Assembly (NCBI RefSeq): GCF_014202905.1
Contig: NZ_JACHHY010000009.1
Location: forward strand, 62,001-126,000
Reading direction: 5' to 3'
Length of the DNA stretch: 64,000 bases
DNA from: Chitinivorax tropicus
GTDB taxonomy: Bacteria; Pseudomonadota; Gammaproteobacteria; Burkholderiales; SCOH01
Shown: positions 1 through 64,000 of the stretch, piece after piece
Numbering within the stretch: the stretch's first letter is position 1
Layout: each line of letters starts with the position of its first letter
Program-made: the position numbers and the translations under genes
Notes under the pieces: model-generated
Databases searched by the model: none
What the model was told of the DNA's origin: nothing
What the model saw: the letters and a program-made list of their open reading frames with translations, nothing else

Positions 1-189
1 ATCGGGCAATTTGGACCACTGACTTGCCAGCAGCATGGGCTGCCGGTCACTTTCCACCTCCACCACGATATTCAACACCCCGCTCTCATGCCGGCTGGCG
101 GTCATCTCACGCAGGATGAAGCCACGATGACGGGCCACCCGCAGCAATCGCTCCAAGGCTCCGGCCCGATCCAGTACTGACAAACTCAT
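1..189 (-). CDS. ilvM: Acetolactate synthase II small (ACT) subunit, 3' end cut by window
   Basis: The regulatory subunit of acetohydroxyacid synthase binds the large subunit and acts in valine/isoleucine synthesis. Reading the minus strand from ATG at 189 gives a peptide beginning [17 protein letters not shown] and containing RVARHRGF, the pattern of E. coli IlvM (ERVLRVVRHRGF). The start overlaps the ilvG stop by 4 bp (ATGA), so the two are translationally coupled. About 63 codons are visible and the C-terminus lies beyond position 1. The short ACT form (IlvM type rather than the longer IlvH/IlvN) fits the IlvG-like partner. It is too short for ordinary ORF calling at the window edge. Confidence 0.85.
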
Positions 190-1847
190 ACGACTTCGCA
201 CGATAACGCTCCTTCCATCATATCCAGGTTTGATTTGCCTGGCGGCACCAGCGGCCAGACATTGGTTCGACGATCGATTTTGATATGCAACAACATAGGC
301 CCTGGCTCTGCCAGCAAGCACTGGAGCGCCTCGGCCTGTTCCGCTTGGGTGTGGATGCTGCGCGCGGGAATGCCAAATGCCGCAGCCACCTGAGTGAAAT
401 CCGGGTTATCGGAGAGATCCGTTTCGCTATAACGGGCATCAAAGAACAGCTCTTGCCATTGTTTCACCATGCCCAGCATGGCGTTATCGAGCAGCACGAT
501 CTTCACTGGCAGCTGATACCGCCCTATGGTGGCAAGCTCCTGCACATTCATCATGAAGCTGCCATCCCCACTCACATTGATGACAGTTCGCTCGGGAAAG
601 GCAATCTGTGCGCCAATGGCTGCTGGCAAGCCGAACCCCATGGTCCCCAGCCCGCCACTGCTCAGATGCTGACGCGGCAGATTGAACCCCATGTGCTGGG
701 CAACCCACATCTGATGCTGCCCGACATCACAGCAGACGATGGCATCGTCAGGCATGCTCTGTGACAGGGCTTGGAGGAAGGCTGGCGCATAGATGGCAGG
801 GCCTGGGGCATCATAGCGAAAGGCATATCCAGCCTTGTCCGCAAGGCATTGTGCTCGCCAGGGGTCAACCTGCAGCGGCATGCTCAACCCAGGCAACACA
901 TGATTGAAGTCATCGGTCAGCGCCACTTCCGCTTTGCGCAACTTGCCGATCTCCGCCAGATCGATATCCAGGTGGATGACACGGGCCAATGGTGCAAAGG
1001 TATCCAGCTGCCCGGTTGCGCGATCGTCAAAGCGGGCACCCACTGCAATCAGCAGATCACATTGCTGGACAGCACGATTGGCAGCCTGTGTCCCATGCAT
1101 GCCCAGCATGCCGAGATTGAGCAGATGATGATGCGGCAGGACGCCGATGCCTTTGAGGGTGCAAACTGCGGGCATCTGTGTCACATCGACAAATTCCCGC
1201 AATGCATTCACCGCCTCGGCCAGCACCACGCCACCACCGATATACAAAAGCGGACGTGCGGCCTCGGCCATCAACGCACGGGCCTGGCGTATTGCATGCT
1301 CATTCGCGGGCCTGGCGGCATGCCAAGGTCGCGGTCGATATCCTGCCGGCACCCGGCCCAGCTGGATGTCCTTCGGAATATCCACCAACACCGGCCCAGG
1401 ACGGCCACCACGAGCCAGTTCAAATGCCTCCGCCAGCACCTCGCCCAGCTCGTCAGGGGACGATACCAGGTAGGAATGCTTGACCAGTGGCAGCGTCATA
1501 CCCAGCACATCGATCTCTTGAAAAGCATCCGTGCCAATCAACGGACGAGCCACTTGCCCGACCAAGGCCACCAGCGGGACAGAATCCAACAGCGCATCAG
1601 CCAGCGCTGTCACGATATTGGTGGCGCCAGGGCCAGAGGTTGCCACGCAGACACCCACCCGACCTGATGCACGGGCATAGCCGCAAGCTGCCAACGCCGC
1701 CCCTTGCTCATGCCGGCACAGAATGTGTCGAAGTGGCGCCCCATACAGGGCATCATAAAAGGGCATGATGGCCCCGCCTGGATAGCCAAAGATCTCCTGC
1801 ACCCCTTCTTGCACCAGGGCCTGCACCATCAAATCTGCACCACGCAC
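186..1847 (-). CDS. ilvG: Acetolactate synthase II large subunit
   Basis: A thiamine-diphosphate enzyme that condenses pyruvate with pyruvate or 2-oxobutyrate, the first common step of branched-chain amino acid synthesis. Motifs in order: [16 protein letters not shown] with the HEQGAA catalytic-Glu region near the N-terminus, SGPGATN, a central FAD-associated domain, and the ThDP/Mg motif [12 protein letters not shown] near residue 440. I prefer the GTG at 1847: AAAGGAG sits 6 nt upstream, and the resulting start (M)[15 protein letters not shown] aligns with E. coli IlvG MNGAQWVVHALRAQGV. It gives 553 residues against 548 in E. coli. An upstream ATG at 1862 (MKGVSV) is the alternative. It is followed directly by ilvM and preceded by a leader peptide and attenuator. 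Confidence 0.93.
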
Positions 1848-1946
1848 GCTAACTCCTTTCATCTGGCCGCCCCTTTCCACCACGCAACCAGTGGTGGCCA
1901 ATGGCTGTCCGTATCAGCCCAGGCACGTTTCATGTCCCCAAAACGA

Positions 1947-1980
1947 CGAAGCCCCCGGACCTCTCGGTGCGGGGGCTTCG
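1947..1980 (-). terminator. Rho-independent attenuator hairpin of the ilvGM leader
   Basis: CGAAGCCCCC (1980-1971 on the minus strand) pairs perfectly with GGGGGCTTCG (1956-1947), a 10-bp stem followed by TCGTTTT. It lies between the leader peptide stop (2001) and the ilvG start (1847). That is the position of an attenuator, not an end-of-operon terminator. The leader codons after the Ile/Val run contain GGGGC (2036-2032), which can pair with GCCCC (1976-1972) of this stem as an antiterminator. Confidence 0.8.
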
Positions 1981-2000
1981 TCACATGTTTGACTGATCGG

Positions 2001-2096
2001 TTATCTCATTCGTTCAGCCAAGCAGCAACGCGCCCCGTGATGTTTAATCACGGTGCAAATAATCACGGCTATGATGCTACTGGCGGATAAACGCAT
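2001..2096 (-). CDS. ilvL: ilv operon leader peptide
   Basis: A 31-codon ORF beginning MRLSASS and ending LAERMR. Its middle reads IIAVIICTVI: five Ile and two Val in ten codons, followed by KHHGARCC. This matches the design of E. coli IlvL, where a run of Val/Ile/Leu codons precedes a Gly-Ala-rich stretch and an attenuator. A ribosome stalled at the Ile/Val codons would leave the following GGGGC free to pair with the first arm of the hairpin at 1947-1980 and so prevent termination. The start is ATG at 2096 with a weak ribosome site; an in-frame GTG at 2114 is an alternative. A promoter lies about 100 nt upstream. The call rests on composition, position and hairpin together. Confidence 0.75.
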   Translation of the reverse strand: MRLSASSIIAVIICTVIKHHGARCCLAERMR

Positions 2097-2195
2097 GGGT
2101 ATTGAAAGCGGCACAAAACATTAATTTGACGATGAGCTTACCCTGAGCAATTGGCAAATTGCAAACAATTTATTTCGCATGCGAATTAATGCGCC

Positions 2196-2225
2196 TTGAC
2201 ATTTATAACATAACGCATACATGAT
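2196..2225 (+). promoter_or_regulatory. Possible promoter of the DUF1631 gene
   Basis: A perfect TTGACA (2196-2201) is followed after 18 bp by CATGAT (2220-2225, four of six matches to TATAAT). It would give a 5' untranslated region of about 165 nt. The -35 is strong and the -10 weak, so confidence is low. Confidence 0.3.
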
Positions 2226-2229
2226 TCAA
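2202..2229 (-). promoter_or_regulatory. Putative sigma70 promoter of ilvL-ilvGM
   Basis: On the minus strand TTGAAT (2229-2224) is followed after 16 bp by TATAAA (2207-2202). The predicted start near 2195 gives about 100 nt before the leader peptide and about 350 nt before ilvG. It overlaps a plus-strand TTGACA at 2196-2201, so the two divergent genes may share this segment. Confidence 0.5.
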
Positions 2230-2397
2230 CCCCAGGCCAATCTGCTTATATGATCCTGGCTTAGAAAAATGCCAGTCGGCCCGCTATGCTTGAAAAATAA
2301 TAACAATTGCTGTTTCTTAAAAACCAGAATGTTCTATTAGGAATCGATGATAAATGGGTCATCTGATTGACACCTTATTACGGGGAGTGGGCATCTG

Positions 2398-4860
2398 ATG
2401 GATCGGAATGCCTTGTTGGCGGCTACGCGTGCTGAATTCATGCATGCCTTTATAGACCCGCTGGACGCCCTCCTGCAGCAATGCTCGGATCACTTGTTCA
2501 ACAAAGCGGATATACACCCCTCACCTGTCGAACGCCGCAAGTTGATGGATGCGCGAGACATCCTGATCCGCCAGAGCAAGTCCTTGAAACAGAGCTTGAA
2601 ATCTTCGATGGAGCAGCTGATCAATCGCAGCTTCCAGACCGCCTACAGCACTTTCCGCCCGTCATTCTCCAATGTCGGCACCCTGAGCCTGTCATTGGTC
2701 GACACCAGTACCGTTGATGATGAGCTGCGGATCGACACCATCACCAAGCTGCTGCGCAACGAGGCCGAAGAGCAGCTGCGCGATCTCAATATCCGCATCG
2801 CCCTGCTGTTCGAGCAGGACAATATCAAGGAGCGGGAAAACCCGTTCCGCCCCTACCTGTTTTCCCGCTGCATCGCCAGCGCCACCGAACAGCTCGACAT
2901 TCCCCAGGACATTTCAGCCGTGCTGACGGTGCAGATGGCCGAGGCCCTGGCTGGGCGGATTGCAGACATCTATGGCGCCCTGAATGCATTGCTGGCAGGC
3001 CATGGTATTGCTGCCGAACTACAGCTCAAGATCAGACGCAGCCCGGCCAACCTGGGCAATGGCGGCGCCAGCGGCGTTGACAACGGCAATGGACACGCCG
3101 CCACGACCGACTATGCCGCCAGCCCATCACAGGTCTACCAACCCGCAATCGGCACAACAGGCAACCCCTACGCGCCCCCCCAGTCTCAGTCCCATATGGA
3201 GCCGACAGGTTATCTGACCTCCAACGAAGACCTGTTGATGCAATGGGTTCAGCAGCAGTCTGCAACCTGGGGGCTCCCCCAGCGAGAGCCCACCAGCGCA
3301 GCCACAACCAGCGCCAATAAGGGTAGCGGCTGGTTGCGAGCACCACAGCAGGTCGGCCAGGTCTTACGCAAGTTGTTCATCGGGCAAGAAGCGGCCAGCC
3401 CGACGCAACATGCGCCGATTACCCAGTCGCTGGCCCTGTCAATCGAGCAGATGACACAGACGGCGTTGAGCGCATTTGCCGATTTTGCGCAGGATGACGG
3501 CAGCGTCCGTAATCTGATGATGGAGCAACGGCAGGCGCTCAAGAACTCCACGTCGGATTTGAATCAGCAAATGATCATCGACGTGGTCGCGATGCTGTTC
3601 GAATTCATTCTGCGGGATAACCAGGTCCCCGCCGAGGTACGTGCGCAGCTGGGGCGGTTGCAGATCCTGGTTCTGAAGCATGCGCTGCAAGACCCGGCGT
3701 TGTTCAATCAGAAAAACCATCCTGCCCGCCTGCTGGTCAATCGTATCGGCTCCATCTCACTCGGTCTGAAACACATGGACCCCAGTGGCGAGCGGGTGAC
3801 CAAGGAAATCGTCCGCATCGTCGAATCGCTGCTGAGTGGTGATCACGAAGGACTCGCGCTGTTCGAGCACATGCTCGATGAGCTGGATGCCTTCATTGCC
3901 CGGGAACTACGCTCCAGCAATGTCAAAGTCGAGCGCGCAGTCAAGGTCATGGAACATGCCGTGAACCGGACGTTGCGTTTTGCGCGCATCTCAGCCGCGA
4001 TGGCCGACTCGCTTTCCACGATCACCATCGATGGCGATCTGCAGGATTTCCTGGTGAACCATTGGCCCCGCGTCATCGAGCGGGCTGAACGGGAAGACCC
4101 AGGCAAGGCAGAGCGTTACCGCTTGGTGGTGCCAGACCTGATCTGGAGCATCGCCCCCAAGACAAACGATCAGGAACGCAAGCAACTGGTGTTGTTATTG
4201 CAACCACTCTTGCACACACTGCGTGAAGGCTTGAACTTGCTTGATTGGTCGCCAGGGCAGCAACAGAATTTTCTGAACTGGCTGGCCGAATTCCATACCC
4301 GTGCCTTGCGTGCTGGCTCGGTACAGGCTGTCGTGCCGTCACTTTCACAGATCCACGAACAATTCACCCCGCTGACCCAACAACCTGCCGAGGCAGACAT
4401 GGCCAACGCCAATGGCAAGCCAGTTGAAATCGACCAGCATGTACTGAGTGATGCTTTAAGTGAAATGGAAAGCCAGCTGACCATCATCGATCAGCGCTAT
4501 GAACAATTGCTGCAAGACCCCGATCATCCATCAAGTGAGGGGCAGTCGGCGGAGGCACAAGACGAACAGCCGCTGGAAACGGATTGGAACACCCACCTGC
4601 AAAATGGTGTCATGATCGAAATCAATCTGGATGGGCACCCAGCACTGGCCCGCCTGAACTGGTTCAGCGAACATGCCCGCAGCCTGGTGCTCAGCATCGA
4701 TGACCAGAGCGAACCCGCCATGATCAGCCTACGCCTGTTCAAACGGCTGTTGCAAAATGGCCGCGCCAAGTTCCTTGAGACCGAGCCGCTATTTGAGCGG
4801 GCGATACAGTCGCTGTTGCAAACAGCGGATCAGATGGGACAGCAACCCGCCAAGACCTGA
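2398..4860 (+). CDS. DUF1631 family protein
   Basis: A large soluble, helix-rich protein of 820 residues with no signal peptide or membrane segment. Its length and layout resemble the proteobacterial DUF1631 family, whose biochemical role I cannot state. Residues about 230-320 form a Gly/Asn/Ser/Gln-rich low-complexity linker between two helical parts. The C-terminal part (residues about 725-810) contains a compact region reading EINLDGHPALARLNWFSEHARSL in short pieces, reminiscent of the PilZ-like or C-terminal conserved block of the family. The start ATG has GGGGAG about 11 nt upstream. It is transcribed alone, divergent from ilvGM and convergent with tyrA. Confidence 0.75.
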   Translation: MDRNALLAATRAEFMHAFIDPLDALLQQCSDHLFNKADIHPSPVERRKLMDARDILIRQSKSLKQSLKSSMEQLINRSFQTAYSTFRPSFSNVGTLSLSLVDTSTVDDELRIDTITKLLRNEAEEQLRDLNIRIALLFEQDNIKERENPFRPYLFSRCIASATEQLDIPQDISAVLTVQMAEALAGRIADIYGALNALLAGHGIAAELQLKIRRSPANLGNGGASGVDNGNGHAATTDYAASPSQVYQPAIGTTGNPYAPPQSQSHMEPTGYLTSNEDLLMQWVQQQSATWGLPQREPTSAATTSANKGSGWLRAPQQVGQVLRKLFIGQEAASPTQHAPITQSLALSIEQMTQTALSAFADFAQDDGSVRNLMMEQRQALKNSTSDLNQQMIIDVVAMLFEFILRDNQVPAEVRAQLGRLQILVLKHALQDPALFNQKNHPARLLVNRIGSISLGLKHMDPSGERVTKEIVRIVESLLSGDHEGLALFEHMLDELDAFIARELRSSNVKVERAVKVMEHAVNRTLRFARISAAMADSLSTITIDGDLQDFLVNHWPRVIERAEREDPGKAERYRLVVPDLIWSIAPKTNDQERKQLVLLLQPLLHTLREGLNLLDWSPGQQQNFLNWLAEFHTRALRAGSVQAVVPSLSQIHEQFTPLTQQPAEADMANANGKPVEIDQHVLSDALSEMESQLTIIDQRYEQLLQDPDHPSSEGQSAEAQDEQPLETDWNTHLQNGVMIEINLDGHPALARLNWFSEHARSLVLSIDDQSEPAMISLRLFKRLLQNGRAKFLETEPLFERAIQSLLQTADQMGQQPAKT

Positions 4861-4902
4861 TCACCGCAAGCAGACCCTGCCTACCGGCGGGGCACGCCTA
4901 CC

Positions 4903-4919
4903 GCCCCCGAACCGGGGGC
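4903..4919. terminator. Possible hairpin between convergent DUF1631 and tyrA genes
   Basis: GCCCCC (4903-4908) and GGGGGC (4914-4919) form a 6-bp GC stem with a 5-nt loop in the 67-bp gap between converging genes. No clear T-tract follows on either strand, so this is a weak terminator call. Confidence 0.35.
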
Positions 4920-4927
4920 AGCAACGC

Positions 4928-5806
4928 CTATTTCAGACCATCCAGCCAAGCATTGCGTGCAGTGCGGGCCACATCGAACATGCGTTCCAACCCATCTGCA
5001 TCATTGGCAGCCAGCATGGTCTGAACCCTTGTCAATTGATCCTGATAGCAGGCTAGCTCTTTCAGCAGCGCCTCGCGGTTGGCCAAGCTGATATCACGCC
5101 ACATCTCGGGGTGGCTGGAGGCAATACGGGTGAAATCGCGGAACCCGGAGGCTGCATATTTGAAACACTGATCAGCATTCGCCTTGTGCACAATATCATC
5201 CACCAGCGCAAAGGCCAGCAGATGCGGTAGATGGCTGACAGCAGCAAAAACCTGATCATGCGCCGCTGCCGACATAGTGCTGAGTCGCGCACCGCAGACT
5301 TGCCACAGCGTGCTCACCACCTGGGTTGCGTGTTCGTTGGTTTCGGGCAACGGGGTCAGGACGACGTTTTTGTTCTCGAACAAGCCAAATCGCGCCGCCT
5401 GAGCACCACTTTGCTCAGCACCTGCAATAGGGTGGGCTGGCACAAAACGTGGCAGATGCTCACCCAGATGGGCGCGCGCCATGGCGACTACATCCTGTTT
5501 GGTGCTGCCCACATCGGAAATCAAGGCATGGCTGGGCAGCACAGGTCGGATGGCCTGCATCACCTCGGCCATCTGCCCGACGGGCATGGCGAGCAATACC
5601 ATATCCGCCTGCTGCACTGCAGAGCGGACATCCTGGCTGGCTTCATCGATCAGGTTCAGATGCAAAGCCCGATCCAGATTCGCCTGCCCGCGCCCGACGC
5701 CAACCACCTGTCCAACCCGCCCCGCCTTGCGGAGCCCCAATGCAAAGCTGCCACCAATCAGCCCGACACCAATCACCACCAGTTTGGATATAAAAGGTTC
5801 TGACAC
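4928..5806 (-). CDS. tyrA: Prephenate dehydrogenase
   Basis: Oxidatively decarboxylates prephenate to 4-hydroxyphenylpyruvate in tyrosine synthesis. The N-terminal NAD-binding fold has KLVVIGVGLIGGSFALGL (GxGxxGxS). Further family motifs are SDVGSTK, FVPAHPIAGAEQSG and the histidine-containing AVSHLPHLLAFAL of the helical dimer domain. The GTG start at 5806 gives VSEPFISKLVV and 292 residues, the normal length of a monofunctional TyrA without ACT domain. A longer reading to 5935 adds residues unlike the family. It is the last gene of aroF-(exported protein)-tyrA on the minus strand. Confidence 0.9.
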   Translation of the reverse strand: MSEPFISKLVVIGVGLIGGSFALGLRKAGRVGQVVGVGRGQANLDRALHLNLIDEASQDVRSAVQQADMVLLAMPVGQMAEVMQAIRPVLPSHALISDVGSTKQDVVAMARAHLGEHLPRFVPAHPIAGAEQSGAQAARFGLFENKNVVLTPLPETNEHATQVVSTLWQVCGARLSTMSAAAHDQVFAAVSHLPHLLAFALVDDIVHKANADQCFKYAASGFRDFTRIASSHPEMWRDISLANREALLKELACYQDQLTRVQTMLAANDADGLERMFDVARTARNAWLDGLK

Positions 5807-5862
5807 TTTCGTTCTACTTTCCGTGCTTGTCTCGACGCAGGCAGCTGGGGCCGGCCTACACA

Positions 5863-6234
5863 TCATTTGTTTGATACATGTGCGTGATAACTCAGCTGCA
5901 CCGGCTGGTCCGCGCTGTTTTCCCACATCAGGCAATACTCCTGCGCCTTGGGTGGCACGAACCGGGTTTCGCTGCGTGATGCCAGGGGTCGAACCGGAAC
6001 GGGATAGATCACCTTTTTCCCAACGTGGTAATGAATGCTGAACGCCATCAGCTGATCGGACTCGAACCGATACACCAGGGCTTCACGCGCACGTAGCTTG
6101 TAACATGCCTCGTGCAGGCCATTTGCCTTCACGGCCACCCGGGTCTCCGCATCCTCAGAAGCAAACGCAACTGACCCGAGCAGCAGGCATACGCAGGGCA
6201 GCAGCCTGCCCACCATGCCAACCCGATCAACCAT
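5863..6234 (-). CDS. Small exported protein of unknown function in the aro operon
   Basis: A 123-residue protein with an N-terminal signal peptide (LLPCVCLLLGSVAFA then SEDAE). The mature part has two cysteines (HEACYKL and EYCLMW) and a beta-rich pattern with VYRFESD and FSIHYHVGKKV. This resembles small periplasmic GOLD-like beta-sandwich proteins that I remember only as uncharacterised. It overlaps the aroF stop by 8 bp and lies 56 bp before tyrA, so it is almost certainly co-transcribed with two cytoplasmic biosynthetic genes although its product leaves the cytoplasm. Function unknown. Confidence 0.75.
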   Translation of the reverse strand: MVDRVGMVGRLLPCVCLLLGSVAFASEDAETRVAVKANGLHEACYKLRAREALVYRFESDQLMAFSIHYHVGKKVIYPVPVRPLASRSETRFVPPKAQEYCLMWENSADQPVQLSYHAHVSNK

Positions 6235-7249
6235 TCAGCGTCCGCCCCAAGGCCCCGGCAATCGCTGCCAAGGTCTGGTTGAGATCCTTGAGCTCTTGCG
6301 GTGTCAGCGCTTGATCAGCATCACACCAGGCTTCACAAGGGTTGGGGTGCATTTCCACCAACAGCCCGTCTGCGCCAGCCGCCACCGCAGCACGGGCCAG
6401 GGCCGGCACCATCCAGGATTTGCCCCCGGCGTGTGACGGATCAACGATGACCGGTAGATGGGTTTCACGCTTCAGCACGGGTATCGCTGTCACATCCAAA
6501 ACATTGCGATAAGCAGTCTCGAAAGTGCGGATGCCCCGCTCACAGAAAATGATGTTGTGATTGCCGCCTGCGGCAATATACTCAGCGGACATCAGCCATT
6601 CCGAAATGGTCGCAGACATGCCACGTTTCAGGATGACAGGTTTGTTGACCTTGCCCACTTCTTTCAGCAGATCGAAATTCTGCATATTGCGCGTGCCGAT
6701 CTGGATCACATCGACATCCCACTCCATAAAGGTATCGAGCATGCGCACATCCATCAGCTCGGTGACAATGGGCAACTTGTATTGCTGAGCCGCATTGCGG
6801 AAATACTCCAGCCCCTTCACCCCCAAGCCCTGGAAGGTATACGGACTGGTGCGAGGCTTGAATGCCCCCCCTCGCATCAATTTACAACCTGCCTCGTGAG
6901 TGTAACGCGCTGCCAGCTGCATCTGTTCCTGGGTCTCGACCGAGCAAGGGCCACCGATGACCTGCACTGAGCTCCCACCCAGCTTGACCCCGCCGATATC
7001 GATCACCGTATCGTCACGATGCCACTCGCGGGCCACGATCTTGTATTGCTTGACGATATGAATCGCCTGCTCCACCCCAGGCAGCAGCTCGAACATATCG
7101 GCTTCCAATTTGCGCTCATCACCGATCGCGCCGATGATGGTACGCTCCACCCCTCGCGAGACATGCTCTGACAGCCCCGCGTCACGAATGCGGTGAATGA
7201 CCGCGTCAATCTGGGCGTCTGTCGCGCCCCGATCCATGATGATCAACAT
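6227..7249 (-). CDS. aroF: 3-deoxy-7-phosphoheptulonate synthase, type I-beta
   Basis: Condenses phosphoenolpyruvate and erythrose 4-phosphate, the first step of the shikimate pathway. It has 340 residues. The N-terminal about 75 residues form the ferredoxin-like regulatory domain typical of the Thermotoga/Bacillus I-beta class (MLIIMDRGATDAQID). The barrel follows with VIGGPCSVET, LMRGGAFKPRTSPYTFQG, VILKRGMSAT and VDPSHAGGKS with its metal-site histidine. The start has GGAG 6 nt upstream. As first gene of the operon with tyrA it couples pathway entry to tyrosine production. The symbol is used loosely, since naming differs for I-beta enzymes. Confidence 0.92.
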   Translation of the reverse strand: MLIIMDRGATDAQIDAVIHRIRDAGLSEHVSRGVERTIIGAIGDERKLEADMFELLPGVEQAIHIVKQYKIVAREWHRDDTVIDIGGVKLGGSSVQVIGGPCSVETQEQMQLAARYTHEAGCKLMRGGAFKPRTSPYTFQGLGVKGLEYFRNAAQQYKLPIVTELMDVRMLDTFMEWDVDVIQIGTRNMQNFDLLKEVGKVNKPVILKRGMSATISEWLMSAEYIAAGGNHNIIFCERGIRTFETAYRNVLDVTAIPVLKRETHLPVIVDPSHAGGKSWMVPALARAAVAAGADGLLVEMHPNPCEAWCDADQALTPQELKDLNQTLAAIAGALGRTLNG

Positions 7250-7330
7250 GATCTACTCCAGTTCTGAAAATCTGCTGCAGGGCTTGTGTATTGCAAACAA
7301 TGGCTTGAATGTGGTTATGCCAACGCAGCA

Positions 7331-7347
7331 GCGCAATTTTATTGCGC
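7331..7347. repeat. Inverted repeat upstream of aroF
   Basis: GCGCAAT-TTT-ATTGCGC, 7-bp perfect arms, about 85-100 bp upstream of the aroF start in an AT-rich promoter-like stretch. It could be a repressor operator or a hairpin in the leader. No Phe/Tyr/Trp-rich leader peptide was seen here. Confidence 0.4.
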
Positions 7348-7420
7348 ATTGATTGAGTTTATTTTTTCATTGTTGCACATTTAGAGACAACCCGCATCCC
7401 GCCAACCGTGGCAACAACAC

Positions 7421-7950
7421 CTAGCATTTCATCTCCAACGATGCACGACTCACCACCGTGTGACCAGCCCGTGACCACTTATTGCTCACAAACCGGCGCT
7501 CCCTGTGCTCGTCGTGTTTGAGCAGATTACTGGCCACCAAACGTAATCGCAGCTTGGGGGTGACTTTCCACCAGGCATAGACATCCAGATCACGTTGATT
7601 GCCAGCATCTGCCTGCTCATAGGCAGACAGCCTGACAGGACTTTGTTTCACATAATTGAAAGAAGTGCCCCAGGCCAGTGGTTTGTCAGGGACGCAGTGG
7701 TCAGCCCCGAGTGTGATCGAGCAAGGCACCTGCCTGCCCAAACGATTGTTCAGGCCGGGAATGGCTGTCACTTGCAAGGCATAGCGGGCCAGATTGGTGG
7801 GCAGCGCTGAGTATGGCCATTTCCGGGGCACGCCAAGTCCACGACACGGCCAGCTTGAGTTGATCCTTTTCTGCGCCAGGCACCTTCCAGACTACCATCC
7901 CGCAAATCGATCGTAGCCGCACGCCCTCCTCTTGATTGATGAACAACCTG
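7421..7950 (-). pseudogene. Remnant of a TonB-dependent receptor (C-terminal part)
   Basis: The last 135 or so residues of an outer-membrane receptor barrel can be read from about 7831 down to 7421, with DVYAWWKVTPKLRLRL and VASNLL and a final aromatic-poor strand ending SLEMKC. Upstream, a second frame (7946 to about 7800) carries QLKLAVSWTWRAPE, which belongs just before this segment, so at least one frameshift near 7815-7840 breaks the gene. No plug domain or signal peptide is found further upstream. The fragment is probably non-functional, although a sequencing error cannot be excluded from sequence alone. Confidence 0.6.
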
Positions 7951-8240
7951 CGCCACGGCGAGCGATACCCTGATCATAGGAAAGGCAATACCGGCGGGCT
8001 TTGTGGGGCAGCGCGATATAACATGCGGCACGAGATGGCCACCCTGGGCCGCCAGCTCCGTTGACATCATTTTTGTGTCTATATTGCCCGCCAACGCGCC
8101 ATGGCAATATCACGGATCATGTGCCATTGTCATAACCCGCTTGCCCGGCTCACCACTCGGCACGTTGCTCCACAACCCAGACACCGCACCAAACTGACAC
8201 AGGGCCATGCAACCATACCAGCAGGTGCCCAGTCCAGTGT

Positions 8241-8282
8241 GTGATTTACATCAATGCCGGCCAAGCAAGGCATCCCTACAAT
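8241..8282 (+). promoter_or_regulatory. FNR/DNR-type box and -10 element of nosR
   Basis: GTGAT-TTAC-ATCAA (8241-8254) matches the FNR/DNR/NnrR palindrome TTGAT-N4-ATCAA at nine of ten positions. TACAAT (8277-8282) lies downstream so that the box centre would be about 41.5 bp before a start site near 8289, the class II arrangement. This predicts activation under oxygen limitation or nitric oxide. The nosR ATG is at 8328. Confidence 0.75.
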
Positions 8283-8327
8283 TCCACTCATGATCCTGCC
8301 ATTCAACTGGCGATGGGGAGGAAGTTG

Positions 8328-10448
8328 ATGTTGTTGCGCTGTCTGTTGTTATGCCTGCTGCTGTTCTCCTCCGTCGCGACTGCCTCCACCTACGATGTCA
8401 CGCTGCCAGCGACGCTCGCTACCGACCCGGATTTGTGCCGCTTGGTGGATTGCGGCAGCGTCATGCCCAACGCCGTGCGTTTTTCACAACGTAAAGGTAA
8501 CCCTGCCTATGTTGAGGCCTACGCCAAGGATGGGCAGGTGATGGGGTATGTGTATCTGAGTACCGACGTGGCAGACATTCCCGCCTATTCCGGCAAACCG
8601 GTGGTGACCTTGGTCGGCCTGGACAGCCAGGGGCGCATTGCTGGGGTGCGTATTCTGAAACACAGCGAGCCAATTCTGTTACTGGGCATTCCAGAGCAAA
8701 AGCTGGTGGATTATGTGCAGCAGTATCTCGGCCATCTGGCTGGCACTCGTTTCGAGCTGGGCAAAGCGGAAGGGCAGCATGTATCGGTCGATGCCATCTC
8801 CGGCGCAACGGTGACATTAATTGCCGAGAATCAGCTGATCACCCGCACCAGCCGCGCCATTGCCCGGCAGGTCGGGCTGATTGCCAGCGAGCAACGGCCA
8901 CAAGCAGCCTTGACCAAGGCGCACAAGCAGGTGGATTGGGCCACCTTGCTGGCGGAGGGCAGTATCGGCAGGTTGCAGATATCACATCAGGACGTTGGCC
9001 AGCCGGCACAAGGCAACACCCCCTATCTGGATTTGTATTTCGGCTATCTCAATGCGCCAGCCATCGGTCGTAGCGTGTTGGGTGATGCAGGTTTTCAGAC
9101 GCTGATGGCGAGACTGCAGCCGGGCGAGCACGCGATTTTCGTGATCGCCAGCGGCACGGGGTCGTTCAAGGGCTCCGGCTTTGTCAGAGGCGGCATCTAT
9201 GACCGTATCCAGCTGCGGCAAGGCCAAGACATCGTGACCTTCCGCGACAGCGACTATCTCAATCTCTATGCACTCATGGCGGCAGGCCACCCCGGCTATA
9301 CCGAGTCGGGCATTTTCATCGTGCGTGACCCGGCCTTTTCGGCAGCCTACCCATGGTCATTCACCTTTCTTGGCAACCAACTCGACGCGGCCAGCAATCA
9401 AAAGACCTTTACCAATTTCGAAGCCGACTACTGGCTGCCTGCCGCCTATCTGGAGGGTGGACGGCCCGTGGTCGAGCAGGCGCACTCTCCCTGGCTTGCG
9501 GCGTGGCAAGCCAAGATGCCGGTGATAGCAGCATTTGCCGGCTTGCTGATCACAGTAGTGGTATTCCATTCGCTACGGACGCTTTGGCAGCGCCGATCCC
9601 GCCGTGGTCACCAGCGCTGGATCAGCTGGCCGAAGATGGCCTGTTGGCTGATCGCCATCTTCGCCCTGGGCGGCTGGCAGATGGCCCAGCCTTCGGTGAC
9701 CCAACTGCTGACCCTATTGCATGCACCGTTCGATGGCTGGCGCTGGTCGCTATTTCTGTCCGAGCCATTGATCTTCCTGTTCTGGCTGTTCATCGCGCTG
9801 ACCGTGCTGCTCTGGGGACGCGGGGTATTTTGTGGCTGGCTGTGCCCATTTGGCGCCTTGTCCGAGCTGATGTTCAAACTAGGGGGTGGGCTGGGGTTGC
9901 GTCGGTTTCAGCGCAAGCTGCCTCAGCAGTGGCATGACCGCCTGAAATGGCTGAAATACATCGTATTGGCCATCCTGGTCGCTATATCGTTCCATTCAAT
10001 GATACTGGCTGAGCAGCTTGCGGAAATCGAGCCATTCAAGACTACCTTTCTATTGGGTATCTGGCAGCGCAGCTGGCCATATGGTTTGTTTGTGGTGGTG
10101 ATTCTTGGGGCATCGATCCTGATCGAGCGCCCATACTGCAAGTATCTCTGCCCGCTGGGTGCAGGGCTGGGGCTGCCCTCTCGTTTAAGGCTGTTTGCCT
10201 TACGTCGGAAGCATGAATGCGGCACCTGCCAAGCCTGTGCGGTCAGCTGCGGGTCGCAAGCCATCAGCGCCGATGGCCGGATCGACCCGATGGAGTGCCT
10301 GCAGTGTCTCGATTGTATGGTCTACTACTATGATGACCACGCCTGCCCACCCCTGGCCAAAGAACGCAAGCGGCGGGCCAAAGCCGGAGAGCCGCTGACA
10401 GCGGTGGGCCGAGACGGTTACTTCATTCCGATCAAGGTGGTGAAATGA
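8328..10448 (+). CDS. nosR: NosR, membrane flavo-iron-sulfur protein for N2O reduction
   Basis: NosR passes electrons toward NosZ and is needed for its expression and maturation. It has 706 residues. A signal sequence (LLLCLLLFSSVATA) is followed by a periplasmic FMN-binding domain with the covalent-flavin motif ISGATVT near residue 157. Several membrane helices follow, with two CxxxCP polyferredoxin-type motifs (CGWLCPFG and CKYLCPLG). The C-terminal cytoplasmic ferredoxin part has CGTCQACAVSC and CLQCLDC for two 4Fe-4S clusters. I chose ATG 8328 because GGGGAGGAAG lies just upstream and because the region before it contains the FNR-type promoter. The stop overlaps nosD by 4 bp. Confidence 0.95.
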   Translation: MLLRCLLLCLLLFSSVATASTYDVTLPATLATDPDLCRLVDCGSVMPNAVRFSQRKGNPAYVEAYAKDGQVMGYVYLSTDVADIPAYSGKPVVTLVGLDSQGRIAGVRILKHSEPILLLGIPEQKLVDYVQQYLGHLAGTRFELGKAEGQHVSVDAISGATVTLIAENQLITRTSRAIARQVGLIASEQRPQAALTKAHKQVDWATLLAEGSIGRLQISHQDVGQPAQGNTPYLDLYFGYLNAPAIGRSVLGDAGFQTLMARLQPGEHAIFVIASGTGSFKGSGFVRGGIYDRIQLRQGQDIVTFRDSDYLNLYALMAAGHPGYTESGIFIVRDPAFSAAYPWSFTFLGNQLDAASNQKTFTNFEADYWLPAAYLEGGRPVVEQAHSPWLAAWQAKMPVIAAFAGLLITVVVFHSLRTLWQRRSRRGHQRWISWPKMACWLIAIFALGGWQMAQPSVTQLLTLLHAPFDGWRWSLFLSEPLIFLFWLFIALTVLLWGRGVFCGWLCPFGALSELMFKLGGGLGLRRFQRKLPQQWHDRLKWLKYIVLAILVAISFHSMILAEQLAEIEPFKTTFLLGIWQRSWPYGLFVVVILGASILIERPYCKYLCPLGAGLGLPSRLRLFALRRKHECGTCQACAVSCGSQAISADGRIDPMECLQCLDCMVYYYDDHACPPLAKERKRRAKAGEPLTAVGRDGYFIPIKVVK

Positions 10449-11701
10449 GGTGGGGGTGGTGCCTGGCAATCGCTTGGTGCCTGGGCACGCCCGTGGCCGC
10501 CAAGACTTGGCAGGTGACCGCTGGTGATGATCTGCCGCTCACCATTGCCCGCGCTACGTCGGGAGATACCATCGAGGTGGCACCTGGGGTGTACCCAGTC
10601 AACCTGGTCATCGACAAGCCACTACGCCTGATCGGCAAAGGCAAACCCACGCTGTCGGGCGGCGAGCAAGGCGATGTCATCCGAGTCAAGTCGCCCGATG
10701 TGATGATCGAGGGCTTCATCGTGCGCGACAGTGGCAACGATCTGGGCGCACAGCATGCGGGCATCTATCTGGAGCGCGGCTCGCATCGGGCCGTGGTACG
10801 GGGCTGCGATTTCGCCTGGACGCTGTTCGGGCTGTGGATCGAAAAAGCAGATGATGTTCTGATCGAAAACAACCGCATCACCGGCAAACGCGACTATGCC
10901 AGCGCGCAACGCGGCAACGGCATCCAGCTCTATAACTCGCAACGCGCCCGCATCATCGGCAATGACATCAGCTTCGTGCGTGATGGTATCTATGTGGATG
11001 TGTCGCATCAGGCGCTGTTCCGTGGCAACCGCATGCACCACGCCCGGTATGGTACCCACTACATGAATTCGCACCAGAATGTGTGGGAAGACAACGAAGT
11101 GTTTCTGAACCGTGGCGGCCTGGCGTTGATGGAGGTACGAGAGCAGATCGTGCGCCGTAACAAGGCGTGGGGCAATACCGATCATGGCATCATGCTGCGC
11201 ACTATTCAGGATGCAGTGATCGAAGACAATGTCGTGGCTGGCAATGCCCGTGGCTTTTTCATCTATGACGCCGAATACAACACATTGAAAAACAATCTGG
11301 TGATCGGCAACCGTGTTGGCGTGCATCTATGGGCCGGGTCGTATCGCAACGCAGTCGATGGCAACGACTTCATCGGCAATCGCGAGCCGATCCGCTATGT
11401 AGCGACCCGGGACGAGATCTGGGGGAAGACCGCCGGCAATTACTGGAGCAATTACCTGGGCTGGGATCACGACGGCGATGGACGGGGCGATGTGCAGTAT
11501 GAAGCCAATGATGTCGTTGATCGGCTGGTCTGGCGCCACCCGCTGGCCAAGCTGTTGATCCACAGCGCAGCCGTGCAGACCTTGCGCATGGTGTCACGCC
11601 AGTTCCCGATCCTGCGTGTCCCATCGATTGTAGACCCCCATCCCGCGATGCAGCCCCATCATGCCAACTGGAGCGAATGGCTTGAGCCCAACCATCATTG
11701 A
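10445..11701 (+). CDS. nosD: NosD, periplasmic copper-site maturation protein
   Basis: NosD works with the NosFY transporter and NosL in assembling the CuZ centre of N2O reductase. It has 418 residues with a signal peptide (MRWGWCLAIAWCLGTPVAA). The rest is a right-handed parallel beta-helix with repeated N/G/V-rich turns (VIEDNVVAGN, NTLKNNLVIGN, RNAVDGNDFIGN). The C-terminal NosD motif YWSNYLGWDHDGDGRGD is clear. It is translationally coupled to nosR (ATGA) and overlaps nosF at its end. Confidence 0.94.
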   Translation: MRWGWCLAIAWCLGTPVAAKTWQVTAGDDLPLTIARATSGDTIEVAPGVYPVNLVIDKPLRLIGKGKPTLSGGEQGDVIRVKSPDVMIEGFIVRDSGNDLGAQHAGIYLERGSHRAVVRGCDFAWTLFGLWIEKADDVLIENNRITGKRDYASAQRGNGIQLYNSQRARIIGNDISFVRDGIYVDVSHQALFRGNRMHHARYGTHYMNSHQNVWEDNEVFLNRGGLALMEVREQIVRRNKAWGNTDHGIMLRTIQDAVIEDNVVAGNARGFFIYDAEYNTLKNNLVIGNRVGVHLWAGSYRNAVDGNDFIGNREPIRYVATRDEIWGKTAGNYWSNYLGWDHDGDGRGDVQYEANDVVDRLVWRHPLAKLLIHSAAVQTLRMVSRQFPILRVPSIVDPHPAMQPHHANWSEWLEPNHH

Positions 11702-12611
11702 AATCGATCATGTCAGCCGTCGCTTTGGTGAGCTGTTGGCAGTGGATGACGCACATTTCACCGTCAGCAGCGGCGAGCTGTTCGGGCTGATCGGCCACAA
11801 CGGAGCAGGTAAATCCACCTTGTTCCGCATGATTCTCGGCTTGCTGGCTCCCAGCCAAGGACATATCCACCTGACGGGCAAGCCTCTGTATGGCCCCGCT
11901 TTCAGAGAGATTCGCCAGCAGATCGGCTATCTGCCGGAAAACATCGTGCTGTATGACAACCTGACCGGACTGGAAACGCTGGCCTTTTTCGCCCGACTGA
12001 AGGGCGTGCCGGTCAGCAGCTGCAACGCCCTGCTGGCACGGGTTGGCTTGGCTGCCGCCGCCGAACGCCGGGTCAAGACCTACTCCAAAGGCATGCGTCA
12101 GCGGCTGGGCTTCGCACAGGCCCTGCTTGGCCGCCCCAGGCTGCTGTTGTTGGATGAGCCGATGTCTGGACTCGATCCCGAGGGCATCCACGCGATGTAT
12201 GCGCTGCTGGACGAAGTCAAGGCGGATGGCGCAACCATTATCCTGTCCTCGCATATCCTGGCGGAGATCGAGCACCGGGTCGATCGCATCGCCATGATGA
12301 ACAATGGCCGCATCGTGGCATTGGGCCCGGTGGCCGAATTGTCTGCCGCCGCCGCGTTGCCGGTCAGGGTTGCGCTACGCCTGACAACAGCCAGCCGGGC
12401 ACACGTCATCCGCGAGCTGGCGGCAGCTGGCTGGCCAGTGCGGGAGAACCCATCCGGCGCGGTACTGGACATCCCACGCGAAGACAAGATCAGGCTGCTG
12501 TCGGCACTGGGGCGCTGGTCCACCCATATCGACGACATACAACTACAGGAGCCGACACTGGAAGCCCTGTTTGTCAACCACCGGCGGCAATGGCAGGAAA
12601 CCCACTCATGA
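11661..12611 (+). CDS. nosF: NosF, ABC transporter ATP-binding protein
   Basis: The ATPase of the NosDFY complex that supplies sulfur or a related species for CuZ assembly. Walker A GHNGAGKST near residue 50, signature YSKGMRQRLG, Walker B LLLLDEPMSGLDP and switch SSHIL are all present. It has up to 316 residues. The start is uncertain: ATG 11661 overlaps nosD by 41 bp, while TTG 11682 (then SPTIIEIDHV) has GGAG about 8 nt upstream and looks at least as good. It overlaps nosY by 4 bp. Confidence 0.93.
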   Translation: MPTGANGLSPTIIEIDHVSRRFGELLAVDDAHFTVSSGELFGLIGHNGAGKSTLFRMILGLLAPSQGHIHLTGKPLYGPAFREIRQQIGYLPENIVLYDNLTGLETLAFFARLKGVPVSSCNALLARVGLAAAAERRVKTYSKGMRQRLGFAQALLGRPRLLLLDEPMSGLDPEGIHAMYALLDEVKADGATIILSSHILAEIEHRVDRIAMMNNGRIVALGPVAELSAAAALPVRVALRLTTASRAHVIRELAAAGWPVRENPSGAVLDIPREDKIRLLSALGRWSTHIDDIQLQEPTLEALFVNHRRQWQETHS

Positions 12612-13435
12612 TGATCGCATTGACCCCATTGACCACCATCGCAGCCAAGGAATTCCGCGACCGCATCCGTAACCGCTGGGTGGTGGCGGTGGCTATCCTG
12701 TTCGCGCTGTTTGCACTGGTCATCGCCTGGTTTGGCGCGGCCCAGCAAGGCAGCGTCGGGTTTCGTGGCATTGGTCCTACTATTGCCAGTCTCACCAGCC
12801 TGGTGATCTATCTGCTACCCCTGATCGCATTGATCCTTGGCTTTGACTCCATTGTCGGTGAGCGCGAACGTGGCTCCCTCGATCTGCTGGCCTCCATGCC
12901 GCTGACTTGGTTCGAGCTGGTGCTGGGCAAATATCTGGGGTTGGCCCTGGCGCTGACCGTGGCCACCATTGCCGGTTTCGGTGTAGCGGCAATCGCCATG
13001 CTACCCAGCCTGGATGCCAATGCCGCCTTTCACTACGGCGGCTTCGTGCTCAGCGCCTTGTTGCTTGGCTACGCCTTTCTCAGTCTGGCCTTCCTGATCA
13101 GCGTATATGCAACAGACCGGGCCCGGGCCGGGGCGCTGGCAATCGCGTTGTGGTTCATATTGGTGCTGGCATTCGACTTGCTGCTGCTGGGCGCCATGGT
13201 GATGGTGGGTGACCGCGCTGGTGCACCGCTGATCCTCGCCATGTTGCTCAATCCTGCCGATGTGTTTCGCATCCTCAATATTTTCTCGTCTGACGAATTG
13301 ACCGCTTTTTATGGCCTGGCCACCGTCCTGCCAGGCTGGTTGACTCATCCTGGCGTGTTGGGCGGCGTCATGCTCGGGTGGATTGTCTTGCCACTTGCGC
13401 TGGCCACCCATCGTTTCAGACAACATCATGGCTGA
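12608..13435 (+). CDS. nosY: NosY, ABC transporter permease
   Basis: The membrane part of NosDFY. It has 275 residues with about six hydrophobic helices (for example VAVAILFALFALVIAWF and LVIYLLPLIALILGF). The ABC-2 type motif GERERGSLDLLASMPL after the second helix is typical of NosY. The ATG at 12608 overlaps the nosF stop (ATGA) and has AGGAAA upstream. It ends 62 bp before nosL. Confidence 0.94.
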   Translation: MMIALTPLTTIAAKEFRDRIRNRWVVAVAILFALFALVIAWFGAAQQGSVGFRGIGPTIASLTSLVIYLLPLIALILGFDSIVGERERGSLDLLASMPLTWFELVLGKYLGLALALTVATIAGFGVAAIAMLPSLDANAAFHYGGFVLSALLLGYAFLSLAFLISVYATDRARAGALAIALWFILVLAFDLLLLGAMVMVGDRAGAPLILAMLLNPADVFRILNIFSSDELTAFYGLATVLPGWLTHPGVLGGVMLGWIVLPLALATHRFRQHHG

Positions 13436-13496
13436 TCTGACCGACCGCCAACCCACACGCTTGTTTTTCACTCATTCAGAAGCCAAGGAACCTGTC

Positions 13497-14054
13497 ATGA
13501 TCCCCCTCCCTGCCTCGCACGCCGACACCCCGCCCTCCTCGACATTTCGGCGGATAATGGTCGTCTGCATGCTGAGCACCAGCCTGGCCTTGACGGCATG
13601 CGGTGAAAAGCCCGGCGCCAATAATGGCCCACAGGTGTTGCCGGCTGGCGCTGCCTGTGCGCTGGACGGCATGCTGCTGGCTGACTACCCGGGCCCCAAA
13701 GGCCAGATCCAATATGTGGACGGAAAGCTGGATGCGTTCTGCGATACCGTTGAATTGGTATCCATGCTCAAACAGCCCGAAACGGCAACCCGCGTGGCTG
13801 GCGCCTACGTGCAGGATATCGGCAAGACGCCTTGGGAAAAACCGGTCGAGCATTGGATCGATGCCAATCAGGCTTGGTTCGTAGTGGGCAGCAAACGTCT
13901 GGGCAGCATGGGCCCGACCTTCGCCAGCTTTGCGGAACGCGCTGATGCGGATGCTTTTGCCAAGCAATTTGGCGGCAAAGTGCTGACCCTGGCACAGATC
14001 ACACCAGATATGGCCCGCCTGGATGGCGGGGTATTACACGACACAGGCATGTAA
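13497..14054 (+). CDS. nosL: NosL, copper(I)-binding outer-membrane lipoprotein chaperone
   Basis: Delivers Cu(I) to apo-NosZ. It has 185 residues with a lipobox (LALTAC). The copper motif region after it reads ACALDGMLLADYPGPK, and a second cysteine lies in DAFCDT. The C-terminal NosL domain has FVVGSKRLGSMGPTFASFA, where Met and Cys side chains are the usual metal ligands. ATG 13497 has AAGGA 7 nt upstream. An earlier in-frame start would overlap nosY and place the lipobox far from the N-terminus. It is the last gene of the nosRDFYL unit. Confidence 0.92.
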   Translation: MIPLPASHADTPPSSTFRRIMVVCMLSTSLALTACGEKPGANNGPQVLPAGAACALDGMLLADYPGPKGQIQYVDGKLDAFCDTVELVSMLKQPETATRVAGAYVQDIGKTPWEKPVEHWIDANQAWFVVGSKRLGSMGPTFASFAERADADAFAKQFGGKVLTLAQITPDMARLDGGVLHDTGM

Positions 14055-14060
14055 ATCAAA

Positions 14061-14086
14061 CAGGCAAGGCCACCTTGCCTTGCCTG
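14061..14086 (+). terminator. Hairpin after nosL
   Basis: CAGGCAAGG (14061-14069) and CCTTGCCTG (14078-14086) form a perfect 9-bp stem 7 nt after the nosL stop. There is no T-tract. It may end the nosRDFYL transcript or protect its 3' end. Confidence 0.45.
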
Positions 14087-14255
14087 ACACACATACAGCC
14101 AATACACCAAAGCCTGCCAGCGCACGGCTGACGCGGGGTCATCAACGGTGCAAGGTTGTGCTCAAGGGAAACCGATGTACCTCGAAGACGCCTGATGGCA
14201 AGCCACCGTTGCGAGGGACAACGACGGCCTGTCTCTGGAATCGCTGCCAGGTCGG

Positions 14256-14687
14256 TTACGAAGCCTTATCAACAGCGCCCAGCATATAGTCCACTGCAGA
14301 TTTCACGTCCGCATCACTCAGCGCTGCATTGGCCCCTTTGGCGGGCATCATGCCTTTCTCGCCGGTAAAGCCCTCGATCGCATGTTGGTACAGCCGCTCC
14401 TTGCCTGCGGCCATGCGAGCTTGCCAGTCCTGCTTGTTGCCAGGAATTGGCGCACCGGACAGTCCCGTCTGATGACACATCGCACAGGTCTGCTTGAATA
14501 CCGCCTCACCAGGCTTGGGGTCACCAGCAGCGCCATGGGCAGCGTGGTTGGCATGCGCCTCCCCGACAGGTTTGGCAACGGTCGTTTCCATCGAAGCCTG
14601 CTGGGTAGCCGTTGGCTGGCTGGGCCCACACCCTGTCAGAGCAATAAGAAATGTGACCGCAATCGGGGACATGAGGCGCATAGACAT
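14256..14687 (-). CDS. Lipoprotein cytochrome c (c5-like), class I
   Basis: A monohaem c-type cytochrome, 143 residues. The lipobox is LIALTGC, followed by an Ala/His-rich linker (about residues 25-50). The haem motif CAMCH lies in VFKQTCAMCHQTGLSGAP, and the distal Met in KGMMPAKGANAALSD. The fold is that of cytochrome c5/CccA-like proteins. It is encoded antisense between nosL and nosZ, so it is a plausible electron donor or shuttle to NosZ, by context only. The start is ATG 14687 with AGGAAAG about 10 nt upstream; ATG 14681 or TTG 14696 are alternatives. Confidence 0.85.
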   Translation of the reverse strand: MSMRLMSPIAVTFLIALTGCGPSQPTATQQASMETTVAKPVGEAHANHAAHGAAGDPKPGEAVFKQTCAMCHQTGLSGAPIPGNKQDWQARMAAGKERLYQHAIEGFTGEKGMMPAKGANAALSDADVKSAVDYMLGAVDKAS

Positions 14688-14881
14688 GATGACCAATCTT
14701 TCCTGATTATGAGAGGGCCTGCTGTTGAAAGCAGGCCGGTCAGCACCAGACAGCGTGCCTACTCAGCCCACATGGCAGTGGCCCTGGCTGTTGGGTTTGA
14801 GTTGACAAGGTCTTTTGGCCGGTGGCGGCCATGAAGCCATGTGAACCAAACCTAGTGTACGAAAACGTTTCGCCGTTCCAA

Positions 14882-14924
14882 TTGACCCGGATCAAAGGAA
14901 TCCAGTACCAGCGCGCCATACAAT
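14882..14924 (+). promoter_or_regulatory. FNR/DNR-type box and -10 element of nosZ
   Basis: TTGAC-CCGG-ATCAA (14882-14895) matches TTGAT-N4-ATCAA at nine of ten positions. TACAAT (14919-14924) follows with almost the same spacing as at nosR, again the class II geometry. The nosZ ATG is 83 bp after the -10. The box could also influence the divergent cytochrome gene. Confidence 0.75.
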
Positions 14925-15006
14925 GGTCGCAAAGCCACTACGGAGCTGCCATCTGCAGCCTGTCGGGTTGGTTTTTGCATTGATCATTTGACCAAGGACG
15001 CCCGCC

Positions 15007-16944
15007 ATGCACGAACACGACACCCCCCCCGCAGATCCAAGTCGCCGCTCATTTCTCGGTAAATCTGCATTGGCAGGTCTGGCCGGTGCCGGTGTGACAA
15101 TGGGGCTGACTGCCTGCCAGGACAAGCAATCCACCACCCCAGCACAAACGCCAGCCAATGCACAAGGTGATGCAAAAAGCGCACCGCACGGCAAATTCGA
15201 TGTCCCGCCTGGGCAATTGGATGAGTACTACATCCTGTCTTCAGGTGGCCATAGCGGTGATGTGCGTATCTACGGCCTCCCCTCGGGCCGCACCATCAAA
15301 GAGATTCCGGTATTCAATATCGACTGTATGGTTGGCTGGGGCATCACCAACGAGTCAAAAGCCATTCTCGGCACCAAGCCCGATGGCAGTGCCAAATTCA
15401 AAACCGGCGATACCCACCATGTACACGGCTCGTATCGTGATGGCACCTATGATGGCAAGTATTTCTGGGTCAACGACAAACTCAACTCCCGCGTGGCGCG
15501 CATCCGGGGCGACACCATGGAGTGCGACAAGATCACCCAGCTGCCGAATGTACAGGGGCACCATGGTCTGTTCCCAGACAAACGAGACCCGGTCAAAGCT
15601 GACATCAACTACACCACCCGTGTGTTCGCCGGGGCAGAGTTCCATATCCCCCTGCCCAATCAGGGCGCAGGGTTGACCGATACAGCGGCTTATGGCTGCC
15701 TGTTTTCCTGTCTTGACGCCGAAACCATGGAGGTTCGCTGGCAGGTGCGGGTCGATGGCAATATGGATCTGGTGGCCACCAGTTACGATGGCAAATTGGC
15801 AGCATCCAACCAATACAACACAGAAAACGGTGTGCATTATGAAGACATGATGCCGGCAGAGCGCGATGCCTGTGTGTTCTTCGACATTGCTCGTGTCGAG
15901 GCCGCCGTGGCTGCCGGTAAGTTTGTCACCATCGGGGACAGCAAAGTGCCGGTGGTCGATGGCCGCAGCCAAGCCAACAGCGATCCGAAAACTGCCTTGA
16001 CCTGCTATGTGCCGGTACCCAAGAACCCGCACGGCGTCAATATCAGCCCAGATGGCAAGTATTTCGTGTGCGCGGGTAAGCTCTCCCCCACCTGCACCGT
16101 CATTGCCAATGACCGTGTCCAGGCTTGGTTCAGAGGCGAGCTGAAAAGCCCCCGCGATTGCGTCGTCGGTGAGCCGGAAGTCGGGCTGGGGCCATTGCAT
16201 ACCGGCTTCGATGGCCGAGGCAATGCCTACACATCACTATTTCTCGACAGCCAGATCGTGAAATGGAATGTCGAAGCGGCGATCAAGCAATTCCAAGGTG
16301 ACAAGAGTGCCAAGGTGATACTGGATCGCATCGATGTCCACTATCAACCGGGCCACGGCTATACCTCGATGGGGGAAACCAAGGAGGCAGACGGCAAATT
16401 CTTCAATTCCGGCAATAAATTCTCGAAAGACCGCTTCCTGCCAGTCGGGCCGTTACATGTCGAAACCGAGCAACTGATCGATATCAGCGGTGACAAGATG
16501 GTCTTGTTGCATGACCACACCGCCTATCCCGAGCCGCATGACGCCATCATCGTACGCCGTGATGTGATCAAGACCCGCCAGATCTACGACATGAAAGAGT
16601 TTCCCCATGCCGTGCTCGACCCGAAAAGCCAGAAGATCGAGCGCAACGGGAAAAAGGTGACGGTGTACTTGGCCAGCCAGGCCCCTGCGTTCTCGATGCG
16701 GGAATTCACCATCAAACAAGGCGACGAAGTCACCATCATCCTGACCAACCACGACAAGGTGGAGGACTTGGCACACGGCTTTGCGATTCCGCAATATGAC
16801 ATCTGCTTCATCGTGAACCCGCAGGAGACCAAATCCGTTACATTCAAAGCAGACAAACCGGGCGTGTTCTGGTGCTATTGCCCGCACTTCTGCCACGCGC
16901 TGCACCTCGAAATGCGGACTCGCATGATCGTGGAGAAGAGCTGA
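15007..16944 (+). CDS. nosZ: Nitrous oxide reductase
   Basis: The periplasmic multicopper enzyme that reduces N2O to N2. It has 645 residues. A Tat signal (SRRSFLG then a hydrophobic stretch) indicates the clade I, Tat-exported type. The seven-bladed propeller contains the histidine motifs expected for CuZ (THHVHGS, GHHGLFPDKRDP, KNPHGVNIS, LGPLHTGFDG, LLHDHTAYPEPHD). The C-terminal cupredoxin domain carries CuA: DLAHGF, then CPHFCHALHLEM with Cys625, Cys629, His633 and Met636. The residue between the two cysteines that normally is Trp is His here (H627). It has its own FNR-type promoter and a strong terminator. Confidence 0.96.
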   Translation: MHEHDTPPADPSRRSFLGKSALAGLAGAGVTMGLTACQDKQSTTPAQTPANAQGDAKSAPHGKFDVPPGQLDEYYILSSGGHSGDVRIYGLPSGRTIKEIPVFNIDCMVGWGITNESKAILGTKPDGSAKFKTGDTHHVHGSYRDGTYDGKYFWVNDKLNSRVARIRGDTMECDKITQLPNVQGHHGLFPDKRDPVKADINYTTRVFAGAEFHIPLPNQGAGLTDTAAYGCLFSCLDAETMEVRWQVRVDGNMDLVATSYDGKLAASNQYNTENGVHYEDMMPAERDACVFFDIARVEAAVAAGKFVTIGDSKVPVVDGRSQANSDPKTALTCYVPVPKNPHGVNISPDGKYFVCAGKLSPTCTVIANDRVQAWFRGELKSPRDCVVGEPEVGLGPLHTGFDGRGNAYTSLFLDSQIVKWNVEAAIKQFQGDKSAKVILDRIDVHYQPGHGYTSMGETKEADGKFFNSGNKFSKDRFLPVGPLHVETEQLIDISGDKMVLLHDHTAYPEPHDAIIVRRDVIKTRQIYDMKEFPHAVLDPKSQKIERNGKKVTVYLASQAPAFSMREFTIKQGDEVTIILTNHDKVEDLAHGFAIPQYDICFIVNPQETKSVTFKADKPGVFWCYCPHFCHALHLEMRTRMIVEKS

Positions 16945-17028
16945 TCGACGCGGGAAAAGCCCCTGAATGGATGCCGTTTCATGACCAGACCAATCGATGA
17001 AACGGTATCCGTCGGCCCCTCACGCATA

Positions 17029-17058
17029 AAAAAACCGCCATTCCTGGCGGTTTTTTTA
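17029..17058. terminator. Bidirectional terminator between nosZ and LOG gene
   Basis: AAAAAACCGCCA (17029-17040) pairs with TGGCGGTTTTTTTA (from 17045), a GC-rich stem flanked by A and T tracts. It serves the nosZ transcript on plus and the pheA-LOG transcript on minus. Confidence 0.85.
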
Positions 17059-17073
17059 TGCTACCGGCTCACA

Positions 17074-17655
17074 TCAACAAGTGACCGGCTTATCCCATTT
17101 AGGGCCCAGCACAACCGGCGTGGTCTTGAGCGCATCCAGCAAGGTCTCCACCTCATCACGCACGATCAACAGGCTGCGATTGTCCTGGCGGGCAAAGTCT
17201 TCGTCGATGGCATACTCCACCATCTTGATCAGTGGATCGAAATAATGCTCCACATCCAGCAAGCCAATTGGTTTGGCATGCACACCCACCTGGCACCAGG
17301 TCACGATCTCGAACAACTCGTCAAATGTACCAAAACCACCTGGCATGGCGATGAACGCATCTGCCAAATCTGCCATCATCGCCTTACGGGTATGCATGGA
17401 ATCAACCACATGCAGCTCCGTGCAGCCGCCATGCCCCAATTCCTTTTCCATCAGGAAATCCGGAATGACGCCGATCACCTCACCGCCTGCAGCCAAAGCC
17501 GCATCGGCAATCTCACCCATCAAACCCACATTACCGCCACCATAGACCAACGCCAACCCGCGCCTGGCCAGGGCTTCACCCAACGCACGAGCCGCTGCCT
17601 TATAAGCAGGATTTTTACCAGACCGAGAACCACAAAATACACAAACTTTTTTCAT
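17074..17655 (-). CDS. LOG family protein (nucleoside 5'-monophosphate phosphoribohydrolase)
   Basis: A Rossmann-like lysine-decarboxylase-motif protein of the LOG family. Members cleave the N-glycosidic bond of cytokinin riboside monophosphates or AMP. It has 193 residues. Motifs: VCVFCGSRSG at the N-terminus, VYGGGNVGLMG, SMHTRKAMM and the signature PGGFGTFDELFE with catalytic Arg and Glu. The ATG at 17655 shares a base with the pheA stop (TGATG), so the two are coupled. True lysine decarboxylase activity is not expected for this family. Confidence 0.88.
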   Translation of the reverse strand: MKKVCVFCGSRSGKNPAYKAAARALGEALARRGLALVYGGGNVGLMGEIADAALAAGGEVIGVIPDFLMEKELGHGGCTELHVVDSMHTRKAMMADLADAFIAMPGGFGTFDELFEIVTWCQVGVHAKPIGLLDVEHYFDPLIKMVEYAIDEDFARQDNRSLLIVRDEVETLLDALKTTPVVLGPKWDKPVTC

Positions 17656-18725
17656 CAAAGCACCGCTACAGGATAAGAACCGAGGACTCTTAGGATGACC
17701 GCACGCTCGGCAAGTTCCTTCATCGCCTTTTGCACCAAGGCATCATCCCGATGCCCCTCGACATCTACAAAGAAAACATATTCCCACAACCCATCTCTTG
17801 ATGGGCGAGACTCCAATTTGGTCATGCTGACGCCGTTTTCGGCCAATGGCGCCAACAGCTGGAAGACAGCACCGGGCTGATTCTTGGCGGACATGACCAA
17901 TGAGGTCTTGTCCTTGCCAGACCGGCTTGCATCAGCCTGCCCCAACACCAGAAAGCGCGTGGTATTGTTGGGCTCGTCTTCAATATTGCTGACCACCTTT
18001 ACCAGCTCATAGCGCTCTGCTGCGGCCTCTCCGCCGATGGCTGCGGTATTCACATCCTCCGCAGCCAACCGCGCCGCCTCGGCATTGCTGGCCACCGCAA
18101 TCCGCTCCGCATTGGGCAGATGCAGATTCAGCCACTCATGGCACTGCGCCAAAGACTGCGAATGCGAGTAGATACGGGTGATACCCACCAGATCAGGCCG
18201 CTTTCGCATCAGATGCTGATGGATACGCAACACCACCTCGCCACACACTTTGAGCGGCGTCTGCGTCATCAGATCCAGCGAGCGCCCAACGGCACCCTCT
18301 GTCGAATTCTCCACCGGCACCACCGCGTAGTCAGCCATACCAGCCTCGGTCTGCCGGAATACCTCATCGATCGAGACGCTAGGCTGCAACTGCGCCGCAT
18401 GGCCAAAATGCTTGACCACAGCCGACTCACTGAATGTCCCTAATGGCCCCAGAAAAGCAATCGTCAACGGCTTTTCCAGGCTCAGGCAGGCCGACATGAT
18501 TTCACGGAACAGGCGTGCCACCGACTCAGAAGGCAACGGTCCCTGATTCAGATCTTTCACCCGTCGCAATACCTGCGCTTCACGTTCAGGCCGATAGACC
18601 AGGCCCCCGCCCTTCAACACACCGATTTCATGGGCATGGTGGGCACGCTGATTAATCAATTTGAGAATCTGCACATCGATATCATCGATGGCATCACGAT
18701 GCTGGCGGATCTGGTCGTCGGACAT
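17655..18725 (-). CDS. pheA: Chorismate mutase / prephenate dehydratase (P-protein)
   Basis: Bifunctional enzyme of phenylalanine synthesis. It has 356 residues from ATG 18725. The AroQ chorismate mutase domain is at residues 1-90 (DQIRQHRDAIDDIDVQIL, QRAHHAHEIG). The dehydratase domain follows (FLGPLGTFSESA, VPVENSTEGAVGRSLD). A C-terminal ACT domain has NQPGAVFQLLAPLAENGVSM and the ESRPSRDGLWEYVFFVD motif for Phe binding. The longer reading upstream to 18833 is unlike the family and was not used. It is the first gene before the LOG gene and is divergent from guaB. Confidence 0.94.
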   Translation of the reverse strand: MSDDQIRQHRDAIDDIDVQILKLINQRAHHAHEIGVLKGGGLVYRPEREAQVLRRVKDLNQGPLPSESVARLFREIMSACLSLEKPLTIAFLGPLGTFSESAVVKHFGHAAQLQPSVSIDEVFRQTEAGMADYAVVPVENSTEGAVGRSLDLMTQTPLKVCGEVVLRIHQHLMRKRPDLVGITRIYSHSQSLAQCHEWLNLHLPNAERIAVASNAEAARLAAEDVNTAAIGGEAAAERYELVKVVSNIEDEPNNTTRFLVLGQADASRSGKDKTSLVMSAKNQPGAVFQLLAPLAENGVSMTKLESRPSRDGLWEYVFFVDVEGHRDDALVQKAMKELAERAVILRVLGSYPVAVL

Positions 18726-18845
18726 GGTCGCACTGCTGATAACAGGGAAAGGTACAACCAGCATAACATAGCGAACTGCCCGACCAAAGCCCTGAAAGGC
18801 CGCGGGTTTGCACCAGTGATGACGGTTTCTCACTGATTTGCATGA

Positions 18846-20366
<1,521 letters not shown>

Positions 20367-20387
20367 TCGACGCTTGGTTCTTCGCTC

Positions 20388-20413
20388 AAAGCCCGCTGTA
20401 ATGCGGGCTTTTT
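20388..20413 (+). terminator. guaB terminator
   Basis: AAAGCCCGC (20388-20396) pairs with GCGGGCTTT (from 20403) and is followed by T residues. A standard Rho-independent terminator 22 nt after the stop. Confidence 0.85.
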
Positions 20414-20543
20414 GTTGCAGCCAGCACCACCGCTGTCACACCACTCATGCTCCCTATTGCATTGGAGCGGTTTGCGCTGGCACTATATGAGCAGGCTGTC
20501 AGTCGCCTCCTATGATTCCCCCCCCACTTCAGGGCGTTACATT

Positions 20544-21035
20544 ATGGATATCGCCACACCACCCGCTGAGCAGGCCTTGATCAATGCGTTGGTCGGTCGC
20601 TTTTTCAGTCTATTCACCAATCGTGCAGACCGGGTGCCTGATCTATCGGAGATTCAGCATCTTTGCCTACCAGAATGCGTAATCGTGCATCACGCAGGTG
20701 ATCGGATGAATGTCATGAGTCTAGCCTCGTTCACGACGCCACGGCAGCAACTACTCACCGAAGGGCGACTGACCGGCTTCGCGGAATGGGAGGAATCGTC
20801 ACAAACGCAGATCCACGGCCATCTGGCGCAACGCCTGAGTCTGTATTGTAAAGAGGGCCTGCTGGACGGGCAGCCTTTCACCGCTCGCGGGCTCAAACAG
20901 ATGCAGTTTGTACGAACCCCGCAAGGCTGGCGCATCTCTGCAATGAGCTGGCAGGATGCACAGCCAGATTGGACGCCCCCCGAGCAATTACCACTGCCGA
21001 TTCAGGCCATGTCGAATTGTGTGGGAGGGGATTGA
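20544..21035 (+). CDS. NTF2-like (SnoaL/DUF4440-type) protein
   Basis: A 163-residue soluble protein with no signal peptide. The pattern of an N-terminal helix (QALINALVGRFFSLFTN), a central strand with HHAGDRMNVMS and a C-terminal WRISAMSWQD is typical of cone-shaped NTF2-like domains, several of which are enzymes or ligand binders. The substrate cannot be read from sequence. The start at ATG 20544 is chosen because everything upstream lies in the guaB terminator and lacks the fold. No operon partner. Confidence 0.65.
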   Translation: MDIATPPAEQALINALVGRFFSLFTNRADRVPDLSEIQHLCLPECVIVHHAGDRMNVMSLASFTTPRQQLLTEGRLTGFAEWEESSQTQIHGHLAQRLSLYCKEGLLDGQPFTARGLKQMQFVRTPQGWRISAMSWQDAQPDWTPPEQLPLPIQAMSNCVGGD

Positions 21036-21152
21036 TCCCGCACCATTAAACGGCCATCTGCACCGGCATGCTCTGTAGCAGCCCGGAAAAACAACGGTGG
21101 CAACCCAATCGAGTGCCACCGTTCAGATTCAACAGACAGATTTACCAATATT

Positions 21153-22916
21153 TCAATACACGCCCAGGCCGGGCCAGGTATGATTGTCCACCTGTTTAGG
21201 GTAGCCCTGCTCAGCTCGGTCGGCGCTGATGTTATAGCGAATGAAACGACGCCCGGTCAGGAAGATATACCCACGCGAGTCATCCCACTTCATAGCGGCG
21301 ATGATATCGCGTGAATAGCGGGCCAACCCTGGCCAATTCGATTCCGTGACCGCCAGTGGATAGCCTGCATCGGCAGCATCTTTTGCCAGATCATACCGAA
21401 TGTAGCGACCATCATTCAGGAAGAAAAAGACCTTGTTGCCTGGCCAGCGAAAGGTTGCGCGGATCTGCTTGCCATAAGGGCCGACGCCCGGCCAGGACAG
21501 GTTATCGATATTCTTTGGGTAACCTGCATCTACCTTATCGGCAGCCTTGTTATAACGGATGTAACGACCGTCTTTCAGAAAAACATAAGCGATTGTGTTG
21601 TCACGGCTGAAAGCCGCCACGATCTGATCTTTATACGCAGCCAAACCGGGCCAAGTCGAATCATCCACAGGTTTGGGGTAGCCCGCATCAGCACGATCCA
21701 GACTCTGGTTATACCGCACATAGCTGCCGCCATTCAGGAAGAAGAATGACCGGGTGTTGTCCCAATCCAATGTAGCCTGGATTTCACGGCTATTGATACG
21801 CAGGGCTACAGCAGTATCATTCAGCACCAGATTGTAATCAACCTGGCCAGCTTGAGGGCTGGGATCTTTCCAGGCATTTTGCGAAGCGGGAACTGTTGCA
21901 ACATGCAGGCCATTTCGATAGATCTGCACCGGGGATGCGTCGTCATTCGACCAACGGAAATCCGCATCCGCGCTACGCGAGGCGATCAGCTTACGCACCC
22001 CGGCATTGCCGATCAGCGGCGAACCATCCAACAGCCAATTGCTCTGCAATGGAATACCGAGGTGGCGCAATACAGTGGGCGCGATCGAGGTTTGCGCTGG
22101 GCGGCCATAGATGCCACCAAAGTCACTGTTCTCCAGCCCCTGCACCACATCTGTGAACTCTCGATTCAATGGCTTATTGCTGGCAATGAAGGTCGTTTTC
22201 TCGGTGACAGTTTGCTGTCCGTGATTGCAGCCCGCGCTGTCGCGACCATGATCAGTGGTCACCAGCACCAGCCAGTCTTCCCCCTTGGCTTGTCTGGCGG
22301 CCACAGCATCCAGCATCTGCCCCAGCCGACGGTCACTGTCACGCAATGATTGATCGTATGCGGCACCAAAGCAGCTGGTATGCCCGGCATGATCCGGGTC
22401 GTCCAGATGGACAAAAGTGAAATCTGCAGCGGTGTTTTTCAACGTATCAACCGCACGATCTGTCACTGCCTGATCATCAATACCCGACACGGTCAGATTA
22501 TTGGTGGCTACATCATTTTTGTAGAAGTTCTCATTGATGCTCGCCCAGTTATTGATGCTGGCGATATAGGCATTGGGTCGGGCGTCGCGGATGCGCTTGA
22601 ACAAGCTTGGGAAAGCCGGATTAGCCGGCACTTTATCGTTGCTGTATACACCGTGCTTACCTGCCCACACCCCTGTCAGGATGGTTGACCAACCGGGCCC
22701 ACTGACCGTGGATTGCTCAACTGCCGCTCCCGCCACACCGCCGGTGTAGCTTTGCGCACTGTAAAGGCGGGAAAAATTGACAGGGTTGACAGCCTGCAAC
22801 TTTTGATACTGCACCCCATCGATACCAACCAGCAACACCTTGGGGTCTGCAGCATGCGCCGTACCCAGCATGACAGCCAACAGACAGCTTGCAGACAGAA
22901 CTCGTTGACGAAACAT
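21153..22916 (-). CDS. Secreted type I phosphodiesterase-like protein with hemopexin propeller
   Basis: A 587-residue exported protein. The signal peptide is MFRQRVLSASCLLAVMLGTAHA. The first about 340 residues are an alkaline-phosphatase-superfamily (NPP type) domain: metal site VLLVGIDG, nucleophile loop VSGPGWSTILTG, then HLDDPDHAGHTS and VTTDHGRDSAGCNHG. After a short beta linker, residues about 390-587 are four tandem hemopexin repeats, each with a W/F strand, F-L-G-x-x-[YF]-[IV]-R-Y, D-x-x-x-x-GYP and WPG[LV]. These make a four-bladed propeller. GGAG lies 8 nt before the ATG. It probably cleaves phosphodiester or pyrophosphate bonds outside the cell while the propeller binds a ligand or surface (inference). 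Confidence 0.85.
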   Translation of the reverse strand: MFRQRVLSASCLLAVMLGTAHAADPKVLLVGIDGVQYQKLQAVNPVNFSRLYSAQSYTGGVAGAAVEQSTVSGPGWSTILTGVWAGKHGVYSNDKVPANPAFPSLFKRIRDARPNAYIASINNWASINENFYKNDVATNNLTVSGIDDQAVTDRAVDTLKNTAADFTFVHLDDPDHAGHTSCFGAAYDQSLRDSDRRLGQMLDAVAARQAKGEDWLVLVTTDHGRDSAGCNHGQQTVTEKTTFIASNKPLNREFTDVVQGLENSDFGGIYGRPAQTSIAPTVLRHLGIPLQSNWLLDGSPLIGNAGVRKLIASRSADADFRWSNDDASPVQIYRNGLHVATVPASQNAWKDPSPQAGQVDYNLVLNDTAVALRINSREIQATLDWDNTRSFFFLNGGSYVRYNQSLDRADAGYPKPVDDSTWPGLAAYKDQIVAAFSRDNTIAYVFLKDGRYIRYNKAADKVDAGYPKNIDNLSWPGVGPYGKQIRATFRWPGNKVFFFLNDGRYIRYDLAKDAADAGYPLAVTESNWPGLARYSRDIIAAMKWDDSRGYIFLTGRRFIRYNISADRAEQGYPKQVDNHTWPGLGVY

Positions 22917-23107
22917 CGTGCCTCTCCGTAATGGCATTGATCGAGTCAACAAGCATGCTGTGGCGACGTGAAAAAGGCGTGACGCACACAAGACATCTAG
23001 ATGAAATTTTGACCACAGCTCTCATACGGCGCACTTGCCGATCAGCCAGAGGCATCCAGCCCCCTGGATATCAGCGATGATGAAGGCGAATGCTCACTCA
23101 GGATGCA

Positions 23108-24787
23108 TCAGGCAACACCAGGCACTGCTACCACACGATTACGGCCTAGATGCTTGGCGCGATACAACAACTGATCCGCCTCAGCCATGGCCAGCGGAAA
23201 GGCCCATCCAGTGGGCCACGTCGCCAGCCCCATACTCAACGTGACCCGCAGATCCGGGTGGGAGAGGTGCCAGGCAAAGCCCTCGACGGCGCTACGCACT
23301 TGTTCGCACAGTGCGATGCCCTCTGCGATCGGGACATCAAACAGCAGGATGGCGAACTCTTCTCCTCCAAAGCGCACCGCGATGTGCTCATTGCCCACAC
23401 ACCGGCGCAACACCAAGGCAATCCGCTTCAGGACTTCGTCACCCATGGCATGTCCAAAACAGTCATTGATCTGCTTGAAATGATCCACATCCGCCACGGC
23501 GATCAGCACCGCTGTATCACCACGCCGCGCCATCGTGCTCTCATCGGCCACACGCAGCTCCAGATAACGACGATTGTGCAACCCGGTCAGCGGGTCGGTA
23601 AGGGCCAATTGCCTGAATTCCGTCACCAGCCGGGATTTTTCCCGATCCGCCTCGATCAGCTCTCGGCTGACACGTTGCAGCTCTTCATTCGCTGCAGCCA
23701 GATCCGCATGGGAACGAGCCAGGGCTTCATTCTGCGAGCGCAGCAATTGGGTCTCCTGCCGGGCGATATCCAGCTCAAAGCCGATTCGCAATACCGACAG
23801 GCGGCTGTCGAATGACTCGCGCTCCAGCTCGCGATACAGATTGTGATAACGCTCAAACCATGTCAGCGCCGAGACAAAATCGCCTGCGGTGCGGCAGAGC
23901 GTAGTGTAGTGCTGGTATAACGCCAGCTCCTGTCGGCGGGAGTGGGTTTCGACAGCCACCTCCAGCGCCCACCCCAATTCGACTTCGGCCTCTTTGAACA
24001 AGCCGCAGTCGATCAGGGCCTCAACCAATGAGACACGCCCAGCCAATGCGCCCGCCAGATCGCCGCTTTCCTGCAACGAAATGACCGCCTCTCTCAACAA
24101 TTTCAGACCAGAATCTCTCATACCACGGTATTTGATGCGAAAGCAGGCGAGATGGAGTTTGGCAATTGCACTACGCGGCAGATGATGCTGGGCTGCAATG
24201 TCGCACGAACGCTCAAAGGCGGCCTCTGCACCATCGTAATCGCCCAGTTGATCCAAGCAGATGCCCAATGAAGACAAGGTAATCGACAGGTGTCGCCACC
24301 AGCTTCGCGCCTCACATTCAGCTATCAATTCAAGATAATGTTTATGTGCCTCGGCTGCCCGGCCTATGGCAAGATAGGTAGAGGCCACCCCATGCAGGGC
24401 TGACAGCTTTTCCTCGACCCAGTCAGGTGAGGCAGACAGGCACTGATACGCTCTGATCAGATAATCAATTGCCGTTTCGTAATCGCCGCTCTGCTCATAG
24501 GCCAAGCCCAAGCCTCGCAATGCCAGGCCCTGCTCCCGCTGGGCATCGACCTGTCGAGACAAGGCAAGTGACTGGTCGAAATCCATCAATGCCGAACGTA
24601 ACGAGCACATCGCCAGTTGCGCCATGCCGCGCCAGTAAAACGCCTCGGCGCGGGCCTGCCGATCACCCACCTGCTCCGCCTCCGCCATCACCGTGCCGGC
24701 CAGCTCACACGCCACCACTGGTGATTCATTGTGCAGAAATTTCAATCGCTCGAAATGTGCTTGATAGCTGGCTGATGAATCCGACAT
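23108..24787 (-). CDS. TPR-containing diguanylate cyclase
   Basis: 559 residues, cytoplasmic. Residues about 1-320 are a tetratricopeptide-repeat array (ALRGLGLAYEQSGDYETAIDYL, LGICLDQLGDYDGAEAAF). A coiled coil follows at about 330-390 (ETQLLRSQNEALARSHADLA). The GGDEF domain at about 400-559 has DPLTGLHNRRYLE and an intact GGEEF active site, so it should make c-di-GMP from two GTP. The RxxD inhibitory site is not recognisable, which suggests no product inhibition at that site. The start is ATG 24787 with GGGA upstream. The signal sensed by the TPRs is unknown. Confidence 0.88.
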   Translation of the reverse strand: MSDSSASYQAHFERLKFLHNESPVVACELAGTVMAEAEQVGDRQARAEAFYWRGMAQLAMCSLRSALMDFDQSLALSRQVDAQREQGLALRGLGLAYEQSGDYETAIDYLIRAYQCLSASPDWVEEKLSALHGVASTYLAIGRAAEAHKHYLELIAECEARSWWRHLSITLSSLGICLDQLGDYDGAEAAFERSCDIAAQHHLPRSAIAKLHLACFRIKYRGMRDSGLKLLREAVISLQESGDLAGALAGRVSLVEALIDCGLFKEAEVELGWALEVAVETHSRRQELALYQHYTTLCRTAGDFVSALTWFERYHNLYRELERESFDSRLSVLRIGFELDIARQETQLLRSQNEALARSHADLAAANEELQRVSRELIEADREKSRLVTEFRQLALTDPLTGLHNRRYLELRVADESTMARRGDTAVLIAVADVDHFKQINDCFGHAMGDEVLKRIALVLRRCVGNEHIAVRFGGEEFAILLFDVPIAEGIALCEQVRSAVEGFAWHLSHPDLRVTLSMGLATWPTGWAFPLAMAEADQLLYRAKHLGRNRVVAVPGVA

Positions 24788-24853
24788 ATCACATCCCATT
24801 CCATATTGCCCCAACTGCTGCAGGTGAGACACCCCACCCTAGGGCCTCTCAGA

Positions 24854-27676
24854 TCAGTTCTGCAACAAACGTTGCAGATAATGGCCGGTGTGGCTGATTT
24901 GACTGGCTGCAACCACTTCCGGCGCACCGGTGGCAATGATCTGACCGCCACCATCACCCCCTTCCGGCCCCAGATCGACCAGCCAGTCCGCTGCCTTGAT
25001 CACGTCCAGGTTATGTTCGATCACCACCACGGTATTGCCGTGGCTTGCCAGCCGTTGCAATACTGTCAACAACAGATCGATATCATGGAAATGCAAACCC
25101 GTGGTGGGCTCATCCAGAATATACAGAGTGCGGCCCGTATCACGTTTTGACAGCTCCAGGGCCAACTTGACCCGCTGCGCCTCACCACCTGACAAGGTAG
25201 TGGCCGACTGCCCCAGGCGGATATAGCCCAACCCTACATCCAGCAAGGTCTGTAGCTTACGCGCCACCACAGGCACCGCCGAGAAGAATTCATGCGCCTG
25301 CTCGACTGTCATTTCCAGCACCTCGTGGATACTCTTGCCTTTATAGTGCACTTCCAAGGTTTCACGGTTATAGCGCTTGCCATGACAGACATCACATTGC
25401 ACATAGATATCAGGCAGGAAGTGCATCTCCACCTTGATCACCCCATCGCCCTGACACGCCTCGCAACGCCCCCCTTTGACATTGAAGCTGAAGCGGCCAG
25501 GCCCATAGCCCCGCTCACGTGCAGCGGGCACGCCGGCGAACAACTCACGGATCGGCGTGAACAGCCCGGTATAGGTGGCCGGATTGGAGCGCGGCGTGCG
25601 CCCGATCGGGCTTTGATCGACATTGATCACCTTGTCGAACAGCTCCAGCCCTTCGATCGCATCATGTGGTGCGGGCTCCAGCGACGAGCCATACAGGTGG
25701 CGCGCGACCGATGCATACAAAGTGTCATTGATCAAAGTGGATTTACCCGAGCCGGACACGCCGGTGATGCAGGTGAACAAACCCGCTGGAATCTCAAGAT
25801 TGACGCCCTTCAGGTTGTTGCCGGTCGCATTCAGCACCCGCAGATAGCGCTCAGGGTTTGGCTCTCGGCGCTGCGCCGGCACCTGGATCTTGCGCCGGCC
25901 TGACAGGAACTGGCCCGTGCTGGATGCCTCGTTGGCCATGATCTCTTCCGGCGTACCGATGGCCACCACCGTACCACCATGCTCCCCTGCGCCTGGCCCC
26001 ATATCCACCACGAAATCCGCCGCCCGGATCGCATCTTCATCATGCTCGACGACAATGACCGTATTGCTGAGATTCTTCAGATGCTGCAAGGTCGCCAACA
26101 ACCGGTCGTTGTCGCGCTGGTGCAAACCGATCGAGGGCTCATCCAACACGTACATCACCCCGGTCAGGCCCGAGCCGATCTGACTGGCAAGCCGGATGCG
26201 CTGGGCCTCTCCACCGGACAAAGTATCCGCAGAGCGGTCCAGTGACAGGTAGTCCAAGCCCACATTGACCAGAAACTGCAGACGATCCGCGATTTCCTTG
26301 ACGATCTTTTCTGCGACCGATGCTTTCGCCCCCTCGAATTGCGTATCCTCGAAGAACTTGCGCGAAGTACGCAGCGCCATCTGGTTGACCTCGTGCAAGC
26401 TCTTGCCACCAACCCGCACATAACGCGCCTCTTTACGCAACCGCGAGCCCGCACATGACGGACAAGGCTGGCTGTTCTGGTATTTGGCCAGCTCTTCCCG
26501 CACCGTGACGGAATCCGTCTCACGGTAGCGCCGCTCCAGATTGTTGATGATGCCCTCGAAGCCATGCACCCGCTCGAATTTGGAGCCCTTCTCGTTCATA
26601 TAAGTGAAGGCAATCTCTTCCTTGCCCGAGCCATACAACACCACCTTCTGGATCTTGTCCGGCAACTCCTCAAAAGGCGTATCGGTATCAAAGGCATAGT
26701 GCCGCGCCAAGCTCTCCAACATCTGGAAATAGAACTGATTGCGTCGATCCCAACCTTTCACCGCCCCTGCTGCCAGACTCAGGTGCGGGAACTCGACAAC
26801 CCGTTTAGGGTCGAAAAAGCTGATGTTGCCCAAACCATCACATTTCGGGCACGCCCCCATCGGGTTGTTGAATGAAAACAGACGTGGCTCCAGCTCTGGC
26901 AGGCTATAACTGCACACCGGACAGGCAAATTTGGCCGAGAACCAGTGCTCCTGGTTCGTTTCCATCTCGACTGCAATTGCACGACCATCAGCATGGCGTA
27001 GCGCGGTTTCAAATGATTCGGCCAACCGTTGCTTCATGTCGGCCCGCACTTTCAGCCGATCCACCACCGCCTCGATGGTGTGCTTTTTGTTCTTGTCGAG
27101 CTTGGGCACGCTGTCGATATCATAAACCTCGCCATCCACCCGCAACCGGACAAAACCTTGAGCCCGCAATTCATCGAACAGATCCAGGTTTTCGCCTTTG
27201 CGCCCGATCACCAGGGGGGACAGGATCATCAGCTTGGTATCCTCTGGCAGCGCCAGCACATGGTCCACCATCTGGCTGACCGTCTGTGACTCCAGGGGCT
27301 TTTCGTGATCAGGGCAATATGGCGTCCCCACCCGTGCGAACAGCAACCGCAGGTAATCATGGATTTCCGTGACCGTCCCAACCGTGGAGCGCGGGTTATG
27401 GCTGGTTGCTTTCTGCTCGATCGAGATCGCTGGCGACAGGCCCTCGATCAGATCAACATCAGGCTTTTCCATCAGTTGCAGGAACTGCCGGGCATAAGCC
27501 GACAGCGACTCGACATAGCGACGCTGGCCTTCCGCGTATAAGGTATCGAAAGCCAGTGAGGATTTGCCAGACCCAGACAAGCCCGTGACGACGATCAGTT
27601 TCAATCGCGGCAAGTCCAGATTGATATTCTTCAGATTGTGGGTGCGAGCACCCCGGATACGGATGAGATCGTTCAT
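24854..27676 (-). CDS. uvrA: Excinuclease ABC subunit A
   Basis: The damage-recognition ATPase of nucleotide excision repair. From ATG 27676 it has 940 residues, equal to E. coli UvrA. Two ABC modules are present: Walker [10 protein letters not shown] and GVSGSGKST, with signature [12 protein letters not shown] and [13 protein letters not shown]. Zinc fingers are CPVC...CPKC in the first half and CEACQGDG...[10 protein letters not shown] in the second. It is divergent from yajR. A canonical LexA box was not evident. Confidence 0.97.
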
Positions 27677-27785
27677 AGAAGGCAGGGTCAACGGTTGTGC
27701 GGCGCCCGCGTTAGGATTGAGCAGGCCAATCTGCTAATATACCGGACTTCTTTTTCCCATTCCATTCAGTACTTTTTCGTTCTTG

Positions 27786-29162
27786 ATGAAATCCTCCCCT
27801 CTATCCGCATTCGAATTACGTGCCAGCTTGAGCCTTGCCGGAATCTACAGCTTGCGGATGTTCGGCATGTTTTTGATTCTGCCGATCTTCGCACTGTACG
27901 CGCCGCAACTGCAGGGTGGTGACAATCACACCCTGGTCGGCGTGGCCCTCGGCGCCTATGGGTTGACCCAGGCCATTCTGCAATTGCCCTTTGGCATACT
28001 GTCTGATCGCATTGGCCGCAAAAAGGTGATTTACATCGGGCTGATCCTGATGGCACTGGGTAGCTTGGTCTGCGCCTCGGCCACTGACATCTACACCATG
28101 ATCCTGGGCCGCGCCCTGCAAGGCGCTGGGGCAATCTCGGCGGCCATCATGGCGCTGCTGGCCGACCTCACCCACGAGGAGCACCGCACCCAGGCTATGG
28201 CCATGATCGGCATGAGCATCGGCCTGACTTTCGCCGCCTCGCTCGCCGCTGGCCCATCGCTCTATCACTTGCTGGGCATGCCAGGCATCTTCGTATTGAT
28301 CGGCGTCTTATCGATCGCCGCCCTGATCGGCGTCTGGCAGATCGTGCCGCAACCCACCTTGTCACGCTTCCACTCAGACGCCGAGGCCAGCCCCACCAAA
28401 TTACGCGATGTCCTGCGCGACCCGCAGCTGCTCCGGCTCAACTATGGCATCTTTGCGCTGCATGCCGCCCAAATGGCCATGTTCACGGTCATGCCACTGG
28501 TGCTGAAGAACACCGGCCATCTCAGCGCCGACCAGCATTGGCAGGTGTACCTGCCCATCATGGTCGGGGCATTCATCTTCATGGTTCCGGCCATCATCTA
28601 CGGTGAAAAAAAAGCCCGCCTGAAACAGGTATTCGTCAGTGCCATTGCGCTGATGCTGCTTGCCCAGGCAGGCATGGCATTGGCGTTGAATTCGTTTTGG
28701 GAGATCGTTGCATTGCTGGCGTTGTATTTCCTGGCCTTCAACATTCTGGAGGCCACCCTACCCTCGCTGGTCTCAAAAATCGCCCCAGCAGCCGCGAAGG
28801 GAACCGCAATCGGCGTGTATAATGCCACCCAATCCTTCGGTGCTTTTCTTGGTGGTGCATCAGGTGGTTGGTTATACAACCACTATGGCACGCCTGCCGT
28901 ATTCGGCATGTGCAGCTTGATGATGCTGGGCTGGCTATTGGTCGCCAGCTCAATGCGCCCGCCCCTTCCGGTCAAGACACAAATGTTCCATATTGGTGAT
29001 GACTGGCAAGGCGATGTACGCGAACTGTCGCGCCGCCTGGGCGGCCTGCACGGCGTCAAGGAAGCAGTTGTGATTGCCGAAGAACGCGTGGCGTACCTGA
29101 AAGTCCTGCCTCAGGACTGGGACGAAGCCGGCGTAATGAAACTGATTCAGGAGACGAATTGA
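27786..29162 (+). CDS. yajR: MFS transporter with C-terminal YAM domain (YajR-like)
   Basis: A 458-residue drug/proton-antiporter-like permease with twelve hydrophobic segments. MFS motif A reads GILSDRIGRKK between helices 2 and 3. After the last helix (MMLGWLLVASSMRPP) a soluble C-terminal domain of about 65 residues (FHIGDDWQGDVRELSRRL, VKEAVVIAEERVAYLKV) matches the ferredoxin-like YAM domain of E. coli YajR, which has 454 residues. The natural substrate is unknown. The ATG at 27786 follows a TTG in the same frame. It ends directly before ssb, so the two are co-transcribed. Confidence 0.85.
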   Translation: MKSSPLSAFELRASLSLAGIYSLRMFGMFLILPIFALYAPQLQGGDNHTLVGVALGAYGLTQAILQLPFGILSDRIGRKKVIYIGLILMALGSLVCASATDIYTMILGRALQGAGAISAAIMALLADLTHEEHRTQAMAMIGMSIGLTFAASLAAGPSLYHLLGMPGIFVLIGVLSIAALIGVWQIVPQPTLSRFHSDAEASPTKLRDVLRDPQLLRLNYGIFALHAAQMAMFTVMPLVLKNTGHLSADQHWQVYLPIMVGAFIFMVPAIIYGEKKARLKQVFVSAIALMLLAQAGMALALNSFWEIVALLALYFLAFNILEATLPSLVSKIAPAAAKGTAIGVYNATQSFGAFLGGASGGWLYNHYGTPAVFGMCSLMMLGWLLVASSMRPPLPVKTQMFHIGDDWQGDVRELSRRLGGLHGVKEAVVIAEERVAYLKVLPQDWDEAGVMKLIQETN

Positions 29163-29666
29163 ATGGCCTCTCTCAACAAAGTGATGCTGATTGGCAACCT
29201 GGGCCGTGACCCGGAAGTCCGCTACATGCCCAATGGCGATGCCGTCGCCAACCTGGCGATTGCCACGACCGACACCTGGAAAGACAAAAATGGTGACAAA
29301 CAGGAGCGCACCGAGTGGCACCGCGTGGTGATGTATGGTCGTCAAGCGGAAATCGCCGGCGAATACCTGAAAAAAGGCCGTCCCGTCTATATCGAAGGCC
29401 GCCTGCAAACCCGCAAATGGCAAGACCAGCAAGGCAACGAGCGCTACACCACTGAAATCATCGCAGACCGCATGCAGATGCTGGGTGGTCGTGACGGTGG
29501 TGGCGGCGGCAGCTTTGATGACGGCGGCTACAGTGACAACATGGGTGGCGGAATGCCCGCCAGCAGCCCCGCCCCACGCCAAGCCGCACCCCGCCCCGCC
29601 CCGCCCAAAGCAGCTGCCTCGAAGCCCGCGAGTTTTGACGATTTCGAGGACGACATCCCATTCTGA
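29163..29666 (+). CDS. ssb: Single-stranded DNA-binding protein
   Basis: 167 residues. The OB fold at 1-110 starts [21 protein letters not shown] Gly-rich then Ala/Pro-rich flexible tail follows, and the acidic tip DDFEDDIPF contacts partner proteins. It starts immediately after the yajR stop. The order uvrA, MFS gene, ssb is common in betaproteobacteria. Confidence 0.97.
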
Positions 29667-29699
29667 TGCACCACGCAGGTGCGTCACCGCTGGAGACAA

Positions 29700-29725
29700 A
29701 AATGGAGCCTTACCAGGCTCCATTT
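29700..29725 (+). terminator. ssb terminator
   Basis: AAATGGAGCCT (29700-29710) pairs with AGGCTCCATTT (29715-29725), followed by further T. It separates the housekeeping yajR-ssb unit from the cassette array that follows. Confidence 0.85.
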
Positions 29726-29811
29726 TTTATTCATCGACCATATTTGAAATGAGTAAATAGCAAATAATGAAAAAAAGCGTGTAACATGCTGAGTCACACA
29801 TACATAAACCA

Positions 29812-29848
29812 AATATGCACCTGCACAGGTGTATATTTCACGTTAGCG
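29812..29848 (+). other. Left-end recombination-like site of the cassette array
   Basis: AATATGCACCTG (29812-29823) and CAGGTGTATATT (29826-29837) form a near-perfect 12-bp hairpin, followed by TCAC and the core-like GTTAGCG (29842-29848). It precedes the first cassette gene by 9 bp. It may be a short attC whose left core is degenerate (CATAAAC just upstream) or a remnant of attI. Confidence 0.5.
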
Positions 29849-29857
29849 AGCTTACCT

Positions 29858-30226
29858 ATGAAATTTGAACTCAAGCGGAATCAAGCATTAGAAATAATGG
29901 CCAAAACTGGCGTTTGGCGTAATCACTACGAGCCACCCGCTTTCAGGGCTCTCTGGAAAATGGGCGCCAAAATTCCGCCACCTCATTTCACTCCATTCAT
30001 ACCTCTCGCCATTTGCATGGGTTTAACTTTCGGAGTTATGTGGGGAATTTTCATGTGGCTGTTTATGTGGTCACATACAGGCATTGAATTGGAGCACGCA
30101 CTTTGGGCATCCGGCCTCGCTGGCTTGCTTTTTGGCTTTCTCATGGCGCTTTATTACACATACGGAAAGTACAAATACAAATTGCCCAATTGGAGTTCGC
30201 TTGGTACTGAAGTATCCCGCTCCTAA
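29858..30226 (+). CDS. Cassette 1: DUF6404-like membrane protein
   Basis: 122 residues. The N-terminal 45 residues are soluble and helical (QALEIMAKTGVWRNHYEPP, then PPPHF). Two hydrophobic hairpin segments follow (FIPLAICMGLTFGVMWGIF and ASGLAGLLFGFLMALYY). The pattern TGxW...Y.PP...LW..G...PPPHF matches what I remember as DUF6404, a family frequent in gamma-proteobacterial integrons; its function is unknown. ATG 29858 lies just inside the left recombination site. A longer start at 29786 would cross that site and is rejected. The region is visibly AT-richer than the flanking core genes. Confidence 0.7.
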   Translation: MKFELKRNQALEIMAKTGVWRNHYEPPAFRALWKMGAKIPPPHFTPFIPLAICMGLTFGVMWGIFMWLFMWSHTGIELEHALWASGLAGLLFGFLMALYYTYGKYKYKLPNWSSLGTEVSRS

Positions 30227-30316
30227 CCTTTCGGTCAACGTGACGGCCCAAAGCTGCGCTTCGGGTTCCCTCCGTGCCTGCGGCATTCCGGTCGCACGTT
30301 ATCTCCAACGTTAACC
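30221..30316 (+). repeat. attC site 1 (96 bp)
   Basis: Left core TCCTAAC (30221-30227) overlaps the stop codon of cassette 1. The inner left element GGTCAACGTG pairs with the inner right CACGTTATC with one unpaired base, the extrahelical-base pattern of attC. The right core is GTTAACC (30310-30316). Confidence 0.7.
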
Positions 30317-30332
30317 ATCACCAAAACACTCG

Positions 30333-30358
30333 GCGTAACTATACCTACAACGTTAGGA
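30333..30358 (+). repeat. Collapsed attC-like element
   Basis: GCGTAAC (30333-30339) and a clear right core GTTAGGA (30352-30358) are separated by only 12 bp, with no stem between. It resembles the collapsed site at 33292-33311. It probably marks the left edge of cassette 2 after loss of the hairpin part, or of a short cassette. Confidence 0.45.
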
Positions 30359-30367
30359 CTCGCTGCC

Positions 30368-30820
30368 ATGCATGTTCTGCAAGGTGATCTTCTTACCTTA
30401 GCCATGGAAGGGCATTTCGATGTCCTGATCCATGGTTGTAACTGTCAGCACACGATGGGCGCCGGCATTGCGAAGCAAATTCGAACCCGCTTTCCGCAAG
30501 CGTATGAGGCTGACTTGTGTACCGAAAAGGGCTCTCACAAGCTTGGCTGCATCAGTACAGCTCACGTCCATCTGACCGATCATTCTTTTGTCATTGTCAA
30601 TGGGTATACTCAAATTCATTGGCGCGGTGCTGGCGTGAAGGTTAGCTACGACGCACTGCGGTCAGTCATGTGGCATGTTAAGCAAGATTTTTCTGGGCTG
30701 CGCATCGCTTATCCAAAAATTGGTACAGGCCTCGCCGGCGGTGATTGGAATTGCATTAGCGTAATCATCGAAGAGGAATTAGCAGGTGAAAATCACTGTC
30801 TTGTCGAGTACCTGCCCTAA
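30368..30820 (+). CDS. Cassette 2: macro-domain protein
   Basis: 150 residues, one macro domain filling the whole protein. The ADP-ribose site motifs are GCNCQHTMGAGIAKQI (phosphate loop 1) and YPKIGTGLAGGDW (loop 2). This form resembles the Poa1p/TARG1/ALC1-like subgroup that removes ADP-ribose from proteins, nucleic acids or ADP-ribose-1''-phosphate. No partner toxin (DarT-like ADP-ribosyltransferase) is next to it. It is a stand-alone cassette gene whose stop codon merges with the next attC. A role in reversing ADP-ribosylation by phage or rivals is inference. Confidence 0.85.
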   Translation: MHVLQGDLLTLAMEGHFDVLIHGCNCQHTMGAGIAKQIRTRFPQAYEADLCTEKGSHKLGCISTAHVHLTDHSFVIVNGYTQIHWRGAGVKVSYDALRSVMWHVKQDFSGLRIAYPKIGTGLAGGDWNCISVIIEEELAGENHCLVEYLP

Positions 30821-30904
30821 CACTGCGGTCAAGGCCACTCCCTTCGATCGCTGGACGTTGCGCGATAAAGCGCCGCGCAACGTCCCATACCTCCAACGTT
30901 AGGC
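30815..30904 (+). repeat. attC site 2 (90 bp, canonical cores)
   Basis: Left core CCCTAAC (30815-30821), right core GTTAGGC (30898-30904). Between them GGACGTTGCGCG and CGCGCAACGTCC form a perfect 12-bp hairpin. This is one of the clearest attC sites of the array. Confidence 0.85.
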
Positions 30905-30914
30905 ACCATAAGCA

Positions 30915-31547
30915 ATGAGCCAGTCTCTCATACTCAATCCTCCGGTGCATGGTCAGTGGGCGATCCTGAATCCGCCAGGCCACCCCAAACTTGCTTTCGA
31001 TTTCTTGGCCGTTGATGACCAGCGATCTCCCTACAACGGGGTGAGTTTGCTCCAACACATTTTTGCCACCATATCTGTTGACGCTACGCTCGCCTGGGGT
31101 AAGCCTGTATTCGCAGTGATGGATGGAACTGTGGTGGCCACAAGCGACGGCACCCCGGATCGGCAACGAATCTCTATGGCCAGAGACTTATTTCGGCTTA
31201 TGTTCTTCGGCCCGAAGATTGCGCCTCCATTTTCTGCTCTGGGTGGTAACCATGTCATTCTGAAATGTGGCGATGTCTATCCGCTCTATGCGCATCTGAA
31301 AAAAGGCTCTGTGTGTGTTCGTCCAGGAGACATAGTGCGCAGTGGTGACCAATTGGGGCTGGTAGGAAACTCGGGGTCTTCACTTCAACCTCATCTCCAC
31401 TTCCAAGTCATGGCTACCCCGGAGCCGTTCCCGCTATTCAAAAATCTTGTTCCATTTGTGATATCTTCCGCGCAGAAGCGTATGAATGGCAAATGGCAGT
31501 CAGTCGAACGCGAGGCATTGGCGAATGGTGTGCATCTACAACTGTAG
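30915..31547 (+). CDS. Cassette 3: M23-family peptidase-like protein without signal peptide
   Basis: 210 residues. The LytM/M23 fold is shown by HPKLAFDF (first His and Asp region), VFAVMDGTVVAT, GNHVILKCGDVYPLYAHLK, V(R)PGDIVRSGDQLGLVGNSG and the zinc motif HLHFQV. All usual Zn-binding positions seem present. There is no signal peptide or membrane segment, which is unusual for a murein endopeptidase. It may act in the cytoplasm, be released by lysis, or bind rather than cleave. The final attC begins 12 bp after the stop. Confidence 0.75.
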   Translation: MSQSLILNPPVHGQWAILNPPGHPKLAFDFLAVDDQRSPYNGVSLLQHIFATISVDATLAWGKPVFAVMDGTVVATSDGTPDRQRISMARDLFRLMFFGPKIAPPFSALGGNHVILKCGDVYPLYAHLKKGSVCVRPGDIVRSGDQLGLVGNSGSSLQPHLHFQVMATPEPFPLFKNLVPFVISSAQKRMNGKWQSVEREALANGVHLQL

Positions 31548-31559
31548 CCTGGCAATGAT

Positions 31560-31625
31560 GCCCGGCCAGGCAATCAACCGAACCTGCGCGAAAAGCGGCG
31601 CAGGCCGATTACTTCTACGTTAGGC
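31560..31625 (+). repeat. attC site 3 with degenerate left core
   Basis: Right core GTTAGGC (31619-31625) is perfect. The segment CAATCAACCGAACC matches site 33757-33816, which places the left core at GCCCGGC (31560-31566), two changes from GCCTAAC. CCTGCGC and GCGCAGG form the inner hairpin. A second inverted repeat GCCTGGC/GCCAGGC overlaps the left side. Confidence 0.65.
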
Positions 31626-31633
31626 GTCTTCAT

Positions 31634-32257
31634 ATGACTCTTCGCGACTTCCATCGAACCTCGGCATTTGTCATTGTCGCGTTTGCGGCAATGCACATTG
31701 CCAATCATCTTGCGTCGTTAAAAGGCGTCTCCACGCACATAGCGTTTATGGAAATTGCTCGCACTGTCTACCGTCATTGGGCCATCGAGAGCATTCTTCT
31801 CTTCTGTGTGGCTTTTCAGGTGGCCAGCGGCTTGTGGTTTGTGATTCGTGGCTGGAGTCAGCGCAAAGGCTTAATACCCTGGCTACAGGCTGGGTCGGGT
31901 GCATACCTCGCCTTCTTCTTACTCGTTCACGTTGGAGCCGTTCTATTTGGGCGCGCTGTCCTGCAGCTTGATACCAACTTTTACTACGCTGCGGCAGGTC
32001 TTCACGTCCCGCCCAATCAATTATTCTTTGCTCCTTACTATTTTCTTGCCGTTACCGCACTTTTTACGCATCTCGGTTGCGCCGCGTACTGGCAACTTCA
32101 AACAGCATCTGACTCAACCAGGGCATTTGTGGTTGGAGGCGCGATAGTCGCCGGTGGTGTCATTGCTTTGCTCATTGTGCTATCGCTTGCTGGAAAGCTT
32201 CAGCCCGTCAAAATTCCTGCCAATTACAAAGCCACTTATGCAAAGCAAGATGGTTAA
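31634..32257 (+). CDS. Cassette 4: succinate dehydrogenase/cytochrome-b-like membrane protein
   Basis: 207 residues with about five hydrophobic helices (for example FVIVAFAAMHIANHL, ESILLFCVAFQVASGLWFV, LAFFLLVHVGAVLFG). Histidines sit inside helices (AAMHIANH, LLVHVGA), as in the diheme/monoheme membrane anchors of succinate dehydrogenase and fumarate reductase. No catalytic subunits are nearby, so it is an orphan anchor-like protein, perhaps a haem or quinone protein. It is unusual cargo for a cassette. The stop lies in a half attC. Confidence 0.6.
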   Translation: MTLRDFHRTSAFVIVAFAAMHIANHLASLKGVSTHIAFMEIARTVYRHWAIESILLFCVAFQVASGLWFVIRGWSQRKGLIPWLQAGSGAYLAFFLLVHVGAVLFGRAVLQLDTNFYYAAAGLHVPPNQLFFAPYYFLAVTALFTHLGCAAYWQLQTASDSTRAFVVGGAIVAGGVIALLIVLSLAGKLQPVKIPANYKATYAKQDG

Positions 32258-32280
32258 CCCTACAGTCGAGCGGACGCTCA
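32252..32280 (+). repeat. Half attC after cassette 4 (right part lost)
   Basis: GGTTAAC then CCTACAGTCGAGCGGACG matches the left half of the site at 32804-32881 (CCTTTTATCGAGCGGACG). The matching right arm and GTTAGGC core are missing before the next gene. Cassettes 4 and 5 therefore can no longer be separated by normal attC recombination. Confidence 0.55.
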
Positions 32281-32332
32281 CTTCCACGCTGGGCCACATA
32301 GACGCGCCGGGGTCAAGTACAGGAGCAAGCAC

Positions 32333-32767
32333 ATGCCAATCAAACGAATGGACAATATTCTCATCGTTGTTGATGATCTTGAAGCGACGAAAGCATTCTT
32401 CATCGAACTGGGCCTCAAACTGGAGGGCGAAGCGACCGTCGAAGGGCCAGGGGTTGGGGCTCTCATCGGTCTGACAGATGTGAAGGCCACACTTGTCACT
32501 CTCCGAACTCCCGATGGTCAAGGTGTTGAGTTAGATAAGTTTCACACTCCCAATCCGATCCGCTTTGGCCCTGTGAATGCACCAGTAAACACCCTCGGCA
32601 TACGCCGCATCATGTTCGAGGTTGAGGAAATCGACGGTATGGTCACACACATGCTCGCACACGGCGCGGAGCTCATCGGTGAAATGAACTACGAGAACGC
32701 ATATCGTCTGGCCTACATACGTGGCCCTGAGGGCATCATTGTTGCCCTTGCCGAGCAACTGCGCTGA
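32333..32767 (+). CDS. Cassette 5: VOC (glyoxalase/dioxygenase fold) family protein
   Basis: 144 residues with two beta-alpha-beta-beta-beta units. RMDNILIVVDDLEATKAFFIELGL begins the first (read in pieces: DNILIVVDDLEATKAFF), and IRRIMFEVEEIDGMV begins the second, ending YIRGPEGIIVALAEQL. The fold hosts glyoxalase, fosfomycin/bleomycin resistance and dioxygenase enzymes. The metal ligand set here is not clear, so the activity cannot be named. AGGAG lies 8 nt before the ATG. Known cassettes often carry this fold. Confidence 0.8.
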   Translation: MPIKRMDNILIVVDDLEATKAFFIELGLKLEGEATVEGPGVGALIGLTDVKATLVTLRTPDGQGVELDKFHTPNPIRFGPVNAPVNTLGIRRIMFEVEEIDGMVTHMLAHGAELIGEMNYENAYRLAYIRGPEGIIVALAEQLR

Positions 32768-32803
32768 GTACCACATGGCGAATTGCCCCTACACTTTGGT
32801 GCG

Positions 32804-32881
32804 ACCCAACCCTTTTATCGAGCGGACGGTTTCCGGCGGGCTTCACCCGCCTCCAACCGCCGCTCATGTCCAACACTAGGC
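32804..32881 (+). repeat. attC site 5 with changed right core
   Basis: Left core ACCCAAC (32804-32810). GAGCGGACGGTT pairs with AACCGCCGCTC with one bulged A (extrahelical base), and GGCGGG/CCCGCC form the inner stem. The right core is ACTAGGC (32875-32881) instead of GTTAGGC. The loss of the GTT at the cleavage point should impair recombination. Confidence 0.75.
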
Positions 32882-32886
32882 GCCTC

Positions 32887-33297
32887 ATGTTGCCACCCGT
32901 CAGCGCCATCGTCGGTATCGAAATGATTCGAGATGGGGGATCCCTGCGAGCTGAATTCATAGGAGTCAATGGGTCAAATTATTGCCTTCATTTCGAGCTA
33001 ATCTCTGAAGAATCTTCCACTGGTGAGTTAGTACGTTTAGGCTACGAACGACCCGTAGTGTTTGAACGATTGAGGCTTCGGGAAGAGAATAGGATCGTAT
33101 GGGAGGCAATCAATCAGGTTGAGGTGTCATGGGTGCACGCGACAGTGCTCTTGCAGCAACTTCGCGCCCATCCACAAAGTGAGCATGACTTTAAATGGCT
33201 TGCCACCATGGAAGAGGTCGCGAAATCCGAGGGGGCAATTCCAGATGATATTCTGCGTGCTCTTGGGCCAGTGCGTGCCCTTCGCCCCGACGCCTAA
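32887..33297 (+). CDS. Cassette 6: hypothetical protein
   Basis: 136 residues from ATG 32887 (MLPPVSAIVGIEMIRDGG). It is predicted soluble with mixed beta strands then helices (EAINQVEVSWVHATVLLQQL, WLATMEEVAKSEG). I do not recognise the family. An earlier in-frame ATG at 32866 lies before the attC core and would be separated from the gene on cassette excision, so it is not used. Its stop merges with a collapsed attC. Confidence 0.6.
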   Translation: MLPPVSAIVGIEMIRDGGSLRAEFIGVNGSNYCLHFELISEESSTGELVRLGYERPVVFERLRLREENRIVWEAINQVEVSWVHATVLLQQLRAHPQSEHDFKWLATMEEVAKSEGAIPDDILRALGPVRALRPDA

Positions 33298-33311
33298 CTC
33301 AAACATTAGGA
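33292..33311 (+). repeat. Collapsed attC after cassette 6 (20 bp)
   Basis: GCCTAAC (33292-33298) is followed after six bases by ATTAGGA (33305-33311). The left core is perfect, but the whole hairpin is gone and the right core has A for G at its first base. It looks like an internal deletion of an attC of the TCAAACGTTRGGC type. Confidence 0.6.
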
Positions 33312-33320
33312 ATCGTATTA

Positions 33321-33755
33321 ATGAGCTTGCTCTGCGATCTATTCGTCAATTCCCGCGAAGAGGCTTTGGCTTACGAAAGCACTGCTTCGCTGGATAGAAG
33401 TAACAGAATAAAGCGGTTTGCCCCTGTAGAATTCAAGGGACTTACAAGTCTGGAGTTCGGTACTCTTTGGGCTATTCTGGAAAACGAAGAATGGAACCCC
33501 GAGAAGCACATGTTGATTGATGTCGCCTTTGGCGAGGGCGGCGAATCATGGCTTCATCAATTTCAAGATGAGTATGTCGCGTTACTTTCAAAACTCGAGG
33601 AGACTGATGTCAACGCAGCAGCGCACGAGTGGAGCCAAACAGAAGAACTATCTTGTTCTGCTGACGACATACATCCCGTTGTAGTTGCGCTTGTGCGCCT
33701 ATCGCAACAATCCATTTCGCAATGTAAAGGCTTGTACATGTGGGGTTCGCTGTGA
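33321..33755 (+). CDS. Cassette 7: hypothetical protein
   Basis: 144 residues, acidic and soluble, no signal peptide. Visible segments are FKGLTSLEFGTLWAILENEEW, split here as FKGLTSLEFG and LWAILENEEW, then GEGGESWLHQFQDEYVALLS and VVALVRLSQQSI. The pattern of an N-terminal beta part and C-terminal helices reminds me of small immunity- or phage-tail-assembly-like orphans in integrons, but I do not recognise the family. It is followed by a canonical attC. Confidence 0.6.
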   Translation: MSLLCDLFVNSREEALAYESTASLDRSNRIKRFAPVEFKGLTSLEFGTLWAILENEEWNPEKHMLIDVAFGEGGESWLHQFQDEYVALLSKLEETDVNAAAHEWSQTEELSCSADDIHPVVVALVRLSQQSISQCKGLYMWGSL

Positions 33756-33756
33756 C

Positions 33757-33816
33757 TCCTAACCCTGCAATCAACCTGACCGGCCTGACGGTCGTCGGGT
33801 TATTTCCACGTTAGGC
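33757..33816 (+). repeat. attC site 7 (60 bp, canonical)
   Basis: Left core TCCTAAC (33757-33763) and right core GTTAGGC (33810-33816). AACCTGAC pairs with GTCGGGTT in the inner elements. The 60-bp length is at the short end of classical attC sites, and both cores are intact. Confidence 0.85.
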
Positions 33817-33885
33817 ATCGCGGGTGCAGTACAGTGCTCTTTCGGCACAGAACTGGTCCAGTTTTTCACCATAGGGAGTCATTCC

Positions 33886-34173
33886 ATGTTTTCACGCGTA
33901 ATGCATATTCAATCGAAGCCAGGAAGGCTTGCAGAGATCACCAGCCTATTCCAGGATTCCGTTCTCCCAGCTCTGAGGCGACAAGAAGGATTTGTCTCAA
34001 CTCTCTTGTTGACAGATCCCGCAACTGGAAAAGGTATGTCCATAACGATCTGGCAGTCGGAGGAAGCCCTGAAAGCCAGTTCAAGCAGCGGATTTCTAAT
34101 GGAACAGATCAGAAAGGTAGCCCCCCTGCTTGAAACACCCCCCGTCGCAGAGCAACTGGTAGCTCATCTGTAA
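33886..34173 (+). CDS. Cassette 8: antibiotic biosynthesis monooxygenase (ABM)-fold protein
   Basis: 95 residues, one ferredoxin-like ABM domain: VMHIQSKPGRLAEITSLF, then EGFVSTLLLTDPATGKGMSI, and WQSEEALKAS. Families with this fold include quinol monooxygenases and heme-degrading enzymes. The haem-binding residues of IsdG are not obvious. It starts 70 bp inside the cassette, longer than the others. Confidence 0.75.
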   Translation: MFSRVMHIQSKPGRLAEITSLFQDSVLPALRRQEGFVSTLLLTDPATGKGMSITIWQSEEALKASSSSGFLMEQIRKVAPLLETPPVAEQLVAHL

Positions 34174-34219
34174 GTGAAACCGAGCATCTCACCGACTGAG
34201 TACCGCCTTCGCCTAAGCA

Positions 34220-34390
34220 TTTGTGATGCCTAACCCTTCCATCGAGAGGACATGCCCCGGCAAGCCGGGTCATGCCTCTCATATCAAACGGCAGGGGCGG
34301 TTGACGTTTTACAGCGAGGGGGAGATGGAAGGAGTGCAAACCTGCAAGAATAAGGTTCCTACACCTATCTCCTACAGGTTTGTGATGCCT
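34220..34390 (+). repeat. 12-bp direct repeats spanning the right edge of the array
   Basis: TTTGTGATGCCT occurs at 34220-34231, leading into attC site 8, and again at 34379-34390, where it runs into TCGATCGATGC. The second copy looks like the beginning of another, broken attC. Between them are CAAACCTG (34337-34344) and CAGGTTTG (34375-34382), an 8-bp inverted repeat. I see no gene in 34297-34519. Confidence 0.5.
34228..34296 (+). repeat. attC site 8 at the right end of the array, right core degenerate
   Basis: Left core GCCTAAC (34228-34234). GAGAGGACATG pairs with CATGCCTCTC around an unpaired A, and CCCGGC/GCCGGG close the top of the hairpin. The expected GTTRGGC after CAAAC reads GGCAGGG (34290-34296). 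The loss of the final core suggests a fixed right boundary. A small ORF here is only the translation of the attC. Confidence 0.7.
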
Positions 34391-34519
34391 CGATCGATGC
34401 TCAGTGACGAGCTATAGTGACCCACTAAAAAGCAGCATTGTCAGTTGTAGTTTTCAACAAAACGGCTATCCCTGTAACAAGCAGAGAACCAACTACCAAC
34501 GCAGAGTATGCAAATAGAA

Positions 34520-34549
34520 AAGCCCTGCGCACAGACATGCACAGGGCTT
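34520..34549 (-). terminator. yebC terminator
   Basis: AAGCCCTG (34520-34527) and CAGGGCTT (34542-34549), extended by imperfect TGC pairs, form a hairpin just after the yebC stop, followed on the minus strand by TTTCTATTT. Confidence 0.7.
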
Positions 34550-34568
34550 GCTTATCCAGCCGATGTAT

Positions 34569-35294
34569 TTATTCGCTGATCAGCGCTGAGGTGTAGACCT
34601 CTTGCACATCATCCAGCGACTCCAGTACATCCAGCAGTTTCTGCATTCTGGCCGCGTCGTCGCCGGTCAGCTCGGTTTCGTTTTGTGGCTTCATGGTGAC
34701 TTCGCCCATTTCAGCCTTGAAACCCGCTTTTTCCAGCGCTTCTTTAACCTGGGTGAATTCATAAGGGGGCGTAATGACCTCAATCGAGCCGTCGTCATTG
34801 CTGACCACGTCCTCAGCGCCCGCCTCCAGTGCGGCTTCCATGATCGAGTCTTCGTCAACGCCAGGTGCGAAGATCAAATAGCCGCAGTGCTTGAACTGGA
34901 ACGAGACACAGCCGTCCGTGCCCATATTGCCGCCGTACTTGCTGAAGGCATGGCGCACATCCGCCACGGTACGGGTTTTGTTGTCGGTCAGGCAATCCAC
35001 CATGACCGCCGCACCGCCAATGCCGTAGCCCTCGTAGCGGGCCTCTTCATAGGTCACGCCCTCCAGCTCGCCGGTACCGCGCTTGATGGCGCGGTCGATG
35101 TTGTCGGCGGGCATGTTCTCTTCTTTGGCCTTGTCCACCGCCAGGCGCAGGCGCGGGTTGAAATTGATATCACCACCGCCCATCTTGGCCGCCACGGTGA
35201 TTTCCTTGATCAGTTTGGTGAACACCTTGCCGCGCTTGGCGTCTTGACGGCCTTTACGGTGTTGGATATTGGCCCATTTGGAGTGACCAGCCAT
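34569..35294 (-). CDS. yebC: YebC/PmpR family protein
   Basis: 241 residues. The N-terminus [20 protein letters not shown] is the family signature, followed by [16 protein letters not shown] and the three-domain YebC fold, with the acidic patch DDVQEVYTS near the C-terminus. Members were called transcription regulators; recent work assigns a role in translation of proline-rich stretches. A single-gene transcript with its own terminator. It marks the right flank of the cassette array. Confidence 0.94.
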
Positions 35295-35684
35295 ATTGAC
35301 CTCGATTAAGTACTTGAGTCTGGGAAAAACGCGATTCTACCATGCCCACCACCAGCCTGGCTGGGCCACGTTGGCCCAGATTCTGCCGATGCGGCCTCAT
35401 CGCCCTCCGCTGCGGCATCCAAGGAGGCCCTGATCCGTTAGGCCCGCTACTCGCCGCAATGCCGCTTTGGCGAGGGCGGAGGTGATATGGCCGGTATGGC
35501 TTCACAAGTCACGGTCAAGGCACTCCTGGTAAACCCTAGCAATCAAGCCTGCGGGGCTTGACAAAGCGTAGCGGCAAGCACACACTTTTACGCGCAAATT
35601 GTATATACATTTGAACCGGCCTGACAGCAGCTTTCGTCACCACCCGGCAGGGATGATCGTCCCAAGGAATCGAGATAGGTACAC
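35295..35684. other. Intergenic region yebC to DUF1338 gene
   Basis: About 390 bp between divergent genes, holding both promoters. ATTGTATATACATTTGAA near 35598-35615 is AT-rich and could contain the -10 of the downstream operon. No credible coding sequence is seen. Confidence 0.4.
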
Positions 35685-36509
35685 ATGAATCTGAATACGT
35701 TTTATCAGCTGCTGTGGCAGGACTATGTTCGTATGGCACCGCAGGCCGAGCAAATCCACGCATTGTTCAAAGCAGACAATCCCGAGGTCTACAACGATCA
35801 CGTTGCTTTCCGCACCTTCAACCGCGCACCGATCAATCTGGCACGCCTTGAACAACATTTCTTCAAGCTGGGTTACCGCAGGCTAGAGCCCTATATCTTT
35901 GAAGAAAAGAAGCTTTCTGCCTGGGGATATGTGCATGACGACCCTAAGCAGCCTCGCATTTTCCTGTCAGAACTGCTGGTTGAGCAGCTGAGCCCGACCG
36001 CCCAGGGCATCATTGACAAAATGTGTAGACAAATAGACGAGGGTATCGCTGATATGATTGATGTGTTCTGGTCTGGCCCACTGTGGGAGATGCCCAGCTG
36101 GGACGAATACCAGACGCTGCTCGCAGAAAGCGAATACGCCGCTTGGCTGGCTGCCATTGGCATGCGGGTGAATCACTTCACCATTTCCGTCGATCACTTG
36201 GTACGCCCCACTACGCTGGCTGAGGTGATCGATCGCGTCGAACACGCAGGCTTCGCCATCAACAGTGCTGGCGGCAAGATCAAAGGCACGGCTACCCAAC
36301 TGCTGGAGCAGGGCTCCACACTGGCCGACCGCATGCCCGTCACCTTTGGCGATGGTAGTGTGCATACCATCCCGACCTGTTATTACGAATTCGCCAAACG
36401 CTACCCCGATGCGGACGGACAGCTTTACCAGGGCTTCATTGCGGCCAGTGCCGACAAGATTTTCGAGTCAACCAACGTGAATGTGGCGGGGGTTGCGGCT
36501 GGCAGTTAG
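35685..36509 (+). CDS. DUF1338 family protein, HglS-like 2-oxoadipate dioxygenase/decarboxylase
   Basis: 274 residues. The family (VOC-related, Fe(II)) includes HglS/YdcJ, which converts 2-oxoadipate to D-2-hydroxyglutarate in lysine catabolism. Visible motifs: NDHVAFRTFN (metal His and Arg), MRVNHFTISVDHL (second His), and TIPTCYYEFAKRYP with the third-site Glu near the end. It is the first gene of a three-gene operon whose other members also act on lysine or aminoadipate, which supports the call. This is shorter than YdcJ (over 400 residues) and is the compact form, so the exact substrate is inferred. Confidence 0.8.
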   Translation: MNLNTFYQLLWQDYVRMAPQAEQIHALFKADNPEVYNDHVAFRTFNRAPINLARLEQHFFKLGYRRLEPYIFEEKKLSAWGYVHDDPKQPRIFLSELLVEQLSPTAQGIIDKMCRQIDEGIADMIDVFWSGPLWEMPSWDEYQTLLAESEYAAWLAAIGMRVNHFTISVDHLVRPTTLAEVIDRVEHAGFAINSAGGKIKGTATQLLEQGSTLADRMPVTFGDGSVHTIPTCYYEFAKRYPDADGQLYQGFIAASADKIFESTNVNVAGVAAGS

Positions 36510-36558
36510 GTGCTGCAGATCACCCCACCACTCAAAGAAAGCAACAGGAGACAACACC

Positions 36559-37680
36559 ATGTACCCGATTCTTATCGTCGGCGCCGGCAAAATCGGCGCC
36601 AGCATTGCCAAACTGCTGCACCACAGCGGTGATTACAAGGTGACCGTAGCTGACCGCGACCAGGCTGCGCTGGAGCGGCTGGCCAAATATGTACCGGTTG
36701 AAACCACCTTGCTGGATGTGAAGTCTCCCGAGGATTTGGCTCGCGCACTGGATGGTAAGAAAGGCGTGCTGTCGGCCTGCTCATTCGACATCAACCCAGG
36801 CATTGCCGAGGCTGCGCTGCATGCGGGCGTCTCCTATTTCGACCTGACAGAAGATGTCGAAACCACACGCCGTATCCGCGAGCTGGCCAAAGAGGCCAAG
36901 CAGGGCCAGATCTTCATGCCACAATGCGGGCTGGCACCGGGCTTCATCGGCATCCTCGGTTATGCATTGGCCAAGCGCTTTGACAAGCTCGACAGCGTCA
37001 AGATGCGTGTCGGCGCACTGCCTCAATACCCACACAATCACCTGAAATACAATCTGACCTGGTCCACCGATGGCTTGATCAATGAATATTGCAACCCATG
37101 CGAGGCCATTGTCGGTGGCAAGCCGATCGAAGTATTGGCGCTGGAGGGGCTGGAGCATTTCTCGCTGGATGGCCTGGAATATGAAGCATTCAATACGTCT
37201 GGCGGCCTGGGCACCCTGTGCGAAACGCTGGATGGCAAGATCAATGAGCTGAACTACAAGACGGTCCGCTACCCTGGCCACCAATACCTGATGGATTTCC
37301 TGATCAATGGCCTGAAGATGGGGTCGGAAGTCGCTCGCCGCAAACAGCTGAAAGAGATCATGGAGAACGCGCTGCCGATCACCCGCCAGGACGTGGTGTT
37401 GGTGTATGTGTCCGCATCAGGCTGGAAGGATGGCTTCTATATGCAGGAAACCGATGCACGCAAGATCTACCACCAGGACATCCATGGCGAGCACTGGTCG
37501 TCGATCCAGCTGACCACGTCGGCAGGGGCAACTGCAGTCATCGACCTGCACCGCACCGGCAAATTGCCCGGCAAAGGCTTTGTCAGCCAAGAACAAGTCA
37601 ATCTGGACGAATTCCTGGCCAACCGCTTCGGGCGCTACTACTCCACGGACTCCGAACACGCAGAAAAGGTCAAGTTATGA
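36559..37680 (+). CDS. Saccharopine dehydrogenase-like protein
   Basis: 373 residues. A Rossmann N-terminus (ILIVGAGKIGASIAKLL) is followed by the saccharopine dehydrogenase C-terminal domain with MPQCGLAPGFIGILGYALA and TSGGLGTLCETLDGK. Family members interconvert lysine plus 2-oxoglutarate, saccharopine and aminoadipate semialdehyde plus glutamate. CAGGAG lies 8 nt before the ATG. The stop overlaps the start of the ALDH gene by 4 bp. Direction in the cell is most likely degradative because of the neighbours. Confidence 0.85.
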   Translation: MYPILIVGAGKIGASIAKLLHHSGDYKVTVADRDQAALERLAKYVPVETTLLDVKSPEDLARALDGKKGVLSACSFDINPGIAEAALHAGVSYFDLTEDVETTRRIRELAKEAKQGQIFMPQCGLAPGFIGILGYALAKRFDKLDSVKMRVGALPQYPHNHLKYNLTWSTDGLINEYCNPCEAIVGGKPIEVLALEGLEHFSLDGLEYEAFNTSGGLGTLCETLDGKINELNYKTVRYPGHQYLMDFLINGLKMGSEVARRKQLKEIMENALPITRQDVVLVYVSASGWKDGFYMQETDARKIYHQDIHGEHWSSIQLTTSAGATAVIDLHRTGKLPGKGFVSQEQVNLDEFLANRFGRYYSTDSEHAEKVKL

Positions 37681-39230
37681 AACTCGATACCCAGTTGATC
37701 GCGGCCCTGGGCCTTGGCAAATATCTGCAAGGCGAGCAGTGGGCCAGCGCCATCATCAATGGCGAAGCTGTCTTCGACAACGGCCCGGCCAAGCCCCTCC
37801 GTTCACCGATCGACCACGCATCGCTTGGTCAATACGTCAACGCCCCAGCAGCAATTACGGAGCAAGCCATCAAGGAAGCCCACGCCGCTTTCCTGAAATG
37901 GCGCACGGTGCCGGCCCCCCGGCGAGGTGAGCTGGTACGACTGATTGGAGAGAAAGTCCGCGCCAAAAAGAAAGAACTGGCACAGGTCATCACGCTGGAA
38001 GCCGGCAAGATCGTTGCCGAAGCGGAAGGCGAGGTGCAGGAATGGATCGATATCTGTGACTTTGCAGTCGGCCTGTCTCGACAATTACATGGTCTGACCA
38101 TCGTGTCAGAACGCCCTGAGCACCGCATGATGGAACAATGGCACCCACTGGGCACCGTCGGCGTGATCACTGCTTTCAACTTCCCACAGGCCGTGTGGGC
38201 ATGGAATGCCATGCTCGCCTTCGTATGTGGCGACCCCGTGGTGTGGAAACCCTCTGAGAAAGCCCCCCTGTGCGCCCTGGCGATTCAATCGGTAGTGGAC
38301 GAGGTGATTGCCGAATTCGACGGCGCACCACGGAGCTTGTCACAGATCGTGATCGGTGAAGTCGAAACCGGCAAGCAACTGGCCGAATCCCCGCTGGTCC
38401 CGCTGGTTTCTGCCACTGGCTCGGTCCGCATGGGGAAAGCCGTCGCGGCTACAGTTGGTGGTCGTCTAGGCCGCTCACTGCTGGAGCTGGGTGGCAATAA
38501 CGCCATGATCGTCACTGAAACCGCCAACCTGGAGCTGGCATTGCGCGCCATCGTGTTTGCAGCAGCCGGCACAGCAGGACAACGTTGCACTACCTTGCGC
38601 CGCCTAATCGTTCAGGAATCGGTGGTGGATCAACTCCTGCCCCGCATTGCCAAAGCCTATGAAACCCTGCCGATTGGCGACCCGCGTGAAAGCGGCAAGC
38701 TGGTGGGCCCATTGATCGACGAGCCATCCTTCCGAGCCCAGCAACAAGCATTGGCCGATGCCAAAGCCCAGGGTGGCGAAGTGGTATTCGGCGGCGAACG
38801 GGTGACAGCAGGCGTACCAGCCAACGGCTTCTACGTGCGACCCGCTATCGTGCGCGTCAACGGCAACCTGCCAGTGGTCTGCCACGAAACCTTTGCGCCC
38901 ATCCTGTATGTGATGACCTACAAGACGCTGGATGAAGCCATGGCGCTGCAAAACGGCGTACCACAGGGTTTGTCGTCCGCCATCTTCACAGATCGCATGC
39001 AGGAAGCCGAACGGTTCGTATCTCCCGCAGGCTCGGACTGCGGCATTGCCAATGTCAATATCGGCACCTCCGGTGCCGAGATCGGTGGCGCATTCGGCGG
39101 TGAAAAGGAAACCGGCGGCGGTCGCGAATCCGGGTCGGATTCATGGAAAAATTACATGCGCCGTACCACCAATACCGTCAACTATGGCAATGCGCTGCCA
39201 TTGGCGCAGGGCATCAAATTTGATGTGTGA
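37677..39230 (+). CDS. ALDH7-type aldehyde dehydrogenase (2-aminoadipate semialdehyde dehydrogenase)
   Basis: 517 residues, NAD-dependent. ALDH7 (antiquitin) members oxidise aminoadipate semialdehyde/piperideine-6-carboxylate to 2-aminoadipate. Catalytic Cys in GTAGQRCTTLRRL, general base Glu in LLELGGNNAMIV, NAD site ITAFNFPQAVWAWNAMLA, and the C-terminal GEKETGGGRESGSDSWK typical of ALDH7. It overlaps the saccharopine dehydrogenase-like gene, so the product of that enzyme is its likely substrate. Confidence 0.9.
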   Translation: MKLDTQLIAALGLGKYLQGEQWASAIINGEAVFDNGPAKPLRSPIDHASLGQYVNAPAAITEQAIKEAHAAFLKWRTVPAPRRGELVRLIGEKVRAKKKELAQVITLEAGKIVAEAEGEVQEWIDICDFAVGLSRQLHGLTIVSERPEHRMMEQWHPLGTVGVITAFNFPQAVWAWNAMLAFVCGDPVVWKPSEKAPLCALAIQSVVDEVIAEFDGAPRSLSQIVIGEVETGKQLAESPLVPLVSATGSVRMGKAVAATVGGRLGRSLLELGGNNAMIVTETANLELALRAIVFAAAGTAGQRCTTLRRLIVQESVVDQLLPRIAKAYETLPIGDPRESGKLVGPLIDEPSFRAQQQALADAKAQGGEVVFGGERVTAGVPANGFYVRPAIVRVNGNLPVVCHETFAPILYVMTYKTLDEAMALQNGVPQGLSSAIFTDRMQEAERFVSPAGSDCGIANVNIGTSGAEIGGAFGGEKETGGGRESGSDSWKNYMRRTTNTVNYGNALPLAQGIKFDV

Positions 39231-39251
39231 CGAGTAGTGGCAGTTTCAGCA

Positions 39252-39274
39252 AAACGGGCCGCCAAGGCCCGTTT
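39252..39274. terminator. Bidirectional terminator between ALDH and lipase foldase genes
   Basis: AAACGGGCC (39252-39260) pairs perfectly with GGCCCGTTT (39266-39274) around a 5-nt loop in the 48-bp gap between converging genes. Confidence 0.8.
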
Positions 39275-39278
39275 CAAT

Positions 39279-40226
39279 TCAACCACCTTCATAGGCTGAA
39301 AGTCTGAGCTGCTCTTGATCAGAGAAATGCTGCGCACGCAGCCGCTGCAATGCCTCCTGCTGTTGTGCTGCGGCCAGCCCGATTTGCAGAATGCTTTCAC
39401 GCTCGGCTCGATAACCTGCGATACGCCGCTGCCACTCTGCCTCCTCCTGGTCCAACTTAGCCAGGCGGGCGGCGGCCTCTGCCCCCACCTCGGCGGTACG
39501 TAATGCGTCGATCTGTGTATCACTTGCGCCCTGCTGTCGAGCCCATGCTTCCTTTTGTGCCAGCGCGGCATGCGAGGTGGCCGCTTGCTGTGCGGCCCGC
39601 TCATTGGCGGGTAATTGATCCACCAATGCCTGTAGTTGCTGCGACTTCGCCACGGGTGACAAGCTGGCATCCTGCTCAACTTGCATCTGCGCCAGTGCAA
39701 TGTCATCGATCTGATCGGCTTCCCCAAACAAAGCGTAGCTGTCGATCGGCGTGAAGAAATGGGCACGCAGCTGCCGGATCGACATCAGGCGCGCTTTGGC
39801 GGACTCAAATGTGAGCGCCTGCGATTCCAATCGCGCCCGTTTGCCACGTTCGGCCAAAGCAGTCTTGAATTCAAGGTATTGCACCAAGATCTGCTTACCC
39901 CGCAGGGCATGCTCTGGCAGCAGCTCCTGATCCATATCCTGCTCGATGCGATGACGGATCACCGACAACGGCTGCTCACCCAGCGTGGCCAGGTAATATT
40001 CAAACCGCTGGATCAGCCCTGGCCCGACTACCAGCTCCCCCTGCCCCTGACGGATCACGCCATCCTTCACGGTGCCGGTCAACGAGGCTGCAAACTGGTT
40101 TGTCTTGGATGGCGCGGTGGGTTGGCCATGTGGCCCCGCCGCAATGACAGTATCCGTCTGGTTTGTCATGGCCAGCCCCATCCCCAGCGCGGCGAGCGTG
40201 GCAACGCCGATCCAGATGGTTTTCAT
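39279..40226 (-). CDS. lifO: Lipase secretion chaperone (foldase)
   Basis: Membrane-anchored periplasmic steric chaperone that folds the secreted lipase encoded just upstream. 315 residues from ATG 40226: a single N-terminal membrane anchor (IWIGVATLAALGMGLAM), an Ala/Pro linker, then a long helical scaffold. The family motif RxxFDYxLSxxGE is seen as RFEYYLATLGE near residue 90. The lipase stop and this start are nearly overlapping, so they are co-expressed. Symbols lif/lipB are also in use. Confidence 0.9.
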   Translation of the reverse strand: MKTIWIGVATLAALGMGLAMTNQTDTVIAAGPHGQPTAPSKTNQFAASLTGTVKDGVIRQGQGELVVGPGLIQRFEYYLATLGEQPLSVIRHRIEQDMDQELLPEHALRGKQILVQYLEFKTALAERGKRARLESQALTFESAKARLMSIRQLRAHFFTPIDSYALFGEADQIDDIALAQMQVEQDASLSPVAKSQQLQALVDQLPANERAAQQAATSHAALAQKEAWARQQGASDTQIDALRTAEVGAEAAARLAKLDQEEAEWQRRIAGYRAERESILQIGLAAAQQQEALQRLRAQHFSDQEQLRLSAYEGG

Positions 40227-40227
40227 G

Positions 40228-41151
40228 TCATAGGCCCGCATTCTTCAGCCGGTTGGCATGCTGACGATAGACAGTCAGTGGGCTGGTTTCAGACAGATGA
40301 GTGATACCGAAGAAACCATTGATCTGATCGAGGTGGTTCATCTTGTAATCCACCCGGATCACCTGCCCCAGCCGCTGGGAGCAGGTGTCCACCAGGCCAT
40401 CATTGGGCACGCCATGAGCCAGCGACAACAAGCCAATCGGGCCATCCAGCGGGTCCAGTACGTTGGTCACTGGGCTACTCCCTCCCCAGGCGTAATAGCG
40501 AACGCCATTGACTACATGCGCTCCCTCACCACACCCATGTGGCACGCCGGCGGGGTATTTGGCATTGAATGTGGCCAGACCTTGTGTGGTCAGGCCATCC
40601 AGGGCGGCAATGGTATTCTGGGGCAGGTGGTCACTGCCGGTGGCAAAAGTCAGCATTTTGACAAAAGCACCCGCCACTGCCGCAGCCACGGACTCCGACA
40701 CTGAGCCCGGGGGCGCAACCTTGCGCACGATATCCGCCACTCTGGAGCCAGCATTGACCCCGCCAACACTGGTGACCGATGCCACCAGGTCTGGCCGGAC
40801 AGCAGCTACATATCGGGCGGTCGGGCTGCCCTGGCTGTGGCCAATCAGGTTGATCTTTGCGGCCCCAGTCTGGGCCAATATCCGCCTCACTTCCGCCAAC
40901 AGCTGCTCGCCCCGCACCTCGTTGCTGTTGGCGGCGGACACTGTCGAAACAAATACACGTGCACCATCCCGACTCAACTCACCTGGCACCTTGTAAAAAT
41001 AATTGGCCCCCAGAAAATGATCGAATCCGAAAAGCCCATGCACCAACAGAATCGGGTATTGCGTTTCGGTATACCCAGATGCCAGCCCCGTCTGCGGCAA
41101 CCACACAGCACTTGCAATGACAGCTGCACCAAGTATGGCTCTATGTTTCAC
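40228..41151 (-). CDS. lipA: Secreted triacylglycerol lipase (family I.1/I.2)
   Basis: 307 residues with a Sec signal peptide (ILGAAVIASAVWLPQTGLASG). Mature motifs match the Burkholderia/Pseudomonas lipases: oxyanion YPILLVHGLFGFD, nucleophile elbow GHSQG, catalytic Asp in GLVDTCSQRLG, His in YKMNHLDQINGFFG, and the disulfide pair implied by HGCGEG and DTCS. The GTG at 41151 with AGGAG 6 nt upstream gives VKHRAILG as start. It is exported by Sec, folded by the adjacent foldase, then secreted by a type II system. Confidence 0.93.
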   Translation of the reverse strand: MKHRAILGAAVIASAVWLPQTGLASGYTETQYPILLVHGLFGFDHFLGANYFYKVPGELSRDGARVFVSTVSAANSNEVRGEQLLAEVRRILAQTGAAKINLIGHSQGSPTARYVAAVRPDLVASVTSVGGVNAGSRVADIVRKVAPPGSVSESVAAAVAGAFVKMLTFATGSDHLPQNTIAALDGLTTQGLATFNAKYPAGVPHGCGEGAHVVNGVRYYAWGGSSPVTNVLDPLDGPIGLLSLAHGVPNDGLVDTCSQRLGQVIRVDYKMNHLDQINGFFGITHLSETSPLTVYRQHANRLKNAGL

Positions 41152-41496
41152 GCTGCTCTCCTGAATATGTTTTGCCCATGGCGGGCAGGGCAACATCAGG
41201 GTAGAGCCAACATTTTCGAAAGTAAATAGTCAACATCCCACAAAAAACATGATGGAAAATCAGCACATGATGAATATGGGAAATACACAGCAGGCTGGCC
41301 TGACAGAAACTGCCGTGCCACCGCTTATTACCCATATCCATTCTTAATTAGATAACCATCCAGGCAAGACGCCCACAGAAAATTTTCTTGCTTCTGGCCA
41401 CGCCATATTGAGGTGTTTTCTGCGACTACACATGAGGCGGGGAGGCTGTCTGGCGTGTCCAGAAGGAAATTGCCCCGCCTCAAACAGGGCAGGGAT
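41152..41496. other. Intergenic region upstream of lipA
   Basis: About 345 bp, AT-richer than the flanks. On the minus strand TTGACT near 41235-41230 could be a -35 of lipA but no good -10 is seen at the right distance. No credible gene. Confidence 0.4.
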
Positions 41497-42564
41497 TCAG
41501 CTTGCTGCTCGCCCACGCCTGGCGGGCGGGCGGCTTGACCGAGGTGGGGCCGCCTCGATGGGGTCGTCATAGGCGATGCGCAGACGTTGCGCCAGCAAAT
41601 TGACCGCCATCGCATAGTTCACACTACGGTTATAGCGGGTAATCGCATAGAAATTGGTCAATCCAAGCCAGTATTCGGTTACGCCAGGGTCGGTTTCCAA
41701 CATGAACACCACCGCAGGCTCGTTGCCTGGTAGCGCGTTGACAGGTTTGATCCCCATGGTGGCCAGCTCATCGATGGTGTAATGCAGGTTGAATTTATCG
41801 GCCAACAATTGCTCCACCTGGTTGCCGGAAACCTGTGCCCTTACCGCCACCATGCCGTCCGCCTTCCAGCCATATTGGTTGAAATAGGCCGCCACGCTGC
41901 CAACGGCATCTGCTGGATGCCCCCAGATATCGCGTCGCCCATCACCATCCAGGTCGATGGCATATTTACGATAACTGCTGGGCATGAATTGCGGAGAACC
42001 CAATGCCCCGGCATAGGAGCTTTTGAGTGTCAACGGCGGCTTATTTTCTTCCCGCGCCAGTAACAGAAACTGTTCCAGTTCCTGTTGAAAATACTCTGCT
42101 CGACGCGGGTAATCGAAAGCAATCGTCGTCAAGGCATCCCAAGCACGAAAGCTGCCGGCATTACGCCCGAAATTGGTTTCCACACCAAGGATGGCCACAA
42201 TGATCTCTGGCGGCACGCCAAACATCTGCCGTGCCTTGTCCAACCAGACCTGATGCTGCCGCCAATAGGCTACGCCGTCACGCACCTTGGCATCAGTGAG
42301 AAAATTGGTCTGAAACTGGTACCATGGGCGCGAAGTCGCCGGTTTGTCCAACACATTCAGAATGGTGGGCTTGAATACCGCCTCGTTGAACAAATCGTAT
42401 AACCCCTGACGATCGAATTGATGTTGCTCCACCATACGCTCGATAAACGACATGACCTCTGGTCTGTCCAGCAGGGCGGGCACGACCACCTCTTCAGCTG
42501 GTGTGGTGGGCACGACCAAACAGGTGAATAAACAGGCAACAGCAAATCGGAGAGAGCGACGCAT
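41497..42564 (-). CDS. mltB: Membrane-bound lytic murein transglycosylase B
   Basis: 355 residues. A signal peptide (FAVACLFTCLVVPTTPAEE, no clear lipobox) precedes the SLT2 domain: catalytic Glu in AILGVETNFGRNAG, then LKSSYAGALGSPQFMPSSYRKYA and DGDGRRDIWGHPADAVGSVAAYF. The C-terminus has FYAITRYNRSVNYAMAV then a Pro/Arg-rich tail. It cleaves peptidoglycan glycan strands with anhydro-muramic acid formation. Absence of an obvious lipobox Cys suggests a soluble periplasmic form. Confidence 0.92.
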   Translation of the reverse strand: MRRSLRFAVACLFTCLVVPTTPAEEVVVPALLDRPEVMSFIERMVEQHQFDRQGLYDLFNEAVFKPTILNVLDKPATSRPWYQFQTNFLTDAKVRDGVAYWRQHQVWLDKARQMFGVPPEIIVAILGVETNFGRNAGSFRAWDALTTIAFDYPRRAEYFQQELEQFLLLAREENKPPLTLKSSYAGALGSPQFMPSSYRKYAIDLDGDGRRDIWGHPADAVGSVAAYFNQYGWKADGMVAVRAQVSGNQVEQLLADKFNLHYTIDELATMGIKPVNALPGNEPAVVFMLETDPGVTEYWLGLTNFYAITRYNRSVNYAMAVNLLAQRLRIAYDDPIEAAPPRSSRPPARRGRAAS

Positions 42565-42595
42565 ACAGTTTCAGGCTTTGAGGTATGATGAATAA

Positions 42596-42982
42596 ATGAT
42601 GTCACATAACACGCTAACACGCATCTGGCTGATCGCAGGCTGGGGCATGATCGCATTGGTCTGGTATCTGTGCCTGATCCCCGCCCCGCCTCAGCTGGAT
42701 ATCAATCATGCAGACAAATTGGAACACGCTGCCACGTATATGTTCCTGATGTTGTGGTTTGCCCAGCTCCAACCACCCCGCCGCCGCCGTCAGGTCATCA
42801 TGTGGGGCTTGATCACCATGGGCATCGCCATCGAATTCGCGCAGAAAGCAACTGGATACCGCAGCTTTGATATGTGGGACATGCTGGCCAATGGTACAGG
42901 CGCCGTGCTGGGCATGCTGTTGTCGCACACCATGTTGGGCAGGCTGCTACCTGGGCAACAACGGCACGCCACCGCTGATTGA
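42596..42982 (+). CDS. VanZ-like family membrane protein
   Basis: 128 residues, about four hydrophobic helices (IWLIAGWGMIALVWYLCLIP, YMFLMLWFAQL, VIMWGLITMGIAIEFAQ, ANGTGAVLGMLLSH). The motif DKLEHAATYMFL and EFAQKATGYRSFDMWDMLANGTG is typical of the VanZ/YfiM-like family, which is uncharacterised outside teicoplanin resistance. It is divergent from mltB with only 31 bp between starts, so their promoters overlap. Confidence 0.8.
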   Translation: MMSHNTLTRIWLIAGWGMIALVWYLCLIPAPPQLDINHADKLEHAATYMFLMLWFAQLQPPRRRRQVIMWGLITMGIAIEFAQKATGYRSFDMWDMLANGTGAVLGMLLSHTMLGRLLPGQQRHATAD

Positions 42983-43457
42983 TCACGCATCCAGACTGCG
43001 CATGCCTGAACGATATGCAGAACGTTCAAAGCAGATAAAGCGCTTGGCCGCTTCCCAGGCACCTTTGAGCTACGTAACCCGCTTGGTCATTGATCCGCTT
43101 GCGCTTTGCTCTGGTCATGTCCCCGTGTCTATGGCTCGATCTGATCGGCCAATTCACGGGATATCAACCCTAAAATATTTTCCCTTCTCACCAATGTGAA
43201 CCATTGATGAGGTCGCTGTGTCTTCAACAATGGCCACTCGCTCAACGCACCACCCTGAGCCACGGTCAGCACCACAAAGGAGGAGCACAGCCACCAGCCG
43301 CCATTGGCGACAACAACGGGCTCCAGTAAACTGCACCCCATCAAGGTCAGGCCATTGCGCATGGCCTGACCACCTCAGTCACGCGGGACTGGCCATGCCA
43401 GTACGTCAATTTGAACATCCCCCAGATCAAGGCCATGAGCCAAAAGGAGAAGTCATC
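42983..43457. other. Intergenic region VanZ to PliI
   Basis: About 475 bp. A 77-codon reading frame on the minus strand (43129-43362) contains a hydrophobic stretch but no recognisable family or ribosome site. I see no supported gene. Confidence 0.35.
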
Positions 43458-43904
43458 ATGAGAGTATTGATCACAGCAATGGTGTTGCTGTTTACCACTT
43501 CCGTTCATGCTGCAGAGCCAGAACGCTTTGTTTCGAAGATCACACTCCCAACTGGCAACACAGTGGTCGTGGCAGAAGGCGATTTCGAGGCTCGATCGCT
43601 TGGTAGCTTCAGTGTACGGCTCTATGACGCCGCTGCGGCTCCGGATGAAACGACATTTTTCACGTCCGGACTCATCCGCCCACGTGACGGCACCATCGAG
43701 AAGGTCATGCTTGCCGATATCGATGGCAATAAGCAGCCGGAAATCATTGTCGTTGTACGTTCCGTGGGCTCCGGAAACTATCTTTCGGCGCATGCGTTTT
43801 CGGTAAATAAAGACAAATTGGTCTTTCGCGCAGCAGTAGGAGAGCTCGCAGCAGATGCCAATCCAGTGGAGGCACTCCGGAAAGCCAAGAAGTCGAAGGG
43901 GTGA
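43458..43904 (+). CDS. pliI: PliI-type periplasmic lysozyme inhibitor
   Basis: 148 residues with a signal peptide (MRVLITAMVLLFTTSVHA). The mature domain matches the PliI family (inhibitor of invertebrate-type lysozyme): SFSVRLYDAAA, SGLIRPRDGTIEKVMLADIDGN (in pieces) and PEIIVVVRSVGSGNYLSAH, where the SGxxY loop enters the lysozyme active site. AGGAG lies about 9 nt before ATG 43458. It implies contact with animal or protist lysozymes. Overlaps the next gene by 4 bp. Confidence 0.8.
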   Translation: MRVLITAMVLLFTTSVHAAEPERFVSKITLPTGNTVVVAEGDFEARSLGSFSVRLYDAAAAPDETTFFTSGLIRPRDGTIEKVMLADIDGNKQPEIIVVVRSVGSGNYLSAHAFSVNKDKLVFRAAVGELAADANPVEALRKAKKSKG

Positions 43905-44488
43905 TTCGACACCCAGGCAGCAGCCATGATGGTGGGCCCAGCGTGCGGCCCACCACTGGACTGGCATGCCAGACACCCCTCTCCGCCCGCGAGTTCGCCA
44001 TCACCGCTCACGGCGAACAGATGTATGGGGCGCAGCCATATGTCTTTCACCTCGATCAGGTGGTCGAAAACCTGGCAGGTTTTGGGCCGTTGGCTGAAAC
44101 CATCGGTTATCTGCACGACGTGGTTGAAGATACCTCCACATCGCTGGATGAAATCGCGGAAAAATTTGGCGCATTGGTAGCGGAATGTGTGGCCTTGTTG
44201 ACAGATGAGCCGGGCTCTGACCGCAAGGAACGGAAGGCGAAAACCTATCAAAAGCTTGCTAGTGTGAGCGGGCACGCAGAGCTGGCGTTGATCGTCAAAG
44301 CAGCGGATCGGCTCGCCAATGTCAAAGCCTGCATCGCAGACAGAAAGACCTCGCTGTGGAACAGGTATCGCGAGGAACACCCCGCCTTTCGAGCAGCGGC
44401 CTACCGATCAGGTCAGTGCGAGACACTGTGGAGCCAGCTCGATCACCTGCTTCGGGAGGACGCATTCGACGCTGGTATTGAGATCTGA
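43901..44488 (+). CDS. HD-domain protein, small ppGpp-hydrolase-like (SpoT/Mesh1 type)
   Basis: 195 residues from GTG 43901. From about residue 28 it matches a stand-alone (p)ppGpp hydrolase: FAITAHGEQMYGAQPYVFHLDQV, here read as AHGEQMYG and PYVFHLDQV; the metal motif IGYLHDVVEDT; and KAADRLANVKAC. No synthetase domain is present. The first about 27 residues look non-conserved, so the true start may be further in, though no better start codon was seen in frame. Overlap with pliI suggests coupling. Confidence 0.75.
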   Translation: MIRHPGSSHDGGPSVRPTTGLACQTPLSAREFAITAHGEQMYGAQPYVFHLDQVVENLAGFGPLAETIGYLHDVVEDTSTSLDEIAEKFGALVAECVALLTDEPGSDRKERKAKTYQKLASVSGHAELALIVKAADRLANVKACIADRKTSLWNRYREEHPAFRAAAYRSGQCETLWSQLDHLLREDAFDAGIEI

Positions 44489-44972
44489 CAGCCCCGCCCT
44501 GCCAAACCGGCGCGGTCAGATCAGCTTGCAACTACCACGGGTGCGACAACTGAACAGGCGTTGCGGGTGTGGCATATCCAGCTCCGTTGACACGCTTTCA
44601 TATCATTCAAACCTGGCCTTGTCCCCAAGCATATTTCGGCGCAAACTGGAGACGGTCGCCCTTCCAATCAGCTCTTTACCGCCGACGATTTGGCTGCCAC
44701 GGCATGCCCCTATGGCACTGGCAGCGGACGGCATGCACGCAGAGCGCCTCTGCTGCGCGTTCTCAGACAAGCGGTACGCAACAGGCTGTTTGTGAAGGAG
44801 AAAAAATCTGTGCTTAAGCACGCGAGTGGTCATATCTTCCGTCATCTGGACGCATCTCGGCATCTGCACGGACAGCCTATCCAACTGAATCGTCAAACGC
44901 AAGTGAAGCTTCCCCACGCTTGAGCTGACCTGCGCCGGCAGGCGGCACAAGCCCGTTTACAGGAGACTGCAC
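44489..44972. other. Intergenic region after the HD gene
   Basis: About 480 bp without a supported gene on either strand. Short open frames lack ribosome sites and family resemblance. Contains presumably the promoter for the next gene. Confidence 0.35.
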
Positions 44973-45449
44973 ATGGAGCCGAGCACAACCCGCGAATGCT
45001 GCCCGAAGTTTGATCCAACGCCTTGGGATGGAAATCCGGTCATCTGGCATGAAAAAAAGTTCGTGAAAGACCACGTCACGAGCTTCCTGCATATTCCGCT
45101 GAATTATGGTGCGGTGATGGCCCGGAATCTGGAGGCCATTGAAGCTGCGGGTGCCCTGCCTGAGTCCAGGCTGATCCTGACAGATGAAAATTCACTCTGG
45201 GGCGCAGATGTCTACTTTGAGGTCACCAAGGCCATTCCTTCACGCACCACCATCCAGTTGTCAGGCACCTTTCTCGCAAAAGCCTTTGAAGGCTCATATA
45301 GCAAGATCAAGCAATGGATGAGTGAGATGTCGCACTATGTAAAAGAACAGGGTAAGCAGATCGAAAAGCTGTATTTCTTCTACACCACCTGCCCGAAATG
45401 CGCGAAAAAGTATGGCAAGAACTACGTTGTTCTCATTGCGAAGGTATGA
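44973..45449 (+). CDS. Conserved CxxC-motif protein (often annotated as hydrolase)
   Basis: 158 residues, cytoplasmic. It begins with CCPKFDPTPWDGNPVIW and ends with YTTCPKCAKKYGKNYVVLIA, both strongly conserved features of a family that I remember from many bacteria and archaea and that is labelled 'hydrolase' or hypothetical without experimental proof. The middle (VTKAIPSRTTIQLSGTFLAK) looks like a GyrI-like beta-alpha fold. The CC and CPKC pairs may bind a metal (inference). Confidence 0.7.
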   Translation: MEPSTTRECCPKFDPTPWDGNPVIWHEKKFVKDHVTSFLHIPLNYGAVMARNLEAIEAAGALPESRLILTDENSLWGADVYFEVTKAIPSRTTIQLSGTFLAKAFEGSYSKIKQWMSEMSHYVKEQGKQIEKLYFFYTTCPKCAKKYGKNYVVLIAKV

Positions 45450-45505
45450 CCATCCAACCGTCAGGGCAACGCTTCAGGCGCTCTGCGCTGCCGGGGCGGC
45501 TGATT

Positions 45506-45553
45506 GCCCACATCAAGCGCTGCCGCTGGATGGCGATGGCGCTTGATGTGGGC
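45506..45553. terminator. Long perfect inverted repeat between convergent genes
   Basis: GCCCACATCAAGCGC (45506-45520) and GCGCTTGATGTGGGC (45539-45553) are perfect 15-bp arms with an 18-nt loop in the gap between the CxxC gene and rdgC. No T-tract. It may act as a bidirectional terminator or be a remnant of a repeat element. Confidence 0.5.
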
Positions 45554-45609
45554 GCCATGCCAAGCGTCAATCCCTACCCGACAATCAGGCAGGGCGATCC
45601 GAAATCCGA

Positions 45610-46521
45610 TCAGGTCTGCGGCATCTCACCGCCCATCACGTCGATCAACTCGGGTAGCAGGTTGGCCAGCTCACCGGTCATGATGGCGAAATTGGCGTCA
45701 AATTGTTCATCGGCATTGTCTGCGCCGCTTTCCTTGGCTTGCTCTTGCAGCATATCGAGGAAGCCCAGCTTCTTGATCTGCAGATCTTCGGTGACGGTCA
45801 TTGACAGGCGGTCTTGCCAGGTGACGGCCAGCTTGGTGACCAACTTGCCCGCAGCCAGGTGGTTGCGTACTTCATCTGCGTGCAGATCCTGACGGCTGCA
45901 ACGCACGACGGCACCATCTTCGCCCGGGGTTTTCAGCTCACAGTCATCATCGATGGTAAAGATGGCAGGTGGCTCGCCGGTTTGCAGCCAGTCAGTCATG
46001 ATCAGGCTGGCATTGCCCTGGGTGCGCAATGGGGTGGCACGCAGGCCATCGATGCATTTGCGTAGCCACTCCAGCATCTCTTCGCCCTTTTTGGGTGAGC
46101 TGGCATCGACCACCACCCAGCGATTGGCCGGGTCGATGTAGGCCCAAGTCTGGCGCACCCGGCTGAAGGCACGCGGCAGCAGCTCTTCAGTGACGCGCTC
46201 AGCGAGATCGCGGCGCTCTTTTTTGCCGACTTTGCGATCCTGCTGCTCTTCAATCTCTGTCACCTTGACCTCCACCATTTCCTTTACGACGGATGCCGGC
46301 AGGATCTTGTCCTCTGCAGCCAGTGCGACCAAATAGCAGCCATGGACCGGGTAAACCAGCGCATCCGACAGCTTAGGACGTGGCGCGCGAAAGCCAATGG
46401 AGCTCATTTCCATCTTGCCGCAACGCTGGAACTGGGCGCGGCGCAGGCCATCTTCGATCTGGCCGGCGTCGAGGTTGAATTCGGCTTGCAGACGAAACAG
46501 TTGAAGATTCTTGAACCACAT
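45610..46521 (-). CDS. rdgC: Recombination-associated protein RdgC
   Basis: Ring-shaped DNA-binding protein that restrains RecA. From ATG 46521 it has 303 residues, the same as E. coli RdgC. N-terminus MWFKNLQLFRL, then QRCGKMEMSSIGF and ALVYPVHGCYLVAL (the gateway region), KERRDLAERVTEELLPRAF, and the C-terminal LTVTEDL-like SMTVTEDLQIKKLGF. The longer reading to 46614 is not conserved. Single gene. Confidence 0.95.
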   Translation of the reverse strand: MWFKNLQLFRLQAEFNLDAGQIEDGLRRAQFQRCGKMEMSSIGFRAPRPKLSDALVYPVHGCYLVALAAEDKILPASVVKEMVEVKVTEIEEQQDRKVGKKERRDLAERVTEELLPRAFSRVRQTWAYIDPANRWVVVDASSPKKGEEMLEWLRKCIDGLRATPLRTQGNASLIMTDWLQTGEPPAIFTIDDDCELKTPGEDGAVVRCSRQDLHADEVRNHLAAGKLVTKLAVTWQDRLSMTVTEDLQIKKLGFLDMLQEQAKESGADNADEQFDANFAIMTGELANLLPELIDVMGGEMPQT

Positions 46522-46816
46522 AGGCGGGATTTCCAAAATCAGGTAAAGGCCGGGCATTTTATCCCAGCCCGTGCCCGATCGCACCTGAAAGCCCATTGCA
46601 ACAGGTGTACTCACCTCGCAACAGATACTATTTGGTTGACTTGCTCGCAGCTCGGCAACCGATCCATGCCATGCTGTACCATACAGGGAACCGGCCAGAT
46701 GGCCGTCTTGTCCTTACCCTGATAGAGTCTGGCTGCTGTTCTGTTTGGCCATCCATACACAACAGGCGATATCTCTTTTTATAAACGGGCGATCTATCGT
46801 CCACACCCTTGATACC

Positions 46817-49800
46817 ATGTCACTGAATATTGCGCATCCCGAGCCCTCCTCCTCCGCCCCGTCTTCACCCTTGATCATCCGTGGCGCTGACCGCCCCGAT
46901 CTACTTCGGCAGGAAACGCTGGCCGATCTGTTGCAACACACCGCGAGCCGAAACCCAGACACCATTGCTCTGATCGATGGTGAGCAATCACTGAGTTATC
47001 GCGATTTGAACACACAGGCTGATCAGGTCGCCCACCACCTGCTGCTGGCTGGCGTCCGGCCAGGCGATCTGGTCGGGCTATGGTTGCCGCGTGGGATGGC
47101 GCTGTTGGTGATGCAGGCAGGCATTGCCAAAGCAGGTGCAGGTTGGTTGCCGTTTGATGCAGATACGCCCATCGAGCGAATAGCGGTGTGCCTTGAGGAT
47201 GCGCAGGCAAAGCTGCTGGTAGCGGCAGCGGCTTGGCGGGATGCTGTCGCCACGCTGTCGATCCCCAGCCTGGATGAACATCAGCTAAGCCAGCCAGTGC
47301 ATGGCGAATTGCAGCGCCCGATTGAGCGATTGCCCTCAGCGCCTGCATATGTCATTTACACATCTGGCTCGACAGGCAAGCCCAAGGGCATTCTGATCGA
47401 CCAACAACGTATCTGCCACTTTCTGCGTAGTGAAAATGCCCTGTTGGGCGTGCGGCATGGTGATCGAGTGTATCAGGGCTTTTCGGTGGCTTTTGACATG
47501 TCGTTCGAGGAGATCTGGATCAGCTATCTGGTCGGAGCCACCTTGTGGATTGCGCCAAAGTCGCTTGCCACCAACCCAGAGGCCCTGCCGGATGCGCTGA
47601 CACAAGCTGGCATCACAGTGCTGCATGCCGTGCCGACGCTGCTGGCCTTGTTCCCGCAGGATGTGCCGAGCCTGCGTCTGATCAACCTGGGGGGGGAGAT
47701 GTGCCCGGCAAGTCTGGTTGACCGCTGGGCGACTACAGGCCGGGAGATGTTCAATACCTATGGCCCGACCGAAGCGACCGTCTCGGCCAGCCTGGCCAGA
47801 TTACGAGCAGGGGAGCCTGTCACCATCGGCACCCCGTTGCCCAATTATGGCCTGTTGGTTGTGGATGAACAGCAACAACCTGTTCCACAAGGGCAGACCG
47901 GCGAGCTGTGCATCATCGGGCCAGGCGTGGCAATGGGTTACCTGGGCCGGCCAGATTTGACAGCAGACAAGTTTCTGACCAACCCGTGGGCCACCACGCC
48001 CCACGACCAGCGTCTTTATCGCACAGGTGACCTGGCCTATATCGATGAGCATGGGCAGGTGATGTGCCAGGGACGGGTCGATGATCAGGTGAAGATCCGT
48101 GGCTTTCGGGTCGAGCTGGGGGAGATCGAAGCAATTTTGTGTCGCCAGCCCGGTGTGGGTACCGCGGCAGTGGTACTCCGGCAGGGTGAGGGCGTGGACC
48201 AGTTGGTGGCTTTTTGGGTGGCAGAGGGCGACACGCCCCCCGACACAGCCAGCCTACGCCAAGCGCTACGCCAATCGTTGCCGCCTTATATGGTACCCGG
48301 TCGCTTTGAGCAGCAGCCCAGCCTGCCCAGGCTGACCTCCGGCAAGATCGATCGCAAGGCGCTGCGGGCACTGCCATTGGCCGCCCCCGCCCACACAGAG
48401 GACGGTGACCAGCCAGAAACACCCGCTGAAACAGCACTGTTCGCGGCCCTGCAGGCGCTGTTCCCCGGGCAGGCCATTCGGCGTGGCGCTGACTTTTTCG
48501 ATGATCTGGGCGGGCACTCGCTGCTGGCCGCCAAACTGGCATCGCAGCTGCGCACCGTGCCGACTTATCACAGCCTGACCTTGAATGCGATTTACCAGGC
48601 CCGGACGATTCAGGCCATTGCTGACGCCATGACGCGGTGCGCAGGCGAGCAGCATTTGTCTGCGCCCCCCCCGCGCCAAGCCACGCCCCCGTGGCGCCAC
48701 TGGCTATGTGGGCTGGCCCAGGCCGCCTCGCTGCCTTTTCTGATCAGCGTGCACATGGTGCACTGGCTGGCCCCGTTTTTCACCTATCACTTTCTGACCG
48801 GGGAGGAAGGCGACAGCATCGTTCTGGCGATTGGCGCCGCATTACTGGTCTTCCTGCTGGGGCAGATCAGCGCCTTCGCTGCCTCCATCGCGGGGCGGCG
48901 ACTGTTGGGGCGGGTGGCACCTGGCCGGTATCCACTTTGGGGCATCACCTACTTCCGCTGGTGGTTGTCAGACCGCCTGCACGACATCGCCCCCCGCTAT
49001 CTGCTCTCTGGCTCATCGCTGCAAGCCTGGTACCTGCGCGCCCTGGGTGCGCAGGTGGGGCGCGATGTGGTGATCGGCTCGGTCTCGGTGCGTGTCCCGT
49101 CGCTATTGCAGATTGGTGATGGCGTGAGCCTGGGCGCCTTTGTCAATCTGGAGAATGCACGGGTCGAGCGCGGCGAATTGGTGATCGGGCCCATCCACAT
49201 CGGCAACGAGGCGTATATCGGCTCATATGCGGTGCTGGAGGGTCATACTGTGGTGGGTGAGGGGGGCCGCCTGGAGGGATTGTCCAGCTTGGCAGATGGT
49301 CAGCAGATGGCGGCAGGGACACGTTTTGAAGGGGCGCCTGCCCGTAAGGTCGGGTCAGTCGATCCATCCACACGCCGCCCACGCCCCGCGTTGTCTACCC
49401 GACGGCAATGTGCGGAAGCGGTCTTTTACGCGCTGGGCGCGATGTTCACGTCGGCTCTGTTTTTCATACCGATCTTTCCGACATTCATCTTGGTCGATTG
49501 GCTGGATGGCCGGTGGCTGGCCCCGTCCCTGCCCGACCACGGCCCGATGTCGGTCGCATTGCAATACTTTGTGTTGGCCATCCCAGCGAGCGCGCTGCTG
49601 GTGGTGTGCACCGCCCTGTTGTCTGCGGCGATCCGCTGGATCGCTCTGCCCCGGCTGCAACCCGGCACCTATCCAGTGCATGGCGGGGTGTATTACCGTA
49701 AATGGCTTGCCAACCAGATTCAGGAGTCGAGCCTGGCTGTCTTGCATGGCGTGTATGCAACGGTATACGCGCCATGGTGGTATCGCCTATTGGGTGCCAA

Positions 49801-50833
49801 AGTGGGCAAACGCGCCGAGATCTCGACCGCTTTGGGTGTCGTGCCGGACATGCTGACCCTGGGTGACGAGACTTTCATTGCCGATTCAGTCATGCTCGGC
49901 GACGAAGAGATCGACGGCGGTTGGATGACCCTCAAGCCCACCGTGGTCGGGCATCGCAGCTTTGTGGGCAATGGTGCGTATGTACCAGATGGCACATCGC
50001 TGCCGGAAAACGTCCTGATTGGCGTGCAGACCAAATGCCCGGCCACCGCAGCCATGCAATCCGGCGACACCTGGATGGGCTCACCCGCTTTGCGACTGCC
50101 CGCCCGGGAATGCCTGGCCGGGTTCCCTGACCACCTCACCTACCGGCCATCCTGGCGCAGGCGCCTGGGCCGTGCGCTGGTCGAAGCCGCCCGCATCGTA
50201 TTGCCGCTGGCGCTGACCATCGGTGTAGGTTATCTGATCGTCTACACCGCCATGCCAGCCGCCGAGCGGGGTGAATGGGGCCAATTCGCCTTGCAGCTGG
50301 CGAGAGATGGCCTGCTGTATGGCTTGGGCTGCTTCGGATTCGTTTTTTTGTTGAAATGGCTGCTGATAGGCCGTTATCGCCCGCAGGCAGCGCCGATGTG
50401 GACGCCGTTCGTCTGGCTATCTGAAGCGGTGACCAATCTCTATGAGGCGATTGCCGTACCCAACTTCGTCAACATGCTGCGCGGCACCCCGATGATCGGC
50501 CCGATGCTGCGACTGATGGGGGCTCGCATCGGCAAGGGGGTATATCTCGACACCACCGACCTGACCGAATTCGACTGTGTCCACATTGGTGATGATGTCG
50601 AGATGAATGCCTGGTCTGGCCCACAGACCCATCTGTTTGAAGATCGCATCATGAAGATCGGAGAGGTGCAGATTGCCACCGGCGCCTGTGTGCGTGCCCG
50701 CAGCACCATCCTCTACGATGCGGCGGTCGGACAACATGTGTTACTGGGGCCGCTGACGCTGGTGCTCAAGGGTGAGCGGATACCCGCCCGCAGCGCCTGG
50801 ATCGGCTCCCCAGCCCAACCGCACCAGATCTGA
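46817..50833 (+). CDS. Pls/PosA-type non-ribosomal peptide synthetase (A-T-membrane/LbH)
   Basis: 1338 residues. Adenylation domain at about 20-530: A3 YTSGSTGKPKG near 180, A4 FDMSFEEIW, A5 FNTYGPTEAT near 311, A7 YRTGDLAYID, A8 RVDDQVKIRGFRVELGE, A10 GKIDRKAL. Carrier domain FFDDLGGHSLLAAK, phosphopantetheine Ser near 565. From about 630 three repeats follow, each of paired membrane helices and a left-handed beta-helix (LbH) block such as GDGVSLGAFVNLENA and GDDVEMNAWSGPQTH. There is no condensation or thioesterase domain. This is the layout of epsilon-poly-lysine synthetase (Pls) and relatives (TIGR02353). It probably makes an isopeptide homopolymer or short oligomer of an amino acid. Asp at the first pocket position and Glu in the code hint at a basic substrate (weak). 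ATG 46817 is preferred to an upstream start at 46745. Confidence 0.88.
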   Translation: MSLNIAHPEPSSSAPSSPLIIRGADRPDLLRQETLADLLQHTASRNPDTIALIDGEQSLSYRDLNTQADQVAHHLLLAGVRPGDLVGLWLPRGMALLVMQAGIAKAGAGWLPFDADTPIERIAVCLEDAQAKLLVAAAAWRDAVATLSIPSLDEHQLSQPVHGELQRPIERLPSAPAYVIYTSGSTGKPKGILIDQQRICHFLRSENALLGVRHGDRVYQGFSVAFDMSFEEIWISYLVGATLWIAPKSLATNPEALPDALTQAGITVLHAVPTLLALFPQDVPSLRLINLGGEMCPASLVDRWATTGREMFNTYGPTEATVSASLARLRAGEPVTIGTPLPNYGLLVVDEQQQPVPQGQTGELCIIGPGVAMGYLGRPDLTADKFLTNPWATTPHDQRLYRTGDLAYIDEHGQVMCQGRVDDQVKIRGFRVELGEIEAILCRQPGVGTAAVVLRQGEGVDQLVAFWVAEGDTPPDTASLRQALRQSLPPYMVPGRFEQQPSLPRLTSGKIDRKALRALPLAAPAHTEDGDQPETPAETALFAALQALFPGQAIRRGADFFDDLGGHSLLAAKLASQLRTVPTYHSLTLNAIYQARTIQAIADAMTRCAGEQHLSAPPPRQATPPWRHWLCGLAQAASLPFLISVHMVHWLAPFFTYHFLTGEEGDSIVLAIGAALLVFLLGQISAFAASIAGRRLLGRVAPGRYPLWGITYFRWWLSDRLHDIAPRYLLSGSSLQAWYLRALGAQVGRDVVIGSVSVRVPSLLQIGDGVSLGAFVNLENARVERGELVIGPIHIGNEAYIGSYAVLEGHTVVGEGGRLEGLSSLADGQQMAAGTRFEGAPARKVGSVDPSTRRPRPALSTRRQCAEAVFYALGAMFTSALFFIPIFPTFILVDWLDGRWLAPSLPDHGPMSVALQYFVLAIPASALLVVCTALLSAAIRWIALPRLQPGTYPVHGGVYYRKWLANQIQESSLAVLHGVYATVYAPWWYRLLGAKVGKRAEISTALGVVPDMLTLGDETFIADSVMLGDEEIDGGWMTLKPTVVGHRSFVGNGAYVPDGTSLPENVLIGVQTKCPATAAMQSGDTWMGSPALRLPARECLAGFPDHLTYRPSWRRRLGRALVEAARIVLPLALTIGVGYLIVYTAMPAAERGEWGQFALQLARDGLLYGLGCFGFVFLLKWLLIGRYRPQAAPMWTPFVWLSEAVTNLYEAIAVPNFVNMLRGTPMIGPMLRLMGARIGKGVYLDTTDLTEFDCVHIGDDVEMNAWSGPQTHLFEDRIMKIGEVQIATGACVRARSTILYDAAVGQHVLLGPLTLVLKGERIPARSAWIGSPAQPHQI

Positions 50834-50904
50834 GCCCCTCGCCCCAGGGTATGGGCTGAGCAGCCAGGCCCTGCGGGCAGCTACAGTTTTTCGCCCGTCC
50901 CCCC

Positions 50905-51996
50905 TTAGCCGACATCTTGATCGGTTGAGGGGGCTGTTTCCTCACGGTGCTTTTCATCGTCTTCCAGATAGGCTTCCGTCAGGCTCAGCGCGGTTGCCAT
51001 CATCACCGGGCCCAGCACCACCCCCAAAAAGCCGAACACCGCGATGCCCCCCAGGATGGAAATGAACATCAGCAGCTCGTTCATCTCACTGTGGCCTGAC
51101 ATCAGGATCGGGCGCAACAGGTTGTCAATCATGCCGATCACCCCGAACCCCAGCCCCAGCAAGACCAGACCGCTGACCAGATCCCCGGTCGCAATCAGCC
51201 ACAAAGCCGTGGGCAACCACACCAGTGCGGTGCCGATGGCAGGCAGCAGCGCCAGGAATGTCATGACCATGCCCCAGAACAAGGCACCATGGATACCCAA
51301 TGCAAAGAATATCGTGCCGCCCAGCACCCCTTGAGCCAATGCCACCAACAGGCTGCTGGTCACGCTGGCATGGATCAGATTGCGTGTCTGACTCAGTAGC
51401 CGGTCACGGCGCTCTACTGAAAACGGCATCAGGCGACGCACATAGTCGGCCAAGCGTGGGGCGTCGCGCAGGCAGAAATACAGCGCAAACAACGTCACCA
51501 GTAGATCGAGCAGGAACAGCGCTGATTTACTTGCCACCGCAGCCGTCTGCCCAGCGATAAACCCCGCCGCCTTTTTCATGCCATCGTTCAACATGGCTTT
51601 CAATTCCGACATCGGCGGCACCGGCAGATGCTGCTGCGCCCAATCCCAGGCCTGCGACAACACATGGGGCAACGCCGGCAGGTTGCCATTGCCCAACACA
51701 TTCTGCAGCGCCGAGATCCCCTGGTAGGCCTGGCGCACCAGCTCGGCAGTCAAGCCCAGGGCAGGCAGCACCAGCAATAATGTGACCAGAAAGGTGGTGG
51801 ACAATGCCGCACGTTTTGCGCTCATCCGGGCTTGCAGCTTGCGATGCAGTGGATACACACAGACCGCCAGCACGCCAGCCCAGCACAATGGCACCAGAAA
51901 GGGCTGCAGGATTTCGTATAGCAAGTAAAAGATGATCGCGATGAACAGATAGAACACGATTCGCGATAACGCATAGTGCTGGGGGTCTTTGATCAC
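50905..51996 (-). CDS. AI-2E family (PerM-like) membrane transporter
   Basis: 363 residues with about eight helices in the family pattern: two N-terminal helices (IVFYLFIAIIFYLLYEIL), a cytoplasmic or periplasmic middle domain (KLQARMSAKRAAL, ISALQNVLGN), then LVALAQGVLGGTIFFALG, PAIGTALVWLPTALWLI and DNLLRPILMSG with the conserved DNLLRP motif. The GTG at 51996 with AGGAG 6 nt upstream is used rather than the distant 52116. The substrate of this subgroup is not known; AI-2 export is proven for few members. Confidence 0.85.
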   Translation of the reverse strand: MIKDPQHYALSRIVFYLFIAIIFYLLYEILQPFLVPLCWAGVLAVCVYPLHRKLQARMSAKRAALSTTFLVTLLLVLPALGLTAELVRQAYQGISALQNVLGNGNLPALPHVLSQAWDWAQQHLPVPPMSELKAMLNDGMKKAAGFIAGQTAAVASKSALFLLDLLVTLFALYFCLRDAPRLADYVRRLMPFSVERRDRLLSQTRNLIHASVTSSLLVALAQGVLGGTIFFALGIHGALFWGMVMTFLALLPAIGTALVWLPTALWLIATGDLVSGLVLLGLGFGVIGMIDNLLRPILMSGHSEMNELLMFISILGGIAVFGFLGVVLGPVMMATALSLTEAYLEDDEKHREETAPSTDQDVG

Positions 51997-52136
51997 GGAG
52001 GACTCCTCATTGGCTTGATTGGATTCTATCCGATAAACGCTGACGCAACAGCGCCGCCACCGGGCGCTTGCACAGCCCGCTACGGAAGCAGGCATTGTTG
52101 CTATACTGGATTGCACATCGTTCTGACGAGCCCATC

Positions 52137-52745
52137 ATGAAACTGATTGCGTCGTTGACCAGCCCCTATGCACGAAAGGTACGCATCGCCCTACTCGAAA
52201 AACGCCTCGACTGCGAGTTGATCGTCGATATCCCGTGGGAGGCCGATACTCATGTCCCAGACTACAATCCACTCGGCAAGGTGCCTGTGCTGGTGGCGGA
52301 TGATGGGGAGGTGTTCTATGACTCCAGCGTCATTGTGGAATACCTCGATTCGGTGCTCAGCCAGCCAAGCCTGCTTCCACCACCAGGGCTGGAGGCGGTC
52401 AGAACCCGCAAACTGGCCGCGCTGGCAGATGGACTCTGCGATGCTGCGGTTGCCATCTTTCTGGAACGGAAACGACCGCCTGCGCATCAAAGCGTCGAGT
52501 GGGTCAGCCGACAGCAGCGTAAGATCGACGCGGCGCTGGCCACCCTTGAACGAGCAGCGGATGACACTTGGCTGATCGGTGGGCGGCTCAGCCTAGCCGA
52601 CATCGTGGCTGGCTGTGCGTTGGGCTATCTGGATCTGCGATTGACCGAGATCGACTGGCGAGCCCGCCACCCCAGGCTCCACAGCTACTTTGATCGGCTG
52701 ATGACCAGGGAGTCGTTCTTGCAGACCATGCCACCGAGTAGCTGA
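52137..52745 (+). CDS. Glutathione S-transferase family protein
   Basis: 202 residues. Thioredoxin-like N-terminal domain with LTSPYARKVRIALLEK (active-site Ser of the YibF/omega-like groups), NPLGKVPVLVADDGEVFYDSSVIVEYLD with the glutathione-binding cis-Pro and Ser. The helical C-terminal domain ends RLSLADIVAGCALGYLDLR and HPRLHSYFDRL. ATG 52137 is chosen because the Trx domain begins there. Its substrate is not predictable. It is followed 22 bp later by the diguanylate cyclase. Confidence 0.88.
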   Translation: MKLIASLTSPYARKVRIALLEKRLDCELIVDIPWEADTHVPDYNPLGKVPVLVADDGEVFYDSSVIVEYLDSVLSQPSLLPPPGLEAVRTRKLAALADGLCDAAVAIFLERKRPPAHQSVEWVSRQQRKIDAALATLERAADDTWLIGGRLSLADIVAGCALGYLDLRLTEIDWRARHPRLHSYFDRLMTRESFLQTMPPSS

Positions 52746-52767
52746 CCCACCAGCGGGAGTCACCATT

Positions 52768-54021
52768 TTGCCGGCCAAGCCAACCGCCAACCCAGCCACC
52801 CCGCCCACGGCGCTGCTGCCCGCCTTGGAAGCCACGCTACACGGCAAATTCACCCATCTCCGGTTTGCGCCACCACTGGAAGCGCACTATCTGACAGACA
52901 CCGCGCCCGCACGGTCACGCCGCTATGTCTTGCTGGGGCTGATCGCCGCGGTACTGTTCAACATCTTCAACTTCACTGATCAGCTGATGTTGCCGGATGT
53001 CTACCAACTAGCATGGATGATCCGGCTGACGGTGGTGACCCCGCTCATGTTGGTGATGCTCGCCTTGGGCCGACTAGGCAAGCTCGACCCCTATCTCGAC
53101 GCCATGGCCATGACGCTGGGCCTGCTCTGTTGTATCAGCCTGGTGTTCATCATGAACATGAGCAGCCATGCCAACGCCATCCACTACGTCAAGGGTCTGA
53201 TGTTGACTTTCATGTATGTCAGCATCGTGGTCCGCATGCATTTCTGGTACACATTGGCCAGCGCGATCTTGATCATGGCGGCAGCGGGGCCCACCATCAT
53301 GTCTCTGGCCGGCAGCGCCATTGAGCTCAAGATCAACAGCCTGGTGGAGCTGACCGCTACCATGGTGATCAGCCTGATGGCCAATTACCAGATGGAATTC
53401 GAAGCACGTCGCGAATATCTGCGCAATCTACGCGAAACCCTACGCACCTCGGCGTTGGCGGCTGAAAATGCGGCGCTGTCGAAAATCGCCACACTGGATG
53501 CGCTCACCGGGCTGGCCAGCCGTCGGCAGTTCGACACGCAACTGCAGTTGATCTGGCAACAGGCTGAGCAATTGAACCGCCCCATGTCGTTGATCTTCAT
53601 CGATGTGGATCATTTCAAGCGCTTCAATGACCATTACGGACACCCGGAGGGTGATCGGTGCCTGATGCAGATCGGAGAGGTGATCCGCAGCTCGCTGCAA
53701 CGCCATACCGACCTGGCAGCACGTTATGGTGGTGAGGAATTCGTGGTACTGCTGAAGGAATGCGCCCCAGAGGATGCATTGATTGTTGCCAGGCGGATAC
53801 GCCAAGCCATGCAGAACCGCGCCATTCCACATGCGGACTCGCCCACCGCGCAGATCGTCACGCTCAGCCTGGGGATCGCAGGCGGCATGCCGAGTGAGTT
53901 CAACACCGCCGCCACGTTGATCGAAGCGGCGGACGACGCGTTGTATCAGGCGAAATCACATGGCCGCAACCGGGTCGTCACCTTCAACAAGGCACATCTG
54001 AAACAGAACATCACTGGATAA
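52768..54021 (+). CDS. Membrane diguanylate cyclase
   Basis: 417 residues. About six membrane helices in residues 50-205 ([47 protein letters not shown]) form a sensory part of unknown ligand. A coiled coil ([21 protein letters not shown]) leads to the GGDEF domain: [32 protein letters not shown] inhibitory site and GGEEF active site. Both the active and the RxxD product-inhibition sites are intact, unlike the other cyclase at 23108-24787. A TTG start with GGGAG upstream is used. Its 3' end overlaps convergent mnmA by 11 bp. Confidence 0.9.
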
Positions 54022-55075
54022 TGCCACCACCCAGGCACACGTCACCATCATAGAGCACCACAGATTGGCCCGGTGTCACTGCCCATTGCGGCGAGTCGAA
54101 CAGCACCTCGCAAGTCTGATCATTGACCGATACCAAGGTGCAGGCCGCATCCTGTTGACGATAACGTGTCTTGGCGGTGTACCGGCCCAGCGCGGGCGGG
54201 GTGTCCTGTGTCCATGACAACTGTTGCGCCACCAGATCCGGCCTCAGCAGCAGTGGGTGGTCATGCCCTTGCACCACGATCAGCTTGTTGTTTGGGATAT
54301 CCTTTCCCGCCACGAACCACGGCTCGCCTTGCCCGCCGATGCCCAGCCCCTTGCGCTGGCCGATGGTGTGATACATCAGCCCCTGATGCTCACCCATCAC
54401 CTTGCCTTCTGGCGTCACCATCGGCCCCGGCGTGCGCGGCAGATAGCGATTCAGGAATTCACGAAATGGTCGCTCACCGATGAAGCAGATGCCGGTACTG
54501 TCTTTCTTGGCAAAATTGGGCAGCTTGGCTTCCTCTGCCAAGCGGCGCACTTCGGTCTTGCGGATATCGCCCAATGGGAACCAAGCCCGGGACAGTTGCG
54601 ATTGGCTGAGACGATACAGGAAATAGCTCTGATCCTTGGTGTCATCAACCCCTTTGGCGAGGAAATGCTGGCCATCCTGCTCCACTTTGCGGGCGTAATG
54701 GCCGGTGGCAATCACCTCGGCGCCCAGGCTCATCGCGTAGTCCAGAAATGCCTTGAATTTGATCTCGGCATTGCACAGCACATCCGGGTTCGGGGTGCGG
54801 CCCGCCGAGTATTCATCCAGAAAATACTTGAATACGCGGTCTTTATATTCCCTGGCAAAGTTGACGATTTCGATGTCGATGCCGACGATATCGGCCACCG
54901 CAATCGCATCCGCCGCATCCTCTTTGATCGAGCAATATTCGTCGTCGTTGTCGTCTTCCCAGTTCTGCATGAACACGCCGATCACTTCGTGGCCTTGCTG
55001 CTTCAACAACCATGCCGTGGCCGAGGAATCCACCCCACCCGACATACCGACCACCACGCGTTTCTTACCACTCAT
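54011..55075 (-). CDS. mnmA: tRNA-specific 2-thiouridylase MnmA
   Basis: Adds sulfur to U34 of tRNA-Lys, -Glu and -Gln. 354 residues. PP-loop [13 protein letters not shown] near the N-terminus, catalytic Cys in [12 protein letters not shown], the second in [12 protein letters not shown], and [14 protein letters not shown]. It ends with [16 protein letters not shown] 55075 is preferred over an upstream start at 55159. The last gene of nudJ-cyclase-mnmA, an arrangement similar to nudJ-mnmA of enterobacteria. Confidence 0.96.
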
Positions 55076-55095
55076 TGCTTCCACTTTCCAATTGA

Positions 55096-55683
55096 TCAGG
55101 CGGGGCGCCAAGCCACACGGCATGGCGAGCCACTCGTCCCCACCAACCGCAACGGCCATGCGATCAGCTCACCGCCAGGGCCAACCTTGGCCGCTGCATC
55201 TGGCTGCAGGTCTTCGACCAGGAATTTGCCATGCGCTGCCAAGGTTCGATGAAAATAAAACATATCCTGCCCGACGATGCCTGGCGCTCCATCCAGCACC
55301 CAGACCGGCTCTGGGCCAGCCAGCAAGGCATGGAACTGCTCGAATGACAACCGTGCCTGCGGGCGGAACCGGATGAACAGCATATGCGGCCCAGCTGCCC
55401 GATATTCAACCGATACATCGTGCAGCCCCACTTCGACCCAATGATAGGGGCCGACCAACCAATCCAACTCAACGTGCTCCAGCGTTTTGCCACTGGGGAT
55501 GAAATGGCGTGGTGCATCGATGTGGGTACCCGTTTGCGTCCCCATGCAAAGCTGGGTGACGCAATAACCCTGCTCTGTGACATCGCACCAGGGGGTCACC
55601 TCGAATGCCGGGTCGGCATACACCGCCTCGCGATAGATAGGCAGGTCTCTATCCATGGGGCGGGTCAGATCCAACCAGCTCAT
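55096..55683 (-). CDS. Cyclase/kynurenine formamidase-like hydrolase
   Basis: 195 residues of the metal-dependent cyclase (KynB-like) family. The metal motif HxGTHxDxPxH is seen as [14 protein letters not shown], and the N-terminus [18 protein letters not shown] aligns with LTxPLxxxxPxWPG. The C-terminal EDLQPDA replaces the usual glu motif LxxLxxLP. Start at ATG 55683 overlaps the nudJ stop by 4 bp. The substrate is unknown; kynurenine formamide is one possibility. Confidence 0.8.
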
Positions 55684-56141
55684 GATGGCAGCAGCGTGGT
55701 CAACACGCTGAGCGGGTAGCGCCGGCCAGACAGGTAGTCCTCCACACAACGCAGCACCAGCGGGCTGCGATGCTGATCTGCACAGGCTTGGATCTCGTCC
55801 CATGTCATCCACACCGCTTCGATGATGCCCTCATCCAGCGCTTGCAGGGGGTCATGGCTCAACAGCTCACCACAGAACGCAAAGCGCAGATAGGTCAATT
55901 CGGCCTCCGGCACGGGCATCAGATACACCCCGAGCAAAGCCTGGGGCTGAAACTGCCAGGCTGTCTCTTCGCGGGTTTCGCGCTGGCAAGCGGCGGGCAG
56001 CGACTCCCCCTCATCAAGATGACCCGCTGGCTGGTTGAAACGGATGCCATGCGCCGTCTGCTCTTTCACCAACAGAAAGCGGCCATCGCGTTCGATGACC
56101 GCCGCCACCGTGACATTGGGCTTCCATCTCACCTCAGTCAT
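55680..56141 (-). CDS. nudJ: Nudix hydrolase NudJ
   Basis: 153 residues. The Nudix box GX5EX7REUXEEXGU is GHLDEGESLPAACQRETREE followed by TAWQF. Start MTEVRWKPNVTVAAVIERDG and AHGIRFNQPAGHLD match NudJ (thiamine-pyrophosphate, HMP-PP and dNTP phosphatase). Neighbourhood with mnmA matches enterobacteria and supports the symbol. First gene of the nudJ-cyclase-mnmA unit. Confidence 0.85.
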   Translation of the reverse strand: MTEVRWKPNVTVAAVIERDGRFLLVKEQTAHGIRFNQPAGHLDEGESLPAACQRETREETAWQFQPQALLGVYLMPVPEAELTYLRFAFCGELLSHDPLQALDEGIIEAVWMTWDEIQACADQHRSPLVLRCVEDYLSGRRYPLSVLTTLLPS

Positions 56142-56153
56142 GCGCCCCTACCC

Positions 56154-56699
56154 TCATTGGCCTGGTTGTTGATACTGGGCATGCCTTGCCTGTTTGGCAT
56201 AGTTCTGATAGGCAGGAATGGCAATGGCGGCCACGATGCCGAGCAGCGCAATCAGCGGGAAGACCAGGGCAACGAATACCGTGCCTTTGCTGTGTTTCTC
56301 GGCGGGTGGGCCATATTGGTTCGGCCCCGTGTCGCCTGCTTTGAACACGAACAGTAGGTTGATCAACGGCACAAACACCATCAATGCCGCCCAGCCGCTC
56401 CAGCCCATATCATGGCAACGGCGCCGGGTGACGATCAATGACATGATCACCAGCGCCGACCAACCCAGCACAGCAACCAAACCGCCCAGAAAGGGACCAA
56501 AACTGCTGGTGGCCAACCCACTGAGTACGCCGAAAGGCACCACCACCAGAAAATAATTGGCTGTCTGAAATGCCAGATAGCGGATACGACCAATCCGACC
56601 GCGCAGGGAAAACAGACTGGGCTGATAGGTTTCATCCACCTGTCTGTCCACAGCCACATTGGGTGCCTGATAGGGATTCACGCCGCCAAGCTCAGCCAT
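56154..56699 (-). CDS. DUF805 membrane protein with pilin-like C-terminal segment
   Basis: 181 residues. The DUF805 part has SLRGRIGRIRYLAFQ, helices FLVVVPFGVLSGLATSSFG and LVAVLGWSALVIMSLIV, the motif RRRCHDMGWSGW and LLFVFKAGDTGPNQYGPP. After this domain a further hydrophobic segment IALLGIVAAIAIPAYQNYAKQAR appears, read in pieces LLGIVAAIAIPAYQNYAKQ, which strongly resembles the N-terminal helix of type IV pilins (IIGILAAIAIPAYQ). Function is unknown. It ends 12 bp before nudJ and is probably in the same transcript. Confidence 0.8.
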   Translation of the reverse strand: MAELGGVNPYQAPNVAVDRQVDETYQPSLFSLRGRIGRIRYLAFQTANYFLVVVPFGVLSGLATSSFGPFLGGLVAVLGWSALVIMSLIVTRRRCHDMGWSGWAALMVFVPLINLLFVFKAGDTGPNQYGPPAEKHSKGTVFVALVFPLIALLGIVAAIAIPAYQNYAKQARHAQYQQPGQ

Positions 56700-56841
56700 C
56701 TACGACCTCATGTCCGTTGATTTTTAAGTCGCCCATTTTATTGTATAAGCAGGTAAAGCGCGATAACACCTCACCCTCAAGTGCTGCCGCCCAACCAACA
56801 CCACCAACGAACGGCCACAACATTTACCAAACCGACCCATC

Positions 56842-57708
56842 ATGCTGCTGACCTTCCCGATCTACCTGAGCTGCCTGCTGCTGGCGCTGACCATTGCCTG
56901 GTGCTTGCTTGCACCGCCCACCCACGCCGCATTCCACGCCATACGCTGGGCTGGTGTCAGTTTGACCAGCCTGAGCGGCTGGTTGGCAGGTTTGATCACC
57001 CCAATCGGGCTTCTATCATTATTGGGCCTTGCCGTGCTCATGGCGGCCAGGGCGCGCTGCCGAATGGCTTGGCATCGAAACATGTTGACGACGCTTGCTG
57101 TATTGGCCGCCCTTGCCATGGCATTGCATATGCTGCCCGGCTTTGAGCGGGTCGTCATCTTTCATGGCATCTTGAGCGAGGGCAGCACCCCTGCGCGCAT
57201 CAGTTGGACTTTGGATAAAGCACTGGCAGGGTTGATGCTATTCGGCCTGTACGTGCCCAGCACGGCCCCACGTCCAGCCAAAACCTGGCTGATATTCGCC
57301 ATCTCGCTCATGTTGGGCATCTTGATGTTGGGTGTATTCAGTGGAATGTTGAATTGGTCGCCTAAAACCATCAACCAGGTGGCGCTGCACTGGCTGTTCG
57401 GCAACCTGTTTCTGACCACCTTTGCCGAAGAAGTCGTCTTTCGCCATTGGCTGCAGAACAGCCTGGCCCATCACCTCGCCCACAGACGATTCGGCACACC
57501 CATGAGCATTGCCCTGGCCGGGGTTGCCTTTGGTGTCGCACACCTTGCCGGAGGGCCATTGTATGCGCTGCTGGCCACGCTGGCGGGTTGCGCCTACGGC
57601 TTGGTCTATGCCACATTCCCGAGCCGATGGTCACCAGTGCTGGCGCACACGGCCTTCAACAGCCTGCACTTTTTTCTGTTGACCTATCCGTTGTCAGCGG
57701 GTAATTAG
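56842..57708 (+). CDS. CPBP family intramembrane metalloprotease
   Basis: 288 residues with about eight hydrophobic helices. The CPBP (Abi) motifs are in the C-terminal half: EExxxR as FAEEVVFRHWLQN, FGVAHLAGG, and the last HxxxN as AHTAFNSLHFF. Members cleave CAAX-like or other substrates in the membrane or act in bacteriocin immunity. ATG 56842 starts with a clear first helix. No substrate is apparent in the neighbourhood. Confidence 0.85.
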   Translation: MLLTFPIYLSCLLLALTIAWCLLAPPTHAAFHAIRWAGVSLTSLSGWLAGLITPIGLLSLLGLAVLMAARARCRMAWHRNMLTTLAVLAALAMALHMLPGFERVVIFHGILSEGSTPARISWTLDKALAGLMLFGLYVPSTAPRPAKTWLIFAISLMLGILMLGVFSGMLNWSPKTINQVALHWLFGNLFLTTFAEEVVFRHWLQNSLAHHLAHRRFGTPMSIALAGVAFGVAHLAGGPLYALLATLAGCAYGLVYATFPSRWSPVLAHTAFNSLHFFLLTYPLSAGN

Positions 57709-57829
57709 ATCCGTTGGCAGGGTTTCCTTGGTGCCTGCCCGCTGTAAAGCAAAGGCGGTCACCCGCCATATGCAGACAAGGTGGATGGCCTACTGGGCTC
57801 TTTGATTGAAAGATCAGGTCGAAAGCACA

Positions 57830-58447
57830 ATGTATTTCTCAGTTCAAGACAACACAGCACAACTTTGTTATCAATTGATGGCGGGGAGCATCGTCCCCAG
57901 GCCGATTGCCTGGATCAGCACCCGCAGCGCGGAGGGTATGGACAATCTGGCGCCCTATTCCTTTTTCACCGTGGCCAGCTGCAACCCGCCGGTGCTGGCC
58001 GTAACGCAGGTCAACCCCAGAGATCGGGCGGCCAAGGACACTCTCAACAACCTAAGCGCCGCTGGGCAATGCGTGGTCAATATCGTCAGCCACGACCAAG
58101 CCGCACTGATGAACGCCAGCTGCGCTGACTACCCGCCAACCATCAGCGAATTCGATGCGCTGGGTATCGCCCGCACAGCAAGCGCCCTGGTTGAACCATG
58201 TGGTGTAGCGGCAGCCCAGGTGCGCTTTGAATGCCGCCTGCGCGAGATCAAACTCATCTCAGCCGAGCCGATGGGTGGCACCATGATGTTATTGGACGTG
58301 CTCGGTATTCATGTCGATGATGCGTTGCTCGACAATGGGCAGATCAATCCAGCCCTGCTGGATGCCATCGGGAAACTGGGTGGCGATGGCTACAGCACCA
58401 CCCGTGATCGCTTTGCCATGTCACGCCCGGTTTATTCAGCTGGCTGA
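57830..58447 (+). CDS. Flavin reductase family (FMN-binding split barrel) protein
   Basis: 205 residues. QLMAGSIVPRPIAWISTRSAEG is the FMN-binding start (read as GSIVPRPIAWISTRS), followed by NLAPYSFFTVASCNPPVLAV and KDTLNNLSAAGQCVVNIVS. It resembles DIM6/NTAB and the YcaC-neighbour flavoproteins. It may be a reductase or an FMN-dependent oxidoreductase with unknown partner. Start ATG 57830 is chosen over an earlier TTG at 57806. Confidence 0.82.
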   Translation: MYFSVQDNTAQLCYQLMAGSIVPRPIAWISTRSAEGMDNLAPYSFFTVASCNPPVLAVTQVNPRDRAAKDTLNNLSAAGQCVVNIVSHDQAALMNASCADYPPTISEFDALGIARTASALVEPCGVAAAQVRFECRLREIKLISAEPMGGTMMLLDVLGIHVDDALLDNGQINPALLDAIGKLGGDGYSTTRDRFAMSRPVYSAG

Positions 58448-58643
58448 GAGCGGCCCACACCTTGGCGGATCAGCACAGTGCAGAGTGCCAGCCAGGCAGC
58501 CGCCGCTGTCCGCCTTGACCCACCCCCATCACAGCAGGATAATTCCGCTTTTCTTTACAAACACTTACCTAAAATCCACGCCATACCTGTGCCTGAAAAC
58601 CTGCCAGCGTATCGTGCGGACAGGTGAAACACTGCTTTTTCCG

Positions 58644-59681
58644 ATGACTGCATCCCCTACTACGCTTCCCCCTCGCCGCTTTGCCATCGCCCCCATGCTG
58701 GATTGGACTGATCGGTTCTACCGCCATTTTGCCCGGCTGATCACACGCCGCACCTGGCTCTATACCGAGATGGTGACCACCGGCGCACTGATCTATGGCG
58801 AACGGGAAAAATTCCTGCGATTCGATGAGATCGAGCATCCGATCGCTATTCAACTGGGTGGCAGCGAGGTGCCCGATCTGGTGACCTGCGCCAAACTGGC
58901 TGCTGATTGGGGATATGACGAGATCAATCTCAATGTCGGCTGCCCATCTGAGCGAGTGCAATCCGGAGCATTTGGCGCCTGCCTGATGGCCGAGCCCTTG
59001 TTGGTGGCGGATTGCCTGAAGGCCATGCAGGATCGGGTCGATATTCCTGTCACCGTCAAGCACCGGATCGGCATCGACAAGATCGAGGAATACGGCTTTC
59101 TACGCGACTTTGTCGGACAGGTGCATGATCGTTCGGGCTGTCAGGTGTTCATCGTCCATGCCCGCAATGCGATATTGAAGGGCCTCTCCCCCAAGGAGAA
59201 TCGAGAGATCCCTCCGTTGAAATATGACTATGTCCATCAGCTGAAGCATGATTTCCCACACCTGGAGATCCTGATCAATGGCGGCATCACCTGCCACGAC
59301 GCCATTGCAAACCACCTGCAGCATGTCGATGGTGTCATGGTGGGCCGCGAGGCATATCACAACCCCTATTGGCTGGCGGAGGTCGATGCACGCTACTATG
59401 GCGATGACCGGCAGGCCCCCAGCCGGTCGGAAGTCATCCATGCCTTCATGCCGTTTGTCGAATCCTGCTTGGCGGACAACGTGCCACTGCCATTCATCAC
59501 CCGCCATATTTTGGGCCTGTTCCAGGGCCAACCTGGCGCCCGCCAGTGGCGTCGGACATTGTCCGATGCGCCAACACTCAGGAAATCCGATGCCAGCGCC
59601 ATCACCCGGGCGCTCGCGGTCATCGAGGCGGTTGGCCGGGCTCACACCCCACCCCCACCGGATACAGCGCCATGCACATAA
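58644..59681 (+). CDS. dusA: tRNA-dihydrouridine synthase A
   Basis: 345 residues, FMN enzyme reducing U20/20a in tRNA. RFAIAPMLDWTDRFYRHFAR at the N-terminus, EMVTTGALIYG, IAIQLGGSEVPDL, catalytic Cys in NVGCPSERVQSGAFGACLM, VKHRIGIDKIEEY, and the C-terminal DusA motif PLPFITRHILGLFQGQPGAR. ATG 58644 starts just before the conserved domain; a much longer upstream frame runs into the previous gene in another frame and is not used. Confidence 0.94.
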   Translation: MTASPTTLPPRRFAIAPMLDWTDRFYRHFARLITRRTWLYTEMVTTGALIYGEREKFLRFDEIEHPIAIQLGGSEVPDLVTCAKLAADWGYDEINLNVGCPSERVQSGAFGACLMAEPLLVADCLKAMQDRVDIPVTVKHRIGIDKIEEYGFLRDFVGQVHDRSGCQVFIVHARNAILKGLSPKENREIPPLKYDYVHQLKHDFPHLEILINGGITCHDAIANHLQHVDGVMVGREAYHNPYWLAEVDARYYGDDRQAPSRSEVIHAFMPFVESCLADNVPLPFITRHILGLFQGQPGARQWRRTLSDAPTLRKSDASAITRALAVIEAVGRAHTPPPPDTAPCT

Positions 59682-59850
59682 GCCAACGGACCTGAAAACC
59701 GGCTTCCGGCAATGGGTTGTTTGAAATCGCACCAGTAGAACCTAAAGTAAAGGTACCACCAGCCGACCCAGCACCCTATGTACATCGCCCCACCCGCCCT
59801 CCTCTCAGGCACGCTCAGCCATCGGCTGAGCGGACATTGCGAGGTTGGGC

Positions 59851-61482
59851 ATGGTCAGTGAGAAAACCAGTGCATTGATCATCGATGATGCGCTGACCGT
59901 GAGACAATCGCTTCGGGCCATTCTCAGCCAGCTAGGCATCACCCGTGCGGAAACCGCCTCGACCATTGGTGAAGCGAGGCGGCGTATCAATTCGACCCAA
60001 TTTGACGTCATCTTGTGCGACTACCATTTTGGTGACGGCACCAGTGGCCAGGAGTTTCTCGAAGAACTGCGCAGAGACGGCAAGCTGTCGCTCTCGACCG
60101 TATTTTTCATGATCACGGCGGAATCCACCTATGAGCGCGTGGTCGCGGTGGCCGAGGTCGCGCCGGATGACTATCTGCTCAAGCCTTTCACCAGTGCCCA
60201 ATTGCACGACAGGCTGGTTCGCGCCGAAAACAAAAAACAGGTGCTGTTGACGATCTACAACAAGATCGAGCGGGGTGACCTCCCTGGCGCAATCAATGCG
60301 GCCAAAGAGCTGCTGGACGTCACCAAGACCTATCGCACCGATGTGATCAGGCTGCTGGCCCATTTGCTGATGGAAACAGGGCGCGTGAATGAGGCCGGCG
60401 AGTTGTACAGCTCTTTGCTGTCCACCCGCACCGTCCCCTGGGCCAAGCTGGGCTTGGCCCGCGTATTCGGCGCCAAAGGGCAGGGTGAGCAAGCGGAAGC
60501 ATTGATGAAATCCATCATCGCGGACAACCACATGTATGTGGATGCCTATGATCAACTGGCCACCCACTTCATCACCCAAGGCCGCGAAGATGAAGCCATG
60601 GCTGTCATGGAAAAAGCGCTGGCGGTCACCCCCCACAATCTGGCACGGCTGCAGCAGGCAGGCCAGATAGCCTATCGCCTGGGTGAACACGGCAAGGCCA
60701 GGGGGTTTCTGGAGCGGGCCGTCGCCCACGGCGGCAATTCCAATCTGCTTGACCCACGTGCTGTCATGTACCTGGCCATTTCCTGCTACGCCGAAGGCAA
60801 ACAGCGCGAAGCCGAGAAAATGGTGCATCTGCTCACCGGGCTGGCAGAGCGCGAGCCATCCTATGAGCGGCGGATGCTGCTCGTCTTGAGCAACGCCGCG
60901 CGTGCTTGGGCGATTGGCAAGCCTGACCAGGCTGTTTTCGTCTTGAAGGAGATCGGCAATCATATCCTGACACCAGAGCTGACTTTTGAGCTGGCGGTGG
61001 ACTTCCTGTCCGTATGTGCCCGCATGGCCTCGGGAGAAACAGCGGTGCTGGATTGGGCCAATTTCATCGTCAAACGCTTTGCCGTGGCCCGCGCCGCCAG
61101 TGAAAAGATGGAAATTGCCGTCAAGCAATCCAAAGAGCTGACCGGGGTCGTGCAGTTCATCTCTCAGGAAATCAACCAACTGGCCAGCCAAGGCGCCATG
61201 CTGGTCGTCCAACATAAGCTGTCAGAGGCAGCCGATCACCTGTACACCCACGCTATCGAAACCTGGAATGCACGGCTGCTGCTGGCCGCCGCCAATGCCT
61301 GCCTGCGTTGCGCCAAGGCTGACCTGGAGGACAGCTATCGCCTGGGTCATGCGGAAAAATGCGTGGAGATATTGGTGGCGCAGCGCTATGAGCCGGAAAC
61401 GGTCGATCAATTGATCACCGAACTCCGCGCTGTCCGTGATCAAATCCAGCGCAAAGACCAGAACACGCCACCAACAGCTTGA
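59851..61482 (+). CDS. Response regulator with TPR effector domain
   Basis: 543 residues. Receiver domain at 1-125: phospho-acceptor Asp in VILCDYHFGDG, the acidic pair in ALIIDDALTVR, the Thr in FFMITAES, and Lys in DDYLLKPF. Residues about 130-520 are TPR-like helical repeats (LARVFGAKGQGEQAEALM, YDQLATHFITQGREDEAMAVM), with no DNA-binding or enzymatic domain. So it likely signals by protein contact. ATG 59851 has GAGG upstream. It overlaps recG by 4 bp, so recG translation is coupled to it. No kinase gene lies in the window. Confidence 0.87.
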   Translation: MVSEKTSALIIDDALTVRQSLRAILSQLGITRAETASTIGEARRRINSTQFDVILCDYHFGDGTSGQEFLEELRRDGKLSLSTVFFMITAESTYERVVAVAEVAPDDYLLKPFTSAQLHDRLVRAENKKQVLLTIYNKIERGDLPGAINAAKELLDVTKTYRTDVIRLLAHLLMETGRVNEAGELYSSLLSTRTVPWAKLGLARVFGAKGQGEQAEALMKSIIADNHMYVDAYDQLATHFITQGREDEAMAVMEKALAVTPHNLARLQQAGQIAYRLGEHGKARGFLERAVAHGGNSNLLDPRAVMYLAISCYAEGKQREAEKMVHLLTGLAEREPSYERRMLLVLSNAARAWAIGKPDQAVFVLKEIGNHILTPELTFELAVDFLSVCARMASGETAVLDWANFIVKRFAVARAASEKMEIAVKQSKELTGVVQFISQEINQLASQGAMLVVQHKLSEAADHLYTHAIETWNARLLLAAANACLRCAKADLEDSYRLGHAEKCVEILVAQRYEPETVDQLITELRAVRDQIQRKDQNTPPTA

Positions 61483-63560
61483 TCAGTCGTCGGCAATTCG
61501 GCAACATTACTGCTGTGAATACCTCCAGCACACCAACCGATCTGCCCGTCACATCCGCTGCCGTCCTTCAACGGCTGGCCAAGCTGGGCATCCACCGCCG
61601 CTTTGATTTGATCCTGCATCTGCCATTGCGGTATGAAGACGAAACCCATCTCTATCCCATTGCGGACGCGCCCCTTGGCGAGACAGTGCTGGTCGAGGGC
61701 GAGGTGACCCATCACGAGATCAGCTATCGCCCTCGGCGGCAATTGGTCTGCCAAGTGAGAGAGGGCGAATCCGTCCTGCATGTCCGCTTTCTGAATTTCT
61801 ACCCGAGCCAAGTCAAACAGTTTGCGGTCGGCAACCGGGTGCGCCTACTGGGAGAGATCCGCCACGGCTTTTTCGGAGCTGAGATGGTGCACCCCAAGGT
61901 CAGAGTGGTCACGGATGGTACCAGCCTGGCGGAAGCCTTGACGCCAGTCTATCCCACCACGGCGGGCCTCACACAACCCTCACTACGCAAGCTGATCGCC
62001 AGCGCAATGGGCACCAGTGAACTCAGCGACACGCTACCATCCGCCACCCTTGACGCACTGAACCTGCCTGCCTTCGACGGCTCGGTGCGGCTGTTGCACA
62101 ACCCACCACCCGATGTCCCGCAACGCGCCCTGACCGAGCGGGAACACCCGGCCTGGCAGCGGCTGAAGTTCGATGAACTGCTGGCTCAGCAACTGTCGAT
62201 GCGGACAGCGTATCGGGCGCGGCGTGACAAATCAGCGCCAGTATTGACCAGCCCAGGCACACTGGCCAGACAGCTGCTCGCTGGCCTGCCATTTGGCCTG
62301 ACTGGCGCACAGCAACGGGTCCTCACAGAGATCAGCCAGGATCTGGCCCGCCCCTACCCCATGCAACGACTACTGCAGGGTGACGTGGGTAGCGGCAAGA
62401 CCATCGTAGCCGCGCTGGCGGCCTTGCACGCCATCGAGGCAGGGTATCAGGCGGCGTTGATGGCGCCCACGGAGATTCTGGCAGAGCAGCACTTCCTCAA
62501 GCTTTCAGCCTGGCTGGCCCCTTTGGGGATCGAGGTCGCCTGGTTGGCTGGCAGTCTGCGTAAATCCGAGAAGAGCAAGCAACTGGACCGTGTCGCCAGC
62601 GGTGAAGCCAAGCTCGCCATCGGCACCCATGCACTGTTTCAGGAGCAAGTCACCTTTGAGCAATTAGGGCTGGCAATTGTCGATGAGCAGCATCGGTTCG
62701 GTGTCCACCAGCGCTTGGCCTTACGCGCCAAGGGCCATAGCCCACATCAGCTGATGATGAGCGCCACGCCGATCCCCCGCACCTTATCCATGAGCTATTA
62801 CGCCGATCTGGACGTATCGGTGATCGATGAGCTACCACCAGGCCGCACCCCCATTGTCACCAAGCTGGTGTCAGAGGCCCGGCGTGATGAAATCATCGAA
62901 CGGGTCCGGATGAAATGCCAGGAAGGCAGGCAAGCCTACTGGGTGTGTCCGCTGATTGAAGAATCCGAAGCCCTGCAGCTGCAGACCGCCTTGGATACCC
63001 ATGCCGTCTTATCCGAATCGCTCGCAGAATTAAAGGTAGGCTTGGTTCATGGGCGGATGAAGGCCGCCGAAAAGGCAGCGGTCATGGCTGCGTTCAAAGC
63101 CAACGAGATCCATCTGCTAGTGGCCACCACAGTCATCGAGGTCGGGGTGGATGTCCCAAATGCCAGTTTGATGGTCATCGAGCACGCCGAGCGCATGGGG
63201 CTTTCCCAACTGCACCAGCTGCGGGGCCGCGTGGGACGAGGCGCGGCGGAAAGCACTTGCATCCTGCTCTATACCACGCCGTTGTCTGATACCGCCAAAG
63301 CCCGGCTGAAGGTCATCTATGAAAACACCGATGGCTTTGAGATCGCACGCCAGGATTTGCACCTGCGGGGCCCAGGGGAATTTCTGGGGGCGCGTCAGTC
63401 AGGGGCACCGATGCTTCGCTTTGCCGATCTGGAAAAGGATGTAGAACTGCTGGAGGCTGCGCAGGCAACAGCTGAGAGGCTGCTCGATCAAGCACCATCG
63501 GTCGCTACAGCCCATCTGTCGCGATGGCTGGGCAGCAAAACGGATCTGCTCAAGGTCTGA
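61479..63560 (+). CDS. recG: ATP-dependent DNA helicase RecG
   Basis: Fork-reversing helicase. 693 residues, the same length as E. coli RecG. Wedge/OB part at about 60-160 (HLPLRYEDETHLYPI), helicase motif I GDVGSGKT, Ia APTEILAEQH, II DEQHRFG, III SATPIPRT, and motif VI QLRGRVGRG, then the RecG C-terminal DLHLRGPGEFLGARQSG. The TTG at 61479 overlaps the previous stop. A GTG at 61515 is an alternative; the N-terminal GxG of other RecG proteins is not evident with either. Confidence 0.96.
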   Translation: MISRRQFGNITAVNTSSTPTDLPVTSAAVLQRLAKLGIHRRFDLILHLPLRYEDETHLYPIADAPLGETVLVEGEVTHHEISYRPRRQLVCQVREGESVLHVRFLNFYPSQVKQFAVGNRVRLLGEIRHGFFGAEMVHPKVRVVTDGTSLAEALTPVYPTTAGLTQPSLRKLIASAMGTSELSDTLPSATLDALNLPAFDGSVRLLHNPPPDVPQRALTEREHPAWQRLKFDELLAQQLSMRTAYRARRDKSAPVLTSPGTLARQLLAGLPFGLTGAQQRVLTEISQDLARPYPMQRLLQGDVGSGKTIVAALAALHAIEAGYQAALMAPTEILAEQHFLKLSAWLAPLGIEVAWLAGSLRKSEKSKQLDRVASGEAKLAIGTHALFQEQVTFEQLGLAIVDEQHRFGVHQRLALRAKGHSPHQLMMSATPIPRTLSMSYYADLDVSVIDELPPGRTPIVTKLVSEARRDEIIERVRMKCQEGRQAYWVCPLIEESEALQLQTALDTHAVLSESLAELKVGLVHGRMKAAEKAAVMAAFKANEIHLLVATTVIEVGVDVPNASLMVIEHAERMGLSQLHQLRGRVGRGAAESTCILLYTTPLSDTAKARLKVIYENTDGFEIARQDLHLRGPGEFLGARQSGAPMLRFADLEKDVELLEAAQATAERLLDQAPSVATAHLSRWLGSKTDLLKV

Positions 63561-63683
63561 CTAGGCTGGGTCGGTCGGCGCACCCTCCACCTGGCCTGCC
63601 AGGGAGGAATCGTTTGCGGAAGCCATACAGGCGTCACAACAGGGCGACATCTGCCGCCCCTTGTCATGCACACCGCCATGCCA

Positions 63684-64000
63684 TCATGCAGCCTTGGCGG
63701 GTTTGACCAGGCTGATCAACTTGCCAACCACGGTCACCACGGCCAGGCAAACGGCACCCGCCACGACACCAACGACCGCATCCAGCACCGACGAGGTAAC
63801 CCCTCCCAGCACCGGCCCCACCACCGCAACCGTTCCAGCTGCTTGCGAGGCATGGTGTATGAAGTCATACACAGCCGGCACACCATGCGCCAAGATGCTG
63901 CCACCCACCATGAACATGGCCACGGTACCCGCCACCGAGAGGAACTTCATCAACATCGGCGCAGCCAACAGCAAGCCCCTACCCAACCCGCCCCACATCG
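63684..64000 (-). CDS. yedI: DUF808 family membrane protein, 5' part beyond the window
   Basis: The last about 105 codons of a YedI-like integral membrane protein: GRGLLLAAPMLMKFLSVAGTVAMFMVGGSILAHGVP matches the conserved end (in pieces: PMLMKFLSVAGTVAMFMVGG), followed by two helices (SSVLDAVVGVVAGAVCLAVV) and a basic tail. The start codon is outside the window, because the reading frame stays open through 64000. Function is unknown. Confidence 0.82.
   Translation of the reverse strand, partial: MWGGLGRGLLLAAPMLMKFLSVAGTVAMFMVGGSILAHGVPAVYDFIHHASQAAGTVAVVGPVLGGVTSSVLDAVVGVVAGAVCLAVVTVVGKLISLVKPAKAA

Follow-up and report, generated by a model that had tools for sequence, protein, structure and literature searches.

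Genes and leader upstream of ilvGM

The window analysed here is a 64-kb stretch of DNA, and all of the support described below is comparative or computed. Near one end of the window, on the minus strand, lies an ilvGM gene pair preceded by a leader element that occupies the space between ilvG and a divergent DUF1631 gene (2398-4860, plus strand). The features of this region are as follows.

1..201, minus strand: ilvM, start GTG at 201, running off the window; Pfam ACT_5; overlaps the 3' end of ilvG
186..1847, minus strand: ilvG, acetolactate synthase II large subunit; NCBIfam NF006524; GTG start at 1847, with AAGGAG
1945..1982, minus strand: terminator hairpin, regions 3:4; stem 1982-1970 / 1957-1945, then 4 U (1943-1940); -33.9 kcal/mol
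1972..2036, minus strand: antiterminator, regions 2:3; GGGGC (2036-2032) with GCCCC (1976-1972) plus an inner extension; from the stall model
2001..2096, minus strand: leader peptide ORF of 31 codons, MRLSASSIIAVIICTVIKHHGARCCLAERMR; ATG at 2096, TAA at 2003-2001; an ORF in 10/10 leaders
2035..2053, minus strand: inner protector stem, regions 1:2; CCGTGAT (2053-2047) / ATCACGG (2041-2035); from covariation
2135..2164, minus strand: likely promoter, TTGCAA (2164-2159), 18 nt, TAAGCT (2140-2135); pattern in 10/10 related leaders
2202..2229, minus strand: promoter-like TTGAAT (2229-2224), 16 nt, TATAAA (2207-2202); window only

The product of ilvG scores 909 bits against the NCBIfam IlvG equivalog NF006524 (cut-off 738), and its start, which was set by comparison with the related genome G001, has a strong Shine-Dalgarno sequence (-8.2 kcal/mol). 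The ilvM product matches ACT_5 and reaches 66.4 bits against the IlvM equivalog NF008362, just below the cut-off of 68, with no other NCBIfam family matched. The presence of an ilvG above its cut-off with ilvM behind it supports the reading of the leader as an attenuator of branched-chain amino acid genes. On the same strand ilvM is followed, after about 134 nt, by a gene for a Phosphoesterase-family protein. We note that IlvG is not the sole large subunit of this genome, since separate synthase large subunits are found at 43% and 32% identity to it.

The initial annotation had described a 31-codon ORF containing the run IIAVIICTVI upstream of ilvG, and this ORF is present as claimed. The run occupies codons 8-17 and contributes seven codons for Ile or Val, amino acids that the operon serves to produce; an in-frame GTG at 2114 would lengthen the ORF to 37 codons. 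Among ORFs of 15-50 codons in all six frames of the 64 kb, it is the only one found with at least seven Ile/Val in ten residues, which places it beyond chance. Codons 5-18 comprise 5 Ile, 2 Val, and 0 Leu, whereas in 44 distinct gammaproteobacterial stretches the same codons hold on average 3.5 Ile, 2.2 Leu, and 4.5 Val. Because codons 5-18 are without Leu, unlike 43 of those 44 stretches, we infer that the leader responds to Ile and Val rather than to Leu. No Shine-Dalgarno sequence precedes the ATG (+0.9 kcal/mol), and the ten leaders of the window's lineage are almost without one (-1.7 to +2.2 kcal/mol), compared with a median of -2.4 in 76 gammaproteobacterial leaders.

The promoter had been placed at TTGAAT-16-TATAAA. 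That sequence is present in the window, but it is absent within 160 nt upstream of the nine other leaders, and it is possibly a second promoter that is not conserved. The pattern that is conserved lies about 60 nt downstream, at TTGCAA-18-TAAGCT, likely the better candidate of the two on comparative grounds: the form TTGCNN-17/18-TANNNT, with its end 35-70 nt upstream of the leader ATG, occurs in 10/10 related leaders against 0.04/10 expected by shuffling, a pattern that was picked post hoc with the sequences already in view and in a set where G188 and G152 are near copies. A generic scan of 1500-2700 listed neither promoter, returning one promoter-like site, on the opposite strand, against 1.0 expected. 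From TTGCAA-18-TAAGCT, transcription would be expected to start near 2128, and the terminated RNA would then be about 185 nt long.

Predicted alternative folds of the leader RNA

The leader RNA of the window (190 nt) folds better than 200/200 shuffles (z -4.66). The terminator stem, previously given as a perfect 10-bp stem, is longer than that, with 13 perfect pairs and a further three pairs in the loop. The generic scan of 1500-2700 caught the hairpin as a 6-pair version only, among two terminator-like sites against 1.2 expected. In the predicted leader fold an outer stem, AGTAGCA/TGCTGCT, closes over the inner protector. The proposed pairing of GGGGC at 2036-2032 with the first arm of the terminator is possible in the sequence, the partner being GCCCC at 1976-1972.

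We modelled a ribosome placed at each codon in turn, assuming that its footprint extends 16 nt, counted from the A-site codon's first base. With the ribosome stalled at codons 4-16 of the window leader, 8-10 bases of the terminator arm are paired with region 2, whereas a stall from codon 17 on leaves 0-4 pairs. In these computed folds, terminator and antiterminator are mutually exclusive, and the position of the ribosome sets which of them forms. In the nine remaining leaders the switch comes at much the same codon position, but not without deviations: region 2 is not freed by stalls at the earliest codons of G003 or at two early codons of G188 and G152, and a second patch or a single codon appears further down in G188, G152, G248, and G025.

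The antiterminator energy in the window lies below that of 200/200 shuffles of the upstream part. Counting shuffles with an antiterminator energy as low, we found 0-4/200 in the window, G278, G307, G025, G218, and G248, and 9/200 in G188 and G152; the energy is not unusual in G001 (23/200) or G003 (51/200). The fold of the window RNA up to region 3 still contains the antiterminator when no ribosome is present, so the model gives no ground to expect strong termination in the absence of translation.

Conservation of structure across ten leaders

Alignment A3 comprises the ten leaders of the lineage, all of which have an ORF of 29-32 codons at the equivalent place; its rows are related, with G188 and G152 near copies, and the structure tested was one that we defined ourselves. 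Across this alignment, the two hairpins are paired in 94.3% of their cells. Cells with a double change number 15 against 5.8 in shuffles, with 0/500 shuffles as high, and the covariation score of 0.220 exceeds that of all six slid versions (best 0.108). Three of five covariation measures lie beyond all 500 shuffles, consistent with compensatory change. Pairs with a change on both sides are weakly above shuffles (27/500 as high), and the measure of further pair types gave no signal (482/500 as high). RNAalifold on a mixed alignment recovered the terminator and not the protector. On sequence comparison, then, covariation supports both hairpins.

The inner protector is paired in 97.1% of its cells, and three of its seven pairs are changed on both sides among relatives. 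One G-C pair of the window is A-U in G307 or g24, a swap that converts a Val codon (GTG) to a Met codon (ATG); in G218, C-G replaces U-A at two pairs. Moreover, a single-nucleotide indel in the loop, at A3 column 59, puts the downstream peptide in another frame while the RNA stays alike. The protector swap and the indel together indicate stronger conservation of the RNA than of the peptide's C-terminus.

Distribution of the element

Among 60 near genomes, including the window's own, an IlvG of more than 49% identity occurs in G000, G001 (80%), and G003 (74%). In the order as a whole, IlvG of at least 65% is present in 4/399 genomes (G000, G001, G003, and G307), the next best match being 50%. 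G001, G003, and G307 each have leader and hairpin in the equivalent position before ilvG.

A covariance model, R1, was built from alignment A1 (five leaders of the window's lineage and 12 gammaproteobacterial leaders). With stricter filters, R1 matches at E<=0.001 are found in 83/399 genomes of the order, of which ten were counted as carrying the element (at least 38.8 bits): G000, G001, G003, G307, G278, G188, G152, G248, G025, and G218. This threshold marks no clean gap, as G218 (38.8) stands beside G171 (38.2) and G105 (38.0); G218 was counted because its match stands before ilvM. A profile of ilvM (alignment A2, nine rows) matches the same ten of 398 genomes at E<=5e-32, followed by five weak matches at 5e-7 or worse. 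Both models were built in part from these sequences, so that a match to their own members is expected; what carries information is the lack of any further genome with a strong ilvM match, including among the 73 uncounted R1 genomes. Each of the ten counted matches is immediately upstream of ilvG or ilvM.

We inspected four of the 73 uncounted genomes. No leader was seen at the matches in G171 and G105; the match in G277 belongs to a different, Val-rich leader, and that in G336 is a terminator, by eye adjoining 5S rRNA sequence. A search for the exact attenuator pattern gave five hits in the 399 genomes, of which the one in G329 was dropped because by eye it lies beside tRNA-like genes.

The Val-rich leader type of G277, for example MLPVVVRVVVVGVVTDTPSRIG, is followed by a GC-rich hairpin and a T-run in 8/8 loci examined by eye (L118-L125, in G277, G306, G204, G217, G335, G113, G362, and G387). 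It begins about 180-320 nt before a match to another acetolactate synthase large subunit, and seems to be an independent Val attenuator within the order.

In a survey of the class, R1 matches at E<=1e-7 in 7/303 genomes, the window's own included. Of seven further loci from this survey inspected by eye, four precede ilv genes and three do not. By eye, the matches at L189 and at L193 (leader MNILALLVIVSLVLVVVARPRGETAG) lie before synthase large-subunit genes, that at L195 (leader MQKQASLHNVIISILVVVIGKSSRGCLLQ) before ilvE, and that at L194 before ilvC.

Origin of IlvG and its leader

In a tree of 55 large subunits, 47 gammaproteobacterial IlvG fall on one side (100/100) and the four IlvG of the lineage fall outside them. 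The sample was thinned from 80 gammaproteobacterial rows to 47 and included 4/8 other synthases, and the tree is midpoint-rooted. Branches are long for G307 and the outer rows, which makes the order of the four lineage IlvG unsure. The position outside the sampled gammaproteobacterial clade argues against a recent import of IlvG from gammaproteobacteria; it may reflect an old transfer or vertical descent with numerous losses. A full attenuator where IlvG lies outside that clade implies that the switch arose, or was transferred, at an earlier date than one would gather from the enterobacterial Pfam and Rfam models.

Orphan ilvM genes with possibly rewritten leaders

In six of the ten genomes (G278, loci L138/L142; G188, L144; G152, L145; G248, L146; G025, L147; G218, L148) the R1 match ends 35-70 nt before an ilvM match, with no ilvG between. 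A search of these six genomes found no IlvG-type gene, their best large-subunit match being 42-45%, like the second large subunit of G307 (43%). G071 and G114, which are other members of the orphan-ilvM family, gave neither an R1 match nor an ilvM match. The orphan leaders read MFPVLNALTTTMKRTMMITSWGALVFARSGS (G188 and G152, near-identical in DNA), MSLQAFALTKTIKRTMMIRSWGALVLARRGS, MLLANRALTIKTKRTMMIRSWGALVHARRGQQ, MIRRPAITMIKRTATKSSRGALWCARKGS, and MTVLAVRTTTMKTTTMIKPWCGVLRGRTVK. Their codons 5-18 contain 2-3 Ile/Leu/Val, with some Ile kept, and 6-10 Thr/Met/Lys. The Ile/Val run had been expected to be conserved in related ilvGM leaders, and it holds in part: the same codons include 7 Ile/Leu/Val in both the window and G001 and 6 in G307, against just 3 in G003, with Thr/Met/Lys numbering 2, 4, 4, and 5, respectively.

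Thr, Met, Lys, and Ile make up the aspartate family of amino acids. A tentative reading, which we rate as possible and on balance rather unlikely, is that in a sister family the cassette of promoter, leader, and attenuator outlived ilvG and now controls an orphan ilvM, its sensing codons rewritten such that it reads aspartate-family amino acids and sets the dose of ilvM, the window leader being intermediate. The rewritten leader would have exchanged Ile/Val/Leu for mostly Thr/Met/Lys and some Ile while its RNA stems were kept by compensation, and the attenuator would adjust how much of a spare ACT-domain small subunit is available to the remaining synthase. Alternatively, Thr/Met/Lys may be enriched because ANN codons are maintained by constraints on the RNA and not on the amino acids. 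G003 has ilvG and yet few Ile/Val codons, so that recoding is not strictly tied to loss of ilvG, and this makes a change of signal less likely. The relatives nevertheless form a natural series in which the anatomy of the RNA is constant and the amino acid sensed seemingly changes, and how attenuators change signal is thereby open to direct testing by leader swaps on one reporter.

Proposed mechanism and alternative explanations

Taken together, conservation, compensatory changes, and stall-dependent folding support the original suggestion of an ilvL-like leader with a translation-coupled attenuator before ilvGM, and ilvGM is very probably controlled by ribosome-mediated transcription attenuation of the ilvL type. 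RNA polymerase would start near 2128. With charged Ile- (and Val-) tRNA available, the ribosome presumed to translate the ORF would pass codons 8-17 to the stop codon and mask region 2; the 13-bp terminator would then form and polymerase would halt near 1940. With Ile or Val in short supply, the ribosome would stall on IIAVIICTVI and the 1:2 protector would open, leaving GGGGCGCG free to pair with the first arm of the terminator, and transcription would read into ilvGM. Points against this reading are the lack of a Shine-Dalgarno sequence, the tract of only four U, the antiterminator that forms even with no ribosome, its unremarkable energy in G001 and G003, the two covariation measures that do not stand out, the Ile/Val run that is mostly gone in G003, and the score below the gathering threshold of Rfam RF02744.

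The missing Shine-Dalgarno sequence and the short U-tract would also fit a decaying relative of the gammaproteobacterial ilvL, by now a fixed partial terminator or plain 5' UTR that does no real sensing, as would the drop in Ile/Leu/Val in the best ten residues from 8-10 in 76 gammaproteobacterial leaders to 7 in the window, 6 in G001, 5 in G307, and 4 in G003. Decay of this kind sits poorly with protector and terminator stems kept by compensatory changes, with an open ORF in all ten leaders, and with a window leader that retains seven Ile/Val in ten as the sole such ORF found in 64 kb, and we consider it improbable. Compensatory conservation of paired bases in the transcribed leader likewise speaks against a dominant control at the promoter by an Lrp-type regulator, with the hairpin minor. 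Such control has a precedent, in that Lrp acts on the ilvG and ilvIH promoters of E. coli according to the available text of PMC6123439, and the promoter pattern is itself conserved in the related leaders; we nonetheless hold it to be very improbable. Lastly, the terminated leader RNA of about 185 nt might be a trans-acting small RNA. Rfam lists the homologous 5' UTR of enterobacteria as RF02744 Rev39_5p_UTR, and the name Rev39 occurs in the available text of a Pectobacterium small-RNA paper (PMC4710047), but the 10/10 counted matches directly before ilvG or ilvM fit a role in cis, and we regard this as the least probable of the three alternatives.

Comparison with known attenuators

The leader RNA of the window aligns with Shewanella, Rheinheimera, and enterobacterial leaders, with a terminator core near-identical in 17 aligned leaders, and judging by this alignment the window element is a homologue of the ilvL attenuator of gammaproteobacteria. 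Among the 80 gammaproteobacterial ilvG loci listed, 76 have an upstream ORF with at least eight Ile/Leu/Val in ten residues (5 with 8, 51 with 9, and 20 with 10), the four others being L011, L039, L041, and L067. In E. coli, ilvL attenuation uses a leader of 32 amino acids with 15 branched-chain residues, as given in the accessible part of PMC6123439; the window leader has 31 amino acids, stands likewise before ilvG, and has nine such residues. It shares with enterobacterial leaders the GGGGC of region 2 and a CCCCCGCACCGA-AGGTCCGGGGG terminator core as in the aligned Pantoea and Yersinia loci, and differs in having no Leu in codons 5-18, a longer stem with just 4 U, no Shine-Dalgarno sequence, and ilvEDA not adjoining ilvGM.

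The IlvG of Shewanella, Rheinheimera, and Aeromonas are 59-65% identical to that of the window among the matches listed. Their loci have a leader such as MFKQAAQLIIVIITVVIIKSQRG.., a GTGATTA..ATCAC protector, and the same terminator core, but differ in having 8-10/10 Ile/Leu/Val and often also a longer U-tract. The available text of PMC2659441 lists an ilvG leader and attenuator for Shewanella.

The initial annotation had warned that the leader peptide is easily missed, and existing models would indeed pass over the element, because it falls below the thresholds of both Rfam and Pfam. It scores 24.2 bits against RF02744 (gathering threshold 88), the same as a Shewanella leader, and the Aeromonas locus L013 has no RF02744 match at E<=0.01. 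Pfam PF08046 (IlvGEDA_leader) matches a Pectobacterium leader and neither the window leader nor a Shewanella leader. We observed that RF02744, labelled as a 5' UTR of soft-rot Enterobacteriaceae, is the enterobacterial ilvG leader: its match ends 15 bases before ilvG in Pectobacterium (7.4e-118), and it also matches Pantoea (2.1e-49; matched loci L034, 5686-5985, and L054, 3904-4211).

The available text of PMC2965389, PMC2659441, PMC6123439, PMC4833913, and PMC1183508 contains no report that we could find of such a leader from any betaproteobacterium, nor of an attenuator ahead of an orphan ilvM; this set does not include the principal comparative study (Vitreschak et al. 2004). The window leader belongs to a kind of switch that is already known, and the orphan-ilvM relatives are the surprising part. 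Attenuators of the thrL type have a Thr/Ile-rich sensing stretch. The orphan-ilvM leaders, a candidate new variant, resemble them in such a stretch and differ in the gene controlled and in RNA sequence.
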